Positions 1 to 64,000 of a stretch of 64,000 bases of DNA are shown here, one piece after another. The position numbers and the translations under genes are program-made. The DNA comes from Colwellia sp. 39_35_sub15_T18 (GTDB taxonomy: Bacteria; Pseudomonadota; Gammaproteobacteria; Enterobacterales; Alteromonadaceae). The stretch covers positions 1 to 64,000 of the forward strand of contig MAAE01000062.1 of NCBI GenBank assembly GCA_002162675.1, written 5' to 3'. The notes beneath the pieces were generated by a model. That model saw only the letters and a program-made list of their open reading frames with translations. It made no database searches and was not told where the DNA came from. The first letter of the stretch is position 1, and the number at the start of each line of letters is the position of its first letter.

Positions 1-1
1 G

Positions 2-175
2 AACCCAATAGAACAAGTTTGGCAATGGTTGCGACAAAATGAACTCTCCAATAGATGTTTTGAAGGTTACGACGACATTGTCAATGAATGCAGTCGCGCT
101 TGGAATGCTTTTATATCTGATGCCTCCAGAGTGATAAAACTGTGCTCTAGAGACTGGATAAAAGTGGGAACTTAA
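2..175 (+). CDS. IS630-family transposase, C-terminal fragment (5' end outside window)
   Basis: The reading frame opens at base 2 with NPIEQVWQWLRQNELSNRC and runs 57 codons to a TAA at 173-175. NP(I)E-VW is the motif around the last catalytic acidic residue of IS630/Tc1-mariner DDE transposases, which cut and paste DNA at TA dinucleotides. The C-terminal part is short after this motif, as usual in the family. The start lies left of the window, so whether the gene is intact cannot be judged. The stop codon overlaps the inferred right end of the element. Confidence 0.8.
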   Translation, partial: NPIEQVWQWLRQNELSNRCFEGYDDIVNECSRAWNAFISDASRVIKLCSRDWIKVGT

Positions 176-193
176 TTAATGCAATTGGTATAA
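172..193 (+). mobile_element. Right end (terminal inverted repeat) of the IS630-type element
   Basis: The last bases of the transposase gene run into TTAATGCAATTGGTA followed by TA at 191-192. Twenty of these 22 bases match the right end of the MITE at 38818-38839, so this is probably the right terminal repeat. IS630 elements duplicate a TA on insertion, and the TA at 191-192 fits. The left end is outside the window. Confidence 0.65.
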
Positions 194-218
194 ACAGAAA
201 ATGACTATCATGTCAGAC

Positions 219-3126
219 TTTCTAAGCTGCCTGTGCGGCAGTGAACGAAATTTGCGACGACGCTAATTACGGTATGATTTTCTAAGCTGCCTGTGCGGCA
301 GTGAACAAAATGGCTTTCAGCCATGACAACAGCATAGTTTTCTAAGCTGCCTGTGCGGCAGTGAACAGATTTGCGACACCTTGATCATCTTCTAACTCTT
401 TCTAAGCTGCCTGTGCGGCAGTGAACTTAGATTTATCTCAAATGTCTATACCCGGTGCTTTCTAAGCTGCCTGTGCGGCAGTGAACTAATGAAAGCTTTA
501 CGTAATGCTGATGATGCTTTTCTAAGCTGCCTGTGCGGCAGTGAACTTGGGCTGAGGCCAATTTAGTAAGTAAAGGCTTTTCTAAGCTGCCTGTGCGGCA
601 GTGAACCCTGAACATTGCGCAGATGATTTAAAGCTAATTTTCTAAGCTGCCTGTGCGGCAGTGAACATAACAATATTTATCAAGCCAGCAACACTTGGTT
701 TCTAAGCTGCCTGTGCGGCAGTGAACCTGGTAATACCGTTATTGTTTGGGCAAATTACTTTCTAAGCTGCCTGTGCGGCAGTGAACTCTGTTTTCAGCTC
801 CCAATGAGAAGTGATACTTTTCTAAGCTGCCTGTGCGGCAGTGAACACGTTCATTCGTCTAAAGGCATAGCCACCCATTTTCTAAGCTGCCTGTGCGGCA
901 GTGAACATTCCATATTAATAGATGCTTCTGTTGATACATTTCTAAGCTGCCTGTGCGGCAGTGAACATTATGTTTCTATCCCAAGTAGCAGCTGACACTT
1001 TCTAAGCTGCCTGTGCGGCAGTGAACCAATTGAGCGACTAAATATTCTTGTGCAAGACTTTCTAAGCTGCCTGTGCGGCAGTGAACTTCTGTCGGTAAAG
1101 TCACCTGATTCGTAGTCTTTTCTAAGCTGCCTGTGCGGCAGTGAACGCCAGTCAGTATGTATTTGAGAGCCATCTTCATTTCTAAGCTGCCTGTGCGGCA
1201 GTGAACTATGCTTGATGCACCAGATAAGTCTATTAAAGTTTCTAAGCTGCCTGTGCGGCAGTGAACAGCTACGGCCCACGATCCCGAGTCGACATAGTTT
1301 TCTAAGCTGCCTGTGCGGCAGTGAACAGTATAACGCACCAAAAGACTTTGCTTGTGTATTTCTAAGCTGCCTGTGCGGCAGTGAACTGCTTGATTACGGC
1401 GATGTATTTGCCAGACTATTTCTAAGCTGCCTGTGCGGCAGTGAACGGGAAGGTAACTCTAACTAGTACCGTCTGAGTTTTCTAAGCTGCCTGTGCGGCA
1501 GTGAACTTGCACTACAAGCATGGCAATTGAGCGTAATTTTTCTAAGCTGCCTGTGCGGCAGTGAACTTGACAAAGAAAACAACATTTTCCGCGTGAATTT
1601 TCTAAGCTGCCTGTGCGGCAGTGAACCTGACGACACAAACAGTGTCGTTGTTGCCGTATTTCTAAGCTGCCTGTGCGGCAGTGAACTAATTTAAGGTTTG
1701 GTTGTTACCTTGCCATTATTTCTAAGCTGCCTGTGCGGCAGTGAACAAGTGAAAAACAAGCTTGTGATTTTATCGGCTTTTCTAAGCTGCCTGTGCGGCA
1801 GTGAACGGTCAGCAGATGAGCAGAGTTTTGCGGTATCTTTTCTAAGCTGCCTGTGCGGCAGTGAACTACGTGATGCGGCTATGATAGCAATTTCTTATTT
1901 TCTAAGCTGCCTGTGCGGCAGTGAACCCACAGCAACACAAAATATTGTTATGGCTGATTTTCTAAGCTGCCTGTGCGGCAGTGAACTTGATTGGGGGAAT
2001 TTTGATTACTCAACGATGTTTCTAAGCTGCCTGTGCGGCAGTGAACTTTTTAATCCGGTAAGGCCGTTTCCTGATATCTTTCTAAGCTGCCTGTGCGGCA
2101 GTGAACGCGGTGGCCAAGTTGGCTCTATTGCTATCAGCTTTCTAAGCTGCCTGTGCGGCAGTGAACGACATAAGCCGTGAAGCACCGAGCAACCAAAGTT
2201 TCTAAGCTGCCTGTGCGGCAGTGAACTAAGGTATTGTACAAGATTAAAGACTAAATCATTTCTAAGCTGCCTGTGCGGCAGTGAACGGTGGGTGCCAAAG
2301 CTGCGCCGCAAGTCATGTTTTCTAAGCTGCCTGTGCGGCAGTGAACTCATGAAGTGGTGAACGGTCACCATCTATTGATTTCTAAGCTGCCTGTGCGGCA
2401 GTGAACGTTGCAACAAACCACGAGGTATTTTTAAACAATTTCTAAGCTGCCTGTGCGGCAGTGAACAAAATCATAGAATATCAATTTCTGGCATACATTT
2501 TCTAAGCTGCCTGTGCGGCAGTGAACCAGATACTGGAGATAAGGCAACACCTGTCGGTTTTCTAAGCTGCCTGTGCGGCAGTGAACTCGTCCTCAACGCT
2601 CGTTAAATGATTTCTAACTTTCTAAGCTGCCTGTGCGGCAGTGAACGCTAGTGCAGATAAGGTGCTAGCACAATCTGCTTTCTAAGCTGCCTGTGCGGCA
2701 GTGAACGAATAAATGTTCTATTAAATAATTGCTTTTACTTTCTAAGCTGCCTGTGCGGCAGTGAACGTTTCTGTTGTATTTTCTATGTGTTTTTAGTGTT
2801 TCTAAGCTGCCTGTGCGGCAGTGAACAAACACCAGAGGGGGCGGAGTTCGCTGCTATTTTTCTAAGCTGCCTGTGCGGCAGTGAACTACCCTTAAAAACC
2901 TCGTCGTAATCTTCATGGTTTCTAAGCTGCCTGTGCGGCAGTGAACGCAATGCGCGTCGATGGTGTTAATTATTTCAATTTCTAAGCTGCCTGTGCGGCA
3001 GTGAACAGTTTTTAGGTACACGTATTGCTCATAGTGATTTTCTAAGCTGCCTGTGCGGCAGTGAACAGCAAGATATTTTAGGTCGTTGGATTTCAAAATT
3101 TCTAAGCTGCCTGTGCGGCAGTGAAC
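219..3126 (-). CRISPR. Type I-F CRISPR array, 49 repeats and 48 spacers
   Basis: A 28-bp repeat recurs every 60 bp from 219-246 to 3099-3126, giving 49 copies and 48 spacers of exactly 32 bp. On the minus strand the repeat starts GTTCACTGCC and ends TTAGAAA. It contains CTGCC-GCACA-GGCAG, the 5-bp hairpin that Cas6f binds and cuts at its 3' base in I-F systems. All 49 copies looked identical on inspection, including the leader-distal one. The I-F cas operon on the same strand at 4.7-13.5 kb fixes the type, and the array is read from right to left with the newest spacers near 3100. No two spacers looked the same by eye; targets were not searched. Confidence 0.98.
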
Positions 3127-3276
3127 AATAGAATATCAGCAAAAAAACAAGTTACAACAATTAACTAACGTTATTTAGGCTTTTTAACCTAAATTTTCAG
3201 CCTATTTGTAACTTGTTATTATTTATACGAATTTTTAAAGAGCGATTTTTTTGGTATTTATTTATAAATTATAGTG
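3127..3276 (-). promoter_or_regulatory. CRISPR leader
   Basis: This AT-rich 150-bp stretch lies between the parE stop and the first repeat, on the side from which the array is transcribed, so it is the leader. On the minus strand a perfect TATAAT (3268-3273) and a perfect TTGACA (3275-3280, overlapping the parE stop) lie almost side by side, too close to form one promoter together. Nearer the repeat there is a 12-bp inverted repeat, AACAAGTTACAA at 3146-3157 and its complement at 3206-3217, enclosing a 7-bp hairpin ATTTAGG/CCTAAAT (3173-3179, 3188-3194). No good IHF site was seen. Confidence 0.75.
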
Positions 3277-3600
3277 TCAATGCAATAACCTATTGTTTAA
3301 TGCTTTTTTAACACTTTGCTTTTGATGAAGTATTAGTAATATTTCGATATTTTTTTCTAAAATCCTATAAATAATACGGAAAGACTTAGTTAATATTTCT
3401 AAACACTCTTTTTCACTAGCATTCAATTCTAGTGGTAAGTGCTCTAATAGCGGCTCTGAAGATAATGATGTGATGGCAAAATCAATTTCATCCAATAGTT
3501 TATTAGCGACTAAATCACTAGCGCGTGCAATATAATGCTGGTAAATGTTTTCAATGTCAGCTTGGGCTGCTGTCGCTAGTTCAACATGATATGCTGACAT
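3277..3600 (-). CDS. ParE/RelE-superfamily toxin
   Basis: The 107-residue product has the small alpha-beta ParE/RelE build: an N-terminal strand (YHVELATAAQADIENIYQHY), a helical hairpin, then the C-terminal strands SFRIIYRILEKNIEILLILHQKQ. ParE members poison DNA gyrase and RelE members cut mRNA on the ribosome; sequence alone does not decide which applies, though the plasmid-stabilisation style favours ParE. It starts one base after the stop of the Phd/YefM antitoxin gene, the usual antitoxin-toxin order. Its stop codon overlaps the TTGACA of the CRISPR leader, so read-through from this operon could enter the array. Confidence 0.85.
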   Translation of the reverse strand: MSAYHVELATAAQADIENIYQHYIARASDLVANKLLDEIDFAITSLSSEPLLEHLPLELNASEKECLEILTKSFRIIYRILEKNIEILLILHQKQSVKKALNNRLLH

Positions 3601-3601
3601 A

Positions 3602-3874
3602 TTATAACCCTCGACGCTGTCGCAACTCTTTCATAAAGTCTTTGGCGTTCACTGTTCCCTGTTGCGCAATACTTTTTTCGCTTTGTGCAATCATTTTTAA
3701 CATTGCTAACGTTTCTTGCGTTTGCTCATACTCTGCAACCGACTGAACAACCATTACTGCCTCACCATTTTGGGTTATTATATAAGCCTCGCCATCATCT
3801 TTTAATTCTGCGGCAATTTTTGCGGCATTGGCTTTTAGGTAACTGATCGGTTTTATGTGACTTGCTAATGACAT
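3602..3874 (-). CDS. Phd/YefM-family antitoxin
   Basis: The 90-residue protein begins with the Phd/YefM DNA-binding fold: ISYLKANAAKIAAELKDDGE, then AYIITQNGEAVMVVQSVAEYEQ, a strongly conserved pattern. The C-terminal helix (about residues 50-90) would wrap the ParE/RelE-like toxin encoded one base downstream. Antitoxins of this family repress their own operon with the toxin as co-repressor. A 19-bp perfect palindrome 38 bp upstream of the start (3913-3931) is the likely operator. Confidence 0.88.
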   Translation of the reverse strand: MSLASHIKPISYLKANAAKIAAELKDDGEAYIITQNGEAVMVVQSVAEYEQTQETLAMLKMIAQSEKSIAQQGTVNAKDFMKELRQRRGL

Positions 3875-3912
3875 AGGTTAACTCCTAAACAGATAAAGAA
3901 CCAAATATAAAC

Positions 3913-3931
3913 CATATTTAGTCTAAATATG
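3913..3931. promoter_or_regulatory. Palindromic operator of the phd-parE operon
   Basis: CATATTTAG-T-CTAAATATG is a perfect 9+1+9 bp palindrome in the 71-bp gap between vapC and the antitoxin gene. Its place just upstream of a Phd/YefM gene, together with the known autorepression of that family, makes it the likely operator. Binding itself is inferred. Confidence 0.6.
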
Positions 3932-3945
3932 AGTATTGAGTTAAT

Positions 3946-4365
3946 TCAATGTACCCAATCTTCTAATTTCAAGCCGCTAACACGTTTAAACTCTCGGGTA
4001 TTGTTAGTAACCAAAATACAGTGTTGAGAAAGCGCATGACCCGCTATCGCGGTATCATTTGCACCAATAGGCATGCCTTTGTCTGATAATTGTTTTTTTA
4101 CCTCTGTAGCATAATCAACAGCAGCAACATCCCAAGGTAAGATGTCATCTAGACACTTTAAAAATTGATTCACTAATATAGTATGTTTTGGTGATGATTT
4201 TTTACCAACACAGCCATAACGCATTTCAGCATAGGTAATAGCAGAGATAACAATACTATGCTTAGCTGAAATTTGCTCTAATTTTTGCAAAACAGATAGT
4301 GGACTTTCTCTCATGATGAAGCTACAAATACAGGTATCAAGCATATACACTTTTTTAGTTGCCAT
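3946..4365 (-). CDS. vapC: VapC-family PIN-domain ribonuclease toxin
   Basis: The 139-residue protein is a complete PIN domain: YMLDTCICSF near the N-terminus supplies the first metal-binding Asp (D10), AEMRYG the Glu (about residue 47), and GANDTAIAGHAL the third acidic residue (about 103). It ends TNNTREFKRVSGLKLEDW, typical of VapC/MvpT. Such toxins cut initiator tRNA or rRNA loops using Mg2+; the target here is unknown. The start lies two bases after the vapB stop, so the pair is translated from one message. All catalytic residues visible at this level are present, so it looks active. Confidence 0.93.
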   Translation of the reverse strand: MATKKVYMLDTCICSFIMRESPLSVLQKLEQISAKHSIVISAITYAEMRYGCVGKKSSPKHTILVNQFLKCLDDILPWDVAAVDYATEVKKQLSDKGMPIGANDTAIAGHALSQHCILVTNNTREFKRVSGLKLEDWVH

Positions 4366-4367
4366 TA

Positions 4368-4598
4368 CTAAAACTCCACCCGACCATCATCACTTACCAC
4401 ATCGTCACGATCAGATAAAAAGTCATCATCTGCTTTTTCAACTGCTAGCAATGATAACCAGTTAGGTCGTGTGGGACGTAAAATAATGGTATCGCCCTCT
4501 TTCACAATTTCTAATTCACTTAAACCCTCAAATTCCATATCTTTAGGTAAACGAATAGCTTGATTTTTACCGTTTTTAAAAATAGATACTGTACGCAT
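4368..4598 (-). CDS. vapB: VapB-family antitoxin
   Basis: From the ATG at 4598 the product is 76 residues: MRTVSIFKNGKNQAIRLPKDMEF is the swapped-hairpin AbrB/MazE-type DNA-binding domain of VapB, and the acidic tail (DDDFLSDRDDVVSDDGRVEF) is the toxin-binding part. A longer frame reaches 4634, but AAGGGA lies 7-8 bases before the ATG at 4598 and the conserved domain begins there, so the shorter start is preferred. It neutralises the adjacent VapC and probably represses the operon. Confidence 0.9.
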   Translation of the reverse strand: MRTVSIFKNGKNQAIRLPKDMEFEGLSELEIVKEGDTIILRPTRPNWLSLLAVEKADDDFLSDRDDVVSDDGRVEF

Positions 4599-4619
4599 TT
4601 TATGATCCCTTAAATACAA

Positions 4620-4686
4620 GCCTATGCTAGGCATATTTTATTAATTTAAGTTTATTAAAATAAATGGCCTATGTAAAGCATAGGCC
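4620..4686 (-). terminator. Hairpin after cas6f, possible terminator and VapB operator region
   Basis: GGCCTATG-TAAAG-CATAGGCC (4666-4686) is a perfect 8-bp hairpin 17 bases after the cas6f stop. On the minus strand it is followed by ATTTATTTT, so it may end the cas transcript. The word GCCTATGC recurs at 4620-4627 inside GCCTA-TGC-TAGGC (4620-4632), directly upstream of vapB, which suggests a repressor site as well. Both roles are inferred. Confidence 0.5.
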
Positions 4687-4702
4687 TGTATTAAAGGCTA
4701 TT

Positions 4703-5419
4703 TTAAAACCAAGGAACTGTGGCTTGTATTTCTAGTCTATCTTTTATATTTCTTCGGCTTAAGCCATAACAAGTAAAATCCCCTTTTATTTCAGTATCCA
4801 TACCCTGCATTTCAATGAAGAGTAAAAAACGATCTTTATCTGGCAAAGAAGCATCTGGTTTTGATGAAAAACTCATTAAATTAATAAATGGCAAAGTTAA
4901 TCTGTCATCATATTTTTTTGCCAGTTCCTGCAACTTAGTTTTCACCTGTAAAATATTGTCACCATATTTCTCTGGCTTATTTTCAACCAAATATTTAACC
5001 CTACGTTCAAGATCTTTAGTAATACGACTAGGCGATTTAAATTGCTTACGTTTAAAACACACATGCTTTTTTACTTTAGTTTCATCAACTTGCTGAATTA
5101 ATTTACAATGCGTGTAATCCGTAAAACGATTTAATAACTCTTTCACATTTAGCGCTTCTAACTGCTCTTTAGTTTCAGCGAACAAACGAAGTATATTGCC
5201 TAATGGAAATTCGTCTTTTATTTTATAATTAGGAAAAGACAAAGCAATATGAGATTTTTTAAGCGGCTCTTGTTTGCCATTTCTGGCTTTAACGAGTTCA
5301 TCAGATAAAAAACCGTTATCGACTAAGCCAATATGAATTTGATGGTAAACCTTGTGCCAGAGGAAGCCTAAATTAGCTTCGGCATCTGGCAATAGTGTTA
5401 TATCGAGGTAATATTTCAT
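4703..5419 (-). CDS. cas6f: Cas6f (Csy4), crRNA-processing endoribonuclease
   Basis: Cas6f cuts the I-F repeat at the base of its hairpin and stays bound to the crRNA 3' end. The N-terminus MKYYLDITLLPDAE and the C-terminal CYGLSRR and ATVPWF are family signatures. H29 (QIHIGLVDNG) aligns with catalytic His29 of the Pseudomonas enzyme. At 238 residues it is about 50 longer than the well-studied Csy4 (near 187), with extra basic sequence around residues 105-170 (KKHVCFKRKQFKSPSR). It is the last gene of the cas operon, 9 bases after csy3. Confidence 0.95.
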   Translation of the reverse strand: MKYYLDITLLPDAEANLGFLWHKVYHQIHIGLVDNGFLSDELVKARNGKQEPLKKSHIALSFPNYKIKDEFPLGNILRLFAETKEQLEALNVKELLNRFTDYTHCKLIQQVDETKVKKHVCFKRKQFKSPSRITKDLERRVKYLVENKPEKYGDNILQVKTKLQELAKKYDDRLTLPFINLMSFSSKPDASLPDKDRFLLFIEMQGMDTEIKGDFTCYGLSRRNIKDRLEIQATVPWF

Positions 5420-5428
5420 ATTAATTCT

Positions 5429-6478
5429 CTAGTTAGATTTTTTCTTAGAACCACCGCTAAACACACCACCTCTGATTAAATTTGCGACTACATAAGCTTT
5501 GTCTTCATCAGTGATCCCTTTATCATCTAACCAATTTATCATCAATGTGTATAAATCATTTTTACTTTTTCGGTAAGCTTGGCCTCGTTGAGTAACCGAG
5601 CCAAACGGTTCTATTGCTATAGGAAATTCTGCATTATCATACCAATCATCAATGGTACGAATTGCATTTCCAATTTTAACATTATGCATTGCCGCGCAAT
5701 TATCTAACTTAAATAACACTTTGCCTTTTTCATTCATATTCATTTCTTGTGATGGAAAAACATGCTGTCCTTTACCTATTTTCACATAAGCATCAACTTC
5801 CAAGAAAATAAATTGATTATCTCCAGATAAACCATTTTGAATGATACTGACCAATTTTTTAAAATCAACATTATCAGTATTTTTAGTGAAGTTTGTTAAT
5901 GAAAAATGATAAGCATTAAAACATAAGTCTTTATCAGATGATTTTGATCTAACAGTTACTTGTACTTCTTCAGCACCCACACGGTTACGCCATAAAAAGC
6001 GTCCATTAGCAATATTATACGCATAGCGATAAGCTAATAATTCTGTTATTTTTTGTTTTTCATCATTAATTGCATTGGTAATTGCTTTTTCAAAGTCAGG
6101 TTCATTACAAGCAAATGGTAAACCTAACCCTCCAATCACTCTCATAGAAAAGCTTACTTTTAATGTATCATTATCTGCAAATAAATTAGCATCATCACTA
6201 TCAGAAGAAACAGGGTTAGGTTCTGCTTTTTTAGCATCATCAATGCCATAAGCACTTTGTGTTGAACGGTTATATCGCTTAGTAATAGGAATAGACTTCC
6301 AATAAACGGTTGTTTTTATTTCTTTTCCATTTTTATCTTTTTCTATTTCAATATTTTTTTTGTCTTTATTATCCAAAGAACCTGAATACATTAAAGCATC
6401 AGATACTTCTAATTTACGCTCAAAAGACAATAAGCTTGGTAACGTAATTTGTACTTTTTTAGTAATTGTATTAGTCAT
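5429..6478 (-). CDS. csy3: Cas7f (Csy3), Cascade backbone subunit
   Basis: The Csy3 hexamer forms the backbone of the I-F surveillance complex along the crRNA spacer. From the ATG at 6478 the product is 349 residues and starts MTNTITKKVQITLPSLLSFE; LSFERKLEVSDALMYSG near the N-terminus is the Csy3 hallmark. The length matches the usual 340-350. An in-frame ATG at 6511 would overlap csy2, but AAGGAA sits about 8 bases before 6478, so that start is chosen. It lies between csy2 (19-base gap) and cas6f. Confidence 0.95.
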   Translation of the reverse strand: MTNTITKKVQITLPSLLSFERKLEVSDALMYSGSLDNKDKKNIEIEKDKNGKEIKTTVYWKSIPITKRYNRSTQSAYGIDDAKKAEPNPVSSDSDDANLFADNDTLKVSFSMRVIGGLGLPFACNEPDFEKAITNAINDEKQKITELLAYRYAYNIANGRFLWRNRVGAEEVQVTVRSKSSDKDLCFNAYHFSLTNFTKNTDNVDFKKLVSIIQNGLSGDNQFIFLEVDAYVKIGKGQHVFPSQEMNMNEKGKVLFKLDNCAAMHNVKIGNAIRTIDDWYDNAEFPIAIEPFGSVTQRGQAYRKSKNDLYTLMINWLDDKGITDEDKAYVVANLIRGGVFSGGSKKKSN

Positions 6479-6497
6479 GTTATTTTTCCTTTTTAAA

Positions 6498-7712
6498 TTA
6501 ACAAAATTCATTAGTTTCAGATTTAAGTGTTACAGCGTTACTTATTTCTTGCTTTATTGGTTGCTGTGTACATAAATACCAGTTTTCTTTATAAGGAGAA
6601 TATCGCCAGAAACAGTCTTCAAATTTTTCATATCGACCTGATTGCTCAAGGCTAAGTCTATGCGTGCTGAGCCACTCGCCAACTGAATGCACAGACTCAA
6701 CAAAGCAAACGGGGGTTTCATGATCACGTGTGTTTTCTATTTCACTATTTTTATAGACTTTAGAAATAGCTTTATAACCAGTCATAATCGGTACTAAATA
6801 TCCAGCTTCTGGCTTTTTGATATATTCCCAGTCCGTATCGATTTTTTCTATAGGTTTACAATAATCAGCCCACTGTTTTAGTACTGATTGGGTATTTTCA
6901 TTACTTAATTCATCAGTATTTAAAGATTTAAAGTGTATTTTTAATCTTTCTGGAATGGCTTGCTGATCGTAAGATTCATCTAAATGCTTTTGCCATGCTG
7001 CTAGCAAGTTTTCGAGATCAGAATCTGCGCTTTTACTTAATTGATTAAAATACTTTGTAATTTTATCCGATTTTGGTCGTGCCTTTTGTTTTAAGGCAGA
7101 AAAATCTAGCCATGCATCTAATAATTCTACTTTTTCATCTTGCTGTTTTAGCTGCTCGTAATGAGCGGTTAGATATTCCGCACGATCTTTTAATATAAAA
7201 CCTGGGAGTAATTTTCTTTTTAATTTTCGTAAATCGGTATCAGACTCAATATATTCCGGTGTAAGGCTTTTAATCGTTAAAATAGTACCGCCAGCCAAAC
7301 GCTGTAAAAGTAACGTGTTTTCCAACCACTTAAAGAATTCATCGGTTCGATTACCTAAATTACCGTCATAGGCAATAAGTAAGGAAACGGTCATATTCAT
7401 TTTCCCCTCTTCAATAACAGGCGGGGTACCAATTTTATATTTATTTTCCTCTCCATATCTGTACGCAGGATTACGACTTTGGGTAAATTGATAATCACCA
7501 CCCGTACGATAAGTGTGAACATGATGTTTATGGGCAATAACTGCCACACCATCTAAATGAATATCATGATAACTTTTATGTACAGACAACTTACGAGATA
7601 CATTATGTATAAAACCTAAAAAATGAGTGATCGCAGGGAATCCCCACGTAAAACCAGCGATAGCGTTCGCATTTTGTACTTTAATACGGTTGATTAAAAT
7701 ATATTGGCTCAT
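6498..7712 (-). CDS. csy2: Cas5f (Csy2), Cascade 5'-handle subunit
   Basis: Csy2 pairs with Csy1 to hold the 5' handle of the crRNA and help read the PAM. The start MSQYILINRIKVQNANAIAGF and the FTWGFPAITHFLGFIH block are typical. At 404 residues it is longer than common Csy2 proteins (about 310-330); the extra part, rich in Lys and Asp, seems to be around residues 170-300. It overlaps csy1 by four bases (ATGA), so the two are translationally coupled. Confidence 0.94.
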   Translation of the reverse strand: MSQYILINRIKVQNANAIAGFTWGFPAITHFLGFIHNVSRKLSVHKSYHDIHLDGVAVIAHKHHVHTYRTGGDYQFTQSRNPAYRYGEENKYKIGTPPVIEEGKMNMTVSLLIAYDGNLGNRTDEFFKWLENTLLLQRLAGGTILTIKSLTPEYIESDTDLRKLKRKLLPGFILKDRAEYLTAHYEQLKQQDEKVELLDAWLDFSALKQKARPKSDKITKYFNQLSKSADSDLENLLAAWQKHLDESYDQQAIPERLKIHFKSLNTDELSNENTQSVLKQWADYCKPIEKIDTDWEYIKKPEAGYLVPIMTGYKAISKVYKNSEIENTRDHETPVCFVESVHSVGEWLSTHRLSLEQSGRYEKFEDCFWRYSPYKENWYLCTQQPIKQEISNAVTLKSETNEFC

Positions 7713-9142
7713 TGATGATCTCCTGCTATTAAGCTTCTATCCATTTCAATATTTTCATTAAACTCTCTTAATGGTTGAGACAATAGCGTCTTCCACATGC
7801 GGGTGTGCTCGGCTTGTGGAGTAAACTGTTTGTCTGAACCTATTAATTGTCGATTTAACCAATGTGAAAAATCACTACACACTTTGTCTTGCCAATCATT
7901 ATTTTTTCGTGCCATTTGAAAAACATCATTATCACGATAGGGATCAAGTAAATATTGATATTCATCAACGAGCTTAATATCATTTATATCAGACCAACCA
8001 GCAGGAAGTTCATGGATAGTAGCTACGTAGAACAATAATTCATCAATAATATTACCTACCCAACTTTCAATCCATTTACGTCGTTTGGGATCTTTAACGC
8101 TTAATTCAATACGTTCAAAGCGCATTAAAAAGTCTCTTAAATAGTTAATATCTGTTTTTATGTTTTTGCTTGAAAAACCTTTATCAAAAAGTGTTTTTTG
8201 CGCTACAGGTGTTTTTAATTGGCTTTGCCATGTGGGAGGTTGGGTTGAAAACAGGTATCCCTTACCGCTCCTACTTTTGTTAAGCATCGAAACATTTTGT
8301 GGTTGAGCACCTCCAAAATTTTGTACTGATAAACTTGGATACTTAACATAAATTCCATTACTAAACGTACCTTTTGATAATTCTTTTCTCACTGTTTTTT
8401 GTGCATCACCATATTTAACTTTACTAATAGCTTTATTAATTTCTTCAGCCATTGACGATGAATACAAAGGAGCAATCAAATGATACTGTTCAAAACAATC
8501 ATCAACGGGAAAATATAATTGTTTAGCTTTATCTAAGCTTTTGATTGTTCTTCTTTCAACTAACTGTGAAAACCCTGCTTTCCAACGATATAATACCTCA
8601 GACTTTACTGGATATGATTCGATAAAATCAAACCTATCATCTAGAATTAAATCTATAATTAGTTCTCCTGATAGCTCTAATGCTAGAAATCGAGAAATCG
8701 AAATCAAAGCTCCATTATTATGAGCAAGATCAAAGGTTAATTTTTTATTAAATGATGCTGTAGTTAATAACTTATCATTAGATTTTTCAATTAATATAAG
8801 ACCACTATTTTCAGCCGAACTATGCGAGAACCTCAACACGTGAGTAGCTTTAATAATACGAACACCTTCCGCTGGTGGTTTTTTTGTAATTGTTTCTTCT
8901 AACCATAAACTAATTTCATCTTTGAATACTGTCTTTCTCAATTCTACTAATTCAACAAGCTTCTCATCTTTTTTTATTTGTAACCTTTCTAATTTTTGAA
9001 TGCTTTTTTCTTTCTCTATTTCAATATCCTTGTCATTAATATACTTCCTAGCCTTAAATAGTTGTGATTTAGATATTTTGTTTTCAAAAAAATCAACTAT
9101 CACTTCCTGCCATGTTACAAACGGTTCTTCACTATCGATCAT
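7709..9142 (-). CDS. csy1: Cas8f (Csy1), Cascade large subunit
   Basis: Csy1 recognises the GG/CC PAM and recruits Cas2-3. Supporting features are length (477; family about 430-480), position between cas2-3 and csy2, and family blocks such as YPSLSVQNFGGAQPQNVSMLNKSRSGKGYLFSTQPPTW around residues 265-305. The first 60 residues are strongly charged and probably helical. The start follows the cas2-3 stop by one base. Confidence 0.94.
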   Translation of the reverse strand: MIDSEEPFVTWQEVIVDFFENKISKSQLFKARKYINDKDIEIEKEKSIQKLERLQIKKDEKLVELVELRKTVFKDEISLWLEETITKKPPAEGVRIIKATHVLRFSHSSAENSGLILIEKSNDKLLTTASFNKKLTFDLAHNNGALISISRFLALELSGELIIDLILDDRFDFIESYPVKSEVLYRWKAGFSQLVERRTIKSLDKAKQLYFPVDDCFEQYHLIAPLYSSSMAEEINKAISKVKYGDAQKTVRKELSKGTFSNGIYVKYPSLSVQNFGGAQPQNVSMLNKSRSGKGYLFSTQPPTWQSQLKTPVAQKTLFDKGFSSKNIKTDINYLRDFLMRFERIELSVKDPKRRKWIESWVGNIIDELLFYVATIHELPAGWSDINDIKLVDEYQYLLDPYRDNDVFQMARKNNDWQDKVCSDFSHWLNRQLIGSDKQFTPQAEHTRMWKTLLSQPLREFNENIEMDRSLIAGDHQ

Positions 9143-9143
9143 G

Positions 9144-12100
9144 TTAATTCGCCACCTTTTTATAAATCCCTAAATTAGGGTGATAGTAATATTCATCTTG
9201 CATTCTTTCGTTATATTCTATTAATCGTATTTCACCAAAACGCTCGGCTACTTCATCAATTTCAATATCAAAGTCTTTGGCTAATTTTTGGTAAACACTT
9301 TGTGGTTGCAAATCAAACCAAAAATGATTTCCTTCATTAATTTCAAGTTCAGTTTCTAAATATATTTTTGCAATTCCCTCTCCTTCACCAAATCTTGTTG
9401 GATAAACTGATTCATTTTTCCAACGCCAAACAATATCATCACTTTTCAAAAACAAATAAAAAGCATTGTCTTTATTTGACAGCCTAAAGCGTTGTTGTTT
9501 TTGTACTTCGCCGCACCAATGCACTTGCTCTTGCCACCATACTTTTGCTGGTTTGTTACTTTTAAATAGTTGATTAAGTAACGCACGATGCTCTAATGCA
9601 TTTAAATTTAAATCTTCTCCTTTAGCTTCCACATAACCATCAGGAGTTTTTATCCGCTCTATGGCACTTATTTTTTTATATTGATCTTTTGATAAAATAT
9701 CAGCCAAGGCATGGTTTTCTAACTTTAATTCTTTTGACTCAAAACCAGGACGTGTATAGCAAATTTGTTCTCCTCGTAAGGTTTTATAATTATTATTAAG
9801 TAAAATAATATTGGCTGAGGTCGGCTGTATGTTTCTATGCCTTAGTACCCTCCCTGCAATTTGGATAATAGAACGCATAGAGCTTGGTTCTATAATTGCC
9901 CAATCATAATCATGATCACGTCCAACTTCTGCAACGGGAGAGGCTAACACCACAAAAATATGATGTTTTTGTTTATTCTGGGCTAATATAGATTTTAAAT
10001 TGTCCCATGCTTTTTGTGGCTCTTTTCGGTTAAGTATTGTGTCTAAATGATTTTCAAGGTGTGAGCGTATAGCTAATGGGTAACGGCTATGATACACACA
10101 ATAATGAATACAATAATCTTCTGGCACAACTTGTTGTAACAAGGCTTTAGAAACCGCTACTAATGGATTTATATTTGCCATTCTGACCAAACCAATAGAT
10201 ATAGTTTGCTCATCAGTATTAACACCATTATTACCATGATGCTTTTGATGCAATGCAACTATGCTTTCTTGGATGGCTTTTGCCATTGAATATGCATAGG
10301 TACTTTGACTATGTTCAAAAAATTGAATGCTTCCCAACTGCTTAACTTGAACGAGACCTATTAATTTTTTAATACGATTATCTACAAACTTAACATGTGT
10401 TTTTTGATAGTCTTCAGAAGAATTGCACAATTTATCAATGCTGTTGTCTTCATCAAACCACGCACAAAGCGTTTCACCATTCCAATTTTCAATATTCGCT
10501 TTCGCGTACTGTGACCAGCCTGCCTGATAAGCTTGAAATAAGGCAAAAGCCATTGCTGGCGGCATAGTGGCTGTTGAAAGTAAGACTTTACTACCTAGCA
10601 TCGCAGCCCAATTAACCAAGCGACAAAGTGCAGGTAAATCTTCCAAACCAAAATCATCGGGTTCATCTAATATTAAGTCGGATGTTAATAGGCGTAACAT
10701 TGGGGCTATTTGTTTACCACCTTTTGTACCTTCGGTTGCACCAATAAGATGATCTATCGTACATACTAATATAGGGGCTTGAATAAGTTTATCGAGATTT
10801 TTTTCTTGTTTTGTCCACTTACTTAAGCTGTGAGCTTTCAACCCTGTGTAATCAATATAAAGATCAGGATCAATAATATCATTTTGAGATTCACTACCTG
10901 TAACTTGCAACTGTTCAACTTCTTTATCTTTGGTATGTTCATTTTCAAACAATTGCTTAACCGATATACCTCCAACAGCAATAGCTAACTGCTCATTATT
11001 AAGTTCTAATTTTCGCCTAAATTCTCTACCCGTTTGTAATGTTAAGGTACGTAAACCAAGTGCAACACTAAACCGTACTCGCCCCGTTTCATTACCTAAC
11101 GCATACATGATTTTAGCATTCGCTAAGGTCTTCCCCTTACCCGTTGATGCCATGTTAATACCAAAAAAACCATGTTTTACTGTTTCATTCGAAATTTTTT
11201 CTGAAAGCTTTCTAGCTTTATCTTGCCAACCAAAAGCGTCTTTAAATTTCTTATCTACATTTCCCTGTAAAAATGAATTTTCTGGTAATGACTCGACACT
11301 GTGATTTAACGAACTTATCGCGAAAGATATTCTTTTAGCATGATAAGCCACGCCAATAAGGTGTTCATCTAACTGCTGCTTAAGTTCTTTTGTTTTTCTA
11401 TCAGTATTGGCAAATATTTGATAACTGGGACTTTGCCACTCAGAATTTAATTCCTCTAATTTTAAAGATGAATAATAGTGATCCGACAACATCAAACTTA
11501 AGCGGGCTAAATGTGTAGTAAATAGTTCATCGTGCAACCAATCCTTTTTTATGCTTAGTAATGGTTTCAATTTAATTAAAGCTTTTGAGACAATAGTGCT
11601 ACAGTGAGATCGCCACTTATAGCTAAGTACAGGTAAAGCTTTATCAAAATTCCAGTTATCTTCTAATAAATTGTTATTGTCATCATCTTTACACTGATAA
11701 GAGTTCCATACTGCTTCAAAATCATTATCAAACCAGACTTTTATATGTTTAAAACCCTTTAAACGCGCAACACGATCTTTCCAATGAGGTACTAACGGTA
11801 ATTTATGATGCGATACAATTAACCAAGCGATAAGTTGTGCAAAAGGAGCTAATTGATTTATTGGATGGTTATTGCCTGAATCAATACCATCTCTAAAACA
11901 CGTTGAAATACTATCTTTTTCTATTTCGCTAAGTTCAGTTAACCATTGAATATCTGATTTACCCTCAGCAAAAACTTGAAATAAACGCAAAGATAACCAC
12001 TCATGACGATACGGTTCACCTTTTAATTCACTTTCACCTTTTAATTTATTTTGAAATAAAATATTCGCTTTACCAAAATCATGAAACAAGCCTGCAATAG

Positions 12101-12449
12101 CAGCTGCATACTTTATAACGTCAATTGTTTGCCACTGATTTTTATCTACAAATTTTTCCATACCTTTACTGGTACTATTAACTGGCACCACGCCCTCAGC
12201 ATTAAACTTCGCCTTATTCCCCACCACCCACAAAAACTGGCTACGTGCTCGTGATCTAATCCAAAAACAACTTACCGCGGTACTTTTACTGGCGGTTTGG
12301 CGGAGCATTTTTTTTACCGTGATTAGGCCATCTTCAGTGATCAGCGTTTGCCATGTGTTGTCGCCTATTCTGTTAGCAAAAGCATCTAGCACTCTGCGTG
12401 TTTTCTTTAAGGCATTTTTCTCACATTGAGAAACAAACGTGACCATCAT
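9144..12449 (-). CDS. cas3: Cas2-Cas3 fusion, adaptation subunit and DNA-degrading helicase-nuclease
   Basis: The 1101-residue protein has the I-F-specific fusion. Residues 1-95 (VTFVSQCEKNALKKTRRVLD, then CFWIRSRARSQFLWVVG) are a Cas2 domain. The HD nuclease follows, with LFHDFGK at 121-127 and RHEWLS around 148. The SF2 helicase has Walker A STGKGKT at 435-441, DEPDDF near 620 and STATMPP after it. Cas2-3 joins Cas1 for spacer capture and degrades DNA marked by the Csy complex. It overlaps cas1 by four bases. All main motifs look intact. Confidence 0.97.
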   Translation of the reverse strand: MMVTFVSQCEKNALKKTRRVLDAFANRIGDNTWQTLITEDGLITVKKMLRQTASKSTAVSCFWIRSRARSQFLWVVGNKAKFNAEGVVPVNSTSKGMEKFVDKNQWQTIDVIKYAAAIAGLFHDFGKANILFQNKLKGESELKGEPYRHEWLSLRLFQVFAEGKSDIQWLTELSEIEKDSISTCFRDGIDSGNNHPINQLAPFAQLIAWLIVSHHKLPLVPHWKDRVARLKGFKHIKVWFDNDFEAVWNSYQCKDDDNNNLLEDNWNFDKALPVLSYKWRSHCSTIVSKALIKLKPLLSIKKDWLHDELFTTHLARLSLMLSDHYYSSLKLEELNSEWQSPSYQIFANTDRKTKELKQQLDEHLIGVAYHAKRISFAISSLNHSVESLPENSFLQGNVDKKFKDAFGWQDKARKLSEKISNETVKHGFFGINMASTGKGKTLANAKIMYALGNETGRVRFSVALGLRTLTLQTGREFRRKLELNNEQLAIAVGGISVKQLFENEHTKDKEVEQLQVTGSESQNDIIDPDLYIDYTGLKAHSLSKWTKQEKNLDKLIQAPILVCTIDHLIGATEGTKGGKQIAPMLRLLTSDLILDEPDDFGLEDLPALCRLVNWAAMLGSKVLLSTATMPPAMAFALFQAYQAGWSQYAKANIENWNGETLCAWFDEDNSIDKLCNSSEDYQKTHVKFVDNRIKKLIGLVQVKQLGSIQFFEHSQSTYAYSMAKAIQESIVALHQKHHGNNGVNTDEQTISIGLVRMANINPLVAVSKALLQQVVPEDYCIHYCVYHSRYPLAIRSHLENHLDTILNRKEPQKAWDNLKSILAQNKQKHHIFVVLASPVAEVGRDHDYDWAIIEPSSMRSIIQIAGRVLRHRNIQPTSANIILLNNNYKTLRGEQICYTRPGFESKELKLENHALADILSKDQYKKISAIERIKTPDGYVEAKGEDLNLNALEHRALLNQLFKSNKPAKVWWQEQVHWCGEVQKQQRFRLSNKDNAFYLFLKSDDIVWRWKNESVYPTRFGEGEGIAKIYLETELEINEGNHFWFDLQPQSVYQKLAKDFDIEIDEVAERFGEIRLIEYNERMQDEYYYHPNLGIYKKVAN

Positions 12450-13453
12450 AAGGGCTCACCCTCGGTTTCATTTTGTTTATTGCCGTGATGTTGTAAAGCG
12501 ACCAATTTCACTTGTTCAAACATAAAATCTAGTGCTTTATGGTCGGTAAATGCTTGTAATATTTGTTGTCTAAATTCTTGTTCGGTGGCGTTTTCTTTAG
12601 CACAAACAAATGCCCATGGCAGCACAATGGCATCTTTTATTAGGTCAGCAATATCAAAAATTAAGGCTCCACGTCTGGTTTTTCCATGCATTACCGCGAA
12701 ACCGTGCGGTATACCGAGTACCCAAAGCGTGGTGGCTGCTAGTCCGTAGGCTAGGTAGTTACCGTGATTTAGAAAATCGTTAGCAAGGTCAGTGCTTTGA
12801 TGCTGCCGTGTAAAACCCGCAGTTTTAGTGGTATTAGCAGCAAATTTATAAAGTGCTTTAGTCAGTTGTGCTTCGGTCAGTAGTAAGTCTGAGGATTTAG
12901 TTGCTGTTGCCATGCGGTCATTAAAACGGCCTAATGCGGTTTCAATTCCTGCATCACTCATGGTAAAGCCTTCTACTTTTAAGTCTCTGTCTTTAGCCCA
13001 AACTTTATGGAGAAACTCAATACGCGCTTGTTGAAATTGTTTCGCCGCATTTAGCCGTTTTTCATCCTCAAACCAAAACTTCATCCAACCTTGCAAATAC
13101 TCTGTTGGGCGATATTCGCTTTGTGGAGTAAACCATTCAATAGGCTGTTCAGTATCGTTGGCCATATAAAGTGGTGTACCGCCGCCGCCTGAAAAACCAA
13201 TAAGTACGCCTGCTTGCGCAAGCATTCTTACTGCTGCTTGGGTAATAGAAGTACCATTACCTAGTAGTAACACAGTGGTATTAGCAATGGGGATATTGAA
13301 ATAATGGTTTTCTTTACTTTTGTTAGACAAAGCTTCGGTTAAATAAAGTACTCGGCCATCTTTTTGCATCACTCGGCAATATTCTAAATAATATAAGTTG
13401 GCTCGCTTAGAGTGTAATATTGCCTTTAAGTCGCTCGGGGATAAATCTTTCAT
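12446..13453 (-). CDS. cas1: Cas1f, spacer-integration endonuclease
   Basis: Cas1 is the integrase that inserts new spacers at the leader end. The 335-residue product has the I-F Cas1 form, with LLLGNGTSITQAAVRMLAQAG around residues 62-82 and the metal ligands E194 (LTEAQL), H256 (VMHGKTRRGA) and D267/D270 (FDIADLIKDA). It is first in the cas operon, 189 bp downstream of the WYL regulator, so the operon promoter should lie in that gap. With intact Cas1 and Cas2-3 and a long uniform array, the system looks adaptation-competent. Confidence 0.97.
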   Translation of the reverse strand: MKDLSPSDLKAILHSKRANLYYLEYCRVMQKDGRVLYLTEALSNKSKENHYFNIPIANTTVLLLGNGTSITQAAVRMLAQAGVLIGFSGGGGTPLYMANDTEQPIEWFTPQSEYRPTEYLQGWMKFWFEDEKRLNAAKQFQQARIEFLHKVWAKDRDLKVEGFTMSDAGIETALGRFNDRMATATKSSDLLLTEAQLTKALYKFAANTTKTAGFTRQHQSTDLANDFLNHGNYLAYGLAATTLWVLGIPHGFAVMHGKTRRGALIFDIADLIKDAIVLPWAFVCAKENATEQEFRQQILQAFTDHKALDFMFEQVKLVALQHHGNKQNETEGEPL

Positions 13454-13583
13454 TATTATAAATCCATTTTTTTATCATCATTAGCAAAAAATAGTGATAA
13501 CCCAAATAAGCTAAAAATGTCTGCGTTTGTTGGTCGTTAATTTAACCTTTTTTTCTTTTAAAACAATACTGTGCTTTATAACA

Positions 13584-13600
13584 TGTAAAGAAAGTTTACA
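13584..13600. promoter_or_regulatory. Palindrome in the cas operon promoter region
   Basis: TGTAAA-GAAAG-TTTACA is a perfect 6+5+6 palindrome about 130 bp upstream of cas1, flanked by TTAACC (13542-13547) and GGTTAA (13601-13606), themselves complementary. It is a candidate site for the WYL regulator encoded next door. It resembles a TyrR box but has a spacer one base shorter. Confidence 0.45.
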
Positions 13601-13642
13601 GGTTAAAAGGAACCTTCAATACTTAAGTAGATAAAGGTACGA

Positions 13643-14476
13643 CTAGGTGAAAAGGTAAGGTTTTATCTCTTTCTGACAGTGATTACTTAATACAATTTGT
13701 TGTGCTTCAGGGCTGCTTTGATAACTTTCTAAATGCAGCCTTTTTAATAAATAACTAAGCATCGCAACACGAGTAGTTATGCTTTTACGGCCATTTTCCA
13801 TTTGATAGTCATTCGCTATTACTCTTTTTTGTTTGTCTGTTAGCCTTGGGTCTGGTTCAAAGGTTACGTCAATAGTAGTGTGCCATTTAATGTCTTGTTC
13901 GTTGCTATGCTCTGCTTTGCCCTCAATAACAGCTTCTCCGCTAAAACGAGATAAGGTAAAGTCTCTAAACTCTTGGTTTTTATTACAATACGCGCGCACA
14001 TGCCAACGTAAACCATCAAAAATGAGTGCATGGGGTTCAATAATACGGTCTAGGTAATCAGGGCTGGTAAGAGAAATGTAGCCAATATCTACTTTAAGTT
14101 GATCACGAATAGCCCGAAGAATTGATCTTACTTGTTCCGCTTGAATGTTTCTCAGCGGCGGCGCTATCTCGTACACATAACTATAAGCATTGTGCTCGCT
14201 AGATAAGTTAGTGACGATAGTGTTTTTTCCAACAGTAGAGAGGTAATCGAAGAAGTTAGATACCTTGCTTGCACAGCAAAAATTCGGTGTAAGTAAATAA
14301 GCTTTTGCTGATGCGTTATAAATTAAGTTATTTGGGTGAGTAGCTTTGTAGTCATTAATGATTTTGCTTGCCGCTTGGCGAGATATCTTGAAATGTTCCT
14401 GCAGGTGGCTAGCATTAATACGACCTTCCCAATACAGCAGTTGATTGATGAAGTTAATTTTTTCCTGTTTGCGCAT
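13643..14476 (-). CDS. WYL-domain transcriptional regulator (BrxR/CapW-like) next to cas1
   Basis: The 277-residue protein has an N-terminal winged helix-turn-helix (residues 1-60, HLQEHFKISRQAASKIINDYK), a WYL domain around 115-190 (GYISLTSPDY ... EPHALIFDGLRWHVRAYC ... FRDFTLSRF) and a C-terminal WCX-like extension. This layout matches the BrxR/CapW repressors of phage-defence islands, thought to sense a nucleic-acid or nucleotide ligand through WYL. It lies upstream of the cas operon on the same strand, which suggests that it controls cas genes; that is inference. It is preceded by the pntB terminator, so it has its own promoter. Confidence 0.85.
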   Translation of the reverse strand: MRKQEKINFINQLLYWEGRINASHLQEHFKISRQAASKIINDYKATHPNNLIYNASAKAYLLTPNFCCASKVSNFFDYLSTVGKNTIVTNLSSEHNAYSYVYEIAPPLRNIQAEQVRSILRAIRDQLKVDIGYISLTSPDYLDRIIEPHALIFDGLRWHVRAYCNKNQEFRDFTLSRFSGEAVIEGKAEHSNEQDIKWHTTIDVTFEPDPRLTDKQKRVIANDYQMENGRKSITTRVAMLSYLLKRLHLESYQSSPEAQQIVLSNHCQKEIKPYLFT

Positions 14477-14594
14477 GTCCTTTCTTGGCCTTCCTTGATG
14501 ATAATTCTTATATGCTTATACTGTTAGCTCCCCTATTTAGCCATAACTTATTATTTAAAACAATCATTTAAAACAATTGATTTATATCATAAAA

Positions 14595-14628
14595 CTTTGT
14601 CATTCTTATAAAAACAAGAATGACAAAG
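14595..14628 (-). terminator. Intrinsic terminator of the pntAB operon
   Basis: A perfect 13-bp stem CTTTGTCATTCTT / AAGAATGACAAAG with an 8-base loop lies 14 bases after the pntB stop, followed on the minus strand by TTTTATG. It separates the transhydrogenase operon from the defence island. Confidence 0.8.
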
Positions 14629-14641
14629 TGAGAAAAAAAAC

Positions 14642-16033
14642 CTACAAAGCCCTGAAAATCTGCTCGGTGGTTTCTTTAGCATCGCCAAACAACATTTGGG
14701 TGTTGTCTTTAAAGAACAATGGGTTTTGCACGCCCGCATAACCTGTACTCATTGAACGTTTAAAAACAATGACTTCTTTGGCATTCCATACTTCTAATAC
14801 TGGCATACCCGCAATTGGGCTATTAGGATCATCATTAGCCGCAGGGTTTACCGTATCGTTAGCACCAATAACTAACACTACATCGGTTTCAGGGAAGTCA
14901 TCGTTAATTTCATCCATACCTAACACAATATCATAAGGCACTTTGGCTTCGGCCAGTAATACATTCATGTGCCCTGGTAAGCGGCCAGCAACGGGATGTA
15001 TGGCAAAACGCACCTTGATACCTTTATTGATTAACTGCTGAGTCATTTCATATACTGGATATTGCGCTTGCGCCACCGCCATGCCATAACCCGGTGCAAT
15101 CACTACCGATTTTGCGCTACGTAATAAATCAGCAACCGCCTCAGCTTGTACTTCTATGTGCTCACCGTAGTCTTTATCTTCATCAATAATAACGTCTGTG
15201 CCAAAGCCGCCAGCAATAACACTGACAAATGAGCGATTCATCGCTTTACACATAATATAAGATAAAATAGCACCCGATGAGCCAACTAGCGCGCCGGTGA
15301 TAATAAGTAAATCATTACTCAACATAAAGCCAGCCGCTGCCGCTGCCCAACCAGAGTAGGAGTTAAGCATTGAAACCACTACTGGCATATCGGCACCGCC
15401 AATAGAAGCTACCAGATGCCAACCAAACACTAAAGCAATAGCCGTCATTAAAAATAATGGTAAATTTGAACCACCATTTTGTACAAAAACAATCATCAAA
15501 ATAATAGAAACTACACCCGCGGCTAAGTTCATTTTATGACGGTTAGGTAGCATGAGTGCACTTGAGCTTATAGAGCCACGTAATTTACCAAAAGCCACAA
15601 TAGAGCCGGTAAAAGTGACAGCACCAATAAAAATCCCTAAAAAGATCTCAGTTAAATGTATATTCATCGCTACTTGCTGAACAGAAGTAATGATGATCTG
15701 GTGCCCAGCATCAAAATAGCTATTAAAGCCAACCAGTACCGCGGCTAAACCCACAAAACTATGCAATATTGCCACTAGCTCTGGCATTTGTGTCATTTCA
15801 ACTTTATTGGCTAACCTAAGCCCTATGCCTGAGCCAATAACCATGGCGACAATAATAATAAACACATTAGAGACTCGGGGATCAAAAATGGTGGTCAGTA
15901 AGGCTATTGCCATACCAATCATACCGAACAAGTTACCTTGCTTTGCTGTTTCTTGTTTACTTAGCCCCGCGAGACTAAAAATAAAGAGTAATGCTGCAAC
16001 CACATAAGCTGCGCTGATAAAACCATTAGACAT
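14642..16033 (-). CDS. pntB: NAD(P) transhydrogenase subunit beta
   Basis: PntB carries most of the proton channel and the NADP(H)-binding domain III of the inner-membrane transhydrogenase, which makes NADPH from NADH using the proton gradient. The 463 residues match the E. coli length (462). About nine membrane segments fill residues 1-260, and domain III carries [14 protein letters not shown] and [14 protein letters not shown]. It follows pntA by 12 bases and ends the operon. Confidence 0.97.
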
Positions 16034-16045
16034 TGTTATTTCTCC

Positions 16046-17584
16046 CTACTTACTAAACATTTTTAACATGCGACTAGTTACTTTAAAGCCGCCAACAATA
16101 TTTATTGTTGCCACCAAAGTAGCTAATGCTGCCAGTACTTGTACCAAAGTATTATCAGAGCCTATTTGCAATAATGCGCCGACAATAATAATCCCCGAAA
16201 TAGCATTGGTAACGCTCATTAATGGCGTATGCAGTGAATGGCTCACATTCCACACCACGTAATAACCAATAACACAAGCCAGTACAAATACCGTAAAGTG
16301 CGTTAAAAAATCAACCGGTGCAACACTCGCTACCCAGCCAAACGATACGATTCCTGCTGCCATAAAAGCATATTTTTTCATCGGTGATGCGGGCTCTTCT
16401 TCAACGTCGACAACAGGTGCTACTTTAGCTTTTTGAGCCGGTGCTGGAGCGGCACTCACTTGAATTGGCGGTGGTGGGAAGGTTATTTCATCGTTTTTAA
16501 CTACGGTCATGTTACGAATAACTACATCGTCGAAATCGATATTGAAGGTGCCGTCTTTACTTTTAGCTAATAACTTAGCTAAATTCACTAAATTGTTAGA
16601 ATAAAGCTGTGATGCTTGGTTCGGTAAGCGTGATACTAAATCGGTGTAACCAATGACTTTAACATCATAAGCATTAACAACCTTGCCTGCTTCTGTGCAC
16701 TCACAATTACCGCCACCGCCTGCGGCTAAATCAACAATAACACTGCCTGCTTTCATTGACTTAACCATGGCTTCCGTGATGAGTTTGGGCGCAGGTTTAC
16801 CGGGGATCATCGCCGTAGTAATAATAATATCAACATCTTTTGCTTGCTCAGCAAATAAGGCCATTTCAGCGTCAATAAAAGCTTTACTCATTTCTTTCGC
16901 GTAACCATCACCAGAGCCCGTGTCTTCGTCCTCTTCATAATCAAGTTCGAGAAACTCAGCCCCCATACTTTCAATTTGTTCTTTCACTTCAGGTCGGGTA
17001 TCAAAGGCTCGTACAATAGCCCCTAAACTACTGGCAGTACCAATAGCAGCAAGACCTGCAACACCAGCGCCAATAATCATTATTTTAGCGGGAGGCATTT
17101 TGCCTGCGGCGGTTATTTGTCCGGTAAAGAAACGACCAAAATGATGTGATGCTTCAATAACAGCGCGATAGCCAGCAATATTCGCCATTGAACTTAAAGC
17201 ATCCATAGATTGAGAGCGCGTCATACGCGGCACCATTTCCATGGCTAAGGTGGTAATTGATTTAGCGCGAAGGGCTTCTAATAGCTCAGGGCTTTGCGCG
17301 GGCGCGATAAAGCTAATGAGTGTGGCGCCCTCATTCATTAATTCAACTTCATCTACTGTTGGCGCATTTACTTTGAAAATAATATCGCTTTGCCAACATG
17401 TTTTCTTAATAACAATTTCTGCATTAGTATTGCTATATTCTTCGTCGGTAAAGCTCGCCTTGATGCCGGCACCTTTTTGAACTTGTACGGTAAAACCTAG
17501 TTTGATTAGTGCGCTAGTAGAGCTTGGTGAGCCTGCAACACGGTTTTCACCCTTGAGCGACTCTTTGGGAATGCCAATGATCAT
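16046..17584 (-). CDS. pntA: NAD(P) transhydrogenase subunit alpha
   Basis: PntA binds NAD(H) and supplies the first membrane helices of the transhydrogenase. It is 512 residues (E. coli 510): [17 protein letters not shown] starts the domain I fold, [21 protein letters not shown] around 170-190 is the nucleotide-binding loop, and four membrane helices lie after residue 405. A Pro/Ala linker ([18 protein letters not shown]) precedes the membrane part. Confidence 0.97.
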
Positions 17585-17695
17585 AAAACACCTTTAAACA
17601 GTTGATAAAAAAGACTAACTGTTTAATGTTTTACCATTTATAGCATTGTTTTTAAACACTCATTTGAAAATAAATAAATAACGTCAAAATTAACG

Positions 17696-18568
17696 CTATC
17701 GTCCTCGACTTACCGACCATGTTTCAAAAAGCGCGGCGCTAACCACTAAAGTTCCGCCGATAATAGTCAGCATATTTGCTCGTTCACTTAATAATAAAAA
17801 GGCCAACACACTTCCATACAATGGTTGTAAACAAGAGATAAGCCCAGCAGTTGTTGCTGACAGGTGGCGCAGTGATGAAGCAAATAAAGCATGAGGCATC
17901 GCGGTAAAAACAATACCCACCAGTAAAATAAGTGACCAATCACGGTTAGTTACTTGTGCTATCGGTACTTCAATAAACAATCCCAGCATAAGAAAAGCCA
18001 CTAAGGTTTGATACAGCATGGTATGCGGCCCTGAATAATGACTAAAATAATTTTTATGAAGAATATTTCTCAACGCGAAGAAAAAAGCCGAAATAATACC
18101 GGTGACTATCCCTAATGTGACTTGATTACCTAAATTGATTTCAGGGATCAATAAAAAGATACCAATCAACACAATAGAAGCAATAACAATATCTTTAACT
18201 TGTGGCCTACTTTTACTGTTTGAGCGATTTAGCGCTGGCTCTAAAAATACCGTGATAACAGGATAGGTAAAAAAGGCAATGATACCGATAGTGACCCCTG
18301 CCATTTGCATACCAGCAAAATAAGTAACCCAATGAATACCCACCACCACACCAAGCAATACCGCGATACCATAATCTTTAGTACTGGCAAGCTTAATTTT
18401 TTTCTTTTGCATAGTTAATAATATAAACAAAACAATGGCCGCGACACCTGTTCGGTACACCGTTATATCTAAAGCGGGCAAGCCGATAAGTTTTGAAAAT
18501 AAAGCGGTGCCACCAAATAATAGTACCGCGCTGTGTAGAAACAAAAGGCTTTGCTGTTGAGCTTTCAT
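17696..18568 (-). CDS. EamA/DMT-superfamily transporter
   Basis: The 290-residue protein is mostly membrane, about ten helices in two EamA repeats (residues 10-135 and 150-285), the drug/metabolite transporter fold. FLHSAVLLFGGTALFSKLIGLP at the start and PLYGSVLAFLLLSERANMLTIIGGTLVV near the end are typical. Such proteins often export amino acids or other metabolites; the substrate cannot be told from sequence. It stands alone between pntA and ycgN. Confidence 0.88.
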   Translation of the reverse strand: MKAQQQSLLFLHSAVLLFGGTALFSKLIGLPALDITVYRTGVAAIVLFILLTMQKKKIKLASTKDYGIAVLLGVVVGIHWVTYFAGMQMAGVTIGIIAFFTYPVITVFLEPALNRSNSKSRPQVKDIVIASIVLIGIFLLIPEINLGNQVTLGIVTGIISAFFFALRNILHKNYFSHYSGPHTMLYQTLVAFLMLGLFIEVPIAQVTNRDWSLILLVGIVFTAMPHALFASSLRHLSATTAGLISCLQPLYGSVLAFLLLSERANMLTIIGGTLVVSAALFETWSVSRGR

Positions 18569-18803
18569 AGATATAATTTAATATAAATTTTGGGGTTAAT
18601 TATGGTGTTGATATTGGCTTTGGTGTTGGTTTTGGTGTTGATAAGCATGCTAGCAATGCTCAATTATCGTCACTATTCACTACCGAGCCGCTATGCTCCA
18701 CAAAGAGCTCTTCGAGCCTACACAGAGGCTTTATTATTCTCAGTGTAGTATGGTGACCTCTATGTTCTCTGCGGTAATACTTTTTAAGCTGAATAACTAT
18801 CAA
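18569..18803. other. Intergenic stretch with a short GT-rich repeat
   Basis: Near 18602-18640 the word GGTGTTG or close variants recurs about four times. Nothing else was recognised. This is the region after ycgN and before the transporter gene; no clear terminator was seen. Confidence 0.4.
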
Positions 18804-19322
18804 CTAATCAAGATCATTAAGTGGCCAAATAACAATGTAGTCTTCAAAATTCTCAAGATCAACATCATCATCTTTGACTATTTTTCCACGTATTGACATA
18901 CCCGCTTTGTGCATGGCTGATTTTTTACCTTTATGCAGCAACGGATGCCAAGATGGCATGCCTCGCCCTTCTTGTAAGCGTCTATAAGTGCAACTTGGTG
19001 GCATAAAAAATACATCGGCTAAATTAGCTTGGGTTAATTGCACGCAATCTGGCACTAGTGTAGTTCGTTTCGCATATTGACTACATTGACAGGTTTTCTC
19101 ATTCAGCAAGTAACAAGCAATATTAGAATAATGTACTTGCTCACCATCTTTTAAGTGGTCGGTTGGTTGCAACTCGCTTTGCTCATCGGTATGTTCATCA
19201 TCAATAAATTTATTTAAACAACACTTAGCGCAGCCATCACACAGTGATTCCCACTCGCTACGAGACATTTGATCTAAGGTTTTATGTTGCCAAAATGGGC
19301 TGTTTTTTTGCTGTGCTGTCAT
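18804..19322 (-). CDS. ycgN: YcgN-family (UPF0260) cysteine-cluster protein
   Basis: The 172-residue protein has the CxxCxxxCC cluster (CDGCAKCCLNKF, about residues 28-40), CQCSQYAKRTTLVPDC and the block PPSCTYRRLQEGRGMPSWHPLL, which mark the YcgN/YkgJ-type zinc- or iron-chelating family. Its role is unknown. It carries an extra acidic stretch (DDEHTDEQSE) compared with E. coli YcgN (about 153). It is next to mltB-like and ycgL genes, a grouping common in this order. Confidence 0.9.
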   Translation of the reverse strand: MTAQQKNSPFWQHKTLDQMSRSEWESLCDGCAKCCLNKFIDDEHTDEQSELQPTDHLKDGEQVHYSNIACYLLNEKTCQCSQYAKRTTLVPDCVQLTQANLADVFFMPPSCTYRRLQEGRGMPSWHPLLHKGKKSAMHKAGMSIRGKIVKDDDVDLENFEDYIVIWPLNDLD

Positions 19323-19337
19323 AGTTAAAGGTACTTG

Positions 19338-20381
19338 CTAATGAATAGGTGGAAACTTGATTCGATCAGACAAGTGACCAACCGAGCTGACAAAATAATA
19401 TGATAAATTCCAATGCATCAAGCTTTTATAGTTATTGTAAGCTAAATAAGCACGGCCGTTTTCATCATCGGGAAAAACCAGTGCCGCCTTAATTTCAACC
19501 TTGGGAAGATTAGTACCATCGGTACGACGAATACCAAGTGCTTGCCATTGCGCTAAGGTTTTTTCGGTATTTGACCATGCCTTTAACCAGTTTTTGCGAC
19601 TACCGGTATTTTTAGGGATAGCTAATGAGATATCAAAGTCTTGCGGCAATTTAACCTGACGACCCCAAGTTAACTCATCATCCCAGCCTTCTTTTTGTAA
19701 ATAATTTGCCATGGAGGAAAAAATATCAACTTGGTTTTGCCAAATATCTTTTTTACCATCACCGTCACCATCAACAGCATAAGCTAAAAAGGAGGTTGGC
19801 ATAAATTGATTTTGCCCCATGGCGCCAGCCCATGAACCTTTCATATCATCAATTTTGATATGACCTTGGGCTAAAATGGTTAACGCTGCCCACAATTGTT
19901 TTTTAAAAAAAACTTCACGGCGTCCTTCGTAAGCAAGGGTAGATAATGCTGATACCACATTATATCCGCCAGTAAACTTGCCAAAATTAGTTTCTAAGCC
20001 CCATAAAGCGACAATAAAACGCGCTTGCACACCATAATCATGCGCTATTTTGGTCAGTACTTGTTGATGTTCTTTATATAAGGCACGCGCTTTTTTTACT
20101 TTCCAGCTTGGCACTCGCTTCGGCAGGTAAGTATCTAAGGTTTCAACTTTTTCTGGTTGTTTACGATCCGCCGTTACCGCACGTGCATGAAACTTTACGC
20201 TAGCAAAGCTTTCATCAATTAAGCTTTGCTTAAAACCTTGAGTTACTGCTTCTTTTTTTAACTGCACAATATATTGCTGGAAACCAGCTTCGGTCAGGTC
20301 TTTTGCTTGTAGCTCATTAAAAGGTATTAAAACCGTGCTTGAAATAAATAATACCAATGAAGCAATTTTACGCAATGTCAT
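19338..20381 (-). CDS. Lytic murein transglycosylase (MltB family, SLT_2)
   Basis: This periplasmic enzyme cuts peptidoglycan between MurNAc and GlcNAc. A signal peptide (MTLRKIASLVLFISSTVLIP ... LQA) precedes the SLT_2 domain. The catalytic Glu is in ALWGLETNFGKF (near residue 133), and SWAGAMGQNQFMPTSFLAYAVDGDGDGKKDIW is the family signature. The signal peptide has no lipobox Cys, so the protein is soluble rather than a lipoprotein like E. coli MltB. Length 347 is normal. Confidence 0.93.
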   Translation of the reverse strand: MTLRKIASLVLFISSTVLIPFNELQAKDLTEAGFQQYIVQLKKEAVTQGFKQSLIDESFASVKFHARAVTADRKQPEKVETLDTYLPKRVPSWKVKKARALYKEHQQVLTKIAHDYGVQARFIVALWGLETNFGKFTGGYNVVSALSTLAYEGRREVFFKKQLWAALTILAQGHIKIDDMKGSWAGAMGQNQFMPTSFLAYAVDGDGDGKKDIWQNQVDIFSSMANYLQKEGWDDELTWGRQVKLPQDFDISLAIPKNTGSRKNWLKAWSNTEKTLAQWQALGIRRTDGTNLPKVEIKAALVFPDDENGRAYLAYNNYKSLMHWNLSYYFVSSVGHLSDRIKFPPIH

Positions 20382-20384
20382 CCA

Positions 20385-20675
20385 CTACTCTCCTTGCTGA
20401 TTTTGCTTGTCCATGGCTGACTTATGCTCTTTTAATAAATCTTCTTTGGGTGGCGGTAACTGCAAATAATAGCCTTGCCCATTTAAATTAGCTTTCACTT
20501 TTGCTAAATCTGCAAAAGCTAATTTTTCTTTAGTGGCTAGATTAATTAGCGTCACTAAAGTAGGCGTGCCAAAAGTAAGCATTAAAGGCTCAGGAACGGT
20601 AGAGAAATCATCACGGGTTTTAACAAAAAGGTAGGTGTGTTCTTTTTTAGCGCTTTTATAAATGGCACATAGCAT
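20385..20675 (-). CDS. ycgL: YcgL-family (UPF0745) protein
   Basis: This 96-residue protein matches YcgL throughout: MLCAIYKSAKKEHTYLFV at the start and LNGQGYYLQLPPPKEDLL toward the end. Structures of the family show a compact alpha-beta fold; the function is not established. It lies three bases upstream of the transglycosylase gene, on the same strand, and is probably co-transcribed with it. Confidence 0.92.
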   Translation of the reverse strand: MLCAIYKSAKKEHTYLFVKTRDDFSTVPEPLMLTFGTPTLVTLINLATKEKLAFADLAKVKANLNGQGYYLQLPPPKEDLLKEHKSAMDKQNQQGE

Positions 20676-20833
20676 AATGGAGACCTATGGAGTTATTTCT
20701 AATCTTTATTTTTAATCTTGAATACAGCGACCAAGATAAATGGCTTATTAATATATCACGCACTGTTAATGATATGCGATACAATGCAACAATATATTAC
20801 ATATTTTTATACAACTAAAATTTTGGTAACCCA

Positions 20834-21244
20834 ATGAAAGCACCTTTATACGATGAAATTCTCGATATTTGTCAGCATATCGCTAACGCCTCTGCTCAAG
20901 ATGATGACGATGCGAGAAGCAATGCTTGTAAAAACTTACAAAAACTCTGTGCAACAAATCAAGACACCCCTAAAGATCACCCATTACAATGGGAGGCCTT
21001 AGCCGATTTTACCGAAGATGGTGATTTAGCTATAGATATTTATGACATAGCTTTAGCGAGTGCCGATAAATTACAACTACCCGCCTTTACTGCATCAATT
21101 TACTTAGCAATGGCGCAAAGACAGCAAGAGTTTGAAGAAACAGAAAAAACCATTGAGTTTGCTAAAAAAGCTGAAATTGCTAGCCAAAATATCGACAGCG
21201 AAGAGCTAAAACAAGAAATAAAAGCCTTTTTAGCCGCCCTTTAA
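20834..21244 (+). CDS. Conserved hypothetical protein, TPR-like helical
   Basis: I do not recognise a named family. The 136-residue product is acidic and helical. Its second half (AIDIYDIALASADKLQLPAFTASIYLAMAQRQQEFEETEKTIEFAKKAEIAS) reads like two helix-turn-helix repeats of TPR type. It starts with ATG after a modest GGTAACCCA spacing and stands between the divergent ycgL and the convergent rnd. GCCCTT-T-AAGGGC overlaps its stop codon. No signal peptide or membrane segment is visible. Confidence 0.7.
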   Translation: MKAPLYDEILDICQHIANASAQDDDDARSNACKNLQKLCATNQDTPKDHPLQWEALADFTEDGDLAIDIYDIALASADKLQLPAFTASIYLAMAQRQQEFEETEKTIEFAKKAEIASQNIDSEELKQEIKAFLAAL

Positions 21245-21262
21245 GGGCAGCTGCAAGCATAC

Positions 21263-22417
21263 TTAAGATTTAAAGCCCTTGTCTGCAAACTCTTGTAGTG
21301 CTTGACCAAATAGCTCATCACGCCAAGCCATTAAAATGTCAGGGGGTGTTTCATTAGCACCACTTAACTGTTTCGCCTCATTTAAATCAAAATACCAACT
21401 TAGAAACTGGTTAATTTGTTTTTTTGAGGCTAAATTTTCAATCATTAAGTTGTGTTTTTCACTCACCGTAAGCATAAAGGCTTTTACACTTTTAAAAATT
21501 TGCTTGTAACCGGGATATTCATCCAAGCGCTGTATTTTGTTTGGATAATCAATTTCATTATCTAACGATGCTTGTTTCAATACCGCCAACATCGCTTTAC
21601 CTTTGTGACGAATATCAAGTATTTCTGCACCGTCAAGTTTATTCATTGCCGCTAAGTTTTGCGGATTATGTTGAGCAACAGCCATTAAGGTATGTTCTTT
21701 AACCACAAACCCCAAGGGTAAATCACGTTTTTTCGCTTGCTGATAACGCCATTTGGCAAGGTGCTGTAGCGCATTTAGCTGTTTAGAGTTTAAACGCCAA
21801 GCGAGTTTAATTTGACGATATAATTGCTCTTCATCAATGGGTGTGAACTTTCGCTCAATTAAGAGCGCAGTTTCTTGTTTGGCATAATCAAACCGGCCTA
21901 CTTGCTCAATTTCTGTCACCAACTTAGGGTAAATAGCAAATAAATGCTCAACATCTGCGCTGGCATAATTTAACTGTTTTTGAGTCAGTGGTCTTTTAAC
22001 CCAGTCGGTACGCGATTCAGATTTGTCGAGTTCAATGCCAGTAAAATGTTCAACCATAGCGGCATAGCCCATAGATAAGCCGTGTCCTAAAAAGGACATC
22101 ATTATTTGGCTATCAATTAAATTAGCAGGCTTACAGTTAGCATTCGTTAAAAATACTTCTAAATCTTCCGAGCAAGCATGCAGCACTTTGGTAATATTTT
22201 CATTCGCTAGTAATTGCCAAAAAGGTGATAAATCATCTATGGCTATTGGGTCAATCAGCGCTAATTGCTGACCATCAAAAACCTGTAACAACCCCAGCCT
22301 AGGGTACAAGGTTCGCGTGCGAACAAACTCAGTATCTATGGCTAAAACACTGGCTTTGCTGTACTGCTGACAAAGGGTTTGTAAACTTAAATGATCTTCT
22401 ATTAATTGATACTGCAT
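21263..22417 (-). CDS. rnd: Ribonuclease D
   Basis: RNase D trims the 3' ends of tRNAs and other stable RNAs. Residues 1-190 form the DEDDy exonuclease: AIDTEFVRTRTLYP gives D and E, HACSEDLEVF the second Asp, and YASADVEHLFAIYPKL the Tyr and last Asp. HRDC domains follow (AWRLNSKQLNALQHLAKWRYQQAK around 205-230). Length 384 is close to the E. coli protein (375). It has its own promoter region downstream of rluB. Confidence 0.95.
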   Translation of the reverse strand: MQYQLIEDHLSLQTLCQQYSKASVLAIDTEFVRTRTLYPRLGLLQVFDGQQLALIDPIAIDDLSPFWQLLANENITKVLHACSEDLEVFLTNANCKPANLIDSQIMMSFLGHGLSMGYAAMVEHFTGIELDKSESRTDWVKRPLTQKQLNYASADVEHLFAIYPKLVTEIEQVGRFDYAKQETALLIERKFTPIDEEQLYRQIKLAWRLNSKQLNALQHLAKWRYQQAKKRDLPLGFVVKEHTLMAVAQHNPQNLAAMNKLDGAEILDIRHKGKAMLAVLKQASLDNEIDYPNKIQRLDEYPGYKQIFKSVKAFMLTVSEKHNLMIENLASKKQINQFLSWYFDLNEAKQLSGANETPPDILMAWRDELFGQALQEFADKGFKS

Positions 22418-22475
22418 AATTTTTATTAAATATAGTCGTTTAATTTTTGTCGAAACTCGTTATTACAATTTTTTA

Positions 22476-23558
22476 TTACGTTCTTCTGCGACGATTGGCT
22501 TGCTGATGACGTTGCTGATGTTTTTTCACAGAGCGACGAATTCGACGGCTTTTAGCATTATCCATCGCTTTTTCATCAACTTTCACTTTTGATTGCGTTT
22601 CAGGTGTTAACTGCACTAATTTACGATAATAGTTAACTTCTTTCAGGGCAAGTTCAGTCCAACCACCAAGCGGTAATTGACGTTTCATTTCCATATCGCC
22701 GTAACGCACTCGAATTAAGCGACTCACTTGTACTTCTTGGCTTTCCCATAAACGACGCACTTCACGGTTACGCCCTTCTGAAAGCACCACGTGAAACCAA
22801 TGGTTACGTCCTTCACCACCGCGATAAGTGATTTTTTGAAAACGTGCTAAACCATCTTCCAATTTAACGCCGGCGCGAAGTGTTTGTAACATGGCTTCAT
22901 TAATTTCACCAAAAACACGTACCGCATACTCACGTTCAACTTTTTGAGACGGATGCATCAAACGGTTAGCTAACTCACCATCAGTGGTAAATAGCAACAT
23001 GCCAGAAGTATTAATATCTAAACGACCAACCGCAACCCAACGACCCGTTTCTAATGGCGGTAAACGATCAAATACCGTTGCTCTACCTTCAGGATCTTTG
23101 CGAGTACACATTTCACCTTCTGGTTTGTTGTACATTAGCACACGGCAAAGTTCTTCTTCTTTGGCGGTTAATTTGGCTTGATGACCATCAATGCGAATTT
23201 GCTCACTACCGTCAACTCTATCGCCTAAAAAGGCAGTATTACCATCAATACTAACCCGTCCTTGGCTTATCATCGCTTCTATTTCACGGCGTGAGCCTTT
23301 ACCTGCTCGAGCAAGTACTTTTTGTAGTTTTTCAGAGTCTTTTACCGTCGCTTTTTGAAAATCGACTTTTACTGGCTTTTCTTCCGGCTTTTTACCTTTA
23401 TTTTGGCCTGCTTTACTCAAGCCTTTTTTAGCAACCGCTTTTTTACCTACACCACGACGGCCATATTTATTACTCTCTGACTTAGTGTCTGACTTACTGG
23501 CATGTTTGCTGTCGCTAGTCTCGCGTTTGCTGTTAGATTTTTTATTGTCTTGTGACAT
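22476..23558 (-). CDS. rluB: 23S rRNA pseudouridine 2605 synthase RluB
   Basis: RluB makes pseudouridine 2605 in 23S rRNA. After a Lys-rich N-terminal tail (about residues 1-75), an S4 domain ([30 protein letters not shown]) leads into the catalytic domain with [26 protein letters not shown], where the Asp is catalytic. [22 protein letters not shown] is the RluB/E/F motif. The C-terminal tail is very basic. The length (360) exceeds E. coli (291) because of both tails, common in this group. Confidence 0.94.
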
Positions 23559-23618
23559 TATTTTTACTCGGTTACGTCAGTAGTAGTTCCCTAGAAACTT
23601 ACTTCTGGCTCAATTTAC

Positions 23619-23644
23619 ATTTTCGCGGTTAAAACCGCTCTTAC
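23619..23644 (-). repeat. REP-like palindrome overlapping the yciO stop
   Basis: On the minus strand this reads GTAAGA then GCGGTTTTAACCGC then GAAAAT. It shares the GTARGA head, the 14-bp palindrome with core CGGTTTTAACCG and the 26-base length with the repeat at 62839-62864. The TAA stop of yciO (23641-23643) lies inside it. Confidence 0.5.
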
Positions 23645-24261
23645 AAAAATGGCGAGGGATCGCCCTCACCCACTCGAATCACTTCAATATCATCGTTAGA
23701 AAAATCAACCACTGTGGTAGGGTGTTCACCTAAGTGACCGCCATTAATGATTAAATCAACTTGATGCTCTAGCAAGTCACGAATATGCTCAGGATCATAT
23801 TCTGCCGTCGATTCACCTGGCATGATCAAACTGGTAGACATTATAGGCTCTGCCAGTTCCGCCAACAAGGCTTGGCAAATATTATTATCAGGTACTCTAA
23901 TACCAATGGTTTTCTTTTTCGGATTAAGTAAGCGTTTAGGAACCTCTTTACTGCCTTTAAAAATAAAGGTATAGGCACCGGGAGTGTTCGCTTTTAACAA
24001 CCGATAGGCGCTATTATCAACACGAGTATATTCCGATAACTGCGATAGGTCCTGACAAACTAGTGTGAAGTTATGCTCTTTACTAATATCTCTAATTTGG
24101 CAAATTCGCTCTAATGCTTTTTTATCCCCTAAGTGGCATCCTAAGGCGTAACCTGAATCGGTTGGATAAACAATGACACCACCTTGATTGATAATAGCCA
24201 CGGCTTGTTTCATCAAGCGCCCTTGTGGATTATCTGGATGTACATAAAAAAACTGGCTCAT
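23641..24261 (-). CDS. yciO: YciO/Sua5/YrdC-family protein
   Basis: The 206-residue protein has the YrdC RNA-binding fold: GGVIVYPTDSGYALGCHLGDKKALERICQIR near the start and PGAYTFIFKGSKEVPKRLLNPKKKTIGIRVPD in the middle. YrdC/Sua5 make threonylcarbamoyl-AMP for tRNA t6A; the YciO branch, to which this belongs by its ending GEGDPSPFL and by being next to rnm, has a less certain role. It is 59 bases downstream of the PHP-domain gene rnm on the same strand. Confidence 0.9.
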   Translation of the reverse strand: MSQFFYVHPDNPQGRLMKQAVAIINQGGVIVYPTDSGYALGCHLGDKKALERICQIRDISKEHNFTLVCQDLSQLSEYTRVDNSAYRLLKANTPGAYTFIFKGSKEVPKRLLNPKKKTIGIRVPDNNICQALLAELAEPIMSTSLIMPGESTAEYDPEHIRDLLEHQVDLIINGGHLGEHPTTVVDFSNDDIEVIRVGEGDPSPFL

Positions 24262-24320
24262 GATATTTTCCTAATCTCAGGATTGATACTTCGTTATTCG
24301 ACACTATTAACTTACAATGA

Positions 24321-25226
24321 TTATGTCCACATTGCCCAAACGGGTTTTGCCTCATCGGGTAATGTTAAATTACGCCCTAAATCAGACCATTTATTGGGGT
24401 GATGAAAGTCAGAGCCCATGGATGCGTGCAAATCATATTCTAAACAATAGTTTAACATTGTTTGCCGCTGTTGGGGATTCATTTGTGGCAAAACCACCTC
24501 TAAAGCGTCTCCTTGATTTTCTTTAAAATGCACAATCAAACGCCTCAGCCATTTGGCTGATAAATCATAGCGAATAGGATGCGCCATTACCGCACTACCA
24601 CCAGCCGCGTGTATTGCGGTAACCGCTTCTTCAATTGCACACCATGTTGGTTTTACATAAGCTTTTTGGGTATTACGACCTTTTTTCCCTAAATATTGAT
24701 CAAACGCTTTTTGCATCGTGCCAACATGCCCTTGCTGATATAAGACTTTAGCAAAGTGTGCTCGGGTAATTGAGCCTTCGCCAGCAAGTTTTTTAGCATC
24801 ATGATAAGCATCAGGAAAACCACATTTAGCCAATTTCTCACCTATGGTAACTGCCCGTTGCTCTCGCGCTTGTTGCTGCTCAGTAATTAATTGCTGTATA
24901 GCGGCATTTTCAGTATCAATATTTAAGCCAACAATATGGATTTCAAAACCTTGCCAAGCGGTAGAAATTTCAATGCCAGAGATTAACTTTATTGGAATGT
25001 TTTTTTCCGAGATATACTCTTGGGCTATATCAAAACCAGCAATAGTGTCATGATCAGTTATCGCCAAAACCGCTATTTGATAGTTAACCGCCCTGTCTAT
25101 CAAGGTTTGCGGCGACAAACTGCCATCTGAGCAATGGGTATGACTGTGTAGGTCAATACGCCCATGCGCAAAGCCGTCATTTTTTTTAATAATAGGGGGG
25201 AAATCAATAGTTGACAGCAACGCCAT
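24321..25226 (-). CDS. rnm: PHP-domain 5'-3' exonuclease Rnm (YciV/TrpH)
   Basis: The PHP phosphoesterase motifs are clear: RIDLHSHTHCSDGSLSPQTL, AITDHDTIAG, HIVGLNID, VMAHPIRYDLS and GSDFHHPN, which supply the His/Asp metal ligands. In E. coli Rnm matures rRNA 5' ends and degrades short RNAs. I chose the ATG at 25226 (301 residues, near the family's 290). An in-frame ATG at 25292 would leave only 32 bp before trpL for the divergent trp promoter. The gene is head-to-head with the trp operon, as in enterobacteria. Confidence 0.92.
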   Translation of the reverse strand: MALLSTIDFPPIIKKNDGFAHGRIDLHSHTHCSDGSLSPQTLIDRAVNYQIAVLAITDHDTIAGFDIAQEYISEKNIPIKLISGIEISTAWQGFEIHIVGLNIDTENAAIQQLITEQQQAREQRAVTIGEKLAKCGFPDAYHDAKKLAGEGSITRAHFAKVLYQQGHVGTMQKAFDQYLGKKGRNTQKAYVKPTWCAIEEAVTAIHAAGGSAVMAHPIRYDLSAKWLRRLIVHFKENQGDALEVVLPQMNPQQRQTMLNYCLEYDLHASMGSDFHHPNKWSDLGRNLTLPDEAKPVWAMWT

Positions 25227-25324
25227 AATAAGGTCTTCTATAGGAACTTTCTGATGAGCAGGCTTTAGCACTAATTTTAGTAATAAACGCATACTCTGTG
25301 AAACATGATCGCAAGTTTACTGAC

Positions 25325-25405
25325 ATGAGCAAAATAATGATACTAGCAAAGCAATTTAATTTAACACATAGCCAACCTCGTTGGTGGTGGCATAACTCTA
25401 CTTAA
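25325..25405 (+). CDS. trpL: trp operon leader peptide (26 residues)
   Basis: An ATG at 25325 opens a 26-codon frame ending HSQPRWWWHNST and TAA (25403-25405). Three adjacent Trp codons (25382-25390) followed closely by mutually exclusive hairpins are the mark of a transcription-attenuation leader. An internal ATG at 25337 is also possible. The ribosome-binding site is weak. When Trp-tRNA is scarce, a ribosome stalled on the TGG codons would cover region 1 at 25391-25398. Confidence 0.85.
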   Translation: MSKIMILAKQFNLTHSQPRWWWHNST

Positions 25406-25485
25406 GTGGGTTGTGATAATTGCGTGTATCTTGCAAAAAGCATTTAAAATGCTAAAGCAGATCAAAAACAAATTTCAAAAACCCG
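25391..25485 (+). promoter_or_regulatory. trp attenuator: pause and antiterminator segments
   Basis: Region 1, CATAACTC (25391-25398), pairs over 8 bp with region 2, GGGTTGTG (25408-25415), counting two G-U pairs. Region 2, as GTGGGTT (25406-25412), can instead pair with region 3, AACCCGC (25479-25485). Region 3 is also the left arm of the terminator. A small palindrome, AGCATTTAAAATGCT (25439-25453), lies in between. The logic is that of the E. coli trp attenuator, with a longer gap between regions 2 and 3. Pairings were drawn by hand, without folding energies. Confidence 0.75.
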
Positions 25486-25503
25486 CTAAACTAGGCGGGT
25501 TTT
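25477..25503 (+). terminator. trp attenuator terminator
   Basis: AAAACCCGC (25477-25485) and GCGGGTTTT (25495-25503) form a 9-bp stem with a 9-base loop; the T-rich arm is followed by CTGCATTTT. It stands 72 bases after the trpL stop and about 190 bases before trpE, so it ends transcription when the leader is translated without stalling. Confidence 0.85.
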
Positions 25504-25536
25504 CTGCATTTTGAACAACCACTTTTTACAACAAAA

Positions 25537-25581
25537 CATTTACTACAAAAACATTTACTACAAAAACATTTACTACAAAAA
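25537..25581 (+). repeat. Three tandem 15-bp repeats between attenuator and second leader ORF
   Basis: CATTTACTACAAAAA occurs three times head to tail without change. The stretch is nearly free of G, so it would be unstructured in RNA and may keep the following ribosome-binding site open. A recent slippage expansion is the simplest origin. Confidence 0.8.
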
Positions 25582-25600
25582 AGAATAGAGAGAAAATACA

Positions 25601-25657
25601 ATGAACAAAACCAGAACATGGTTTCTTTGGTGGCTACAGCCAATTTATGCCGGATGA
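25601..25657 (+). CDS. Second Trp-rich leader peptide, directly upstream of trpE
   Basis: An 18-codon frame reads MNKTRTWFLWWLQPIYAG and stops with TGA, 35 bases before the trpE ATG. Three of 18 residues are Trp. AGAGAG lies 8-10 bases before the ATG. Unlike trpL it is followed by no visible terminator hairpin, so any control would be at the level of trpE translation or of mRNA stability. It lies after the attenuator and is made only on read-through. I know of no named peptide with this sequence. Confidence 0.6.
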   Translation: MNKTRTWFLWWLQPIYAG

Positions 25658-25692
25658 CTACATTTTAAATAAAATAAATTAAGAAGAAACTA

Positions 25693-27381
25693 ATGAGCCT
25701 AGATAACCTAGAGAACATAGATAACCAAAGTACAGCAACCGTATGTACCTTAACGGACAGCGCAAATTATCAAAGCGATCCTTTAAGCGTTTACCAATTG
25801 CTTTGCCATAATAAAGAAAATAACTTGCTGCTTGAGTCAGCAGAAATAGATCAAAAGCATTTATTACAAAGCCTATTACTAACCGATGCCGCCTTAAAAA
25901 TAGTTGCCAATGGGAATACCGTTACTTTTAATGCCCTAACACTTAATGGCCAAGCTGCATTGCAGTTTGCTGCAATTCAATTACAGCCTCATGCCGAACT
26001 TACGCTATCAAACGATAAACAAACCTTAACCGCCATTTTTTCCGATATCCCCACCGAGCTTGATGAAAAAGCTCGGTTAATGGCCGTTAATCCCTTTGAA
26101 AGTTTACGTTTATTTAAACGTATCGAAAACAGCAACAACCACCATTTTGCCATTTTTCTCGGTGGTGCATTCGCCTTTGACATGATCAGCATCAGTGAAA
26201 CCTTACCCGAGGTGCCCGACGGTGAAAATACTTGTCCTGATTTTGTTTATTATTTAGCTGAAACCTTAGTGGTTATTGATCATGAAGAGCGAAGTACTGA
26301 AATAATTGCTAATATTTTTTCTTGCTCAGAAACTGAAGCAACTCAAGCAAGTGTTCAGCAGCAGTTAACGGAGCGAGTAACGACAATAAAACGCTTATTG
26401 TCGGATGATATCACCACAGAACAAGTCGCTCATCTGAGTGAAATTGCAACACCAAATGCCTCAGGTTCAGATTCAGGATCAGGTTCACAAACAGTCACTG
26501 TTGATATTAGTGATGAGCAATTTTGTCAACATGTTGAACAGTTAAAAGAAAATATACGCGCAGGTGATATTTTTCAAGTGGTGCCCTCAAGAACTTTTTC
26601 ACTACCTTGTTTAGATAGCATAGCCGCTTATCAGGCATTAAAAATCACTAACCCAAGTCCTTATATGTTTTACCTTAAAGACAGTGACTTTTGTATATTT
26701 GGTGCCTCTCCTGAGTCAGCGATAAAATACCAACAAAACTCCCCTGAAGGCAAACGCCAAGTAGAAATATACCCTATTGCAGGTACTCGTCCGAGGGGAT
26801 TAAATAGTGACGGTAGCATCTCTTTAGATTTAGATTCGCGCATAGAGCTAGAGCTAAGACAAGATAAAAAAGAGTCAGCCGAGCACATTATGCTGGTTGA
26901 TTTAGCGCGCAATGATATCGCCCGAGTCTGTAAAGCAGGTACACGCCATGTTGCTGATTTATTAAAAGTTGACCGTTATTCTCACGTTATGCATCTCGTT
27001 TCACGTGTTTGTGGCACTTTACTCGAAGAGTTAGATGCTTTGCATGCTTATCAAGCTTGTATGAATATGGGTACGCTATCAGGCGCGCCAAAGGTGAAAG
27101 CGACGTCACTTATTAGAGAAATTGAAGGTAAACGACGTGGTAGCTATGGCGGCGCAGTAGGTTATTTAACCGGTGATGGTGAAATGGATACTTGTATTGT
27201 TATTCGCTCGGCATTTGTTAAAAACAATATAGCGCAAGTACAAGCAGGCGCAGGGGTTGTTTATGACTCAATCCCCCAAGCGGAAGCCGATGAAACCAAA
27301 CAAAAAGCACAGGCCGTGATCAATGCCGTTCTTTACTCAAATAAAGTAGCAAATGAATCATTAAATCAAGGAGCAAGCTAA
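25693..27381 (+). CDS. trpE: Anthranilate synthase component I
   Basis: TrpE turns chorismate into anthranilate with ammonia from TrpG. The chorismate-binding domain fills the C-terminal half: RAGDIFQVVPSRTFSLP, PYMFYLKD, FGASPESAIK, IAGTRPRG, ELRQDKKESAEHIMLVDLARND and YGGAVGYLTGDGEMDTCIVIRSA. The N-terminal feedback site pattern (LLLESAEID) is present. At 562 residues it is about 40 longer than E. coli TrpE, partly from a Ser/Gly linker (SGSDSGSGS near residue 257). The stop shares one base with the trpG start. Confidence 0.97.
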   Translation: MSLDNLENIDNQSTATVCTLTDSANYQSDPLSVYQLLCHNKENNLLLESAEIDQKHLLQSLLLTDAALKIVANGNTVTFNALTLNGQAALQFAAIQLQPHAELTLSNDKQTLTAIFSDIPTELDEKARLMAVNPFESLRLFKRIENSNNHHFAIFLGGAFAFDMISISETLPEVPDGENTCPDFVYYLAETLVVIDHEERSTEIIANIFSCSETEATQASVQQQLTERVTTIKRLLSDDITTEQVAHLSEIATPNASGSDSGSGSQTVTVDISDEQFCQHVEQLKENIRAGDIFQVVPSRTFSLPCLDSIAAYQALKITNPSPYMFYLKDSDFCIFGASPESAIKYQQNSPEGKRQVEIYPIAGTRPRGLNSDGSISLDLDSRIELELRQDKKESAEHIMLVDLARNDIARVCKAGTRHVADLLKVDRYSHVMHLVSRVCGTLLEELDALHAYQACMNMGTLSGAPKVKATSLIREIEGKRRGSYGGAVGYLTGDGEMDTCIVIRSAFVKNNIAQVQAGAGVVYDSIPQAEADETKQKAQAVINAVLYSNKVANESLNQGAS

Positions 27382-28049
27382 TGATGGCCGCTAAAGAACA
27401 AACCAATACCAAACTATTTATGCTCGATAACCTAGACTCATTTACTTATAACTTAGTAGACGAATTTCAATGTTTAGGCTTTGAACCAACGGTCTACCGA
27501 AACACACTTGACGCTGATTTTATTTTCAACAAAATGTCTGAGCACACACAAAAGACGGGTGAAAAAGTTATTCTAGTTTTATCACCGGGCCCTGGTGAGC
27601 CAAAAAATGCCGGCTGCTTAATGGCATTAATAAATTTGTGCGCAGGACAAATGCCTATTCTTGGTATTTGTTTAGGTCATCAGGCTTTAATAGAACATTA
27701 TGGCGGTACGGTTGGTCGTGCTGATGAAATAGTTCATGGTAAGGCATCTGCCATCACCCATTGCGGTAGTGGCGCTTTTGCTAACATTCAAAACCCATTG
27801 CCTGTTGCCCGTTATCATTCTCTGGTTGGCATAAATATTCCTGAGGCTCTAACGGTTATTGCCGATTATAACACTATGCCGATGGCCATTTGCCGTGAGA
27901 GTGATGCCGTTTTAGCTTATCAATTTCATCCTGAATCAATTTTAACCACTTTTGGCGCGACACTATTAGCGCAAAGTTTCGATTACTTACAAACGTTAAG
28001 TAAACATTTAAACATTAACACGCAAGGAGCAGAGCATGACAAATACTAG
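27381..28049 (+). CDS. trpG: Anthranilate synthase component II, glutamine amidotransferase
   Basis: TrpG releases ammonia from glutamine for TrpE. This is a class I amidotransferase of 222 residues: MLDNLDSFTYNLVDEFQ at the start, the oxyanion loop LSPGPGEPKNAGC, the nucleophile in ILGICLGHQALIEHYGG and the catalytic His-Glu in QFHPESILTTFG. It is separate here, not fused to trpD as in E. coli. It overlaps trpE by one base and trpD by 14. Confidence 0.97.
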   Translation: MMAAKEQTNTKLFMLDNLDSFTYNLVDEFQCLGFEPTVYRNTLDADFIFNKMSEHTQKTGEKVILVLSPGPGEPKNAGCLMALINLCAGQMPILGICLGHQALIEHYGGTVGRADEIVHGKASAITHCGSGAFANIQNPLPVARYHSLVGINIPEALTVIADYNTMPMAICRESDAVLAYQFHPESILTTFGATLLAQSFDYLQTLSKHLNINTQGAEHDKY

Positions 28050-29070
28050 CCCTTTAGCCCAATTAGCTGACAATAAAGACCTTTCACAACAAGAAACAGA
28101 GCAGTTTTTCACCCAAGTGCTCAACGGTAAAATTGAACCAGCATTATTAGCCAGTGTGCTGACCGCCTTAAAAATGAAGGGGGAAACACCCGCAGAAATA
28201 GCCGGTGCAGCTGTCGCTATTCGCAGTGCAGCAACGCCTTTTCCAGTGCTAGGTTATCCCGTTGCCGATTGTGTCGGTACCGGTGGTGATGGCGCTAATA
28301 CGATAAATATTTCTACAACCGCAGCCATTCTCGGCGCAGCATGTGGCTTAAAAATGGCCAAGCATGGTAATCGCAGTATCTCAAGCATGTCAGGCTCAGC
28401 TGATTTATTGGAAGCATTTGGCGTAAACTTAACTATGTCTCCAGCGACAGCCAGTCACTGTTTAGATAAAGCTAATCTGTGTTTTTTATTCGCCCCTGCT
28501 TATCACAGTGGCTTTAAACATGCTGCACCTGTTAGAAAAGCAATGGGCATTCGCACTTTATTTAATATTTTAGGGCCATTAGTCAATCCAGCAGCCCCAC
28601 AAACAATGTTGTTAGGCGTATATACACCTGAATTGCTAGCACCTATAGCGCAAGCATTACAATTAACGGGCGTTAAACGTGCTTTTGTTGTACATGGCAG
28701 TGGTTTAGATGAAATAGCCCTGCATGGTGATACCCAAGTAATTGAGATTAAAGATGAACAGCTAATTGAGCGCACCATTTCTCCACAAGACTTTGGTTTG
28801 AAAAATTACAGCCTTGAAGCGATTAAAGGTGGCACACCCGCTGAAAATGCTGACATCATCAAAAACATATTATCTGGCAAAGGGCTGGACGCCCATAACG
28901 CCGCGGTTATCATTAACTGTGCAGCATTGCTGTATCTACATGATAAAGCAGATACTTTAGCAGCAGCAGCTCAGCTTGCGAGTGAGGTATTGAAAAGCGG
29001 TCAAGGCTTAGTAACATTAGAACAACTGGTGTCCCTGTCTAACGAAAAGTCTAATAAGGAAAGTAAATAA
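28036..29070 (+). CDS. trpD: Anthranilate phosphoribosyltransferase
   Basis: TrpD joins anthranilate to PRPP. The 344-residue protein has the glycine-rich DCVGTGGDGANTINISTTAA loop that binds PRPP, KHGNRSISSMSGSADLLEAFGV, and RTLFNILGPLVNPA for anthranilate. Length is normal for a stand-alone TrpD. Its start lies inside the end of trpG, which implies translational coupling. Confidence 0.97.
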   Translation: MTNTSPLAQLADNKDLSQQETEQFFTQVLNGKIEPALLASVLTALKMKGETPAEIAGAAVAIRSAATPFPVLGYPVADCVGTGGDGANTINISTTAAILGAACGLKMAKHGNRSISSMSGSADLLEAFGVNLTMSPATASHCLDKANLCFLFAPAYHSGFKHAAPVRKAMGIRTLFNILGPLVNPAAPQTMLLGVYTPELLAPIAQALQLTGVKRAFVVHGSGLDEIALHGDTQVIEIKDEQLIERTISPQDFGLKNYSLEAIKGGTPAENADIIKNILSGKGLDAHNAAVIINCAALLYLHDKADTLAAAAQLASEVLKSGQGLVTLEQLVSLSNEKSNKESK

Positions 29071-29071
29071 C

Positions 29072-30502
29072 ATGGTTAATATATTAGATAAGATAGTTGC
29101 CAATAGACGCATTGAGATAGCAGCGCTTAAAAAATCGAAACCGCTGACCAGTTTTATTGATGAGTTAACCCCAACCACAAAAGATATGTACGCAGCGCTT
29201 AGACGCACTAAGGATAAACCCGCAGCAGGTTTTATTCTAGAATGTAAAAAAGCCTCGCCATCAAAGGGGTTAATTCGTCCTGACTTTGATGTTAAAAGCA
29301 TTTGTCAAACTTATGACAAATATGCGGCGGCAATTTCTGTCTTAACCGATGAAAAATACTTTCAAGGTAATTTTGATTACCTAAAGCTAGTCACTGAAAC
29401 CGTTAGTTGCCCGGTACTCAATAAAGATTTTTTCATTGATAGCTACCAAGTCTATTTAGCCCGCTATTACGGCGCAGATGCTATTTTATTGATGCTTAGC
29501 GTGTTATCAGATGAAGAATACCTTGAGCTAGCCAATGTTGCTGAGCAGTATAACTTAGCGGTATTAACAGAAATATCGACCACAGATGAGCGTGATAGAG
29601 CCATTAAACTCAACGCCAAAATGATTGGTATTAACAACCGTGATTTACGCGATTTAAGCACCGATATTGCTCGTACCTTTGATTTTGCACCAAGCTTACC
29701 TGATGACAGAATTATTATTTCAGAGTCGGGCATTTATTCTAATGCCCAAGTGCGCGAGTTAGCTCCTGCAGTTGATGGCTTTTTAGTGGGTAGTTCATTA
29801 ATGGCCATGGATAATAATGCCTATAACGATATTGATTTAGCCTGCCGTAAACTTATTTTTGGCAACAACAAGGTTTGTGGTTTAACCGCTGCTAACTATG
29901 CCTCGGCGGCAGCTGAGTCTGGCGCTCGATATGGCGGACTCATTTTTGCCGAGAAATCACCTCGCTGTGTCACCAAAGAGCAAGCATTGACTATAATCAA
30001 TGCCAAAGCACATTTAGATTATGTGGGTGTTTTTGTAAATCAGCCTCTAACCAATAATGAAGGCACTGGCATCATTGATTTAGTAAAAAGCTTAAACTTA
30101 GCGGCGGTGCAGTTACATGGCAATGAAGATGACGTTTATATTAAAGCGCTTAAAGCGCAGTTAATTGCTCATAACTGCCCAACATGCCAAATTTGGCAAG
30201 CAAGCGCTGTACTCGATAAAGTTCCTGAATTAAGCAGTAATGTTACTCAACATGTTCTTGATGGTAAATCACCCGGCTCAGGTCACGCTTTTGATTGGCA
30301 AGTGTTAGCCGATAGCGAGCAAGATTTATCAAACAGCTTTTTAGCGGGTGGGCTGAATAATGACAATATCAATTTAGCCCTGGCGCAATTAACCAATTTA
30401 GATTTATTTGGCTTAGATCTCAACTCAGGTGTTGAAACAAGTCCAGGTATCAAGTCCAGCGAAAAACTAGCCCAAGTTTTTGCGCAAATAAGGAATTACT
30501 AG
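29072..30502 (+). CDS. trpCF: Bifunctional indole-3-glycerol phosphate synthase / phosphoribosylanthranilate isomerase
   Basis: The 476-residue protein is the gammaproteobacterial TrpC-TrpF fusion. Residues 1-255 are TrpC (FILECKKASPSKGLIRPDFD, VLNKDFFIDSYQVYLARYYGADAILL, NNRDLRDLSTD, IISESGIYS) and residues 260-476 are TrpF (KVCGLTAANYASAAAESGARYGGLIF, VQLHGNEDD, FLAGGLNNDN, DLNSGVETSPGIK). It catalyses two consecutive steps of tryptophan synthesis. It follows trpD by one base. Confidence 0.97.
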   Translation: MVNILDKIVANRRIEIAALKKSKPLTSFIDELTPTTKDMYAALRRTKDKPAAGFILECKKASPSKGLIRPDFDVKSICQTYDKYAAAISVLTDEKYFQGNFDYLKLVTETVSCPVLNKDFFIDSYQVYLARYYGADAILLMLSVLSDEEYLELANVAEQYNLAVLTEISTTDERDRAIKLNAKMIGINNRDLRDLSTDIARTFDFAPSLPDDRIIISESGIYSNAQVRELAPAVDGFLVGSSLMAMDNNAYNDIDLACRKLIFGNNKVCGLTAANYASAAAESGARYGGLIFAEKSPRCVTKEQALTIINAKAHLDYVGVFVNQPLTNNEGTGIIDLVKSLNLAAVQLHGNEDDVYIKALKAQLIAHNCPTCQIWQASAVLDKVPELSSNVTQHVLDGKSPGSGHAFDWQVLADSEQDLSNSFLAGGLNNDNINLALAQLTNLDLFGLDLNSGVETSPGIKSSEKLAQVFAQIRNY

Positions 30503-30505
30503 CAG

Positions 30506-31765
30506 ATGAAAAATATCACAGAAAACACAAAAAACGAGAAGAAAATGGCCTTACCCGCCTATTTCGGCGAATTTGGCGGCATGTTCGTCGGTGAATTGCT
30601 GGTACCTGCATTAGAGCAGTTAGAGCAGGCCTTTATTGAGTCACAAACCGATGAAGCATTTCTCACTGAATTTAATAACTTACTGACCAAATATGCTGGC
30701 CGCCCAACGCCATTAACCTGTTGTCGAAACATTGTTAAGAACCCGTTAGCCAAAATTTACTTAAAACGTGAAGATTTATTACACGGCGGCGCTCATAAAA
30801 CTAACCAAGTATTAGGCCAAGCCTTACTCGCTAAGCGCATGGGGAAAACAGAGGTTATCGCTGAAACAGGCGCAGGTCAACATGGCGTTGCAACCGCCAT
30901 TGCTTGTTCGCTGTTAGGCTTAAAATGTAAGGTCTATATGGGTGCGGTTGATTGCCAGCGTCAACAGCCTAATGTATTTCGCATGAAGTTGATGGGCGCA
31001 GAAGTGATCCCAGTAACGGCTGGCTCTGGCACATTAAAAGATGCGGTAAATGAAGCCTTACGTGATTGGTCTGCCAATTATGAAAACGCCCATTATTTAT
31101 TAGGTACAGCCGCAGGCCCTCACCCTTTCCCCACGATTGTTCGAGAGTTTCAAAAAATGATCGGTGAGGAAGCAAAAGTACAGTTTTTTGAAGAAGAAGG
31201 TCGTTTACCTGACTATGTTATTGCTGCTGTTGGCGGTGGTTCAAATGCAATTGGTATGTTTAATGATTTTATTGAGCATGAAGAAGTAAAACTTATCGGT
31301 GTTGAAGCGGGTGGTAAAGGCATAGATACCAACCAACATGGCGCTACATTAGTGGCTGGCAGTAAAGGCATGTTGCATGGTAATTATACTTATATTATGC
31401 AAGATGAGTTCGGTCAAATTGAGGAGTCTTACTCTATTTCTGCCGGTTTAGATTACCCTGCCGTTGGCCCTCAACATGCATTTTTAAAAGAAACTGGCCG
31501 TGCTCAGTACGTGGCAATTAACGACGATGAAGCTTTAGAGGCATTTCAAGCTTTAGCAAAAAAAGAAGGTATTATTCCCGCCCTTGAATCGTCTCACGCT
31601 TTAGCACAAGCACTAAAAATGGCAGAAAACGTGACCACAGAAACCATTTATTTAGTGAATTTGTCGGGTCGAGGTGATAAAGATCTGGCCCATGTTCATG
31701 CCATTTTACATCCTAATGAGCAAAGTAATGAAGCGACTAATGTTAAGCACAGAGGGGAAGCATAA
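30506..31765 (+). CDS. trpB: Tryptophan synthase beta chain
   Basis: TrpB joins indole and serine with PLP. The PLP lysine is in [37 protein letters not shown], the [10 protein letters not shown] phosphate loop and LSGRGDKD are all present. Length is 419 from 30506; the conserved part begins at PAYFGEFGG. An ATG at 30545, with GAGAAGAAA before it, could be the true start and would give 406 residues. It shares one base with trpA. Confidence 0.96.
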
Positions 31766-32649
31766 TGGAACTATCACAAACAAAAGCACAAACGAAAGCA
31801 CAAGCCAAACAACAAGCTGGATACCGTTATCAACAGGCTTTTGCTGATTTAGCCGCTAAAAATGAGAAAGCCTTTATTCCTTTTGTCACTATTGGCGACC
31901 CTAATGCCGAGCAGTCTTTAAACGTTATCAAAACCTTAATTGACGCTGGCGCAGATGCCCTTGAGTTAGGTATTCCATTTTCCGACCCTAGCGCCGATGG
32001 TGTCACTATTCAAATGGCCGCTCTTCGCGCGTTGAAATCAGGAATAAATACCGATATTTGCATAGACATACTAGAAAAAGTACGTGAATACGCGCCTAAC
32101 ATCCCTATTGGCTTATTACTCTATGGCAATTTAGTGTTTGCTCGTGGTATTGATAATTTTTATCGTGATATGGCCAAGGTTGGTGTTGATTCAGTATTGA
32201 TTGCTGATTTACCTATTCGTGAAAGCTTACCTTTTAGAGAAGCCGCCTTAAAGCATGGCGTTGCGCCAATTTTTATCGCGCCACCTAATGCTAGTGATGA
32301 AACATTGCGTGAAGTATCATCATACAGCCACGGTTATACTTATGTACTAAGCCGTGCTGGTGTTACGGGTGTTGATGCTATTGAAAACGATACACAAGAT
32401 GAAAGCCCTGAGAACTCCCCCGCTCAAAAGCTAATTAGCACCTTAAATGAATACCATGCTGCGCCCCCCGTGTTAGGTTTTGGTATTTCTGCACCACAAC
32501 AAGTTAAAGATGCTTTAGCTGCTGGTGCCAGTGGCGCGATTAGTGGCTCTGCCGTCGTCAAAATCATTGAAAATAATATTGGCAATAATACAAAAATGTT
32601 AAAAATATTAAATGATTTTGTAATTAACATGAAAACAGCAACAAAATAG
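31765..32649 (+). CDS. trpA: Tryptophan synthase alpha chain
   Basis: TrpA cleaves indole-3-glycerol phosphate and passes indole to TrpB. Family motifs: [43 protein letters not shown], where the Glu and Asp are catalytic, [13 protein letters not shown], and [30 protein letters not shown]. Length 294 is slightly more than usual (268), owing to an N-terminal Gln/Lys-rich tail. It is the last gene of the operon. Confidence 0.97.
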
Positions 32650-32663
32650 CGTATTTTTTCAAC

Positions 32664-32709
32664 AAATTACTAACAATATTTTCTTTGTTGTTAGTAATTT
32701 ACCTTTTTT
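32664..32709 (+). terminator. Intrinsic terminator of the trp operon
   Basis: A perfect 13-bp stem AAATTACTAACAA / TTGTTAGTAATTT (32664-32676, 32688-32700) with an 11-base loop lies 14 bases after the trpA stop. It is followed by ACC and six T. Confidence 0.9.
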
Positions 32710-32769
32710 GTCATAAAACTATCACAATAAAGTTTTACAGTACTCTCAAAAGAATAATGAGACTACTTA

Positions 32770-34545
32770 GTGAAAGAATTAATTCAATCAATCATATCAA
32801 ATAAGCTTATAACCACCGTTTTCCAACCCATTTTTGATATTGAAAATGAAATTATTGTCGGCTACGAAGCACTTACTCGTGGCCCTAAAGATAGTGAGTT
32901 ATTTTCTCCCGAAATATTATTCTCAGTGGCAGAAGAGTACGAGTTACTTTCAGAGCTTGAGTTACTTTGCCGAGCAAGTGCCATAACACGGTTTGTAGAA
33001 TTAAAATTAACCGGCAAACTTTTCATTAATATTTGTTTAAATGTCATGCTTAACAAAGATCACCCTTATGGTGAAACCATTAAGCTTGTTGAAGAGTCAG
33101 GTTTGTCTCCCCAGCAAATCGTTATAGAAATCAGCGAAAAATCCCCCTTCCCTGAAAGTGATATATTATTAAAAGCACTAACTAAGTATCGAAAATTTGG
33201 TTTTGATATTGCCATTGACGATTTAGGTGCTGGCTATTCTGGATTAAAACAATGGAGTTATCTTCGCCCTGATATCGTTAAAATTGATCGTTACTTCATT
33301 GATCAATGTGATCAAGATGTAATGAAACGCGAGTTTTTAAAGATACTTTTTGAACTCGGCAGAATATCAAATGCTTACGTTATTGCTGAAGGCATCGAAA
33401 CGAAAGAAGAGTTTGAACTATTACGTGAGCTGGGCATGGTGTACAGCCAAGGATTTTTCTTAGCAAAACCCAATGAATCACCCATAACAACCTATCCAAC
33501 ACTTGATATTAGTATTCATGCTGAAAAAGAATCGCGGTTAGGGACTATAGCCTCATTAGTAACATCAGCAATAACCCTTGCACACAAACAAAGTGTCAAT
33601 GACGCTTACGATATATTCATCAATAACCCTAATATACATGCTATTCCAGTACTAAATGGAGTAAAACCACTAGGTATGATTTATCGTAATGAGCTAATGG
33701 AGTCCTACTCTGATATTTATGGCAGGGCACTATTTGCCAAAAAATCTGCCGTAGACATTATGTTCAATAATCCGATGATCATTGAACATTCTATGCCTTT
33801 AGAACAAGTCAGCGCTTTACTAACGGCCAGAGCAAATTCAGAATTCACCCATCCTTCTATCATAGTCGAAAATAACCGATACCTTGGTGTTGTTTCACCG
33901 CGAGACTTGCTCAGAAGTATTACCGATTCAAAATTAGAACAGGCTCGCTATGCGAACCCTTTAACGGGTTTACCCGGCAATGTTGTGATAGAAAAAGAAA
34001 TTGATTACATGCTCAGTAATCAAAAAAGTTTTAATTTAGCCTACCTAGACTTAAATCATTTCAAACCCTTTAATGATATTTACGGCTATGCAAAAGGCGA
34101 CTTACTCCTTAAAACTCTAGCAAACTGCATTATGGTTAACACCAACAATAAATACTGTTTTGTCGGTCATATTGGCGGCGATGACTTCATTATCATGTTT
34201 AAAAATAATGAAGTTGAATTGATATGCCAAAATATTTTGCAAGACTTCGCTAAGCAAAGTCTTTCTTTTATTCGTGAAGATCACCGAGAGCAACAAGGAT
34301 ATTATGCGTTAGATCGCAGCGGTAATAAAATTTTTCACCCGTTAGTCAGCTTGGCTATTGGCGTTATTCAACCTGACACTCGTTGTTATACTTCTTATCA
34401 TCAAATTGCTGATTTGGCTTCAAAAGCAAAGTCTGAAGCGAAAAAAATATCGGGCAATAATTTGTTTATCTGTCGAAGACGAAAAGGACAAGAAGACGAT
34501 ACCACTCAAGCTAATGAAGAATACGCAAGCACAGATGCAGCCTAA
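32770..34545 (+). CDS. EAL-CBS-GGDEF protein, cyclic di-GMP turnover
   Basis: The 591-residue cytosolic protein has an EAL domain (residues 1-240: FQPIFD, YEALTRGP, IDDLGAGYSGL, EGIETKEEFELL), a pair of CBS motifs (about 265-385) and a C-terminal GGDEF domain (about 395-570: NPLTGLPGN, YLDLNHFKPFNDIYGYAKGD, and IGGDDF in place of GGDEF). EAL residues look complete, so phosphodiesterase action is likely; GGDDF may be active or a GTP sensor. CBS pairs bind adenine nucleotides, which would tie the second messenger to energy state. The start codon is GTG with a weak ribosome-binding site. Confidence 0.9.
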   Translation: MKELIQSIISNKLITTVFQPIFDIENEIIVGYEALTRGPKDSELFSPEILFSVAEEYELLSELELLCRASAITRFVELKLTGKLFINICLNVMLNKDHPYGETIKLVEESGLSPQQIVIEISEKSPFPESDILLKALTKYRKFGFDIAIDDLGAGYSGLKQWSYLRPDIVKIDRYFIDQCDQDVMKREFLKILFELGRISNAYVIAEGIETKEEFELLRELGMVYSQGFFLAKPNESPITTYPTLDISIHAEKESRLGTIASLVTSAITLAHKQSVNDAYDIFINNPNIHAIPVLNGVKPLGMIYRNELMESYSDIYGRALFAKKSAVDIMFNNPMIIEHSMPLEQVSALLTARANSEFTHPSIIVENNRYLGVVSPRDLLRSITDSKLEQARYANPLTGLPGNVVIEKEIDYMLSNQKSFNLAYLDLNHFKPFNDIYGYAKGDLLLKTLANCIMVNTNNKYCFVGHIGGDDFIIMFKNNEVELICQNILQDFAKQSLSFIREDHREQQGYYALDRSGNKIFHPLVSLAIGVIQPDTRCYTSYHQIADLASKAKSEAKKISGNNLFICRRRKGQEDDTTQANEEYASTDAA

Positions 34546-34645
34546 ATTATTATCATACGTATAATTTTTAGGGTTCTATTGTAGTTTGGTGTTACTGAGT
34601 AAACTACCGAAGCCTCAGTAGTGATAATGACTAAAAATCAGGCAT

Positions 34646-35012
34646 AAAAAAATGCAGCTTCAAGAGCTGCATTTTTATAACTAGCTTTGTGCATCCTGCA
34701 CTATATTCAGTGTTCTCAATTCATCCATTAAAAACTGTCCTTAGCTATTTCTTTAAAAGAAATCCTCTTGAGTAAAATCCCTACCCTTCATCCTTAGTTT
34801 CGTCCATGATTTTGTCTTTATCCTTAAAGAAAACTCATCCTTTATTCTGTTCTTTTCTTTTCTAGTGCTGCCTCCAAGGCATTGTCTTCCTGACCTCAAC
34901 CATCCATAATTGAGTTACATCCTTGTTATGTCTTCCTATAGCGAGTTCCTCTCACTTAAACTAATCCCTATGTCTCCTTCGAAAGAGCTTCATGCTCTGT
35001 GCCTTCCTGACA
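34646..35012 (-). ncRNA. csrB: CsrB-family sRNA (CsrA-sequestering)
   Basis: This gene-free stretch has 18 GGA motifs on the minus strand within about 320 bases, many as AAGGA, CAGGA or ATGGA. One is held in the hairpin GTGCA-GGA-TGCAC (34690-34702). It ends in a 12-bp terminator (AAAAATGCAGCT/AGCTGCATTTTT, 34648-34676) with seven T. A TAATAT at 35019-35024 puts the start near 35012, so the RNA would be about 367 bases, close to E. coli CsrB (369). CsrB RNAs titrate the translational repressor CsrA. A GacA/UvrY-type box lies upstream at 35180-35197. The 5' end is inferred. Confidence 0.82.
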
Positions 35013-35179
35013 TGGTTAATATTACACTCAATAATAACTTTTCGAAGGTTGTTAAAATCATTTTTTAATTGTCATAAGTTTTTAACAATAGAAAATACAA
35101 GTTATTACCATATAAAATAAACACTTATAAATATAGATAGCTATATATGGCGATTATAAAGCACCATATCCTACGTGCA

Positions 35180-35197
35180 TGTAAGACATGTCTCACA
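35180..35197 (-). promoter_or_regulatory. GacA/UvrY (VarA)-type upstream box of the csrB gene
   Basis: On the minus strand the box reads TGTGAG-ACATGT-CTTACA, against the known consensus TGTAAG-N6-CTTACA for GacA-family response regulators. It lies 168-185 bases upstream of the inferred sRNA start, the typical position at csrB genes, and inside the gap after the acetyltransferase gene. Confidence 0.72.
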
Positions 35198-35336
35198 AAA
35201 TGCTAGGTTGATCAGCTATTTGGATTTTCAGCTTGTTTTAAAAAGCAACATTTTGGAGGATATTTAATAAACAAAGCAGCGTGTAGTCTTTGTTTATTTA
35301 TATATTGTGGTGGTGGATAGGTGGTAGATAATTAGC

Positions 35337-35978
35337 TTAGGTGTTGCGGTAATACACCATTAAAGCACCAGAAACTTGCCCAACAGTAATATCTTTAACA
35401 AACTGATAGTTTACTTCTTCAAAGAAGCGCCTAAATTTCCCTGATGTTGCATAAACAGCAACCCCTTCACTATCACCATGCTCTTCTAACACGGTATTTA
35501 CTGCCGCCATTAAATGTTGGCCAAAACCATGGTGTTGATGTAGGGGGTGAATAGCAATAAATGAAAGCATGTGAAATTTATCTAAAGGTACCGCAGCCAT
35601 AACTTTTTGCTCTTTTTCTATCATTTTCTTAGTACTAAAGTAGCCGGCACTAAGCAGCATTTTAAGTCGCCAATGCCAAAATCGTTCACTCGTAACACTA
35701 TCATCAGGACTATTTAAACAAGCAACACCAACCATCGACTCACCTAAATATAGACCTACCATCGGCTGTTTGGCTTGCATAAAAGCAGTTAATTCTTCTC
35801 TAATTGAAGCTCTGAGTCTTTGTTCGTAGCCTTCCTTGTCACTTTTAAAAATTTCAAGAAAAACGGGATCATCATGATAAGACTGAAACAATAAAGATGC
35901 CGCCAATCTTAGCTCTTCAGCACTAAGGTAAGTAGCTCTTATATCAAGGTTACTTTCTGCTGAAACAGCGTCAGACAT
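35337..35978 (-). CDS. GNAT-family N-acetyltransferase
   Basis: From the ATG at 35978, preceded by GGAG 8 bases upstream, the product is 213 residues. It has the GNAT fold: KFHMLSFIAIHPLHQHHGFGQHLMAAVNTVLEE carries the acetyl-CoA loop (Q-x-x-G-x-G type: HHGFGQHL), and VAVYATSGKFRRFFEEVNYQFV is the C-terminal strand-helix. The substrate is unknown. An in-frame ATG at 35999 lacks a binding site. The csrB promoter region lies directly downstream. Confidence 0.85.
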   Translation of the reverse strand: MSDAVSAESNLDIRATYLSAEELRLAASLLFQSYHDDPVFLEIFKSDKEGYEQRLRASIREELTAFMQAKQPMVGLYLGESMVGVACLNSPDDSVTSERFWHWRLKMLLSAGYFSTKKMIEKEQKVMAAVPLDKFHMLSFIAIHPLHQHHGFGQHLMAAVNTVLEEHGDSEGVAVYATSGKFRRFFEEVNYQFVKDITVGQVSGALMVYYRNT

Positions 35979-36162
35979 AAAAATTCTCCAAATTGGCACA
36001 AGACCTAATAAAGTAGGTAAAATAATTTAACCGGATATTTACCTTAACAGTTTTTTGAAAAAAAGGTCAAATAGAATTGTTTTTACCATAAGGGAGTGTG
36101 CAGGTAAGTTGACACAATAGTTTATTATGCCAACTTAGAGAGTTTTATTTTATAACAATAAA

Positions 36163-36546
36163 TTAGTTCGCGGTCATTTTTCTGTATTCACCACCATTAC
36201 CCGTTTGTACTAATTCACCGTTAACAAACTCTAAATAGGTACACTCATCCTTCGAGGTTATGCCATCTTTGTGCTTACGCTGAGTGCGATAATATAAAAC
36301 ACGAACGGTTTTATCATTAACAGAATAAACTTCTGAGAAGTCTGCAACGCCAAGCTTTTCTTGCATATCAACGATACTGGCACTTAATTGCACATTATCA
36401 ATTTTTTTACGATTTTTATAACTTCTATCTTCATGACTTGAGCCAAAACCACTCTCAACACCGTCATCATTAACAGAGATCACACAACCAGATAAACTCA
36501 AGGTTAAGGGGGCGGCAACAAGTAAAGCGAGTAAAGATTTTTTCAT
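36163..36546 (-). CDS. DUF3192-type lipoprotein
   Basis: A signal peptide MKKSLLALLVAAPLTLSLSGC ends in a lipobox (LSGC, Cys 21), so this 127-residue protein should be a lipoprotein. The C-terminal part (VRVLYYRTQRKHKDGITSKDECTYLEFVNGEL) matches DUF3192, a domain of unknown function. GGAG six bases before the ATG at 36546 fixes the start over an upstream ATG at 36558. A membrane-anchored paralogue is encoded at 49552. Confidence 0.8.
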   Translation of the reverse strand: MKKSLLALLVAAPLTLSLSGCVISVNDDGVESGFGSSHEDRSYKNRKKIDNVQLSASIVDMQEKLGVADFSEVYSVNDKTVRVLYYRTQRKHKDGITSKDECTYLEFVNGELVQTGNGGEYRKMTAN

Positions 36547-36759
36547 TTTCAACTCCATATTAGGTATTGTTTAGTGCTTTTATAATAAGCAAAATATCTC
36601 AATGCTATTCAGTAGAGGAAAAGCAAAAATCAAACCATAAAAAACAAAACACTTAACATGCTGATTTTAAACAAAATAAATATAAAGGCAGATATTAACA
36701 GAAGACATCAATAGTAATATCCACTAAAATATAGTTAGTTTTGCAAGGAGTTAATCAAA

Positions 36760-37080
36760 ATGACAATTAACGATGAAATATTAGCCTTAGCTAATCAACT
36801 AGCTAATAATGGCAAAAAGCCAACAGTTGCTTTGATCAAGGGTAAATTAACGAAAACCGTGCCGCTACCGACGATCATTTCAACATTAAAAACTTGGCAA
36901 CACGATCCTAGTTTTGTTGCCCAGCCTCAAAAAAATGAGCAAATTAATATTGAAGCAAGTGGTAATAGCTCGGAAACAGATCCGTTACGACAAATTCTTA
37001 ATGAGGAATTAGCGCAGATGAGACATGATATTGTTGAATTAAAACTATTAATTCAACAGCTTTTAGCACAGCAAAAATAA
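36760..37080 (+). CDS. Small KfrA-like or DNA-binding hypothetical protein
   Basis: The 106-residue product begins with a helical region (EILALANQLANNGKKPTVALIKGKLTKTVPLPTIISTLKTWQ) that reads like the N-terminal DNA-binding part of KfrA-type proteins: a variable helix bundle with a Pro-Thr turn. It ends in a coiled-coil segment (EELAQMRHDIVELKLLIQQLLAQ). AAGGAG lies 9 bases before the ATG. Function is not known; DNA binding is inferred. Confidence 0.6.
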   Translation: MTINDEILALANQLANNGKKPTVALIKGKLTKTVPLPTIISTLKTWQHDPSFVAQPQKNEQINIEASGNSSETDPLRQILNEELAQMRHDIVELKLLIQQLLAQQK

Positions 37081-37087
37081 AAATTGC

Positions 37088-37666
37088 TCATACTACTGGC
37101 GTTAATTGACCGATAAACTCAATAATTGATGCTGCTAGTTTTTTGTGTGGCTTACATCCTACTTGCTCAACCCATACCGCACCGGTGTTATTGTCAATTG
37201 AGATAATGGTATCTTCTTCATCAGTAACAGCAAAGAAAATAGTCTCTTCTTGTTTTAGCCTTTGCTTCATTAATATGTGACCGATCAGATTTTCTTGCAA
37301 GCGCTGAAAATCATCATGATTCCAGGCAAACAATAATGATAATTCTCCCTCATGGCATTTAGCGTCAAGGCTATCGCTATAAAGCGTTGTGAAGTAGGTT
37401 TTAATGTCTTGATGCAAGGTTAAATCAAGAGCGGACTCTACATTGTCAAAACTTAACTGCTCATCAACAATAACCACAGGTTGCCAAAAAACATTGCCCT
37501 TATCAACGGCTGCTTCTTGCTCACAAGGCGAAGGCCATTGTTCATCTTGCTCCACTTGCGGCAAATGACCATGGCTACTTTGGTAATCGTTTATGTATTG
37601 ATTGGTAAACTGTTGTAAGGCTTTCGCTAAGCTATTATTCACGTTAAGAGAATTTGATGATGTCAT
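37088..37666 (-). CDS. syd: SecY-interacting protein Syd
   Basis: Syd binds SecY at the cytosolic face of the inner membrane and checks faulty translocons. The 192-residue product has the family blocks FWQPVVIVDEQLSFDNVESALDLTLHQDIKTYFTTLYSD, LLFAWNHDDFQRLQENLIGHILMKQRLKQEETIFFAVTDEED and GAVWVEQVGCKPHKKLAASIIEFI. Length is close to E. coli Syd (181). It converges with the gene at 36760 and is divergent from queF. Confidence 0.94.
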   Translation of the reverse strand: MTSSNSLNVNNSLAKALQQFTNQYINDYQSSHGHLPQVEQDEQWPSPCEQEAAVDKGNVFWQPVVIVDEQLSFDNVESALDLTLHQDIKTYFTTLYSDSLDAKCHEGELSLLFAWNHDDFQRLQENLIGHILMKQRLKQEETIFFAVTDEEDTIISIDNNTGAVWVEQVGCKPHKKLAASIIEFIGQLTPVV

Positions 37667-37724
37667 CTAACACTAAGATCCTTTAAAATAGCCAATGAAT
37701 ATTTTACATGGCAAAAGAAAAATT

Positions 37725-38588
37725 ATGGCAACTTACCAAAACGCAAAAGCACTGAGCAAACTAACGCTTGGCAAAACCACTGAATATTGTAGTGAATATA
37801 ACCCAGATTTACTGCAAGGTGTACCAAGAAGCTTAAATAGAGATGATTTAGCACTGACCAACGACAACTTGCCTTTTATCGGTGAGGATGTTTGGTACGG
37901 CTATGAATTATCTTGGTTAAATACTAAAGGTAAGCCTGTTGTTGCCGTAGCAGAATTTCGCTTTGCCTGTACTAGCCCAAATATCGTTGAGTCAAAGTCA
38001 TTCAAACTTTACTTAAATAGCTTTAATCAAAGCAAATTTGCCACTATTGAAGCCGTTGAAACCGCACTAATAAAAGATTTATCCGCGATTGCGGGAGCAA
38101 AAGCAAGCGTTAAGTTATTCCATGTTGAGCAGTGTGCTGCTTTAGCGATAAAACTCGCAACACCAGAAACCATTTGCATTGATAATGAAGACGTTAGTAT
38201 TGATAACTATCAGTTCTCTGCGCAGCTATTAGTCGATGCTCAGCAAACCAATAGCACAGCTACAGCAGTAGAAGAAAAATTAGTCAGTCATTTATTGAAA
38301 TCAAACTGCTTGATTACCAACCAACCGGACTGGGCCAGCGTTTATATAGAATATAAAGGTAAACCTATAAACCATGCCATGTTATTAAAATATTTGATCT
38401 CATTTCGCCAACACAATGAATTTCACGAGCAGTGTGTTGAGCGAATTTTTTGTGATTTAAAAAAACATTGTCAGTTAGAGCAACTTACTGTTTTTGCTCG
38501 TTATACTCGTCGTGGCGGTTTAGACATCAACCCCTTTAGAAGTACACATTTAAGCAGCGCCCCTAACGCGAGAACGTTAAGACAATAA
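37725..38588 (+). CDS. queF: NADPH-dependent 7-cyano-7-deazaguanine reductase
   Basis: QueF reduces preQ0 to preQ1 in queuosine synthesis. The protein follows the two-domain long QueF: KTTEYCSEYNPDLLQGVPRSLNRDDL, ESKSFKLYLNSFNQSKF, the catalytic Cys in LLKSNCLITNQPDW, and the ending ARYTRRGGLDINPF. The homologous region starts at MATYQNAKALSKLTLGKT, so I use the ATG at 37725 (287 residues); an in-frame ATG at 37695 would add ten residues. No strong binding site was seen for either. Confidence 0.95.
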   Translation: MATYQNAKALSKLTLGKTTEYCSEYNPDLLQGVPRSLNRDDLALTNDNLPFIGEDVWYGYELSWLNTKGKPVVAVAEFRFACTSPNIVESKSFKLYLNSFNQSKFATIEAVETALIKDLSAIAGAKASVKLFHVEQCAALAIKLATPETICIDNEDVSIDNYQFSAQLLVDAQQTNSTATAVEEKLVSHLLKSNCLITNQPDWASVYIEYKGKPINHAMLLKYLISFRQHNEFHEQCVERIFCDLKKHCQLEQLTVFARYTRRGGLDINPFRSTHLSSAPNARTLRQ

Positions 38589-38676
38589 AGCAAGAGTAAG
38601 ATCCGTTAAACGCAATTAGCTGTTCGTTTGTCGTTTTTACTTTTGTGTAATGATAAATAAGCAGTTAATCTATCAT

Positions 38677-38838
38677 TACACCAATTGCACTAACTAAGTG
38701 ATCATTTTCAAATGGCCTAAATATCCAATAACGTCGTTGCTTTCAATCCCAATAGCCAGCTATTGCTCAATTAAGCGCCTTGTTCTTGAAAATTTATTCT
38801 CATTGAATTCTGTACCCTTAATTAATCCAAATGGTATA
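38677..38838 (+). mobile_element. MITE with IS630-like ends, upstream of iorA
   Basis: A 158-bp stretch (38679-38836) without coding potential is bounded by TA on both sides (38677-38678, 38837-38838). It has imperfect 22-bp terminal inverted repeats, 17 of 22 matching: left TTACACCAATTGCACTAA, right TTAATCCAAATGGTATAA. The right end matches the IS630 end at 172-193 at 20 of 22 bases, so a related transposase could mobilise it. It stops 8-25 bases short of the iorA start and therefore forms the upstream region of that operon. Confidence 0.72.
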
Positions 38839-38861
38839 ACACAAATATGGGCGGGCAACGT

Positions 38862-39341
38862 ATGCAACATTCAATGATTATCAACGGAAAAAAACATGAA
38901 ATCGATGTAGATGGTGATATGCCACTATTATGGTTTCTTCGAGATAGACTAGAATTTACCGGTACCAAGTTTGGCTGTGGTAGTGGTTTATGTGGAGCTT
39001 GTACAGTTCATGTTAATGGCCAAGCCATACGCTCATGCGTTACCCCCGTTAGCAGTTTAGCCGATCAAAAAATTACCACCATTGAAGGTTTGTCTGAAAA
39101 TGGTGATCACCCATTACAACAAGCATGGCTAAATAATAACGTACCGCAATGTGGTTATTGTCAAGCAGGACAAATCATGAATGCTGCTAGTTTTTTAGCA
39201 ATAAATGCAGCCCCGACAGAGCAAGAAATTGACACGGCCATGCAAGGTAATATTTGTCGTTGTGGTACCTACCAAAGAATCAAAAAAGCTATTGTGGAAG
39301 CCGCCGACACCTTAGCTGACACCTTAAATAAGGAGGCTTAA
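38862..39341 (+). CDS. iorA: Isoquinoline 1-oxidoreductase alpha-like subunit, 2Fe-2S protein
   Basis: This is the small electron-transfer subunit of a molybdenum hydroxylase. It holds two [2Fe-2S] clusters: [21 protein letters not shown] near residues 43-64, and [12 protein letters not shown] with [13 protein letters not shown] near 100-145. The start is uncertain among 38847, 38862 and 38874; 38862 gives [15 protein letters not shown], usual for the family. It is one base upstream of the large subunit gene. Confidence 0.9.
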
Positions 39342-39342
39342 T

Positions 39343-41535
39343 ATGAATATTTCAAATATTAGTCGTCGAAATTTTTTAAAAGGTGCCGGAATTGCCACTG
39401 GTGGTTTAGTTATTGCTGTTGCCTTACCCGCAAATGCCTTACCCGCAAATGCACTTGCTGAAAAAGGCATATTACCAAAAACCAGCGCTACTCTTAATGC
39501 CTTTATTCACCTCGAAGAAAATGGTGATACCGTTATTTACTGTGGCCGATGTGAAATGGGACAAGGCATAAGTACTGCCTTACCGTCTGCCGTAGCTGAT
39601 GAAATGGAAGCAGATTGGCAGCGTGTTAGTGTTAAACAAGGTGATGCTGACGAAAAATTTGGCCCTCAAGCTACGGGCGGCTCGGCCAGTATTCGTGTGA
39701 TGTATCAACCTATGCGAGAAGCAGGCGCTACCGCAAAAGCAATGTTGATTGCCGCAGCGGCTAAAGTTTGGAAAACATCTGCTGAAAACTGCTTTGCTCA
39801 AGCTCATTTTGTGATTAATAAAAGCAATCAACAAAGGCTTGGTTATGGTGAATTAGCGAGTATTGCCGCCAATATGCCGATTCCTGAAAAACCAATACTT
39901 AAAAAGAAAAGTGACTTTAACTATATTGGTAAAAAATTACCTCGCCATGATCAAGGTGAAGTAGTGGTTGGTAAACGTATATACGGCGTTGATACTAAGC
40001 TCCCCGGTTTAAAGTACGCAGCGATTGTACATTGCCCGGTACTCGGTGGCAGCTTGAAAAGCCTTGATAAAACCGATGCTATGAAAGTTAAAGGTGTCAG
40101 TGATATTGTTGAAATTCCACGCTTTGACGTACCCTTTGGCTCAATTGGTGGTGTTGCTGTGGTTGCTGATAATAGCTGGACGGCGCAACAAGCAGTGAAA
40201 AAATTAAAGGTAGAGTGGGATTTAGGCGAAAATGCACTTTACAACACCAAAGAATACAAACAGCAATTAGTTGCTAATGTTGAAAAACCCGCAACTTTAA
40301 CGTCAGAGCGTGGCGATCTCGATAACGCCTTTAAAACAGCCAAAAATAAAGTTTCTGCCACTTATACCGGCGGCCACCTTTCTCATGCCCCCATGGAACC
40401 TAATGCGAGCGTAGTATGGGTTCAAAAAAATTCATGTGAAGTATGGGCATCAACACAAAGTCCTGCTGATATTCAAAAGGTTTTAGCTCAATATTTAAAA
40501 CGAGAACCTAAAGATATTGTCGTTCATGTTGCTATGGCTGGCGGCGCTTTTGGTCGTAAGTTTAAATGTGATTATGTTCACGAAGCTGCGGTGATCTCAG
40601 AAAAAACTGGCGCGCCTATTCAACTTATTTGGTCTCGTGAAGAAGATATGAGAACCGGTTATTACCACTCTATTAATGCCCAACATATAGAAGCATCAAT
40701 GGATGAAAATGGCAACGTAACTGGCTGGCTACACCGTGCTGCATTCCCATCAATTTCGACCTTATTCAACCCTGCTTTAGTCAGAGCGCCAGAGCAAAGT
40801 TTAAATGACATTACTAATCATTTATTTGGTGTTGAAAACTTTCGAGTCGAGTCTGGTGATGCAAAAGCTCATACTCGCATAGGTTGGTATCGTGCTGTTT
40901 ATGCTATTTTTTACGGTTTTGCTTTTGGTACTTTCGCTGATGAACTTGCTCAAAAATCGGGTAAAGATACATTATCTTTTGTTAATCAGCTTTTTGATAA
41001 TAATAAAAATGAAGCACAACAAGCGCAAGTGCAACGGGCAAAAGATGTCTTGGCGATAGTTGCCAACAAATCAGCTTGGCATAAACGTTCAAGTCTACCT
41101 AAAGGACAAGGCATTGGTTTAGCGGTTCATTACAGCTTTCAAAGTTATGTTGCTATGGCGGTTCATGTTGAGGTTAACGGTGATGACATTAAGGTATTGA
41201 GTGTTGATTGTGCGATAGATTGTGGCCAAGTACTTAACCTTGATGGCGCAACGGCACAGATGGAAGGTGCTGTAGTAATGGGAATGTCATTAGCATTAAG
41301 CACAGAGATCACCTTTAAAGATGGCGCTGTGGTTAATTCAAACTTTCATGATTATCCTGTTATGCGTATTACCGATATGCCTAACGTTAACGTTCATATA
41401 ACTGATTCAGACGAAAACCCAACAGGTTTAGGTGAACCAGGAGTTGCTCCGTTTGCGCCAGCATTAAGTAATGCTGTTTTTGCCGCATCAGGTAAACGCT
41501 ATAGAGACTTACCCTTTAAACCGTTATCAGTATAA
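39343..41535 (+). CDS. iorB: Molybdenum hydroxylase large subunit (isoquinoline 1-oxidoreductase beta-like)
   Basis: The 730-residue subunit binds the molybdopterin cofactor and oxidises N-heterocycles or aldehydes in the periplasm. It starts with a Tat signal, SRRNFLKGAGIATGGLVIAVA; a duplicated ALPAN lies near the cleavage site. YCGRCEMGQGISTALPSAVADEM, AHAPMEPNAS-like (LSHAPMEPNASV) and GGAFGRKFKCDYVHEA carry cofactor contacts, and TGLGEPGVAPFAPALSNA has the catalytic Glu. The physiological substrate is not known. The gene has an AAGGAGG ribosome-binding site. Confidence 0.92.
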   Translation: MNISNISRRNFLKGAGIATGGLVIAVALPANALPANALAEKGILPKTSATLNAFIHLEENGDTVIYCGRCEMGQGISTALPSAVADEMEADWQRVSVKQGDADEKFGPQATGGSASIRVMYQPMREAGATAKAMLIAAAAKVWKTSAENCFAQAHFVINKSNQQRLGYGELASIAANMPIPEKPILKKKSDFNYIGKKLPRHDQGEVVVGKRIYGVDTKLPGLKYAAIVHCPVLGGSLKSLDKTDAMKVKGVSDIVEIPRFDVPFGSIGGVAVVADNSWTAQQAVKKLKVEWDLGENALYNTKEYKQQLVANVEKPATLTSERGDLDNAFKTAKNKVSATYTGGHLSHAPMEPNASVVWVQKNSCEVWASTQSPADIQKVLAQYLKREPKDIVVHVAMAGGAFGRKFKCDYVHEAAVISEKTGAPIQLIWSREEDMRTGYYHSINAQHIEASMDENGNVTGWLHRAAFPSISTLFNPALVRAPEQSLNDITNHLFGVENFRVESGDAKAHTRIGWYRAVYAIFYGFAFGTFADELAQKSGKDTLSFVNQLFDNNKNEAQQAQVQRAKDVLAIVANKSAWHKRSSLPKGQGIGLAVHYSFQSYVAMAVHVEVNGDDIKVLSVDCAIDCGQVLNLDGATAQMEGAVVMGMSLALSTEITFKDGAVVNSNFHDYPVMRITDMPNVNVHITDSDENPTGLGEPGVAPFAPALSNAVFAASGKRYRDLPFKPLSV

Positions 41536-41589
41536 AAAGTTGTCTACCCGTATGAGCGCTGCCATGAATATAAACCATGAAGATAAGCC

Positions 41590-42708
41590 ATGAACACGAA
41601 TAACCACTTGTCACACTTATTAGCTAAGTGGTATCCCAATCGAGATACGTTTGATTGGGTTTTAGCGACAATTTATGACACCAATGGCCCTTGTTATCGT
41701 AAGTCAGGGGCGATGATGTTGTTCAGTAGCCAAGGCGATCAACTTGGCATGTTAAGTGGCGGCTGTTTAGAGTCAGATATTGCCACTAATGCTCGAAAAG
41801 TCATGCAAACAGGTCAATCAATATCATTGTGTTACGACGGCTCTGACGAAGATGATATCTCGTTTCATTTAGGTATTGGCTGTGGTGGCACGGTTTATAT
41901 TATGCTGCAACAAATCAATGCTATAAATGACTATTTATCGTTAACTCAAGTATATAAAGCGCTTAAGCAACGTACATCAGGTTATTATTATCAACCGCTT
42001 TTTGAGCAAGAAGTTGATAATAACCACAAGCCGACTCAAGCGTATTTTGAAGCTGAACACGTCATTGATATTGCGTCGAGAGCCACTATAGTTCAACGCC
42101 CTAAAAAGACTAACCTTAATAGCTGTAATGTTAGTAGCAGTAATGTTAGTAGCAATGATGTCCATAAAGGTGATAAGTGGTTAGTAAGCCCTATTGTGCC
42201 TGAACCCCACTTGCTTGTTATTGGTGGTGGTATTGACGCTCGTCCACTAGTCAACATGGCTCAACAGCTAGGCTGGCAAGTGTCATTATGGGATCCACGT
42301 CCTGCTAATGCCCGCAAAGAGTTTTTTGCGAATGTTAACCATATCATCAAAGGCGAAGCTGAGGTATTAACTACTTTTGCATTAGAAAAAGACGTTAATG
42401 CCGCAATATTAATGAGTCATAATATAGTGATTGATGCGCAAGCATTAAAGGCACTTTCCACATCAAAGCTTCAATATCTCGCCTTGCTTGGTCCTGAAAA
42501 CAGACGACAGCAAGTCGTTGCTCAAGCAAAAATTCAAAGCCAAATTGCAGGTGAATATGAAGAAAAGTCTTTGCCATTTAAATTCGCTGGTCCCTCGGGT
42601 TTAGATATTGGTGGCACATTGCCTGAGAGCATCGCGCTATCAATACTCAGCGAGTGTCATGCAAGTTTATATGGAAAAAAGGCGCAGTCAATGAGCCAAG
42701 TTTTATGA
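41590..42708 (+). CDS. xdhC: XdhC/CoxI-family molybdenum cofactor insertion factor
   Basis: XdhC proteins bind the molybdenum cofactor, support its sulfuration and pass it to xanthine dehydrogenase-type enzymes. Here the N-terminal XdhC_CoxI domain (GPCYRKSGAMMLFSSQGDQLGMLSGGCLESDI, then GIGCGGTVYIML) is joined to a Rossmann domain (HLLVIGGGIDARPLVNMAQQLGWQVSLWDPRPA, ALLGPENRRQQVV, GPSGLDIGGTLPESIALSIL). Length 372 is normal. It overlaps the next gene by four bases. Confidence 0.92.
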   Translation: MNTNNHLSHLLAKWYPNRDTFDWVLATIYDTNGPCYRKSGAMMLFSSQGDQLGMLSGGCLESDIATNARKVMQTGQSISLCYDGSDEDDISFHLGIGCGGTVYIMLQQINAINDYLSLTQVYKALKQRTSGYYYQPLFEQEVDNNHKPTQAYFEAEHVIDIASRATIVQRPKKTNLNSCNVSSSNVSSNDVHKGDKWLVSPIVPEPHLLVIGGGIDARPLVNMAQQLGWQVSLWDPRPANARKEFFANVNHIIKGEAEVLTTFALEKDVNAAILMSHNIVIDAQALKALSTSKLQYLALLGPENRRQQVVAQAKIQSQIAGEYEEKSLPFKFAGPSGLDIGGTLPESIALSILSECHASLYGKKAQSMSQVL

Positions 42709-43373
42709 GCAACAGTTGCTATAACTTGCAGGTAATTATTCTCGCTGCCGGTAAAAGTGAACGGTTTGCAGCCATTAAGCTATTAGCAAAGCTAAAAAAG
42801 CAGCGAAATGGTAAAGCTTATTCGACACCTATAATTCAACATGTTTTACAACAACTAACCACATCACTATCCGTACTAAAAATAGCTAAAAGTAAGCTGA
42901 ATATAGCAACAGGTGGCTATCATGAGCAAATAGCAGCGGTAATCGGCAAACAATGTTCACTGCTTAATTGTCCAGATGCTCATCTAGGCTTAGGCCATAC
43001 TATTGCCCAGTCGGTTGAGAGAGTCATCAACCATAATGACAGTGCTATCAGCAGTGATGAGTGTACTAGTCATATAATGATCACCTTGGCTGATCAAGTT
43101 TCTTTAACTGCCGATGATTATACTCGGCTGATTGAACAATCAATATTAACGCCTGAGAAGTTGATTTGCGCCAACGCTGGCCTTGATATTATGCCTCCGG
43201 CTATTTTCCCTCAACATTACTTTACGCAATTAATGAGTTTAGCAGGTGATAAAGGTGCCAAAGCACTTTTACATAAGAATAAAGACAAGCTTCAAGCAGT
43301 ATCATTGCCAAATGCGGCTATAGATATTGATACCCAACAAGATCTTATTAACTGGCATAAAGAAAATGGCTAG
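42705..43373 (+). CDS. mocA: MocA-like molybdenum cofactor nucleotidyltransferase
   Basis: The 222-residue product has the nucleotidyltransferase loop VIILAAGKSERFAAIKLLAKL at its start, then TLADQVSLTADDY and PPAIFPQHYFTQLMSLAGDKGAKALL, typical of MocA/CTP:molybdopterin cytidylyltransferases that attach CMP to the cofactor of this enzyme class. The ATG at 42705 overlaps the xdhC stop (ATGA) and is preferred over an upstream frame start at 42654. It completes the iorAB-xdhC maturation set. Confidence 0.85.
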   Translation: MSNSCYNLQVIILAAGKSERFAAIKLLAKLKKQRNGKAYSTPIIQHVLQQLTTSLSVLKIAKSKLNIATGGYHEQIAAVIGKQCSLLNCPDAHLGLGHTIAQSVERVINHNDSAISSDECTSHIMITLADQVSLTADDYTRLIEQSILTPEKLICANAGLDIMPPAIFPQHYFTQLMSLAGDKGAKALLHKNKDKLQAVSLPNAAIDIDTQQDLINWHKENG

Positions 43374-43400
43374 CCGGTGGGGTTAAGTGCAAGGCAAGCA

Positions 43401-43447
43401 ATAAAAAAACGGCCTTGAATCAATTTATGATTAAATTCAAAGACCGT
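43401..43447 (-). terminator. Terminator between mocA and the M61 peptidase gene
   Basis: An imperfect long hairpin, ACGGTCTTTGAAT pairing with ATTCAAGGCCGT on the minus strand with one bulge, is followed by seven T. It serves the minus-strand peptidase gene that ends at 43510; on the plus strand it could also stop mocA transcription weakly. Confidence 0.65.
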
Positions 43448-43509
43448 ATATCGGACTATATTTAAAATCGGTATTTACACAGATTTTGTTACAGGCTCTT
43501 TAAAGCACT

Positions 43510-45321
43510 TTATTTACTAGGAAAGGCGATACCCGTCCATTGTTTGAAAAAAGCCTGCTGTGTTTTACTGGCATTTTTGATAGGTACTATCTTCAGCTTG
43601 TTTTTGGGTTTTTCGCCAAGAATAATCATACGAGTCACTAATTCATCACGGCGGAAGAAGGTAATGCTCAGGCGATCTTGCGGTTTAAAGTTTTTCAAAC
43701 GCACGCTTAAGTCTTTATCCTTCATGCGCAAACCATCAACAGCAACAACAACATCTTTAATAGTCAATCCTGCTTGCCAAGCAGGACTATTTTTTTCAAC
43801 ACTAACAATATGTAAACCATTATTATCTTTTTTAGTTTTAATGCCTGTCCACGCCTGTTGCTTCACTTTTTTATCATCACCATAAGACATTTTCAAACCA
43901 GCTTTTGCCAATAAGCTATCAAAATCAGTCTCTGCGTAACCATGAATATTGGCTTGCCACCAAGCACTATAATCATCATTAGTTACTTGTTTTAAAACCG
44001 TAAGTAAATCATTTTCATCAAAGCTCTTTGGTATTTTATAGTCTTGATACAAGATGTTATGAACATCACGGTAACTCTTTTCAAGTTTTGTTTTTTCAAT
44101 GATTGAAAAATCGAGCAACCAAGAGACTAAAAACCCTTCCGAATAGATATTAACACTATGGTTTTTATCATAGTCTCCGCCCTCTTCTAACCACTTATCA
44201 AAGCTACTTTCTGCAATGGTTTGACTTTGTCTACCCGGTTTATGCAAGTAACCGGTAATACGTTTGGCTAAACTTTCGAAAAACTCTTTACTCGACATTA
44301 ATTCGCCGCGTAGTAACAATTGGTTTTGCAAATAGCTCGTTGAACCTTCACTTAACCAGAGTAGCGTTGAGTAATTCTCTTGCTGATAATTGTATGGAAC
44401 TAGCCCTTTAGGACGATACTGTTTCACATTCCAAGTGTGAACAAATTCATGGGCGGCGGTTGATATAAACCTTAAATAGTCTTTTCTTGCTGAAAACTTA
44501 AAACGTGAGGTTTGTATTATCGTTGAATTTAGATGCTCGGTCGCCCCTCTGGCACCGCTAGTGGCGTGCACCATAAATACATAACGTTTAAATGGATAAC
44601 CCTGCCAAATAGACTGACTTTGCTGTACCAACACTTTTAAGTCGGCCACCATTTTTGAGCTATCATAATTACCTTGCCCCCAAATAACTAACTCATAATC
44701 TCGGCCGTTTACAGTAAACTGATGGTGCTCATTAACACCTGTTTCAATAGGCGAGTCGACTAAAACATCATAGTTTTGGGCAATAAATTGCTGATTATTT
44801 TCACCCGCCTCTAAACCTGAAACACTACGCCATGTCGCAGGAACAGATAAATCAATAATATGCTGCTGAGAGCGGGTAATATCGCTATACATCACCACCG
44901 TTGAAGCATCAATGAAAGCATGACTATCATCAATATGACGGGTACGCTGCCCTAATTGGTTAGCATAAACTTGATAACTTATTTTGACTTGTTTGTGCAA
45001 AGTATCACTAACTTGCCAGCTATCCTTAGCTATTTTTTGCCATGGCAACGGATTGCCTTCACCATCAACCGCAGAAAATTCACGAATACCATTAGCAAGG
45101 TTGATAATTTCATAACGACCTGTTCGCCAAGTAGGTAAATGAAACATTGCTTGCTGCTTGGCATAATCATCATACGTTAAGGTTACTTTGGCATAATGGT
45201 GCTGAGGTTGTTCAATGTTAATTGCCACCGAAACACTGGTTTGGGCATTTGCCACAGCACTCAGTAAAAGAGTTGCCATAATACTCAATAATGGCAAAAT
45301 AAAACGCGCTATTTTAGTCAT
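43510..45321 (-). CDS. M61-family (glycyl) aminopeptidase with PDZ domain
   Basis: The 603-residue protein carries a signal peptide (MTKIARFILPLLSIMATLLLSAVANAQ). The M61 N-terminal domain follows, then the gluzincin motif AAHEFVHTWNVKQYRPKGL with HEFVH and the Glu in LLWLSEGSTSYLQ. A PDZ domain lies at about 500-580 (IVSVEKNSPAWQAGLTIKDVVVAVDGLRM). Such peptidases remove N-terminal Gly or Ala and act in the periplasm or outside. The gene has its own promoter, divergent from the cyclase gene at 45569. Confidence 0.93.
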   Translation of the reverse strand: MTKIARFILPLLSIMATLLLSAVANAQTSVSVAINIEQPQHHYAKVTLTYDDYAKQQAMFHLPTWRTGRYEIINLANGIREFSAVDGEGNPLPWQKIAKDSWQVSDTLHKQVKISYQVYANQLGQRTRHIDDSHAFIDASTVVMYSDITRSQQHIIDLSVPATWRSVSGLEAGENNQQFIAQNYDVLVDSPIETGVNEHHQFTVNGRDYELVIWGQGNYDSSKMVADLKVLVQQSQSIWQGYPFKRYVFMVHATSGARGATEHLNSTIIQTSRFKFSARKDYLRFISTAAHEFVHTWNVKQYRPKGLVPYNYQQENYSTLLWLSEGSTSYLQNQLLLRGELMSSKEFFESLAKRITGYLHKPGRQSQTIAESSFDKWLEEGGDYDKNHSVNIYSEGFLVSWLLDFSIIEKTKLEKSYRDVHNILYQDYKIPKSFDENDLLTVLKQVTNDDYSAWWQANIHGYAETDFDSLLAKAGLKMSYGDDKKVKQQAWTGIKTKKDNNGLHIVSVEKNSPAWQAGLTIKDVVVAVDGLRMKDKDLSVRLKNFKPQDRLSITFFRRDELVTRMIILGEKPKNKLKIVPIKNASKTQQAFFKQWTGIAFPSK

Positions 45322-45365
45322 TTTTAACTAAACTTCCTTTAGAAAATAAATTGAATGTCTATAGT

Positions 45366-45405
45366 CTACCTAGTTAACTTAATTTATAGCAAGTTAACTA
45401 GGTAG
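45366..45405. repeat. Perfect 15-bp inverted repeat in a divergent promoter region
   Basis: CTACCTAGTTAACTT (45366-45380) and its exact complement (45391-45405) flank a 10-base spacer. Each arm contains the self-complementary AGTTAACT, the two centres being 20 bp apart, about two helix turns. No T-run follows in either direction and the genes diverge, so an operator is more likely than a terminator. Confidence 0.75.
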
Positions 45406-45568
45406 TTAATCATAAGTAAAAAATGTAAAAAAAATCGACATTATTATTACTATTTTACAATACCGACTAACAATCTCTTTGATTATGTTGTAAATTATCA
45501 TAGAGGGGTTTGGAGCTAGATACCTTTAGCTCTACAGATAAAATATTGGATAAGGATTTGCATCTTAT

Positions 45569-47182
45569 ATGAATACCAAAACTGTTGCTGTTGACCAAAT
45601 GAAAGCATTAAAAAACAAACTTAATGCAGCAATAGAATCTAGGGCCTTACTTGAAGAAGACTTTACCGCCCAATCGAGTTTACTAATTCAATTTATTAGT
45701 AAACTGTCTCATGTATCAAAAGGCTTAAATATTGAGTTAGACAATCGTTTGGCTCAACTTAGAGTGCTACTCACCAAATCAGCACCAATTGCTGATATTG
45801 AAGATAAAATAGCTGAAATATCCAAACTATTACAACGCCATACTGTTACCAATGAACAAAACATAGCGAAAGTTCATCAACAGTTTAATCATACAGGTAA
45901 AAACTTACAAAAAATCAATGGCCTTCCTGAGAATTTACGCCGTAAATTACGGGCATTGTTAAAAGAAACTCAAACCACTAAAGATAGCCTTACTCAATAT
46001 ATTCCCTTATTTTCTCAATTGTTAGAGTTTTATGACTTTTCATTAAAATCAAAAAATGATAGACCAAAAGGCGGCTTATTGGCCAACACACCACAGCCAA
46101 CCCAAGCCACAACAGCAGACTCTGCTGAAAGCAAAAGCGCGGCAATCAATACCGCTTTAATAGAGAAAATATCGACTTGTTTAAGTAAGTTACAACTATC
46201 AACACAACATACTAAAGAGCTATTATCGATAAATAAAAGACTTATTTGTGAAACGTCTAATGATGATCTTTTGGAGCATTTCATCGAAATTTTTGATGTC
46301 ATTGTTGCTGACTTAAAAAATGAACGTGACAGTGCTAAAAACTTTTTAAGCACACTAAGTGAGACCTTAACAATAGTACAAAGCGCGGTTAAAAAGACCT
46401 TATCAACCTGCCAAAAGTCACAAGATACTAACGAAAGAATCAATTTAAAACTTCAAGATCAACTGCTCGACATGACGAGTACCGTCAAAAAAAACATGCC
46501 GTTAGAGCAAATGAAAGTAGATATTAATTTAAAACTGCAAACCATCGCATCGACGTTAAAACAAAAATCTAACTTTGAGCAGAAAAGCCAAGCAATACTG
46601 ACTAGTCAGTTAGATGAAATGGCTAAAAAAGTTGATAAGCTCGAAGTTCAAAGCCAAGAATTTGAAGCCAAATTAATAGAGCAACAACGTAAAAGCATGC
46701 AAGATGCACTAACCAAGCTTAACAATAGAGCCGCTTTTGATGACTACTTCACTAAAGCCATGGTACGTTTTTATCACCAACCTTATGAGCTTGCCTTAGT
46801 CGTAATAGACATAGATAACTTTAAAAACATCAACGATACCTACGGTCATACCGCTGGCGATAAAACCCTACAAGTTATTGCTAACACCATACAGAAAAAA
46901 GTCTCTGATGATACTTTTGTTGCCCGTTATGGCGGTGAAGAATTTGTACTTATTTACGCTAATATTAAAAAGCCAGCTGTGGTAAACGAGCTGAATGCGC
47001 TAAACAAAAGCATTGCACGTTTACCTTTTAAATTTAAAAATAATAAAGTTAGCATTACACTGTCTATCGGCGTCACCCATATAAAACCCGAGGATAATAT
47101 CCACATTGCTTTTGAACGTGCTGATGAGGCTATGTATAAGGCCAAAGCAGAAGGAAAAAATCAAGTAATATACCTGCCATAG
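45569..47182 (+). CDS. Diguanylate cyclase with helical N-terminal region
   Basis: Residues 1-370 are mostly helical, with coiled-coil segments (for example KSNFEQKSQAILTSQLDEMAKKVDKLEVQSQEFEAKL), and the C-terminal 165 residues are a GGDEF domain: DALTKLNNRAAFDDYF, VVIDIDNFKNINDTYGHTAGDK, ARYGGEEFVLIY. GGEEF is an active form, so the protein should make cyclic di-GMP. The inhibitory RxxD site reads KVSD, so product inhibition is probably absent. The layout is like DgcP of pseudomonads. No membrane segment is seen. Confidence 0.9.
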   Translation: MNTKTVAVDQMKALKNKLNAAIESRALLEEDFTAQSSLLIQFISKLSHVSKGLNIELDNRLAQLRVLLTKSAPIADIEDKIAEISKLLQRHTVTNEQNIAKVHQQFNHTGKNLQKINGLPENLRRKLRALLKETQTTKDSLTQYIPLFSQLLEFYDFSLKSKNDRPKGGLLANTPQPTQATTADSAESKSAAINTALIEKISTCLSKLQLSTQHTKELLSINKRLICETSNDDLLEHFIEIFDVIVADLKNERDSAKNFLSTLSETLTIVQSAVKKTLSTCQKSQDTNERINLKLQDQLLDMTSTVKKNMPLEQMKVDINLKLQTIASTLKQKSNFEQKSQAILTSQLDEMAKKVDKLEVQSQEFEAKLIEQQRKSMQDALTKLNNRAAFDDYFTKAMVRFYHQPYELALVVIDIDNFKNINDTYGHTAGDKTLQVIANTIQKKVSDDTFVARYGGEEFVLIYANIKKPAVVNELNALNKSIARLPFKFKNNKVSITLSIGVTHIKPEDNIHIAFERADEAMYKAKAEGKNQVIYLP

Positions 47183-47216
47183 ATACTCTCTAATAACCAA
47201 CCTATAAGGAAGCGTT

Positions 47217-48563
47217 ATGCATACTCAGCTTAACCCCGTTGGTACAATGAACATACTCTCGCAAGCAGAAGTAGATCAACTTCAGCAATCTTCTACCAGT
47301 GAACTTTATAACTTATATCGCAACTGTTCACTAGCCGTACTTAATGCCGGCAGCCATTCTGATGATGCTGAAGTGATTTATCAACAACACAAAGATTTCA
47401 GTATTCAAGTACTCCGCCGCGAACGAGGAGTTAAAATTAATCTTGAAAACCCACCAGAGCATGCCTTTGTTGATGGTAAAATAATCCGTGGTATTAGGGA
47501 GCATCTATCCGCCGTGTTACGCGATATTTTATTTATTAAAAATCGTTATCAAAACATGCATTGCATCCCAGAAACCTTAACCGATGCCACCTTTAGTATA
47601 TTGCGCAATGCCGATACAATTTTACCCGAAACCGAGCCTCGCCTTGTCACCTGTTGGGGCGGTCACTCGATCAAGCATAATGAATATAAATATACTAAAG
47701 CGGTAGGTTATGAACTCGGCCTGCGTAATTTTAATATATGCACCGGTTGCGGCCCAGGGGCAATGAAAGGCCCAATGAAAGGAGCGACCATAGGTCATGC
47801 CAAACAACGTAATAAAACGGGTCGATATATAGGATTAACTGAACCCAGTATTATTGCTGCCGAGCCTCCTAACGCTATCGTTAATGAGCTAGTCATTATG
47901 CCTGACATAGAAAAACGATTAGAAGCGTTTGTGCGTATGTCTCATGGTTTAATTATTTTTCCTGGTGGTGCAGGTACAGCAGAAGAATTACTGTATGTTT
48001 TAGGGATATTATTAAATGAGCAAAACAAAGAACAAATGCTACCTATCATATTAACAGGCCCAAGCAGTGCCAGTGATTACTTCACTGAAATAGACGCCTT
48101 TATTGGCGCAACGTTAGGCAAAGAAGCGCAACAGTTATATAAAATAATTATAGATGACGCCCAACAAGTGGCAAAAGTAATGAGTGAGGGCTTAGTGCAA
48201 GTACTAGCCAATCGTAAAAAAACCGGAGATGCTTTTCACTTTAATTGGTCATTAGAAATAACCGATGACTTTCAAAAGCCGTTCGAGCCAAACCATGAAA
48301 ACATGTCGGCATTGAATATTAGCCATGAACTATCTACCGCAGAACTAGCAGCAAATTTACGCAGAGTTTTTTCTGGTATAGTGGCAGGAAATGTCAAATC
48401 AGGTGGCATTAAAGCCATTCGAAAACACGGACCTTTTATGATCTCAGGCGACAAAAAGATTATGAGCTTAATGGATAAATTACTCGCCTCTTTTGTTAGC
48501 CAACAACGTATGAAGTTACCCGGCAGTGAATATGTACCCTGCTATAAAGTCATAGAGGAGTAA
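47217..48563 (+). CDS. ppnN: Nucleotide 5'-monophosphate nucleosidase PpnN
   Basis: PpnN (YgdH) cleaves purine and pyrimidine monophosphates to base and ribose phosphate, and in E. coli is controlled by (p)ppGpp. The 448-residue protein matches along its length: SELYNLYRNCSLAVLNAGS, RRERGVKINLENPPEHAFVDGKIIRGIREHL, VTCWGGHSI, CTGCGPGAMKGPMKGATIGHAKQR and the LOG-type loop IIFPGGAGTAEELLYVLGI. It is three bases upstream of xni, as in E. coli (ygdH-ygdG). Confidence 0.96.
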   Translation: MHTQLNPVGTMNILSQAEVDQLQQSSTSELYNLYRNCSLAVLNAGSHSDDAEVIYQQHKDFSIQVLRRERGVKINLENPPEHAFVDGKIIRGIREHLSAVLRDILFIKNRYQNMHCIPETLTDATFSILRNADTILPETEPRLVTCWGGHSIKHNEYKYTKAVGYELGLRNFNICTGCGPGAMKGPMKGATIGHAKQRNKTGRYIGLTEPSIIAAEPPNAIVNELVIMPDIEKRLEAFVRMSHGLIIFPGGAGTAEELLYVLGILLNEQNKEQMLPIILTGPSSASDYFTEIDAFIGATLGKEAQQLYKIIIDDAQQVAKVMSEGLVQVLANRKKTGDAFHFNWSLEITDDFQKPFEPNHENMSALNISHELSTAELAANLRRVFSGIVAGNVKSGGIKAIRKHGPFMISGDKKIMSLMDKLLASFVSQQRMKLPGSEYVPCYKVIEE

Positions 48564-48566
48564 TCA

Positions 48567-49454
48567 GTGTCAGCTCATTTAGTTTTGATAGATGCTTTGA
48601 ATTTAATTCGACGAATTTATGCCGTACAAGAACGTCCTTTTGTTCAAAGCAAAACTCAAATAGAGCATGAGCTGGCTGAAAAAACCCAGAAGCAGGTTTT
48701 ATTCAACACACAGAATGCTTGCACCAAAGCACTAGAAAATATATTAGCTTTACAACAGCCAAGCCATGCCTTAGCGGTGTTTGATAGCCAGCAACCTTGT
48801 TGGCGCTATAAATTGTACCCTGACTATAAAAAAGGCCGCAAAAAAATGCCCGCACATTTAGCCAATGAGCTTAGCAATATTCAAGATGCCTTTATGCAGC
48901 ATTACGTTGACTCATTAGTATCAGAAGACGATGAAGCCGATGACTTAATTGCGACTCTCGCCACAAAAATGGCACTTCATGGCCAAAATGTCACCATTAT
49001 CTCTACCGATAAAGGTTTCTTATCGTTATTAAATACTAATATTCGTGTTTACGACTATTTCAACCGCCGCTATTTAGATGAGCAGCATGTCAAAAATAAA
49101 TTTGATGTTAAACCCGCACAACTTATCGATTTATGGACACTCACCGGTGATAACACCAATAAAATCCCTGGTGTTGCCGGTATAGGACAAATCACCGCAG
49201 CCAGCTTATTAAATCAGTATGGCTCTCTTGGCGCTATTATAAATAGTGATGAAATAAAACCGGTAATAAAAGAGAAACTCAGTCAAAGCGAAGATCAAAT
49301 CGCGTTAAGCAGAAAGTTACTCACTTTTAAGCAAGACATTCCGTTGGGCTTTAATTTAAAAGACCTACGTTTAGAGAGCCTAAGTGTAAAGAAAAGTGAC
49401 ATAGAAAATTCAACATTAACAGTTGATGACAACAAAAAGCAGCAAAAACTTTAA
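48567..49454 (+). CDS. xni: Flap endonuclease Xni (YgdG)
   Basis: Xni is a 5'-nuclease homologous to the small domain of DNA polymerase I. The 295-residue product shows HLVLIDALNLIRRIYAVQ, ALAVFDSQQPCWRYKLYPDYKKGRKKMP, EDDEADDLIATLATKM with the metal ligands, ISTDKGFLSLL and the helix-hairpin-helix GDNTNKIPGVAGIGQITAASLLNQYGS. The start is GTG, with a strong GAGGAG site six bases before it. The C-terminal tail is slightly longer than usual. Confidence 0.94.
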   Translation: MSAHLVLIDALNLIRRIYAVQERPFVQSKTQIEHELAEKTQKQVLFNTQNACTKALENILALQQPSHALAVFDSQQPCWRYKLYPDYKKGRKKMPAHLANELSNIQDAFMQHYVDSLVSEDDEADDLIATLATKMALHGQNVTIISTDKGFLSLLNTNIRVYDYFNRRYLDEQHVKNKFDVKPAQLIDLWTLTGDNTNKIPGVAGIGQITAASLLNQYGSLGAIINSDEIKPVIKEKLSQSEDQIALSRKLLTFKQDIPLGFNLKDLRLESLSVKKSDIENSTLTVDDNKKQQKL

Positions 49455-49551
49455 ACTCCCTTTAAATCTAGCTATTATTCCTATCGGTATTATTTGCACG
49501 GTAAGCTGCATTAATAAGCTGTACTATATTTTAGAATTTTAGAGATAAAAA

Positions 49552-49977
49552 ATGAACAAAAAAGTAATTACTCGTATCCTTCTTGCCCTGGCTGTTTATG
49601 GGATTTTTGTCGTTTTGGTGATGTTTTTCTATGATGATAGCCCTGACAAAATGGCATGGAAAGACAGAGAAGCCTACAACCGTCAGTTTATTGCCAAACT
49701 TAACATTGAACAATTTACCTTTGACCAAGCGCTTAAGCAGCTCGGTAGCCCAGATATCACCGAAGCAAGAAAAGTTGCCCAAAATAATTTTCAGGTAATG
49801 TTTTACCGAACTCAACATGTAAAATCTGATGGTATTACCACACAAGATGAATGTACTTTTTTACTGTTTGTTAATGGTGCTCTTAAAGAGATTGGTTTAG
49901 GTGATAATTACCCAAAAAACTGGGGAATTATTGATAATCATCAAGTACATGAAAATACGGTAACAACTATAGACTAA
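49552..49977 (+). CDS. DUF3192-type membrane-anchored protein
   Basis: An N-terminal membrane anchor (RILLALAVYGIFVVLVMFFY, residues 8-27) precedes a DUF3192 domain: FQVMFYRTQHVKSDGITTQDECTFLLFVNGALKEIG. It is 141 residues. The match to the lipoprotein at 36163-36546 (YYRTQRKHKDGITSKDECTYLEFVNGEL) marks the two as paralogues with different anchors. Function unknown. Confidence 0.82.
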   Translation: MNKKVITRILLALAVYGIFVVLVMFFYDDSPDKMAWKDREAYNRQFIAKLNIEQFTFDQALKQLGSPDITEARKVAQNNFQVMFYRTQHVKSDGITTQDECTFLLFVNGALKEIGLGDNYPKNWGIIDNHQVHENTVTTID

Positions 49978-50009
49978 AGTAACCTTGATGCGATTAGCAT
50001 TTACACTTA

Positions 50010-50055
50010 CTATTATTCGATAAACTATTTGCATTGGCTATTATTCGATAAACTA
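50010..50055 (+). repeat. Two 18-bp direct repeats upstream of icd
   Basis: CTATTATTCGATAAACTA occurs at 50010-50027 and again, unchanged, at 50038-50055. The 28-bp period is just under three helix turns. The repeats lie 200 bp before the dehydrogenase gene and 33 bp after the DUF3192 stop. A regulator site or a recent duplication are both possible. Confidence 0.7.
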
Positions 50056-50254
50056 AAGGTGTTAAGTAAACTTTCAAGCTCGCTTACAGGCCTTTTACAT
50101 GATATAAAGCGCACCATAAACCTGCTAGGCGGCTCACTTAGCTAGGCAGTTCAGCGTCCGCTTACTTTTTAAATTACATAAGCTAATGCTAACTTAACTC
50201 ATTCAGGCTAGACAAATATGGCTAGTTACACATAAATATTACAAGGTGAAATAA

Positions 50255-51262
50255 ATGACTCAGCAAACTATCACAGTGATCCCCGGCGACGGCATTGGTC
50301 CAAGCATTATTGAAGCGACGATTAAAGTATTAGACAAAGCGGGCTGTAATTTCATTTATGAATATGCTGATGCTGGTTTAACCGCATTAGAGAATCACGG
50401 TGAATTAGTTCCGCAAGAAACCATGGACCTTATCGAAAAAAATAAAATCACCTTAAAAGGGCCATTAACTACGCCTGTTGGGGAAGGTTTTACCTCTATT
50501 AATGTCACCTTACGCAAACAGTTTAAGTTATACGCAAACTTACGCCCAGTATTGTCTTTTAAAGGTACAAAAGCTCGCTACGAGAACATTGATATATTAA
50601 CCGTACGCGAAAATACTCAAGGTATGTACTCAGGTGTTGGTCAAGTAGTATCGGATGACGGTACACAAGCCGAAGCAATGAGTATTGTCACCAGAGATGG
50701 CGCTGAAAAAATATTAACTTTTGCCTATGAAACTGCCCGTAAAGAAGGTCGAAAAAAAGTAACCGCGGTTCATAAGGCTAACATTTTAAAATCAACATCA
50801 GGTTTATTCTTAAAAGTTGCTCGTGAAGTAGCTCAGCGCTACCCTGAAATTGAGTCAACTGAAATGATTGTTGATAACTGCTGCATGCAACTTGTAATGA
50901 ACCCTGAGCAGTTTGACGTTATTGTTACCACCAACCTTTTTGGTGATATTTTATCTGATCTTTGTGCTGGCTTAGTGGGCGGTTTAGGGATGGCGCCGGG
51001 CGCAAACATTGGTGAAGATTGTGCCATTTTTGAAGCCGTTCATGGCAGTGCTCCTGATATTGCTGGCAAAAACTTAGCTAATCCAACTTCGGTTATATTA
51101 GCCGCCTTACAAATGCTTGAATATCTAGAAATGGGCGATAAAGCAGAGAAAATAAGAAAAGCGTTAATTGATGTAATTGCCAGTGGCGATCGCACTACTC
51201 GTGATTTAGGTGGTACTCATGGTACGACTGACTTCACTGAAGCCTTACTTGATAGACTATAA
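50255..51262 (+). CDS. Isocitrate dehydrogenase, NAD-type short form
   Basis: The 335-residue enzyme belongs to the isocitrate/isopropylmalate dehydrogenase family: TVIPGDGIGPSIIEATIKVL at the start, SINVTLRKQFKLYANLRP with the substrate Arg residues, the metal site TTNLFGDILSDLCAGLVGGLGMAPGANIG, and EAVHGSAPDIAGKNLANPTSVILA. Length and the SINVTLRK block fit NAD-dependent isocitrate dehydrogenase rather than the longer (about 416) NADP enzyme or LeuB. It has a GGTGAAAT site and ends in a clear terminator. Confidence 0.88.
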   Translation: MTQQTITVIPGDGIGPSIIEATIKVLDKAGCNFIYEYADAGLTALENHGELVPQETMDLIEKNKITLKGPLTTPVGEGFTSINVTLRKQFKLYANLRPVLSFKGTKARYENIDILTVRENTQGMYSGVGQVVSDDGTQAEAMSIVTRDGAEKILTFAYETARKEGRKKVTAVHKANILKSTSGLFLKVAREVAQRYPEIESTEMIVDNCCMQLVMNPEQFDVIVTTNLFGDILSDLCAGLVGGLGMAPGANIGEDCAIFEAVHGSAPDIAGKNLANPTSVILAALQMLEYLEMGDKAEKIRKALIDVIASGDRTTRDLGGTHGTTDFTEALLDRL

Positions 51263-51284
51263 GTCAAAGGCATCGAAATAATAA

Positions 51285-51326
51285 AAAAAGGGCAAGTAAA
51301 TGAATTATTCATTACTTGCCCTTTTT
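51285..51326. terminator. Bidirectional terminator between icd-type gene and rsuA
   Basis: AAAAAGGGCAAGTAA and TTACTTGCCCTTTTT form a long stem, with one bulged A, around ATGAATTATTCA. Runs of A on one side and T on the other let it work for both convergent genes. Confidence 0.85.
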
Positions 51327-51353
51327 ATAAGTAAGCTCAGCTTAAAAACAAAG

Positions 51354-52139
51354 CTAGCTAAACAATGCCACTTCTGTTGGTGTTAAAGCCCGCCACTGCC
51401 CTGCGGGTAGATCAGCAAGTTTTATTCCGCCAATTTGTTCTCGGTGCAAACCAACCACTTTATTACCTACCGCAGCAAACATGCGCTTAACTTGATGATA
51501 TTTACCTTCGGTAATGGTTAATAATACTTCATCAACAGAGCTGTTAGGTTCTGTATCAAGCTCTTCATCAAGTTTTTGGTTAGATACCCGACTAGACACT
51601 CTACTAGGCAAGTCACTGTTATAAACTAGCTCTAAAATGGCGGGGCGAGTTAAAGACGATTCCCCTTGTAATTGTACTCCCTGCTTGAATTGCTCAATAA
51701 CATCAGCAGCTTTGTCCGCTGAAAGAGCATTTCTTAGCCATACTCTATAGGTTTTCTGACAGTCTTTTTTCGGTGAGATTACATTGTGCGACCATCGGCC
51801 ATCATCGGTAATTAACACTAAGCCGGTAGTGTCAGCATCGAGTCGACCGGCAATATGTAAATCAAAAGCTTTATCCACCTCCAGAAAATGTAATACTGAA
51901 GGATAAACTTCATCCACATTCGAACAAATTGAGTCAACGACTTTATGCAGCATAAAATAGCGAGAGGTTCTAGCGCTTAATACTTGACCATCAATGGTTA
52001 TGCTATTATTTTCATGAACCTGCATTGCTGAATTTTTAGCCACCTCATCATTTACACGAACTTCACCACTTTTGAGCAGTTTTTTTGCTTCGTTTCTCGT
52101 TAGTTCAGTACTTTTACAAATAAATTTATCAAGACGCAT
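51354..52139 (-). CDS. rsuA: 16S rRNA pseudouridine 516 synthase RsuA
   Basis: RsuA makes pseudouridine 516 in 16S rRNA. The family start is MRLDKFICKSTELTRNEAKKLL (S4 domain), so I choose the ATG at 52139 (261 residues) over an open frame reaching 52220. SRYFMLHKVVDSICS, the catalytic Asp in HIAGRLDADTTGLVLITDDGRWSHNVISP and GKYHQVKRMFAAVGNKVVGLHR are all typical. A 25-residue Ser/Glu-rich insert near residue 190 is unusual. It lies 34 bases after roxA. Confidence 0.93.
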   Translation of the reverse strand: MRLDKFICKSTELTRNEAKKLLKSGEVRVNDEVAKNSAMQVHENNSITIDGQVLSARTSRYFMLHKVVDSICSNVDEVYPSVLHFLEVDKAFDLHIAGRLDADTTGLVLITDDGRWSHNVISPKKDCQKTYRVWLRNALSADKAADVIEQFKQGVQLQGESSLTRPAILELVYNSDLPSRVSSRVSNQKLDEELDTEPNSSVDEVLLTITEGKYHQVKRMFAAVGNKVVGLHREQIGGIKLADLPAGQWRALTPTEVALFS

Positions 52140-52173
52140 AGTTATTTTTAATAATAGTTGTTTTCTATAGTAG

Positions 52174-53337
52174 TTATTCGGCTTCAGTCCAAAACCAATA
52201 GCCTTGATCAAGCAACTCAACCATTAAGCTAACAAAATGTTCATTATCACGCCATGGTGTCAGTTCTTCAGGCATCACAACAAGTTGATCACAGAGTAAT
52301 TTAATCGCTGGCGCAATTTCTGGGGCAAAGGTAACTTGCTCACCATTAATATAACAAACACCGTCAGCAACATTGTCTGCAACAGAACCTTCAAAATAGA
52401 AGGCTCTTAAGCCACCTAAACGCTTAATGGCATGAATAGCTAATAACTCACTCACTTCATCTTGAGCAAAAGGTTCTTCACTAGGCATTAAATCAAGCTC
52501 ATGCTTGGCACTCGTTAAAAACTTACCGACAAAGTTTTCAAACACTTGATCGTCATCCAGCAAATTTTGCAGTTGCTGCTTAATGTTTGCATAATCATTA
52601 GTGGTAATTTCACCACTATGCTGGGTCGTTTGCCTATTAGCATCTGTAAGTAACTGGTTACCTAAATCATTATCAATAAGATGATCGGCAAAACCACTTA
52701 ACAAACTGATGGCAGAGTTAGCACGAAAACCTATTGAAAAGCTCATAGAAGGTTCTAACGCAATACCTTCATGGGGAAACCCCGGTGGAATATATAAAAT
52801 ATCGCCCGCCGCTAGCTCAACATCAATAATGGCATCAAAGGCTTCAACGTGTAACAAGGCTTCATGAGCGATAACTTCATTGTGCTGACCTTTGTCACCC
52901 ACTCGCCAATGGCGTTTACCTGAGCCTTGGCAAATAAAAGTATCATAATTATCGATATGTGGACCAACACCACCGCCCGGCATAGCAAAACTTGCCATTA
53001 AATCGTCTAAACGCCAATGAGGTAAAAAGCGAAAGGGTTCAATGAGCTCAGCCGATTCTTCAGAAAAATTATCAAGCGCTTGGATCACTAAAGACCAATC
53101 ACGTTCACCTAAGTGTTCATAACTTTCAAACGGACCAAACTCTGCCTGCCACTGGCCATCTTTCTTAGCAACCAAACGAGATTGCACCGTTTCTTCCATG
53201 GCAATACCAGCAAATTCATCAGCAGCAATAGGGTCAACAAAATCTTTAAAACCCTGGCGAATAAGCACAGGCTTTTTTTGCCAGTACTTTGTTAAAAACT
53301 CATTCTGGCTCATTTGGTTTAGATCTAAGGTATACAT
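52174..53337 (-). CDS. roxA: 50S ribosomal protein L16 arginine hydroxylase RoxA (YcfD)
   Basis: RoxA is a JmjC-type Fe(II)/2-oxoglutarate oxygenase that hydroxylates an Arg of ribosomal protein L16. The 387-residue protein shows LTKYWQKKPVLIRQGF, the iron ligands in GGGVGPHIDNYDTFICQ (HxD), GKRHWRVGD and LAAGDILYIPPGFPHEGIALEPSMSFSIGFRA with the distal His. AAGAGAAAATT precedes the ATG at 53337; an open frame reaches 53403, but that would overlap kdsB. Confidence 0.93.
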   Translation of the reverse strand: MYTLDLNQMSQNEFLTKYWQKKPVLIRQGFKDFVDPIAADEFAGIAMEETVQSRLVAKKDGQWQAEFGPFESYEHLGERDWSLVIQALDNFSEESAELIEPFRFLPHWRLDDLMASFAMPGGGVGPHIDNYDTFICQGSGKRHWRVGDKGQHNEVIAHEALLHVEAFDAIIDVELAAGDILYIPPGFPHEGIALEPSMSFSIGFRANSAISLLSGFADHLIDNDLGNQLLTDANRQTTQHSGEITTNDYANIKQQLQNLLDDDQVFENFVGKFLTSAKHELDLMPSEEPFAQDEVSELLAIHAIKRLGGLRAFYFEGSVADNVADGVCYINGEQVTFAPEIAPAIKLLCDQLVVMPEELTPWRDNEHFVSLMVELLDQGYWFWTEAE

Positions 53338-53368
53338 AATTTTCTCTTTTTGAAAAGTAGTTAAAGCA

Positions 53369-54199
53369 CTACAAACTTGCAGCATAAGCTCTTGCTTTCT
53401 CAAGATCTTCAGGGGTGTCTACCCCTTCTACCGGCACATTAGCTTTTGCTACTGCCACGTGAATATGCTCACCTTGATAAAGCACTCTTAATTGCTCAAG
53501 CGCCTCAATTTGCTCTAATTGGCTAGTAGGCCAACTAACATAATCTTTTATGAAGCCTGCTCGATAGGCGTAAATACCCACATGCCGTAAATAGAATTCG
53601 CCAATATCATTAATATTATTGTTACCTAAAAAACGCGCTCTATCATAAGGAATGGTGGCACGACTAAAATACAAGGCATAGCCATCTTTGTCGGTTAACA
53701 CTTTCACCGCATTGGCATTAAAGACTTCTGCAACGGAGTCAATATTAATGGCTAAGGTCGACATACGCGCAATTTTTTGATTGTTACTTTGGTCTTGAGC
53801 AGCAAGATTATCAGCCACTTGAGCAATATTCTCAGGGGGAATAAAAGGTTCATCTCCCTGCACATTAACGATAATTTCATTATCACTAAATTGATATTGT
53901 TCCATCACTTCAGCTAAACGCTCAGTGCCTGATTGATGATCGCTACGTGTTTTGCATACTTCACCACCAAAGCCTTTAACCACTTGCTCAACGTCATCAT
54001 TGTCGGTTGCTACAATCACTTTGCTGGCGCCACTTAGCTTTGCCTTTTCAACCACCCATTGGATCATGGGTTTACCGGCAATATCGGCCAGCACCTTACC
54101 GGGTAAGCGCGATGATTGATAACGAGCAGGAATAACAACAACAAACGATCTTACCTCTGTAGTAGAGGTATTAGTAGCGGCATTAGTAGCGACAGTCAT
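53369..54199 (-). CDS. kdsB: CMP-KDO synthetase (3-deoxy-manno-octulosonate cytidylyltransferase)
   Basis: KdsB activates KDO with CTP for lipopolysaccharide core synthesis. Motifs: [72 protein letters not shown] and [17 protein letters not shown] with EQLRVL. Length 276 includes a Thr-rich N-terminal tail of about 17 residues. It is in an envelope cluster with ycaR, lpxK and msbA. Confidence 0.96.
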
Positions 54200-54208
54200 A
54201 GTCTATTC

Positions 54209-54415
54209 CTATTCTGCGTTAACCGAAGCATCAGCTGAGCTATCGACTGAAAGATGACGAGCTTCACTTTCTAATAGCACAGGAATATCTTTATCTATTG
54301 CGTAAGCCAATTTATCAAATTTACAGATAAGCTCTTGCTGCTCTTTGTTGTAGTCAAGTTTGCCTTTGCAGACAGGACAAGCCAATATTTCCATTAATTT
54401 TGTATCGAACGCCAT
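54209..54415 (-). CDS. ycaR: YcaR (Trm112-like) small protein
   Basis: The 68-residue protein has the Trm112/YcaR form: [48 protein letters not shown]. Two of the usual four Cys are in CPVC; the second pair is reduced to one Cys (ICKFD), so zinc binding is uncertain. It lies between lpxK and kdsB, its usual place. Function in this setting is not established. Confidence 0.93.
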
Positions 54416-54471
54416 GATTTTATTCTCTATGTTTATTTTACTTAATTTTACTTTACTTAGTTTTATTTTGC

Positions 54472-55515
54472 TTAGTTTGTCGCTATTACTTGTATTTTTT
54501 GTCGTATTACGTGCTCATCTTGCTCAGAAAATAAAGCATTGACGGGTAGATACCACCAGTTATCTTGTGCGAATGCTCGGCATTTTACCGCATCTTTCTC
54601 GGTCATTAATAGCGGTAATATTACTTTAAAGTGATTAAATTGATTAAATTGATTAAAGTCATCAACCGTGAAACTTTTATGGTCAACAAAACCTTGTTGC
54701 TTCATTAAATGAAAACCAAGCGTTTGTAGCGTATCAAAAAAACGCTGCGGATCGCCAATACCAGCAACGGCATTAATATTTTGCCATTGCTTTAAAAAGG
54801 TTGTTAATGGTAATTTTTTTCCGGTCTTGATGTGAATAACTTCACTTGCCGCTAATTTCATTAATAATGAGCTATTGTTATTCGTTATTGCAAGTTCATT
54901 AGGCTTGCTACCATTATAAATAAGCATATCAGCCTGTTGCAAACGCCAAACGCCTTCTCGCAAGGGACCTGCTGGCAATAATAAACCATTACCAAACTGG
55001 CGTTTACCATCAATAACAATAATGTCTAAATCACGCTTTAAGCGATAATGTTGTAGGCCGTCATCACTAATAATAATATCGCAGCCTAGTTCAACCAACA
55101 TTTGTGCATTAGCCACACGATCTGCGCCAACAACAACTGGCACGTTGCAACGCTGATAGATTAAAATAGGCTCGTCACCTGCTTGGCTAGTGGTGCTGTT
55201 GTTATCAAGTAAATAGGGATAAATTTCGGCTGTACCACCATAACCACGAGAAATAACCCCAGGCTTTAGGCCTAACGTTTTAGCTAATTCAACTAAATGC
55301 AAGACCACAGGTGTTTTACCATTACCGCCAATACCAATATTGCCAACAACAATAACAGTTTTGTCTATTTGATAAGATTTCATCAAACCCAAACGAAAAG
55401 CTAGCCTTCTTGCAGAGCTAAGCAAATAAAACAAGCCCGTTAACGGCAATAATAAAGGCACTAAGTAATACTTTGCTGGGTGGTTTTTAAACCATACTTT
55501 TTCAATTAAGCGCAC
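54472..55515 (-). CDS. lpxK: Tetraacyldisaccharide 4'-kinase LpxK
   Basis: LpxK phosphorylates the lipid A precursor at the inner membrane. A membrane-facing helix near residues 15-35 ([19 protein letters not shown]) precedes the P-loop [19 protein letters not shown] (about 55-73) and the family block [47 protein letters not shown] follows. Length 347 is near E. coli (328). It lies 18 bases downstream of msbA, as in most gammaproteobacteria. Confidence 0.95.
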
Positions 55516-55533
55516 ATCAACTCCACATTAACG

Positions 55534-57294
55534 TTATGACTCGAATTGAAAACGGTGTAGTTGTGCATAAGCACCTTTTTTATCGAGCAAGGATTGATGA
55601 TTACCTTGTTCAACAATTTTACCCTGCTCCATCACAATTATTTTATCGGCATTTTCTATGGTCGACAGTCGATGGGCAATAACAATAGAAGTTCTATTTT
55701 TCTGCAAGGCTTGTAAAGCATCTTGAATATGACGTTCAGACTCGGTATCTAAAGCGCTAGTTGCTTCATCTAAAATGAGAAAAGGTGCATCGCACAACAG
55801 TGCCCTAGCAATAGCCACTCGCTGTCGTTGCCCACCCGAAAGTAAAGCCCCATTTTCACCAATATTCGTGTCTAAACCTTGCGTCATTTGCTGGGCAAAT
55901 TCCATCACATGGGCGCTTTTAGCTGCCGCTATAATGTCTTCTCTGCTCGCCTTGGCATTACCGTAAGCAATATTGTTAGCGAGGGTATCGTTAAATAGCA
56001 CCACTTGCTGAGAAACATAAGCGAACTGATGACGTAAGTCTTTTAAAGGATAGTGCTCAATATTAACATCATCAATCAACACCTCACCTTGACTAGCATC
56101 ATAAAAACGAAGCAACAAGGCACTAGCCGTCGATTTACCACTACCTGAGCGCCCGACCAAGGCTAATGTTTCTCCCGGATTTAACTCGAATGAAATATTA
56201 TCAAGTGCCCACTTATGCTCTACGTTATTGGTGTGGTAATCATAAGCAAAATCAACATTTTTAAAGGCTATTTTCCCTTGCGCTTTCGTCAGCTGCTTAC
56301 GGCCAGCATCTTTTTCTTTGTCTTGATCTAATACAGAAAAAACACTTACACAAGCGGCCATGCCTTTTTGAAACTCACTATTAACATTAGTGAGCATTTT
56401 TAAGGGTCTTAACAGCATAGTCATATAGGTTATAACACTGATAAAACTGCCCGCTGAAATACTTTCACGCAAGCTGTCGGTATTGACGGCATAAAAAACA
56501 AAAGCTAAAGCAAAAGAAGCAATGATTTGAATAACAGGGACGCTGCTGGCTTTGGTAGCCACCAACTTCATGCGTTGCTGACGGTTATTTTTATTTATTT
56601 GCTCAAAACGGCTAAATTCTTTTTCTTGGCCACCAAAGGTCAGCACGACTTTATGGCCATTAAACGTTTGCTCTGCCGCGGTGGTCACTTCTCCCATCGC
56701 CCCTTGGATACTTTTGCTTACCTTACGAAAACGCTTAGAAACAATACTAACAATAATGGCAATGAGCGGTGTGATCAGCAAAAAAATCACCGACAACTGC
56801 CAACTGATATAAAACATCAAGCCAATTAAGCCCAAAATAAAGGCACTTTGTTGAACAATCACTAAGATAGATTTACTAACCGAATTTAACACTTGCTCGG
56901 TATCATAAGTCAGTTTAGAAATTAAGCTCCCCGTTGACTCTTTATCATGAAAGGCAACAGGCATAGTCATAATATGTTCAAATAAATGCTGTTTTAAATC
57001 GGTTACTACGTGGTTTCCCACCCAAGCGAGACAATAATTAGCGACAAAATGAAAAAGTCCACGAAAAATAAAGGCGACCACCACAAATAACGGCGCCCAT
57101 TTCATAAAGTCAGGATTAGCACCTTCTAAACCTTCATCAATTAACGGTTGCAGTTTTGATAAAAAATAAACATCAATCGCGGCATAGCCTAACATCCCTA
57201 TAAGAGCGGCAATAAAACCTAGTTTATAGGGTTTAGCATAGCTAAGTAGACGTTTAAAATTTTGCCACGTGGTGGCTGTTAACGGTTTTGCCAT
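55534..57294 (-). CDS. msbA: Lipid A flippase MsbA (ABC exporter)
   Basis: MsbA flips lipid A-core across the inner membrane. Six membrane helices fill residues 1-320, followed by the ATPase: Walker A LVGRSGSGKSTASALLLRFYD, the Q loop FAYVSQQVVLFNDTLANNIAYG, the signature LLSGGQRQRVAIARALL, Walker B PFLILDEATSALD and the H-loop IVIAHRLSTIE. The ATG at 57294 gives MAKPLTATTWQ and 586 residues, close to E. coli (582); a GTG at 57330 is in frame but less likely. Confidence 0.96.
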   Translation of the reverse strand: MAKPLTATTWQNFKRLLSYAKPYKLGFIAALIGMLGYAAIDVYFLSKLQPLIDEGLEGANPDFMKWAPLFVVVAFIFRGLFHFVANYCLAWVGNHVVTDLKQHLFEHIMTMPVAFHDKESTGSLISKLTYDTEQVLNSVSKSILVIVQQSAFILGLIGLMFYISWQLSVIFLLITPLIAIIVSIVSKRFRKVSKSIQGAMGEVTTAAEQTFNGHKVVLTFGGQEKEFSRFEQINKNNRQQRMKLVATKASSVPVIQIIASFALAFVFYAVNTDSLRESISAGSFISVITYMTMLLRPLKMLTNVNSEFQKGMAACVSVFSVLDQDKEKDAGRKQLTKAQGKIAFKNVDFAYDYHTNNVEHKWALDNISFELNPGETLALVGRSGSGKSTASALLLRFYDASQGEVLIDDVNIEHYPLKDLRHQFAYVSQQVVLFNDTLANNIAYGNAKASREDIIAAAKSAHVMEFAQQMTQGLDTNIGENGALLSGGQRQRVAIARALLCDAPFLILDEATSALDTESERHIQDALQALQKNRTSIVIAHRLSTIENADKIIVMEQGKIVEQGNHQSLLDKKGAYAQLHRFQFES

Positions 57295-57387
57295 GGGAGG
57301 AATTGTCTCACTGCATTTTGATATAATCACAATAGCTTGATTTTAACGTTATTCCTTTTCAACAACCAACTTTTTCTATTCACTAAG

Positions 57388-59796
57388 TTAATTTGCAAAC
57401 CAAAATGGCCATAAATCATCATGATAAGTTTGTTTGACCATGCCTTTTTTAGAGAATTTAATAATCACTTGCCCTGATTCGGCACTATTGAACAAGGGCA
57501 CATTATGTTGTTGGTAACGCTTAACAACTTCAGCAACGGGCATGCCCCAGCGATTTAAAAAACCAGCACTGACAATGGCTATTTTGGGGTTTAATTGCGC
57601 GATAAATTCAGCACTTGATGAGGTTTTTGAGCCATGATGTGGCACCACTAAGATATCGGCTTGCAACTGTGGATATTTTCGTATTAGTTCAGCTTCTACT
57701 TTTTTAGAAATGTCGCCCGTAAGCAAGACCTTATGTTTACCATCAGTAATAAGCAGCACACAAGAGTCATCATTTTCTTTAGCGACTCTACTTTCAGGCC
57801 ATAACATCTCAAACGTCAGCCCTTGCCAATAAAAAGAACGGCCTTGTTGGCAAATACCACTGCTTTCATTGCTATTAGCATTATAAACTAATTCATTTAT
57901 GTCGATAGATTGTTGCAAAATAGCTAAACCACCAGCGTGATCATTATCACTATGACTAATAATGACTTTGTCTAAGCTTTTTATCCCGACGTGTTGAAGA
58001 TAAGGTAGCACAACCGCATCGATCATATTAAAGCCACTGGCATACGATGCGCCCGTATCATACAAAATGGCCTTACCCTGACTTTTAATCAATATAGACA
58101 ACCCTTGACCAACATCAAAGACAACAAGTTGCCAGTTTTTTGAATCATTAACTGACTTAGCGCTGGCTTGTCTATCTAATTGCCATGCCCCAAAAAGTAT
58201 GGCTAAACAACAAACCAACACAGTGATAATTCTATAATTGATCATAAATCGGGGCTGAAAAGACAACAGCCCGATACTAAGCACACCAACAATAACTAAT
58301 AATTGAACATCAGCGTTGGTAAGCTCAATTAACGCCCATGACTGAGCTGATAAATAGTGCAAGTAATGCCAAATAGCTTGCACAGACTCTAAACAAAGCC
58401 AAATACAGAACTGAGATAACGTTTCAGAGATTGGCATCAGTAACACTGACAATAAACATAATGGAATACTTAAAAAGCTCATCCAAGGCACAGCGATAAT
58501 ATTAGCGAATAAGGCCAGCACCGTTATTTGTTGGAAAAACAGCGCGCTAACTGGCAATAATAGTAAGGTTAAACTGAGTTGAATAACAATAAGCCCTTTG
58601 ATAAAGCGCCATGATTTTCGACCGGTTGAAATAAAGTTTTTAAATCGCCAAAGCGTAAGAAAAATAATAGTAACCGCATAAATAGATAACCAAAAACTTG
58701 CACTAAACAAACTAAAAGGTGTGGTGAGTGTTAACAAGAATAGGGTTATCAACAACCAACGTTTTACCGATATTTTTATTGTCAATAAACGCGTACACCA
58801 ATAAAGGCTTAACATCAGCAACGCACGAATAGTGGGTAAAGAAAAACCCGCTAAGTAGCCATAGCTCAGTGCCACCATCATGCTAAGCCCGATAGCAACA
58901 TAGCGAATATTCATTGTTTGAAATTGCTGACTTTTCAACAAAAAGTTTAATGGCAAGATACGAATCAGTAACATAATGAAGAAATAACTCCCCGTTGCCA
59001 CTAAGCCAATATGCAAACCAGAAATAGCAATAAGGTGCCCTGTTCCTGTGGCTTGTAACACTTGCCATAAGTCTTTAGTTAACTCACTACGAGAGCCAAA
59101 ACCTAGTGCCAGTAATAACGGCGCTAATTCATGATCAGGCAAGAGATTTTTATATTGACTAAAGAGTTGCTGCCGCACCGTACGTTGAGCAACTAATAGC
59201 TGATTATCCTTATGATTAATCACATAACCAGTACCGCTTATATTTTTACTGTTAAGCCAAGTTTGATAGCTAAAACTACCTACATTAGCCAAACCATGGG
59301 CGGGTTTGAATTTCACTTTCAACAGCGCCGTTTGTCCTTGTTGCAAAAACAATGAAGCATTATTCCAGCTTAAACGTAACAGTACCGGTGTTGTTAATTT
59401 CTGCTGATTAAAGTGAGTGACTCTGAAATTAAAACGTAAGCGTTTATCAGCTGACTTTGCTTTATCTGCTTTACCTGTATGAATATCAAGTGGTTTTTGA
59501 AGTGCATGCAAACTGCTCACTTGTCCTTGAAGCCAGTGCTTGTTAGCCGACAGTTCCTTCACATTTAGCTTGTTTTCGTGCCATAAAGATTGGAAATCAG
59601 CCGCAATAAATAACATCCAAATTGCGCCAAATAATAGCCCAGAACCTAAACGCAAAGGTTTACTTAAATTTAAAGAGCTGTGAAAAAAGCTGATAGAGAG
59701 TAAAAGAAGTAAAAATAGCAGAAAAAGATCTGGCACTATGGGCAAAAATAGTGACAATATAGCACCAATAAAAAAACTAGCTAGCCACCAATCCAT
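57388..59796 (-). CDS. comEC: ComEC/Rec2 DNA-uptake channel protein
   Basis: ComEC carries single-stranded DNA across the inner membrane in natural transformation. The 802-residue protein has an N-terminal DUF4131 region, the Competence domain with LGFGSRSELTKDLWQVLQATGTGHLIAISGLHIGLVATGSYF and many membrane helices (about 225-510). A C-terminal metallo-beta-lactamase domain follows (VFDVGQGLSILIKSQGKAILYDTG, IISHSDNDHAGGL, LLTGDISKKVEAEL, VPHHGSKTSSS). It lies 93 bases upstream of msbA, on the same strand. Confidence 0.94.
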   Translation of the reverse strand: MDWWLASFFIGAILSLFLPIVPDLFLLFLLLLLSISFFHSSLNLSKPLRLGSGLLFGAIWMLFIAADFQSLWHENKLNVKELSANKHWLQGQVSSLHALQKPLDIHTGKADKAKSADKRLRFNFRVTHFNQQKLTTPVLLRLSWNNASLFLQQGQTALLKVKFKPAHGLANVGSFSYQTWLNSKNISGTGYVINHKDNQLLVAQRTVRQQLFSQYKNLLPDHELAPLLLALGFGSRSELTKDLWQVLQATGTGHLIAISGLHIGLVATGSYFFIMLLIRILPLNFLLKSQQFQTMNIRYVAIGLSMMVALSYGYLAGFSLPTIRALLMLSLYWCTRLLTIKISVKRWLLITLFLLTLTTPFSLFSASFWLSIYAVTIIFLTLWRFKNFISTGRKSWRFIKGLIVIQLSLTLLLLPVSALFFQQITVLALFANIIAVPWMSFLSIPLCLLSVLLMPISETLSQFCIWLCLESVQAIWHYLHYLSAQSWALIELTNADVQLLVIVGVLSIGLLSFQPRFMINYRIITVLVCCLAILFGAWQLDRQASAKSVNDSKNWQLVVFDVGQGLSILIKSQGKAILYDTGASYASGFNMIDAVVLPYLQHVGIKSLDKVIISHSDNDHAGGLAILQQSIDINELVYNANSNESSGICQQGRSFYWQGLTFEMLWPESRVAKENDDSCVLLITDGKHKVLLTGDISKKVEAELIRKYPQLQADILVVPHHGSKTSSSAEFIAQLNPKIAIVSAGFLNRWGMPVAEVVKRYQQHNVPLFNSAESGQVIIKFSKKGMVKQTYHDDLWPFWFAN

Positions 59797-59872
59797 AGCG
59801 AATGAAATACTTCCTGCATTGTTTAAAGCGTGAGTTTGAAAAACATATCTAAAGTCGGATAATAGTAAGTAT

Positions 59873-60382
59873 ATGCCAAAAAAAATAATTAAGCGCTTAA
59901 TGCCAAACCCTCAAAGTATTAAAGATAATAAATACTTAAAAATTTTTGGTAACTTATTACACAACCCTCACTTGTGGCACATGAATCGCCACTCAGTTGC
60001 TAAGGCTTTTGCTGTTGGCTTATTTTTTGCTTTTATTCCGGTGCCATTTCAAATGATACTAGCGGCAGGCACTGCCATATTAGTACATTCAAACTTACCG
60101 CTTTCAATCGCCTTGGTATGGTTAACTAATCCACTTACCATGCCAGCTATTTTTTATTCTTGTTATGTGGTTGGTACTTGGGTCATTGGCGCTCCTAAGC
60201 AAGAATTTAACTTTGAAGCCAGCTGGCAGTGGATTGTCGATAGCGTATCAACCATAGGACCAGCATTTTTGTTAGGCTGCGGCGTTTTAGCGGTAGTTTT
60301 TTCGATTATCGGCTATTTTGGCATTCAAGGTTTATGGCGCTACAGCGTGACTAAAGCATGGCAGAAGCGCCAAAAGCGCTAG
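59873..60382 (+). CDS. DUF2062 membrane protein
   Basis: The 169-residue protein fits DUF2062: NPHLWHMNRHSVAKAFAVGLFFAFIPVPFQMILAAGTAILVHSNLPLSIALVWLTNPLTMPAIFYSCYVVGTW. Three or four membrane helices are visible (about residues 45-75, 80-115 and 130-155). Its role is not known. The ATG is followed by a basic stretch. It is divergent from comEC. Confidence 0.9.
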   Translation: MPKKIIKRLMPNPQSIKDNKYLKIFGNLLHNPHLWHMNRHSVAKAFAVGLFFAFIPVPFQMILAAGTAILVHSNLPLSIALVWLTNPLTMPAIFYSCYVVGTWVIGAPKQEFNFEASWQWIVDSVSTIGPAFLLGCGVLAVVFSIIGYFGIQGLWRYSVTKAWQKRQKR

Positions 60383-60407
60383 CGACTTAATTAAGTGTTT
60401 TTTTAGA

Positions 60408-60433
60408 GACTTGCGCGAATAAATTCCACCTAC
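60408..60433 (-). repeat. REP-like 26-bp element
   Basis: On the minus strand it reads GTAGGTGGAATTTATTCG and then CGCAAGTC. Head, core and length match the right arm of the REPIN at 62895-62920, with several differences. It lies between the DUF2062 gene and the ruvB stop. Confidence 0.5.
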
Positions 60434-60474
60434 GGATAATAGATGAGTAACGAAGGCGAACAATTAAAAAATCT

Positions 60475-61482
60475 TTAAACTTCTGGGCGAATAATAGAAA
60501 AGTGTTGGTAAGCTCTATCGGTGGCAATTCTTCCACGCGGTGTTCGTTGTAAAAAACCTTGTTGAATTAGAAACGGTTCAAGCACGTCTTCAATGGTTTC
60601 ACGTTCTTCACCAATGGCAGCCGCAACATTATCAAGGCCGACAGGGCCACCCATAAACTTATCAATAATGGCATGTAGTAATTTTCTATCCATAATATCA
60701 AAACCTTCCGTGTCTACTTCTAGCATATCAAGGGCTGCGGCAGCTGTCGCTAGATTCACCAAGCCATGGGTTTTAATATCGGCATAATCTCGCACACGGC
60801 GTAGTAATCTATTTGCTATGCGCGGTGTACCACGAGAGCGTTTAGCGACTTCAAACGCCCCTTGTTCATCAATGGTTAAATTCAAAAAATGCGCTGAGCG
60901 TTTAACTATTGTCGTTAAATCTTGCACATTATAAAACTCTAAACGTTGCACAATGCCGAATCGATCCCGTAGTGGCGACGTTAATGCGCCAGCGCGAGTG
61001 GTAGCACCAATTAAGGTAAAAGGCGGTAAATCTAATTTAATTGAACGAGCGGCAGGCCCTTCGCCAATCATAATATCGAGTTGATAATCTTCCATCGCCG
61101 GATAAAGCACTTCTTCAACTACAGGGCTTAAGCGATGAATTTCATCAATAAATAAAATATCATTCTCTTCTAAATTGGTCAGTAGCGCCGCTAAATCACC
61201 CGCTTTTTCTAAAACAGGTCCCGAAGTGGTGCGAATATTTACGCCCATTTCATTGGCGACAATGTTAGCAAGCGTGGTTTTACCTAAACCCGGCGGACCA
61301 AAAATAAGTAAGTGATCAAGTGGCTCGCCACGCTTTTTTGCCGCTGGAATAAAAATCTCCATTTGCGCTTTTACATGCGCCTGACCGGTATAATCCGCGA
61401 GCATTTTAGGACGAATAGCGCGATCAACACCTTCATCTTCAACAGTAGCGACGGGTTCAATTAAGCGATCTGCTTCTATCAT
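60475..61482 (-). CDS. ruvB: Holliday junction branch-migration motor RuvB
   Basis: RuvB is the AAA+ ATPase ring that drives branch migration. Motifs: [22 protein letters not shown], Walker [23 protein letters not shown], Walker [11 protein letters not shown], sensor 1 [10 protein letters not shown], and [20 protein letters not shown]. The C-terminal DNA-binding winged helix is [22 protein letters not shown]. Length 335 matches E. coli (336). It is 71 bases downstream of ruvA. Confidence 0.97.
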
Positions 61483-61553
61483 TTTTATTCCTGAGTATTT
61501 TCACATAGTTGACAGGCTGAAACCTGATCTACAATTTACTTATTCTAGTCACT

Positions 61554-62192
61554 TTACAGCATTGATTTTAAGGAATAGCGAATTATGTCTTCGCTCGACA
61601 TACCTTCACTATAAACCTGTTTTACCGCTTTATCCGCTTGCGCCTGTTTGTAACCTAAGGAAATAAGTGCATTAATAGCATCACCTTTATTACTACGAAA
61701 AGGGTCATTAAGCCCATTTATAAAGGTTTGCTCTGTAGTTAACTGCACTGGCATAGCGTCAGTTGCTGGCGTTAATGTCGTCATTTGCCAATCTTTTAAA
61801 CGATCGCGCATTTCAATCAACAAACGCTCTGCGGTTTTTTTGCCAACGCCAGGGATTTTAACAATACCCGAAACATCATCATGGGCAACACAACTAACAA
61901 ACTGATCAGCAGACATAGCTGACAATACCGCTAACGCTAGTTTAGGACCAACACCATTGACTTTAATGAGTAAACGAAACAACTTCCGCTCGGTAGTATT
62001 AGCAAAGCCATACAACAATTGGGCGTCTTCACGCACAACAAAGTGAGTATAGATGACCGCTTGCTCATTAAGCTCTGGCAGCGCATAAATACTGGTCATT
62101 GGCATGGTAACTTCATAACCAACACCAGCACATTCAATAAGGATTTCAGGGGGGAATTTTTCGGCTAAAGTGCCAGATAAACGACCGATCAC
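61554..62192 (-). CDS. ruvA: Holliday junction DNA-binding protein RuvA
   Basis: RuvA tetramers hold the four-way junction and load RuvB. The OB-fold N-terminus [21 protein letters not shown], the helix-hairpin-helix pair [20 protein letters not shown] and [23 protein letters not shown], and the C-terminal RuvB-binding three-helix domain ([23 protein letters not shown]) are all present. Length 212 is near the 203 of E. coli. Confidence 0.97.
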
Positions 62193-62301
62193 AGCGTAGA
62201 CCTAAAGAAAATAATCAAGATGACAAAATCATACCACTAGATATTTATACAGTAAAGAATAGTTTAGAATAACTCGCAACTGGCTACTCGAACCTAGAAA
62301 C

Positions 62302-62829
62302 TTATCTTAACCTGCCACGCACTGTTTTTCGGGCTTGGCCGCTAAGTTTTGCTAAACTTTCATGACTATGACCATGACACAGCGCCACCGCTAGGGCATC
62401 AGCAGCATCGGCTTGTGGTGTACCGGGTAATTTAAGAATAGTTTTAACCATGTGTTGAACTTGGGATTTATCCGCACCACCAGTACCAACCACAGCTTGC
62501 TTAATTTGCCGAGCAGAATATTCAGCAATCATTAAGTCATTATTCGTTGCCGCAACAATAGCCGCACCGCGTGCTTGACCAAGTTTAAGCGCCGAATCTG
62601 GATTTTTCGCCATAAATACTTGCTCAATAGCAAACATATCCGGCTTAAATTGTAGAATAATTTCAGAGACACCGGCAAAGATGGTTTGTAAACGCGAGCC
62701 AAGATCTTCACCTTGACTAAGCGCTTTGATACAACCACTACCAAGATAGGTAAAGCTGCGACCTTGTTTTTTAATAACCCCGTAACCAGTGAAGCGTGAA
62801 CCGGGGTCTATACCGAGAATAATACTCAT
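62302..62829 (-). CDS. ruvC: Holliday junction resolvase RuvC
   Basis: RuvC cuts Holliday junctions symmetrically. Catalytic acidic residues are D7 in [16 protein letters not shown], the Glu of [24 protein letters not shown] (about residue 68), and the two Asp of [17 protein letters not shown] (about 139-142). Length 175 is normal. The region between it and aspS is filled by a REPIN, whose left arm ends ten bases before the start codon. Confidence 0.97.
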
Positions 62830-62838
62830 ATTAAGATT

Positions 62839-62920
62839 GTAGGAACGGTTTTAACCGTGAGCTCTAATGTTTAAAAATTTTTTTTAAAATAAAAGAACTC
62901 GGGGATAAATTCCCTCCTAC
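62839..62920. repeat. REPIN: two REP-like 26-mers in inverted orientation
   Basis: The left arm on the plus strand (62839-62864) begins GTAGGAACGGTTTTAACCG and ends TGAGCTC. The right arm on the minus strand (62895-62920) begins GTAGGAGGGAATTTATCCC and ends CGAGTTC. Both are 26 bases, share the GTAGGA head, an internal palindrome and the GAGYTC tail, and face each other across 30 AT-rich bases. The right arm contains the aspS stop TAG. Confidence 0.72.
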
Positions 62921-64000
62921 AGCTTTTCTTCGCTAATGGTAGCTATACCTAACTCTGCTAATTGAGCAGGATTGGCATTACCGGGGGCATTAGTTAACGG
63001 ACAAGCTGCCGTGGTAGTTTTAGGGAATGCCATCACTTCACGAATTGAACTTGCACCTGTCATTAGCATTACTAGTCGGTCTAAACCAAAAGCAAGGCCT
63101 GCGTGTGGTGGCGCACCGTATTGTAATGCCTCAAGTAAAAAGCCAAATTTTTCTTGAGCTTCTTCATCATCAATACCTAAAATTCTAAAAGCTGCTGATT
63201 GCATATCTTGATTATGAATACGCACTGAACCACCACCTAATTCACAACCGTTTAAGACCATGTCATAAGCATCTGATAAAGCACCTAATGGATTGGCTTC
63301 AAGCTGCTCTGGAGTTAAATCCGTTGGCGCAGTAAACGGATGATGAAGCGCATGCATACGGCCATCAATTTCTTCAAACATGGGGAAGTCAACAACCCAC
63401 AAAGGTTTCCAGTCACCTTCAAGTAGGTCTAAATCTTCACCTAGTTTTAAGCGCAAAGCGCCTAACGATTCAGTGACTACCGTGTTGGTATCTGAGCCAA
63501 AGAAAATAATATCGCCCGACTTAGCGTTAACACGTTTTAACAATGCTGACACAACATCTTCAGACAAAAACTTTAAGATAGGTGATTGTAAGCCTTCCAT
63601 CCCCTTGTCGATATCATTCACTTTTAACCATGGCATGCCTTTAGCACCATAGATACCCACAAACTTAGTTAATTCATCAAGACCTTTACGTGAGTATGCT
63701 TTGGCACCGCCCGGTGCGCAAATTACCGCAACACGACCATTTTCATCATTGGCAGGGCCAGAGAATACTTTAAACTCTACTTCTTTTAATAAGTCGGCAA
63801 CATCTACCAATTCTAACGGATTACGTAAATCAGGTTTGTCTGAGCCAAAACGCGTCATGGCTTCAGAAAATGGCATACGCGGGAAGTCACCCAAATCAAC
63901 ATCTAACATTTCTTTGAATAATTCGCGGATCATGGTTTCAGTAACTTCCATGACTTGCTCACTAGACATAAATGACGTTTCAATATCTATTTGAGTAAAT
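62917..64000 (-). CDS. aspS: Aspartyl-tRNA synthetase, C-terminal part (5' end outside window)
   Basis: The frame is open to the right edge; the residues before the first in-window ATG read [19 protein letters not shown], which is class II motif 1-2 territory of bacterial AspRS. About 361 of roughly 590 residues are inside. [33 protein letters not shown] opens the GAD insertion domain, [12 protein letters not shown] and the motif 3 region [22 protein letters not shown] are complete. The enzyme charges tRNA-Asp. The stop codon TAG lies in the right REP arm. Confidence 0.96.

Follow-up and report, generated by a model that had tools for sequence, protein, structure and literature searches.

Among the closest described counterparts of the locus analysed here are the trp leader and TnaC. 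The trp leader is a textbook attenuator, characterised by 1:2, 2:3 and terminator hairpins that exclude one another and by an intrinsic terminator between the leader peptide and the structural gene. In TnaC, according to published work, the nascent chain together with free L-Trp keeps release factor 2 (RF2) from acting at a UGA stop codon, and a Trp residue is located 12 residues before the last codon. The literature also describes two short ORFs in series in a single leader for Salmonella mgtCBR (mgtM and mgtP), a uORF setting the access to the next ribosome site for E. coli toiL-topAI, and the trans-acting micropeptide peTrpL for rhizobia (PMC7298713). In the openly accessible literature searched, we recognised no paper describing the second trp leader reported here; an earlier mention in subscription papers, such as comparative surveys of proteobacterial attenuators, is possible.

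The window, i.e. the whole stretch of 64,000 nucleotides of Colwellia sp. 39_35_sub15_T18 DNA that was analysed, carries in front of trpE a leader ORF (ORF1, trpL; 25325-25405, + strand) which is translated as MSKIMILAKQFNLTHSQPRWWWHNST and contains a WWW run. A preliminary description of this DNA had assigned a complete attenuator to ORF1 and proposed that the leader RNA be folded. Folding predicts the competing conformations: a 1:2 hairpin (-9.9 kcal/mol), the antiterminator (2:3, GTGGGTT paired with AACCCGC, 25403-25487, + strand, -22.8 kcal/mol) and an intrinsic terminator, also found by the terminator scan (25478-25503, + strand, -14.7 kcal/mol), these energies being those of separately folded stretches. 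With hairpins predicted to be mutually exclusive, ORF1 belongs to a classical trp attenuator. The first attenuator (25379-25508) reached 22.3 bits with the Rfam model RF00513, below the gathering score of 41, which is a curated cut-off and no biological feature. RF00513 was the best of 11 Rfam matches at E up to 5, all of them under their gathering scores. Given this low score on a clear trp attenuator, the RF00513 model may be too narrow for the family. Pfam yielded no family for trpL, nor for the 26-aa frame containing ORF2 in one of the scanned loci (L024).

Beyond the terminator lies a second Trp-rich ORF (ORF2, 25601-25657, + strand), translated as MNKTRTWFLWWLQPIYAG, so that, as initially noted, two Trp-rich leader peptides follow each other in series before trpE. 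ORF2 has its own Shine-Dalgarno-like AGAGAG (25587-25592, + strand); such a motif precedes ORF2 in 75/78 copies compared to 7.8% of random positions. Its stop codon with the following base forms a UGA-C context (25655-25658, + strand), from which an AU-rich linker of nearly fixed length (25658-25692, + strand) leads over the trpE Shine-Dalgarno sequence AAGAAG (25681-25686, + strand) to trpE, encoding anthranilate synthase component I (25693-27381, + strand), 35 nt 3' of the ORF2 stop. The consensus terminator scan found no terminator on the + strand between ORF2 (25601) and trpE (25693), in agreement with the preliminary description, and ORF2 consequently lacks the detected intrinsic terminator by which a trp transcription attenuator is recognised. 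Between the first terminator and ORF2 the window contains 3.9 copies of a 15-nt tandem repeat (25525-25581, + strand), the exact unit of which did not turn up at any of the remaining 37 genus loci (38 in total).

These genus loci were picked by trpE alone, which was searched and matched in 39 genomes; one genome (G035) was left out, as only 55 nt of its contig precede the trpE match, leaving 38 assessable loci. ORF2 was present at all 38, ended in UGAC at all 38 and had a trpL-type ORF upstream at all 38. The 30 distinct DNA versions of ORF2 encode only 6 peptides, and pN/pS amounts to 0.111 over all 18 codons and to 0.063 over the last 12. For trpL at the same loci pN/pS is 0.724 when the last 18 codons are taken and 0.939 over the 12 codons preceding the last six. 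These values indicate that the second peptide is under far stronger constraint than trpL, and they show the selection on peptide sequence which marks a conserved-peptide regulatory uORF. The two checks proposed initially, conservation of reading frame and Trp codons in relatives and an excess of peptide-preserving substitutions, both came out in favour of ORF2: the frame and its Trp codons were found again at the 38 genus loci as well as in 77 scan copies, and substitutions preserve the peptide of ORF2 while trpL is more weakly constrained. In one further observation, the trpE match of locus L016 (G007) has three in-frame TGA codons, due to decay or to an assembly error.

Across the order, a pattern search allowing up to 3 mismatches matched 10/394 genomes, each of them once; they represent 7/114 genera and all belong to the same family. 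When every species was scanned in one genome, 78 stretches were obtained, 77 of them with the leader; the remaining one (L081, Nitrospirota) was a chance match without leader context and was dropped. The carriers are titled Colwellia, Thalassotalea, Thalassomonas, Pseudocolwellia, Cognaticolwellia, Litorilituus, Colwelliaceae/Alteromonadaceae/Gammaproteobacteria assemblies and, in one case, Endozoicomonas, nearly all of the 77 being labelled Colwelliaceae or Alteromonadaceae. A trpL-type ORF was located upstream of ORF2 in 77/77. The exceptional Endozoicomonas sp. G2_1 (L126) has a Colwelliaceae-type leader and is perhaps mislabelled; its trpE falls among the Thalassotalea rows, a placement with a support of 84/70 on a long branch in a tree without outgroup.

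The gene following ORF2 was trpE in 59/77, a DAHP synthase in 14/77 and unreadable in 4/77, where the sequence was too short. In Thalassotalea and its kin the DAHP synthase (NCBIfam NF006421) is placed between ORF2 and trpE. Used as query, this DAHP synthase had no match at E up to 1e-60 in any of the 39 genomes from the genus of the window; in the order it matched 37/247 genomes at E up to 1e-80. A trpE tree built from 68 of these loci requires two changes of the trait. As either gene may come next, ORF2 stays with whichever gene is first. In Thalassotalea and its kin DAHP synthase is the first gene of the trp operon at 14 scan loci and at L046 (1570-2586), and we take this enzyme to be of type I-beta.

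The 77 scan copies and the window together give 78 related copies, whose counts are not independent events; the stop codon is in view in 77 of them. Over the 78 copies the last 12 residues read WF[ILM]WWL[LQ]P[IL]YAG and are near-invariant, which extends to P, A and G. The retrieval pattern (codons for W, F, any, W, W, L or F, any, P, one with T in the middle, Y, A or G) demanded the majority of these residues, and it biases the pN/pS of 0.064 obtained from the retrieved copies, too. As the pattern itself required most of the conserved codons, the case for selection rests on the 38 loci chosen by trpE, to which this reservation does not apply.

The stop codon of ORF2 is UGA in 75/77 copies and is then always followed by C. 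Among 395 ORFs with 220 or more codons from the same loci, UGA accounts for 12.2% and UGAC for 2.3% of the stops, and the trpL stops found at these loci are UAA in 66/78. As a stop context, UGAC is weak in bacteria. Between the ORF2 stop and the start that follows lie 28-39 nt in 72/77 copies, whether trpE or DAHP synthase comes next; values outside this range were obtained for L057, L063, L095, L111 and L112, of which those for L057, L111 and L112 probably reflect mistaken automatic start assignments or the end of a contig. The non-aromatic C-terminal residues and UGAC are about as conserved as the Trp codons, and peptide, stop context and spacing together make up the conserved core.

Synonymous sites are constrained as well. 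The Leu codon at position -7 is CTN in 77/78 copies compared to 36% in the background, codon -6 ends in G in 74/78 (background 20% for Leu and 21% for Gln), and GGA encodes the last Gly in 48/78 versus 10%. Consensus folding of the coding block gave a GGC-NNNN-GCC mini hairpin and no other consensus structure. In the window this hairpin is GGC-UACA-GCC, within codons 11-14 of ORF2 (25632-25641, + strand), and part of the synonymous bias fits its maintenance. Given these constrained sites and a pairing with the own linker above that with permuted linkers (see below), a role of ORF2 at RNA level is possible.

Compared to the known systems, ORF2 shares with the RF00513 type its richness in Trp and its place in the same leader, in which ORF1 provides the WWW run and the folds before trpE; it differs by having no detected terminator and by being conserved over the whole peptide. 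The likeness to TnaC consists in a short Trp-containing peptide, a UGA stop read by RF2 (75/77 in ORF2) and a WF motif placed 11-12 residues ahead of the final one. W7 of ORF2 is located 11 residues before G18; the Trp of TnaC lies 12 before the last codon. The TnaC residues D16, I19 and P24 lack counterparts, ORF2 having W10, Q/L13 and G18 at the matching distances, and on this ground ORF2 does not belong to the TnaC family. Moreover, its operon is a biosynthetic one and not tna, and a Rho site is replaced by a linker of about 35 nt. The arrest motif RAG/P of SecM has a resemblance in ORF2, where an aromatic/hydrophobic segment precedes I-x-A-G at the P-site end; Arg163 is replaced by a Tyr before A-G and Pro166 by the stop codon in the A site, so that ORF2 does not carry the SecM motif. 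Two ORFs in series are found in mgtCBR, too, but mgtM and mgtP are reported to respond to ATP and proline and to control transcription. In toiL-topAI the uORF also sets access to the next ribosome site, but there a structure lies on that site and the response is to antibiotics.

We favour the explanation that ORF2 is a translated, cis-acting regulatory leader peptide which works via its amino-acid sequence and its termination and forms a second tier below the attenuator, and we give this reading a probability of roughly 0.45. Transcripts extending past the trp attenuator carry ORF2 immediately 5' of the first structural gene, whether this is trpE or DAHP synthase. A ribosome finishing WF[IL]WWL[QL]P[IL]YAG may terminate slowly or arrest on UGAC. 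As a ribosome reportedly extends about 12 nt beyond the codon being read, its leading edge would then adjoin the start region of the next gene, and initiation there would be hindered. Under Trp shortage ribosomes would stop far short of this position, at W7, W10 or W11, and leave the start region free. With a linker of about 35 nt, a ribosome parked at the stop would border on the start site without clearly covering it, and the effect may be of either sign. A more specific and rather doubtful version is that ORF2 acts as a hitherto undescribed arrest peptide which senses free tryptophan or another aromatic metabolite in the tunnel and blocks release at UGAC. This would amount to end-product repression at the level of translation, with trpE or DAHP synthase as target, and would mirror TnaC on the biosynthetic side, one level below a classical attenuator.

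The two-tier control proposed in the preliminary description, transcription attenuation followed by coupling of trpE translation to stalling in the second peptide, is plausible as regards a second tier on translation; conservation points to the C-terminus and UGAC and not to stalling at the Trp codons as the event that frees trpE. Such a release would correspond to classical translational attenuation, in which codons 7-10 of ORF2 pair with the trpE start region until a ribosome stalled on the Trp codons masks them. In the window fold GGUUUCUU indeed pairs with the trpE Shine-Dalgarno sequence (z -1.9), which is predicted to involve ORF2 codons 7-9, and in 26 representatives the pairing of codons 6-10 with the own linker surpasses that with permuted linkers (p 0.0035), whereas three control segments gave no such signal in these representatives. 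Over all 73 rows (five of the 78, L057, L065, L095, L111 and L112, being omitted from the folding tests because their starts are unclear, distant or missing) the z value is -5.5, a figure inflated by kinship. In the model the mean energy for opening the start region of the 26 representatives drops from 3.9 kcal/mol in the free RNA to about 3.0 kcal/mol with a ribosome on the Trp codons. The difference in accessibility between a ribosome on UGA and one stalled at Trp exceeded all 40 permutations, but that between free RNA and Trp stall was reached by 4-5 of the 40. Although a switch structure thus has statistical support, the modelled gain in accessibility is small (mean about 0.8 kcal/mol over the 26 representatives, below 0.5 kcal/mol in the window), the pairing site varies between species, and many of the representatives listed pair only weakly. 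Hiding of the Shine-Dalgarno sequence, expected of a translational attenuator, is therefore weak on average and species-dependent. Furthermore, the fixed P-I-Y-A-G and UGAC would be left unexplained. We have accordingly rejected sequestration of the trpE ribosome site as a general mechanism and keep it as an unlikely rival; according to the folding models, a sequestering hairpin could contribute in some species, but the conserved core does not appear to lie in it.

A plain translational coupling or reinitiation, in which ORF2 merely brings ribosomes to the next start, would account for the SD-like motif, the steady short linker and the apparent lack of a terminator, and reinitiation at leader ORFs has been proposed in the literature. 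It is nevertheless improbable: coupling needs no particular peptide, yet ORF2 has a pN/pS of 0.11, and the proteobacterial peak reported in these sources for such leaders is 10-13 bp compared to about 35 here. The strong conservation of the peptide would suit a micropeptide acting in trans, for which the rhizobial peTrpL is the precedent, but ORF2 stands directly before the first trp-operon gene in 73/77 copies, i.e. in all that are readable, and a trans-acting peptide would need neither a conserved stop context nor a conserved spacing; we consider this reading very unlikely. Full tandem trp attenuators, which occur in several other families, suggest that ORF2 could be the relic of a second complete attenuator that has lost its terminator. 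A relic would not hold its peptide so constant at 38/38 loci, and as selection disfavours it we regard it as hardly credible for the function of ORF2, while such an origin is possible.

Most other groups sampled have a single trp leader. A terminator after each of the last two leaders was found at 13/13 loci of genus g24 (family f7), 5/5 of family f15, 2/2 of f14 and 2/3 of f1g11, as judged by a simple detector that misses some terminators. Tandem trp attenuators are located 5' of DAHP synthase at L165-L169, L172-L182, L184 and L186-L189, and 5' of trpE at L137, L139 and L147, the second terminator being undetected in L139. Between trpL and the operon, 17/29 trpE loci of family f25 and the single f12 locus contain a second W-R-W ORF (e.g. 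MIQRHKQTWRWQKS) without a detected terminator, and six further f25 loci have a longer F-W-R-W-Q frame. Genus g4 of family f1 has a second Trp-rich ORF in 22/22 loci, ISWRWWQFS or RWHWWRLP-like, with a terminator detected in some only. The W-R-W and g4 loci are L191-L194 and L196-L208 (f25), L140 (f12), and L134, L150 and L218-L237 (f1g4). Stacking of trp leaders is thus a wider habit, of which the Colwelliaceae peptide represents one branch.

To the attenuator of the trp leader this family, that of marine Colwellia-type bacteria, adds a second leader gene whose peptide is kept far more strictly than trpL and whose stop codon hardly varies. If ORF2 arrests ribosomes, it would add a tier at translational level, possibly a metabolite-sensing one, to the control of trp, and would provide a new natural peptide for the study of the tunnel and of the silencing of RF2. 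The second trp leaders of related families make the evolution of leader peptides directly testable.
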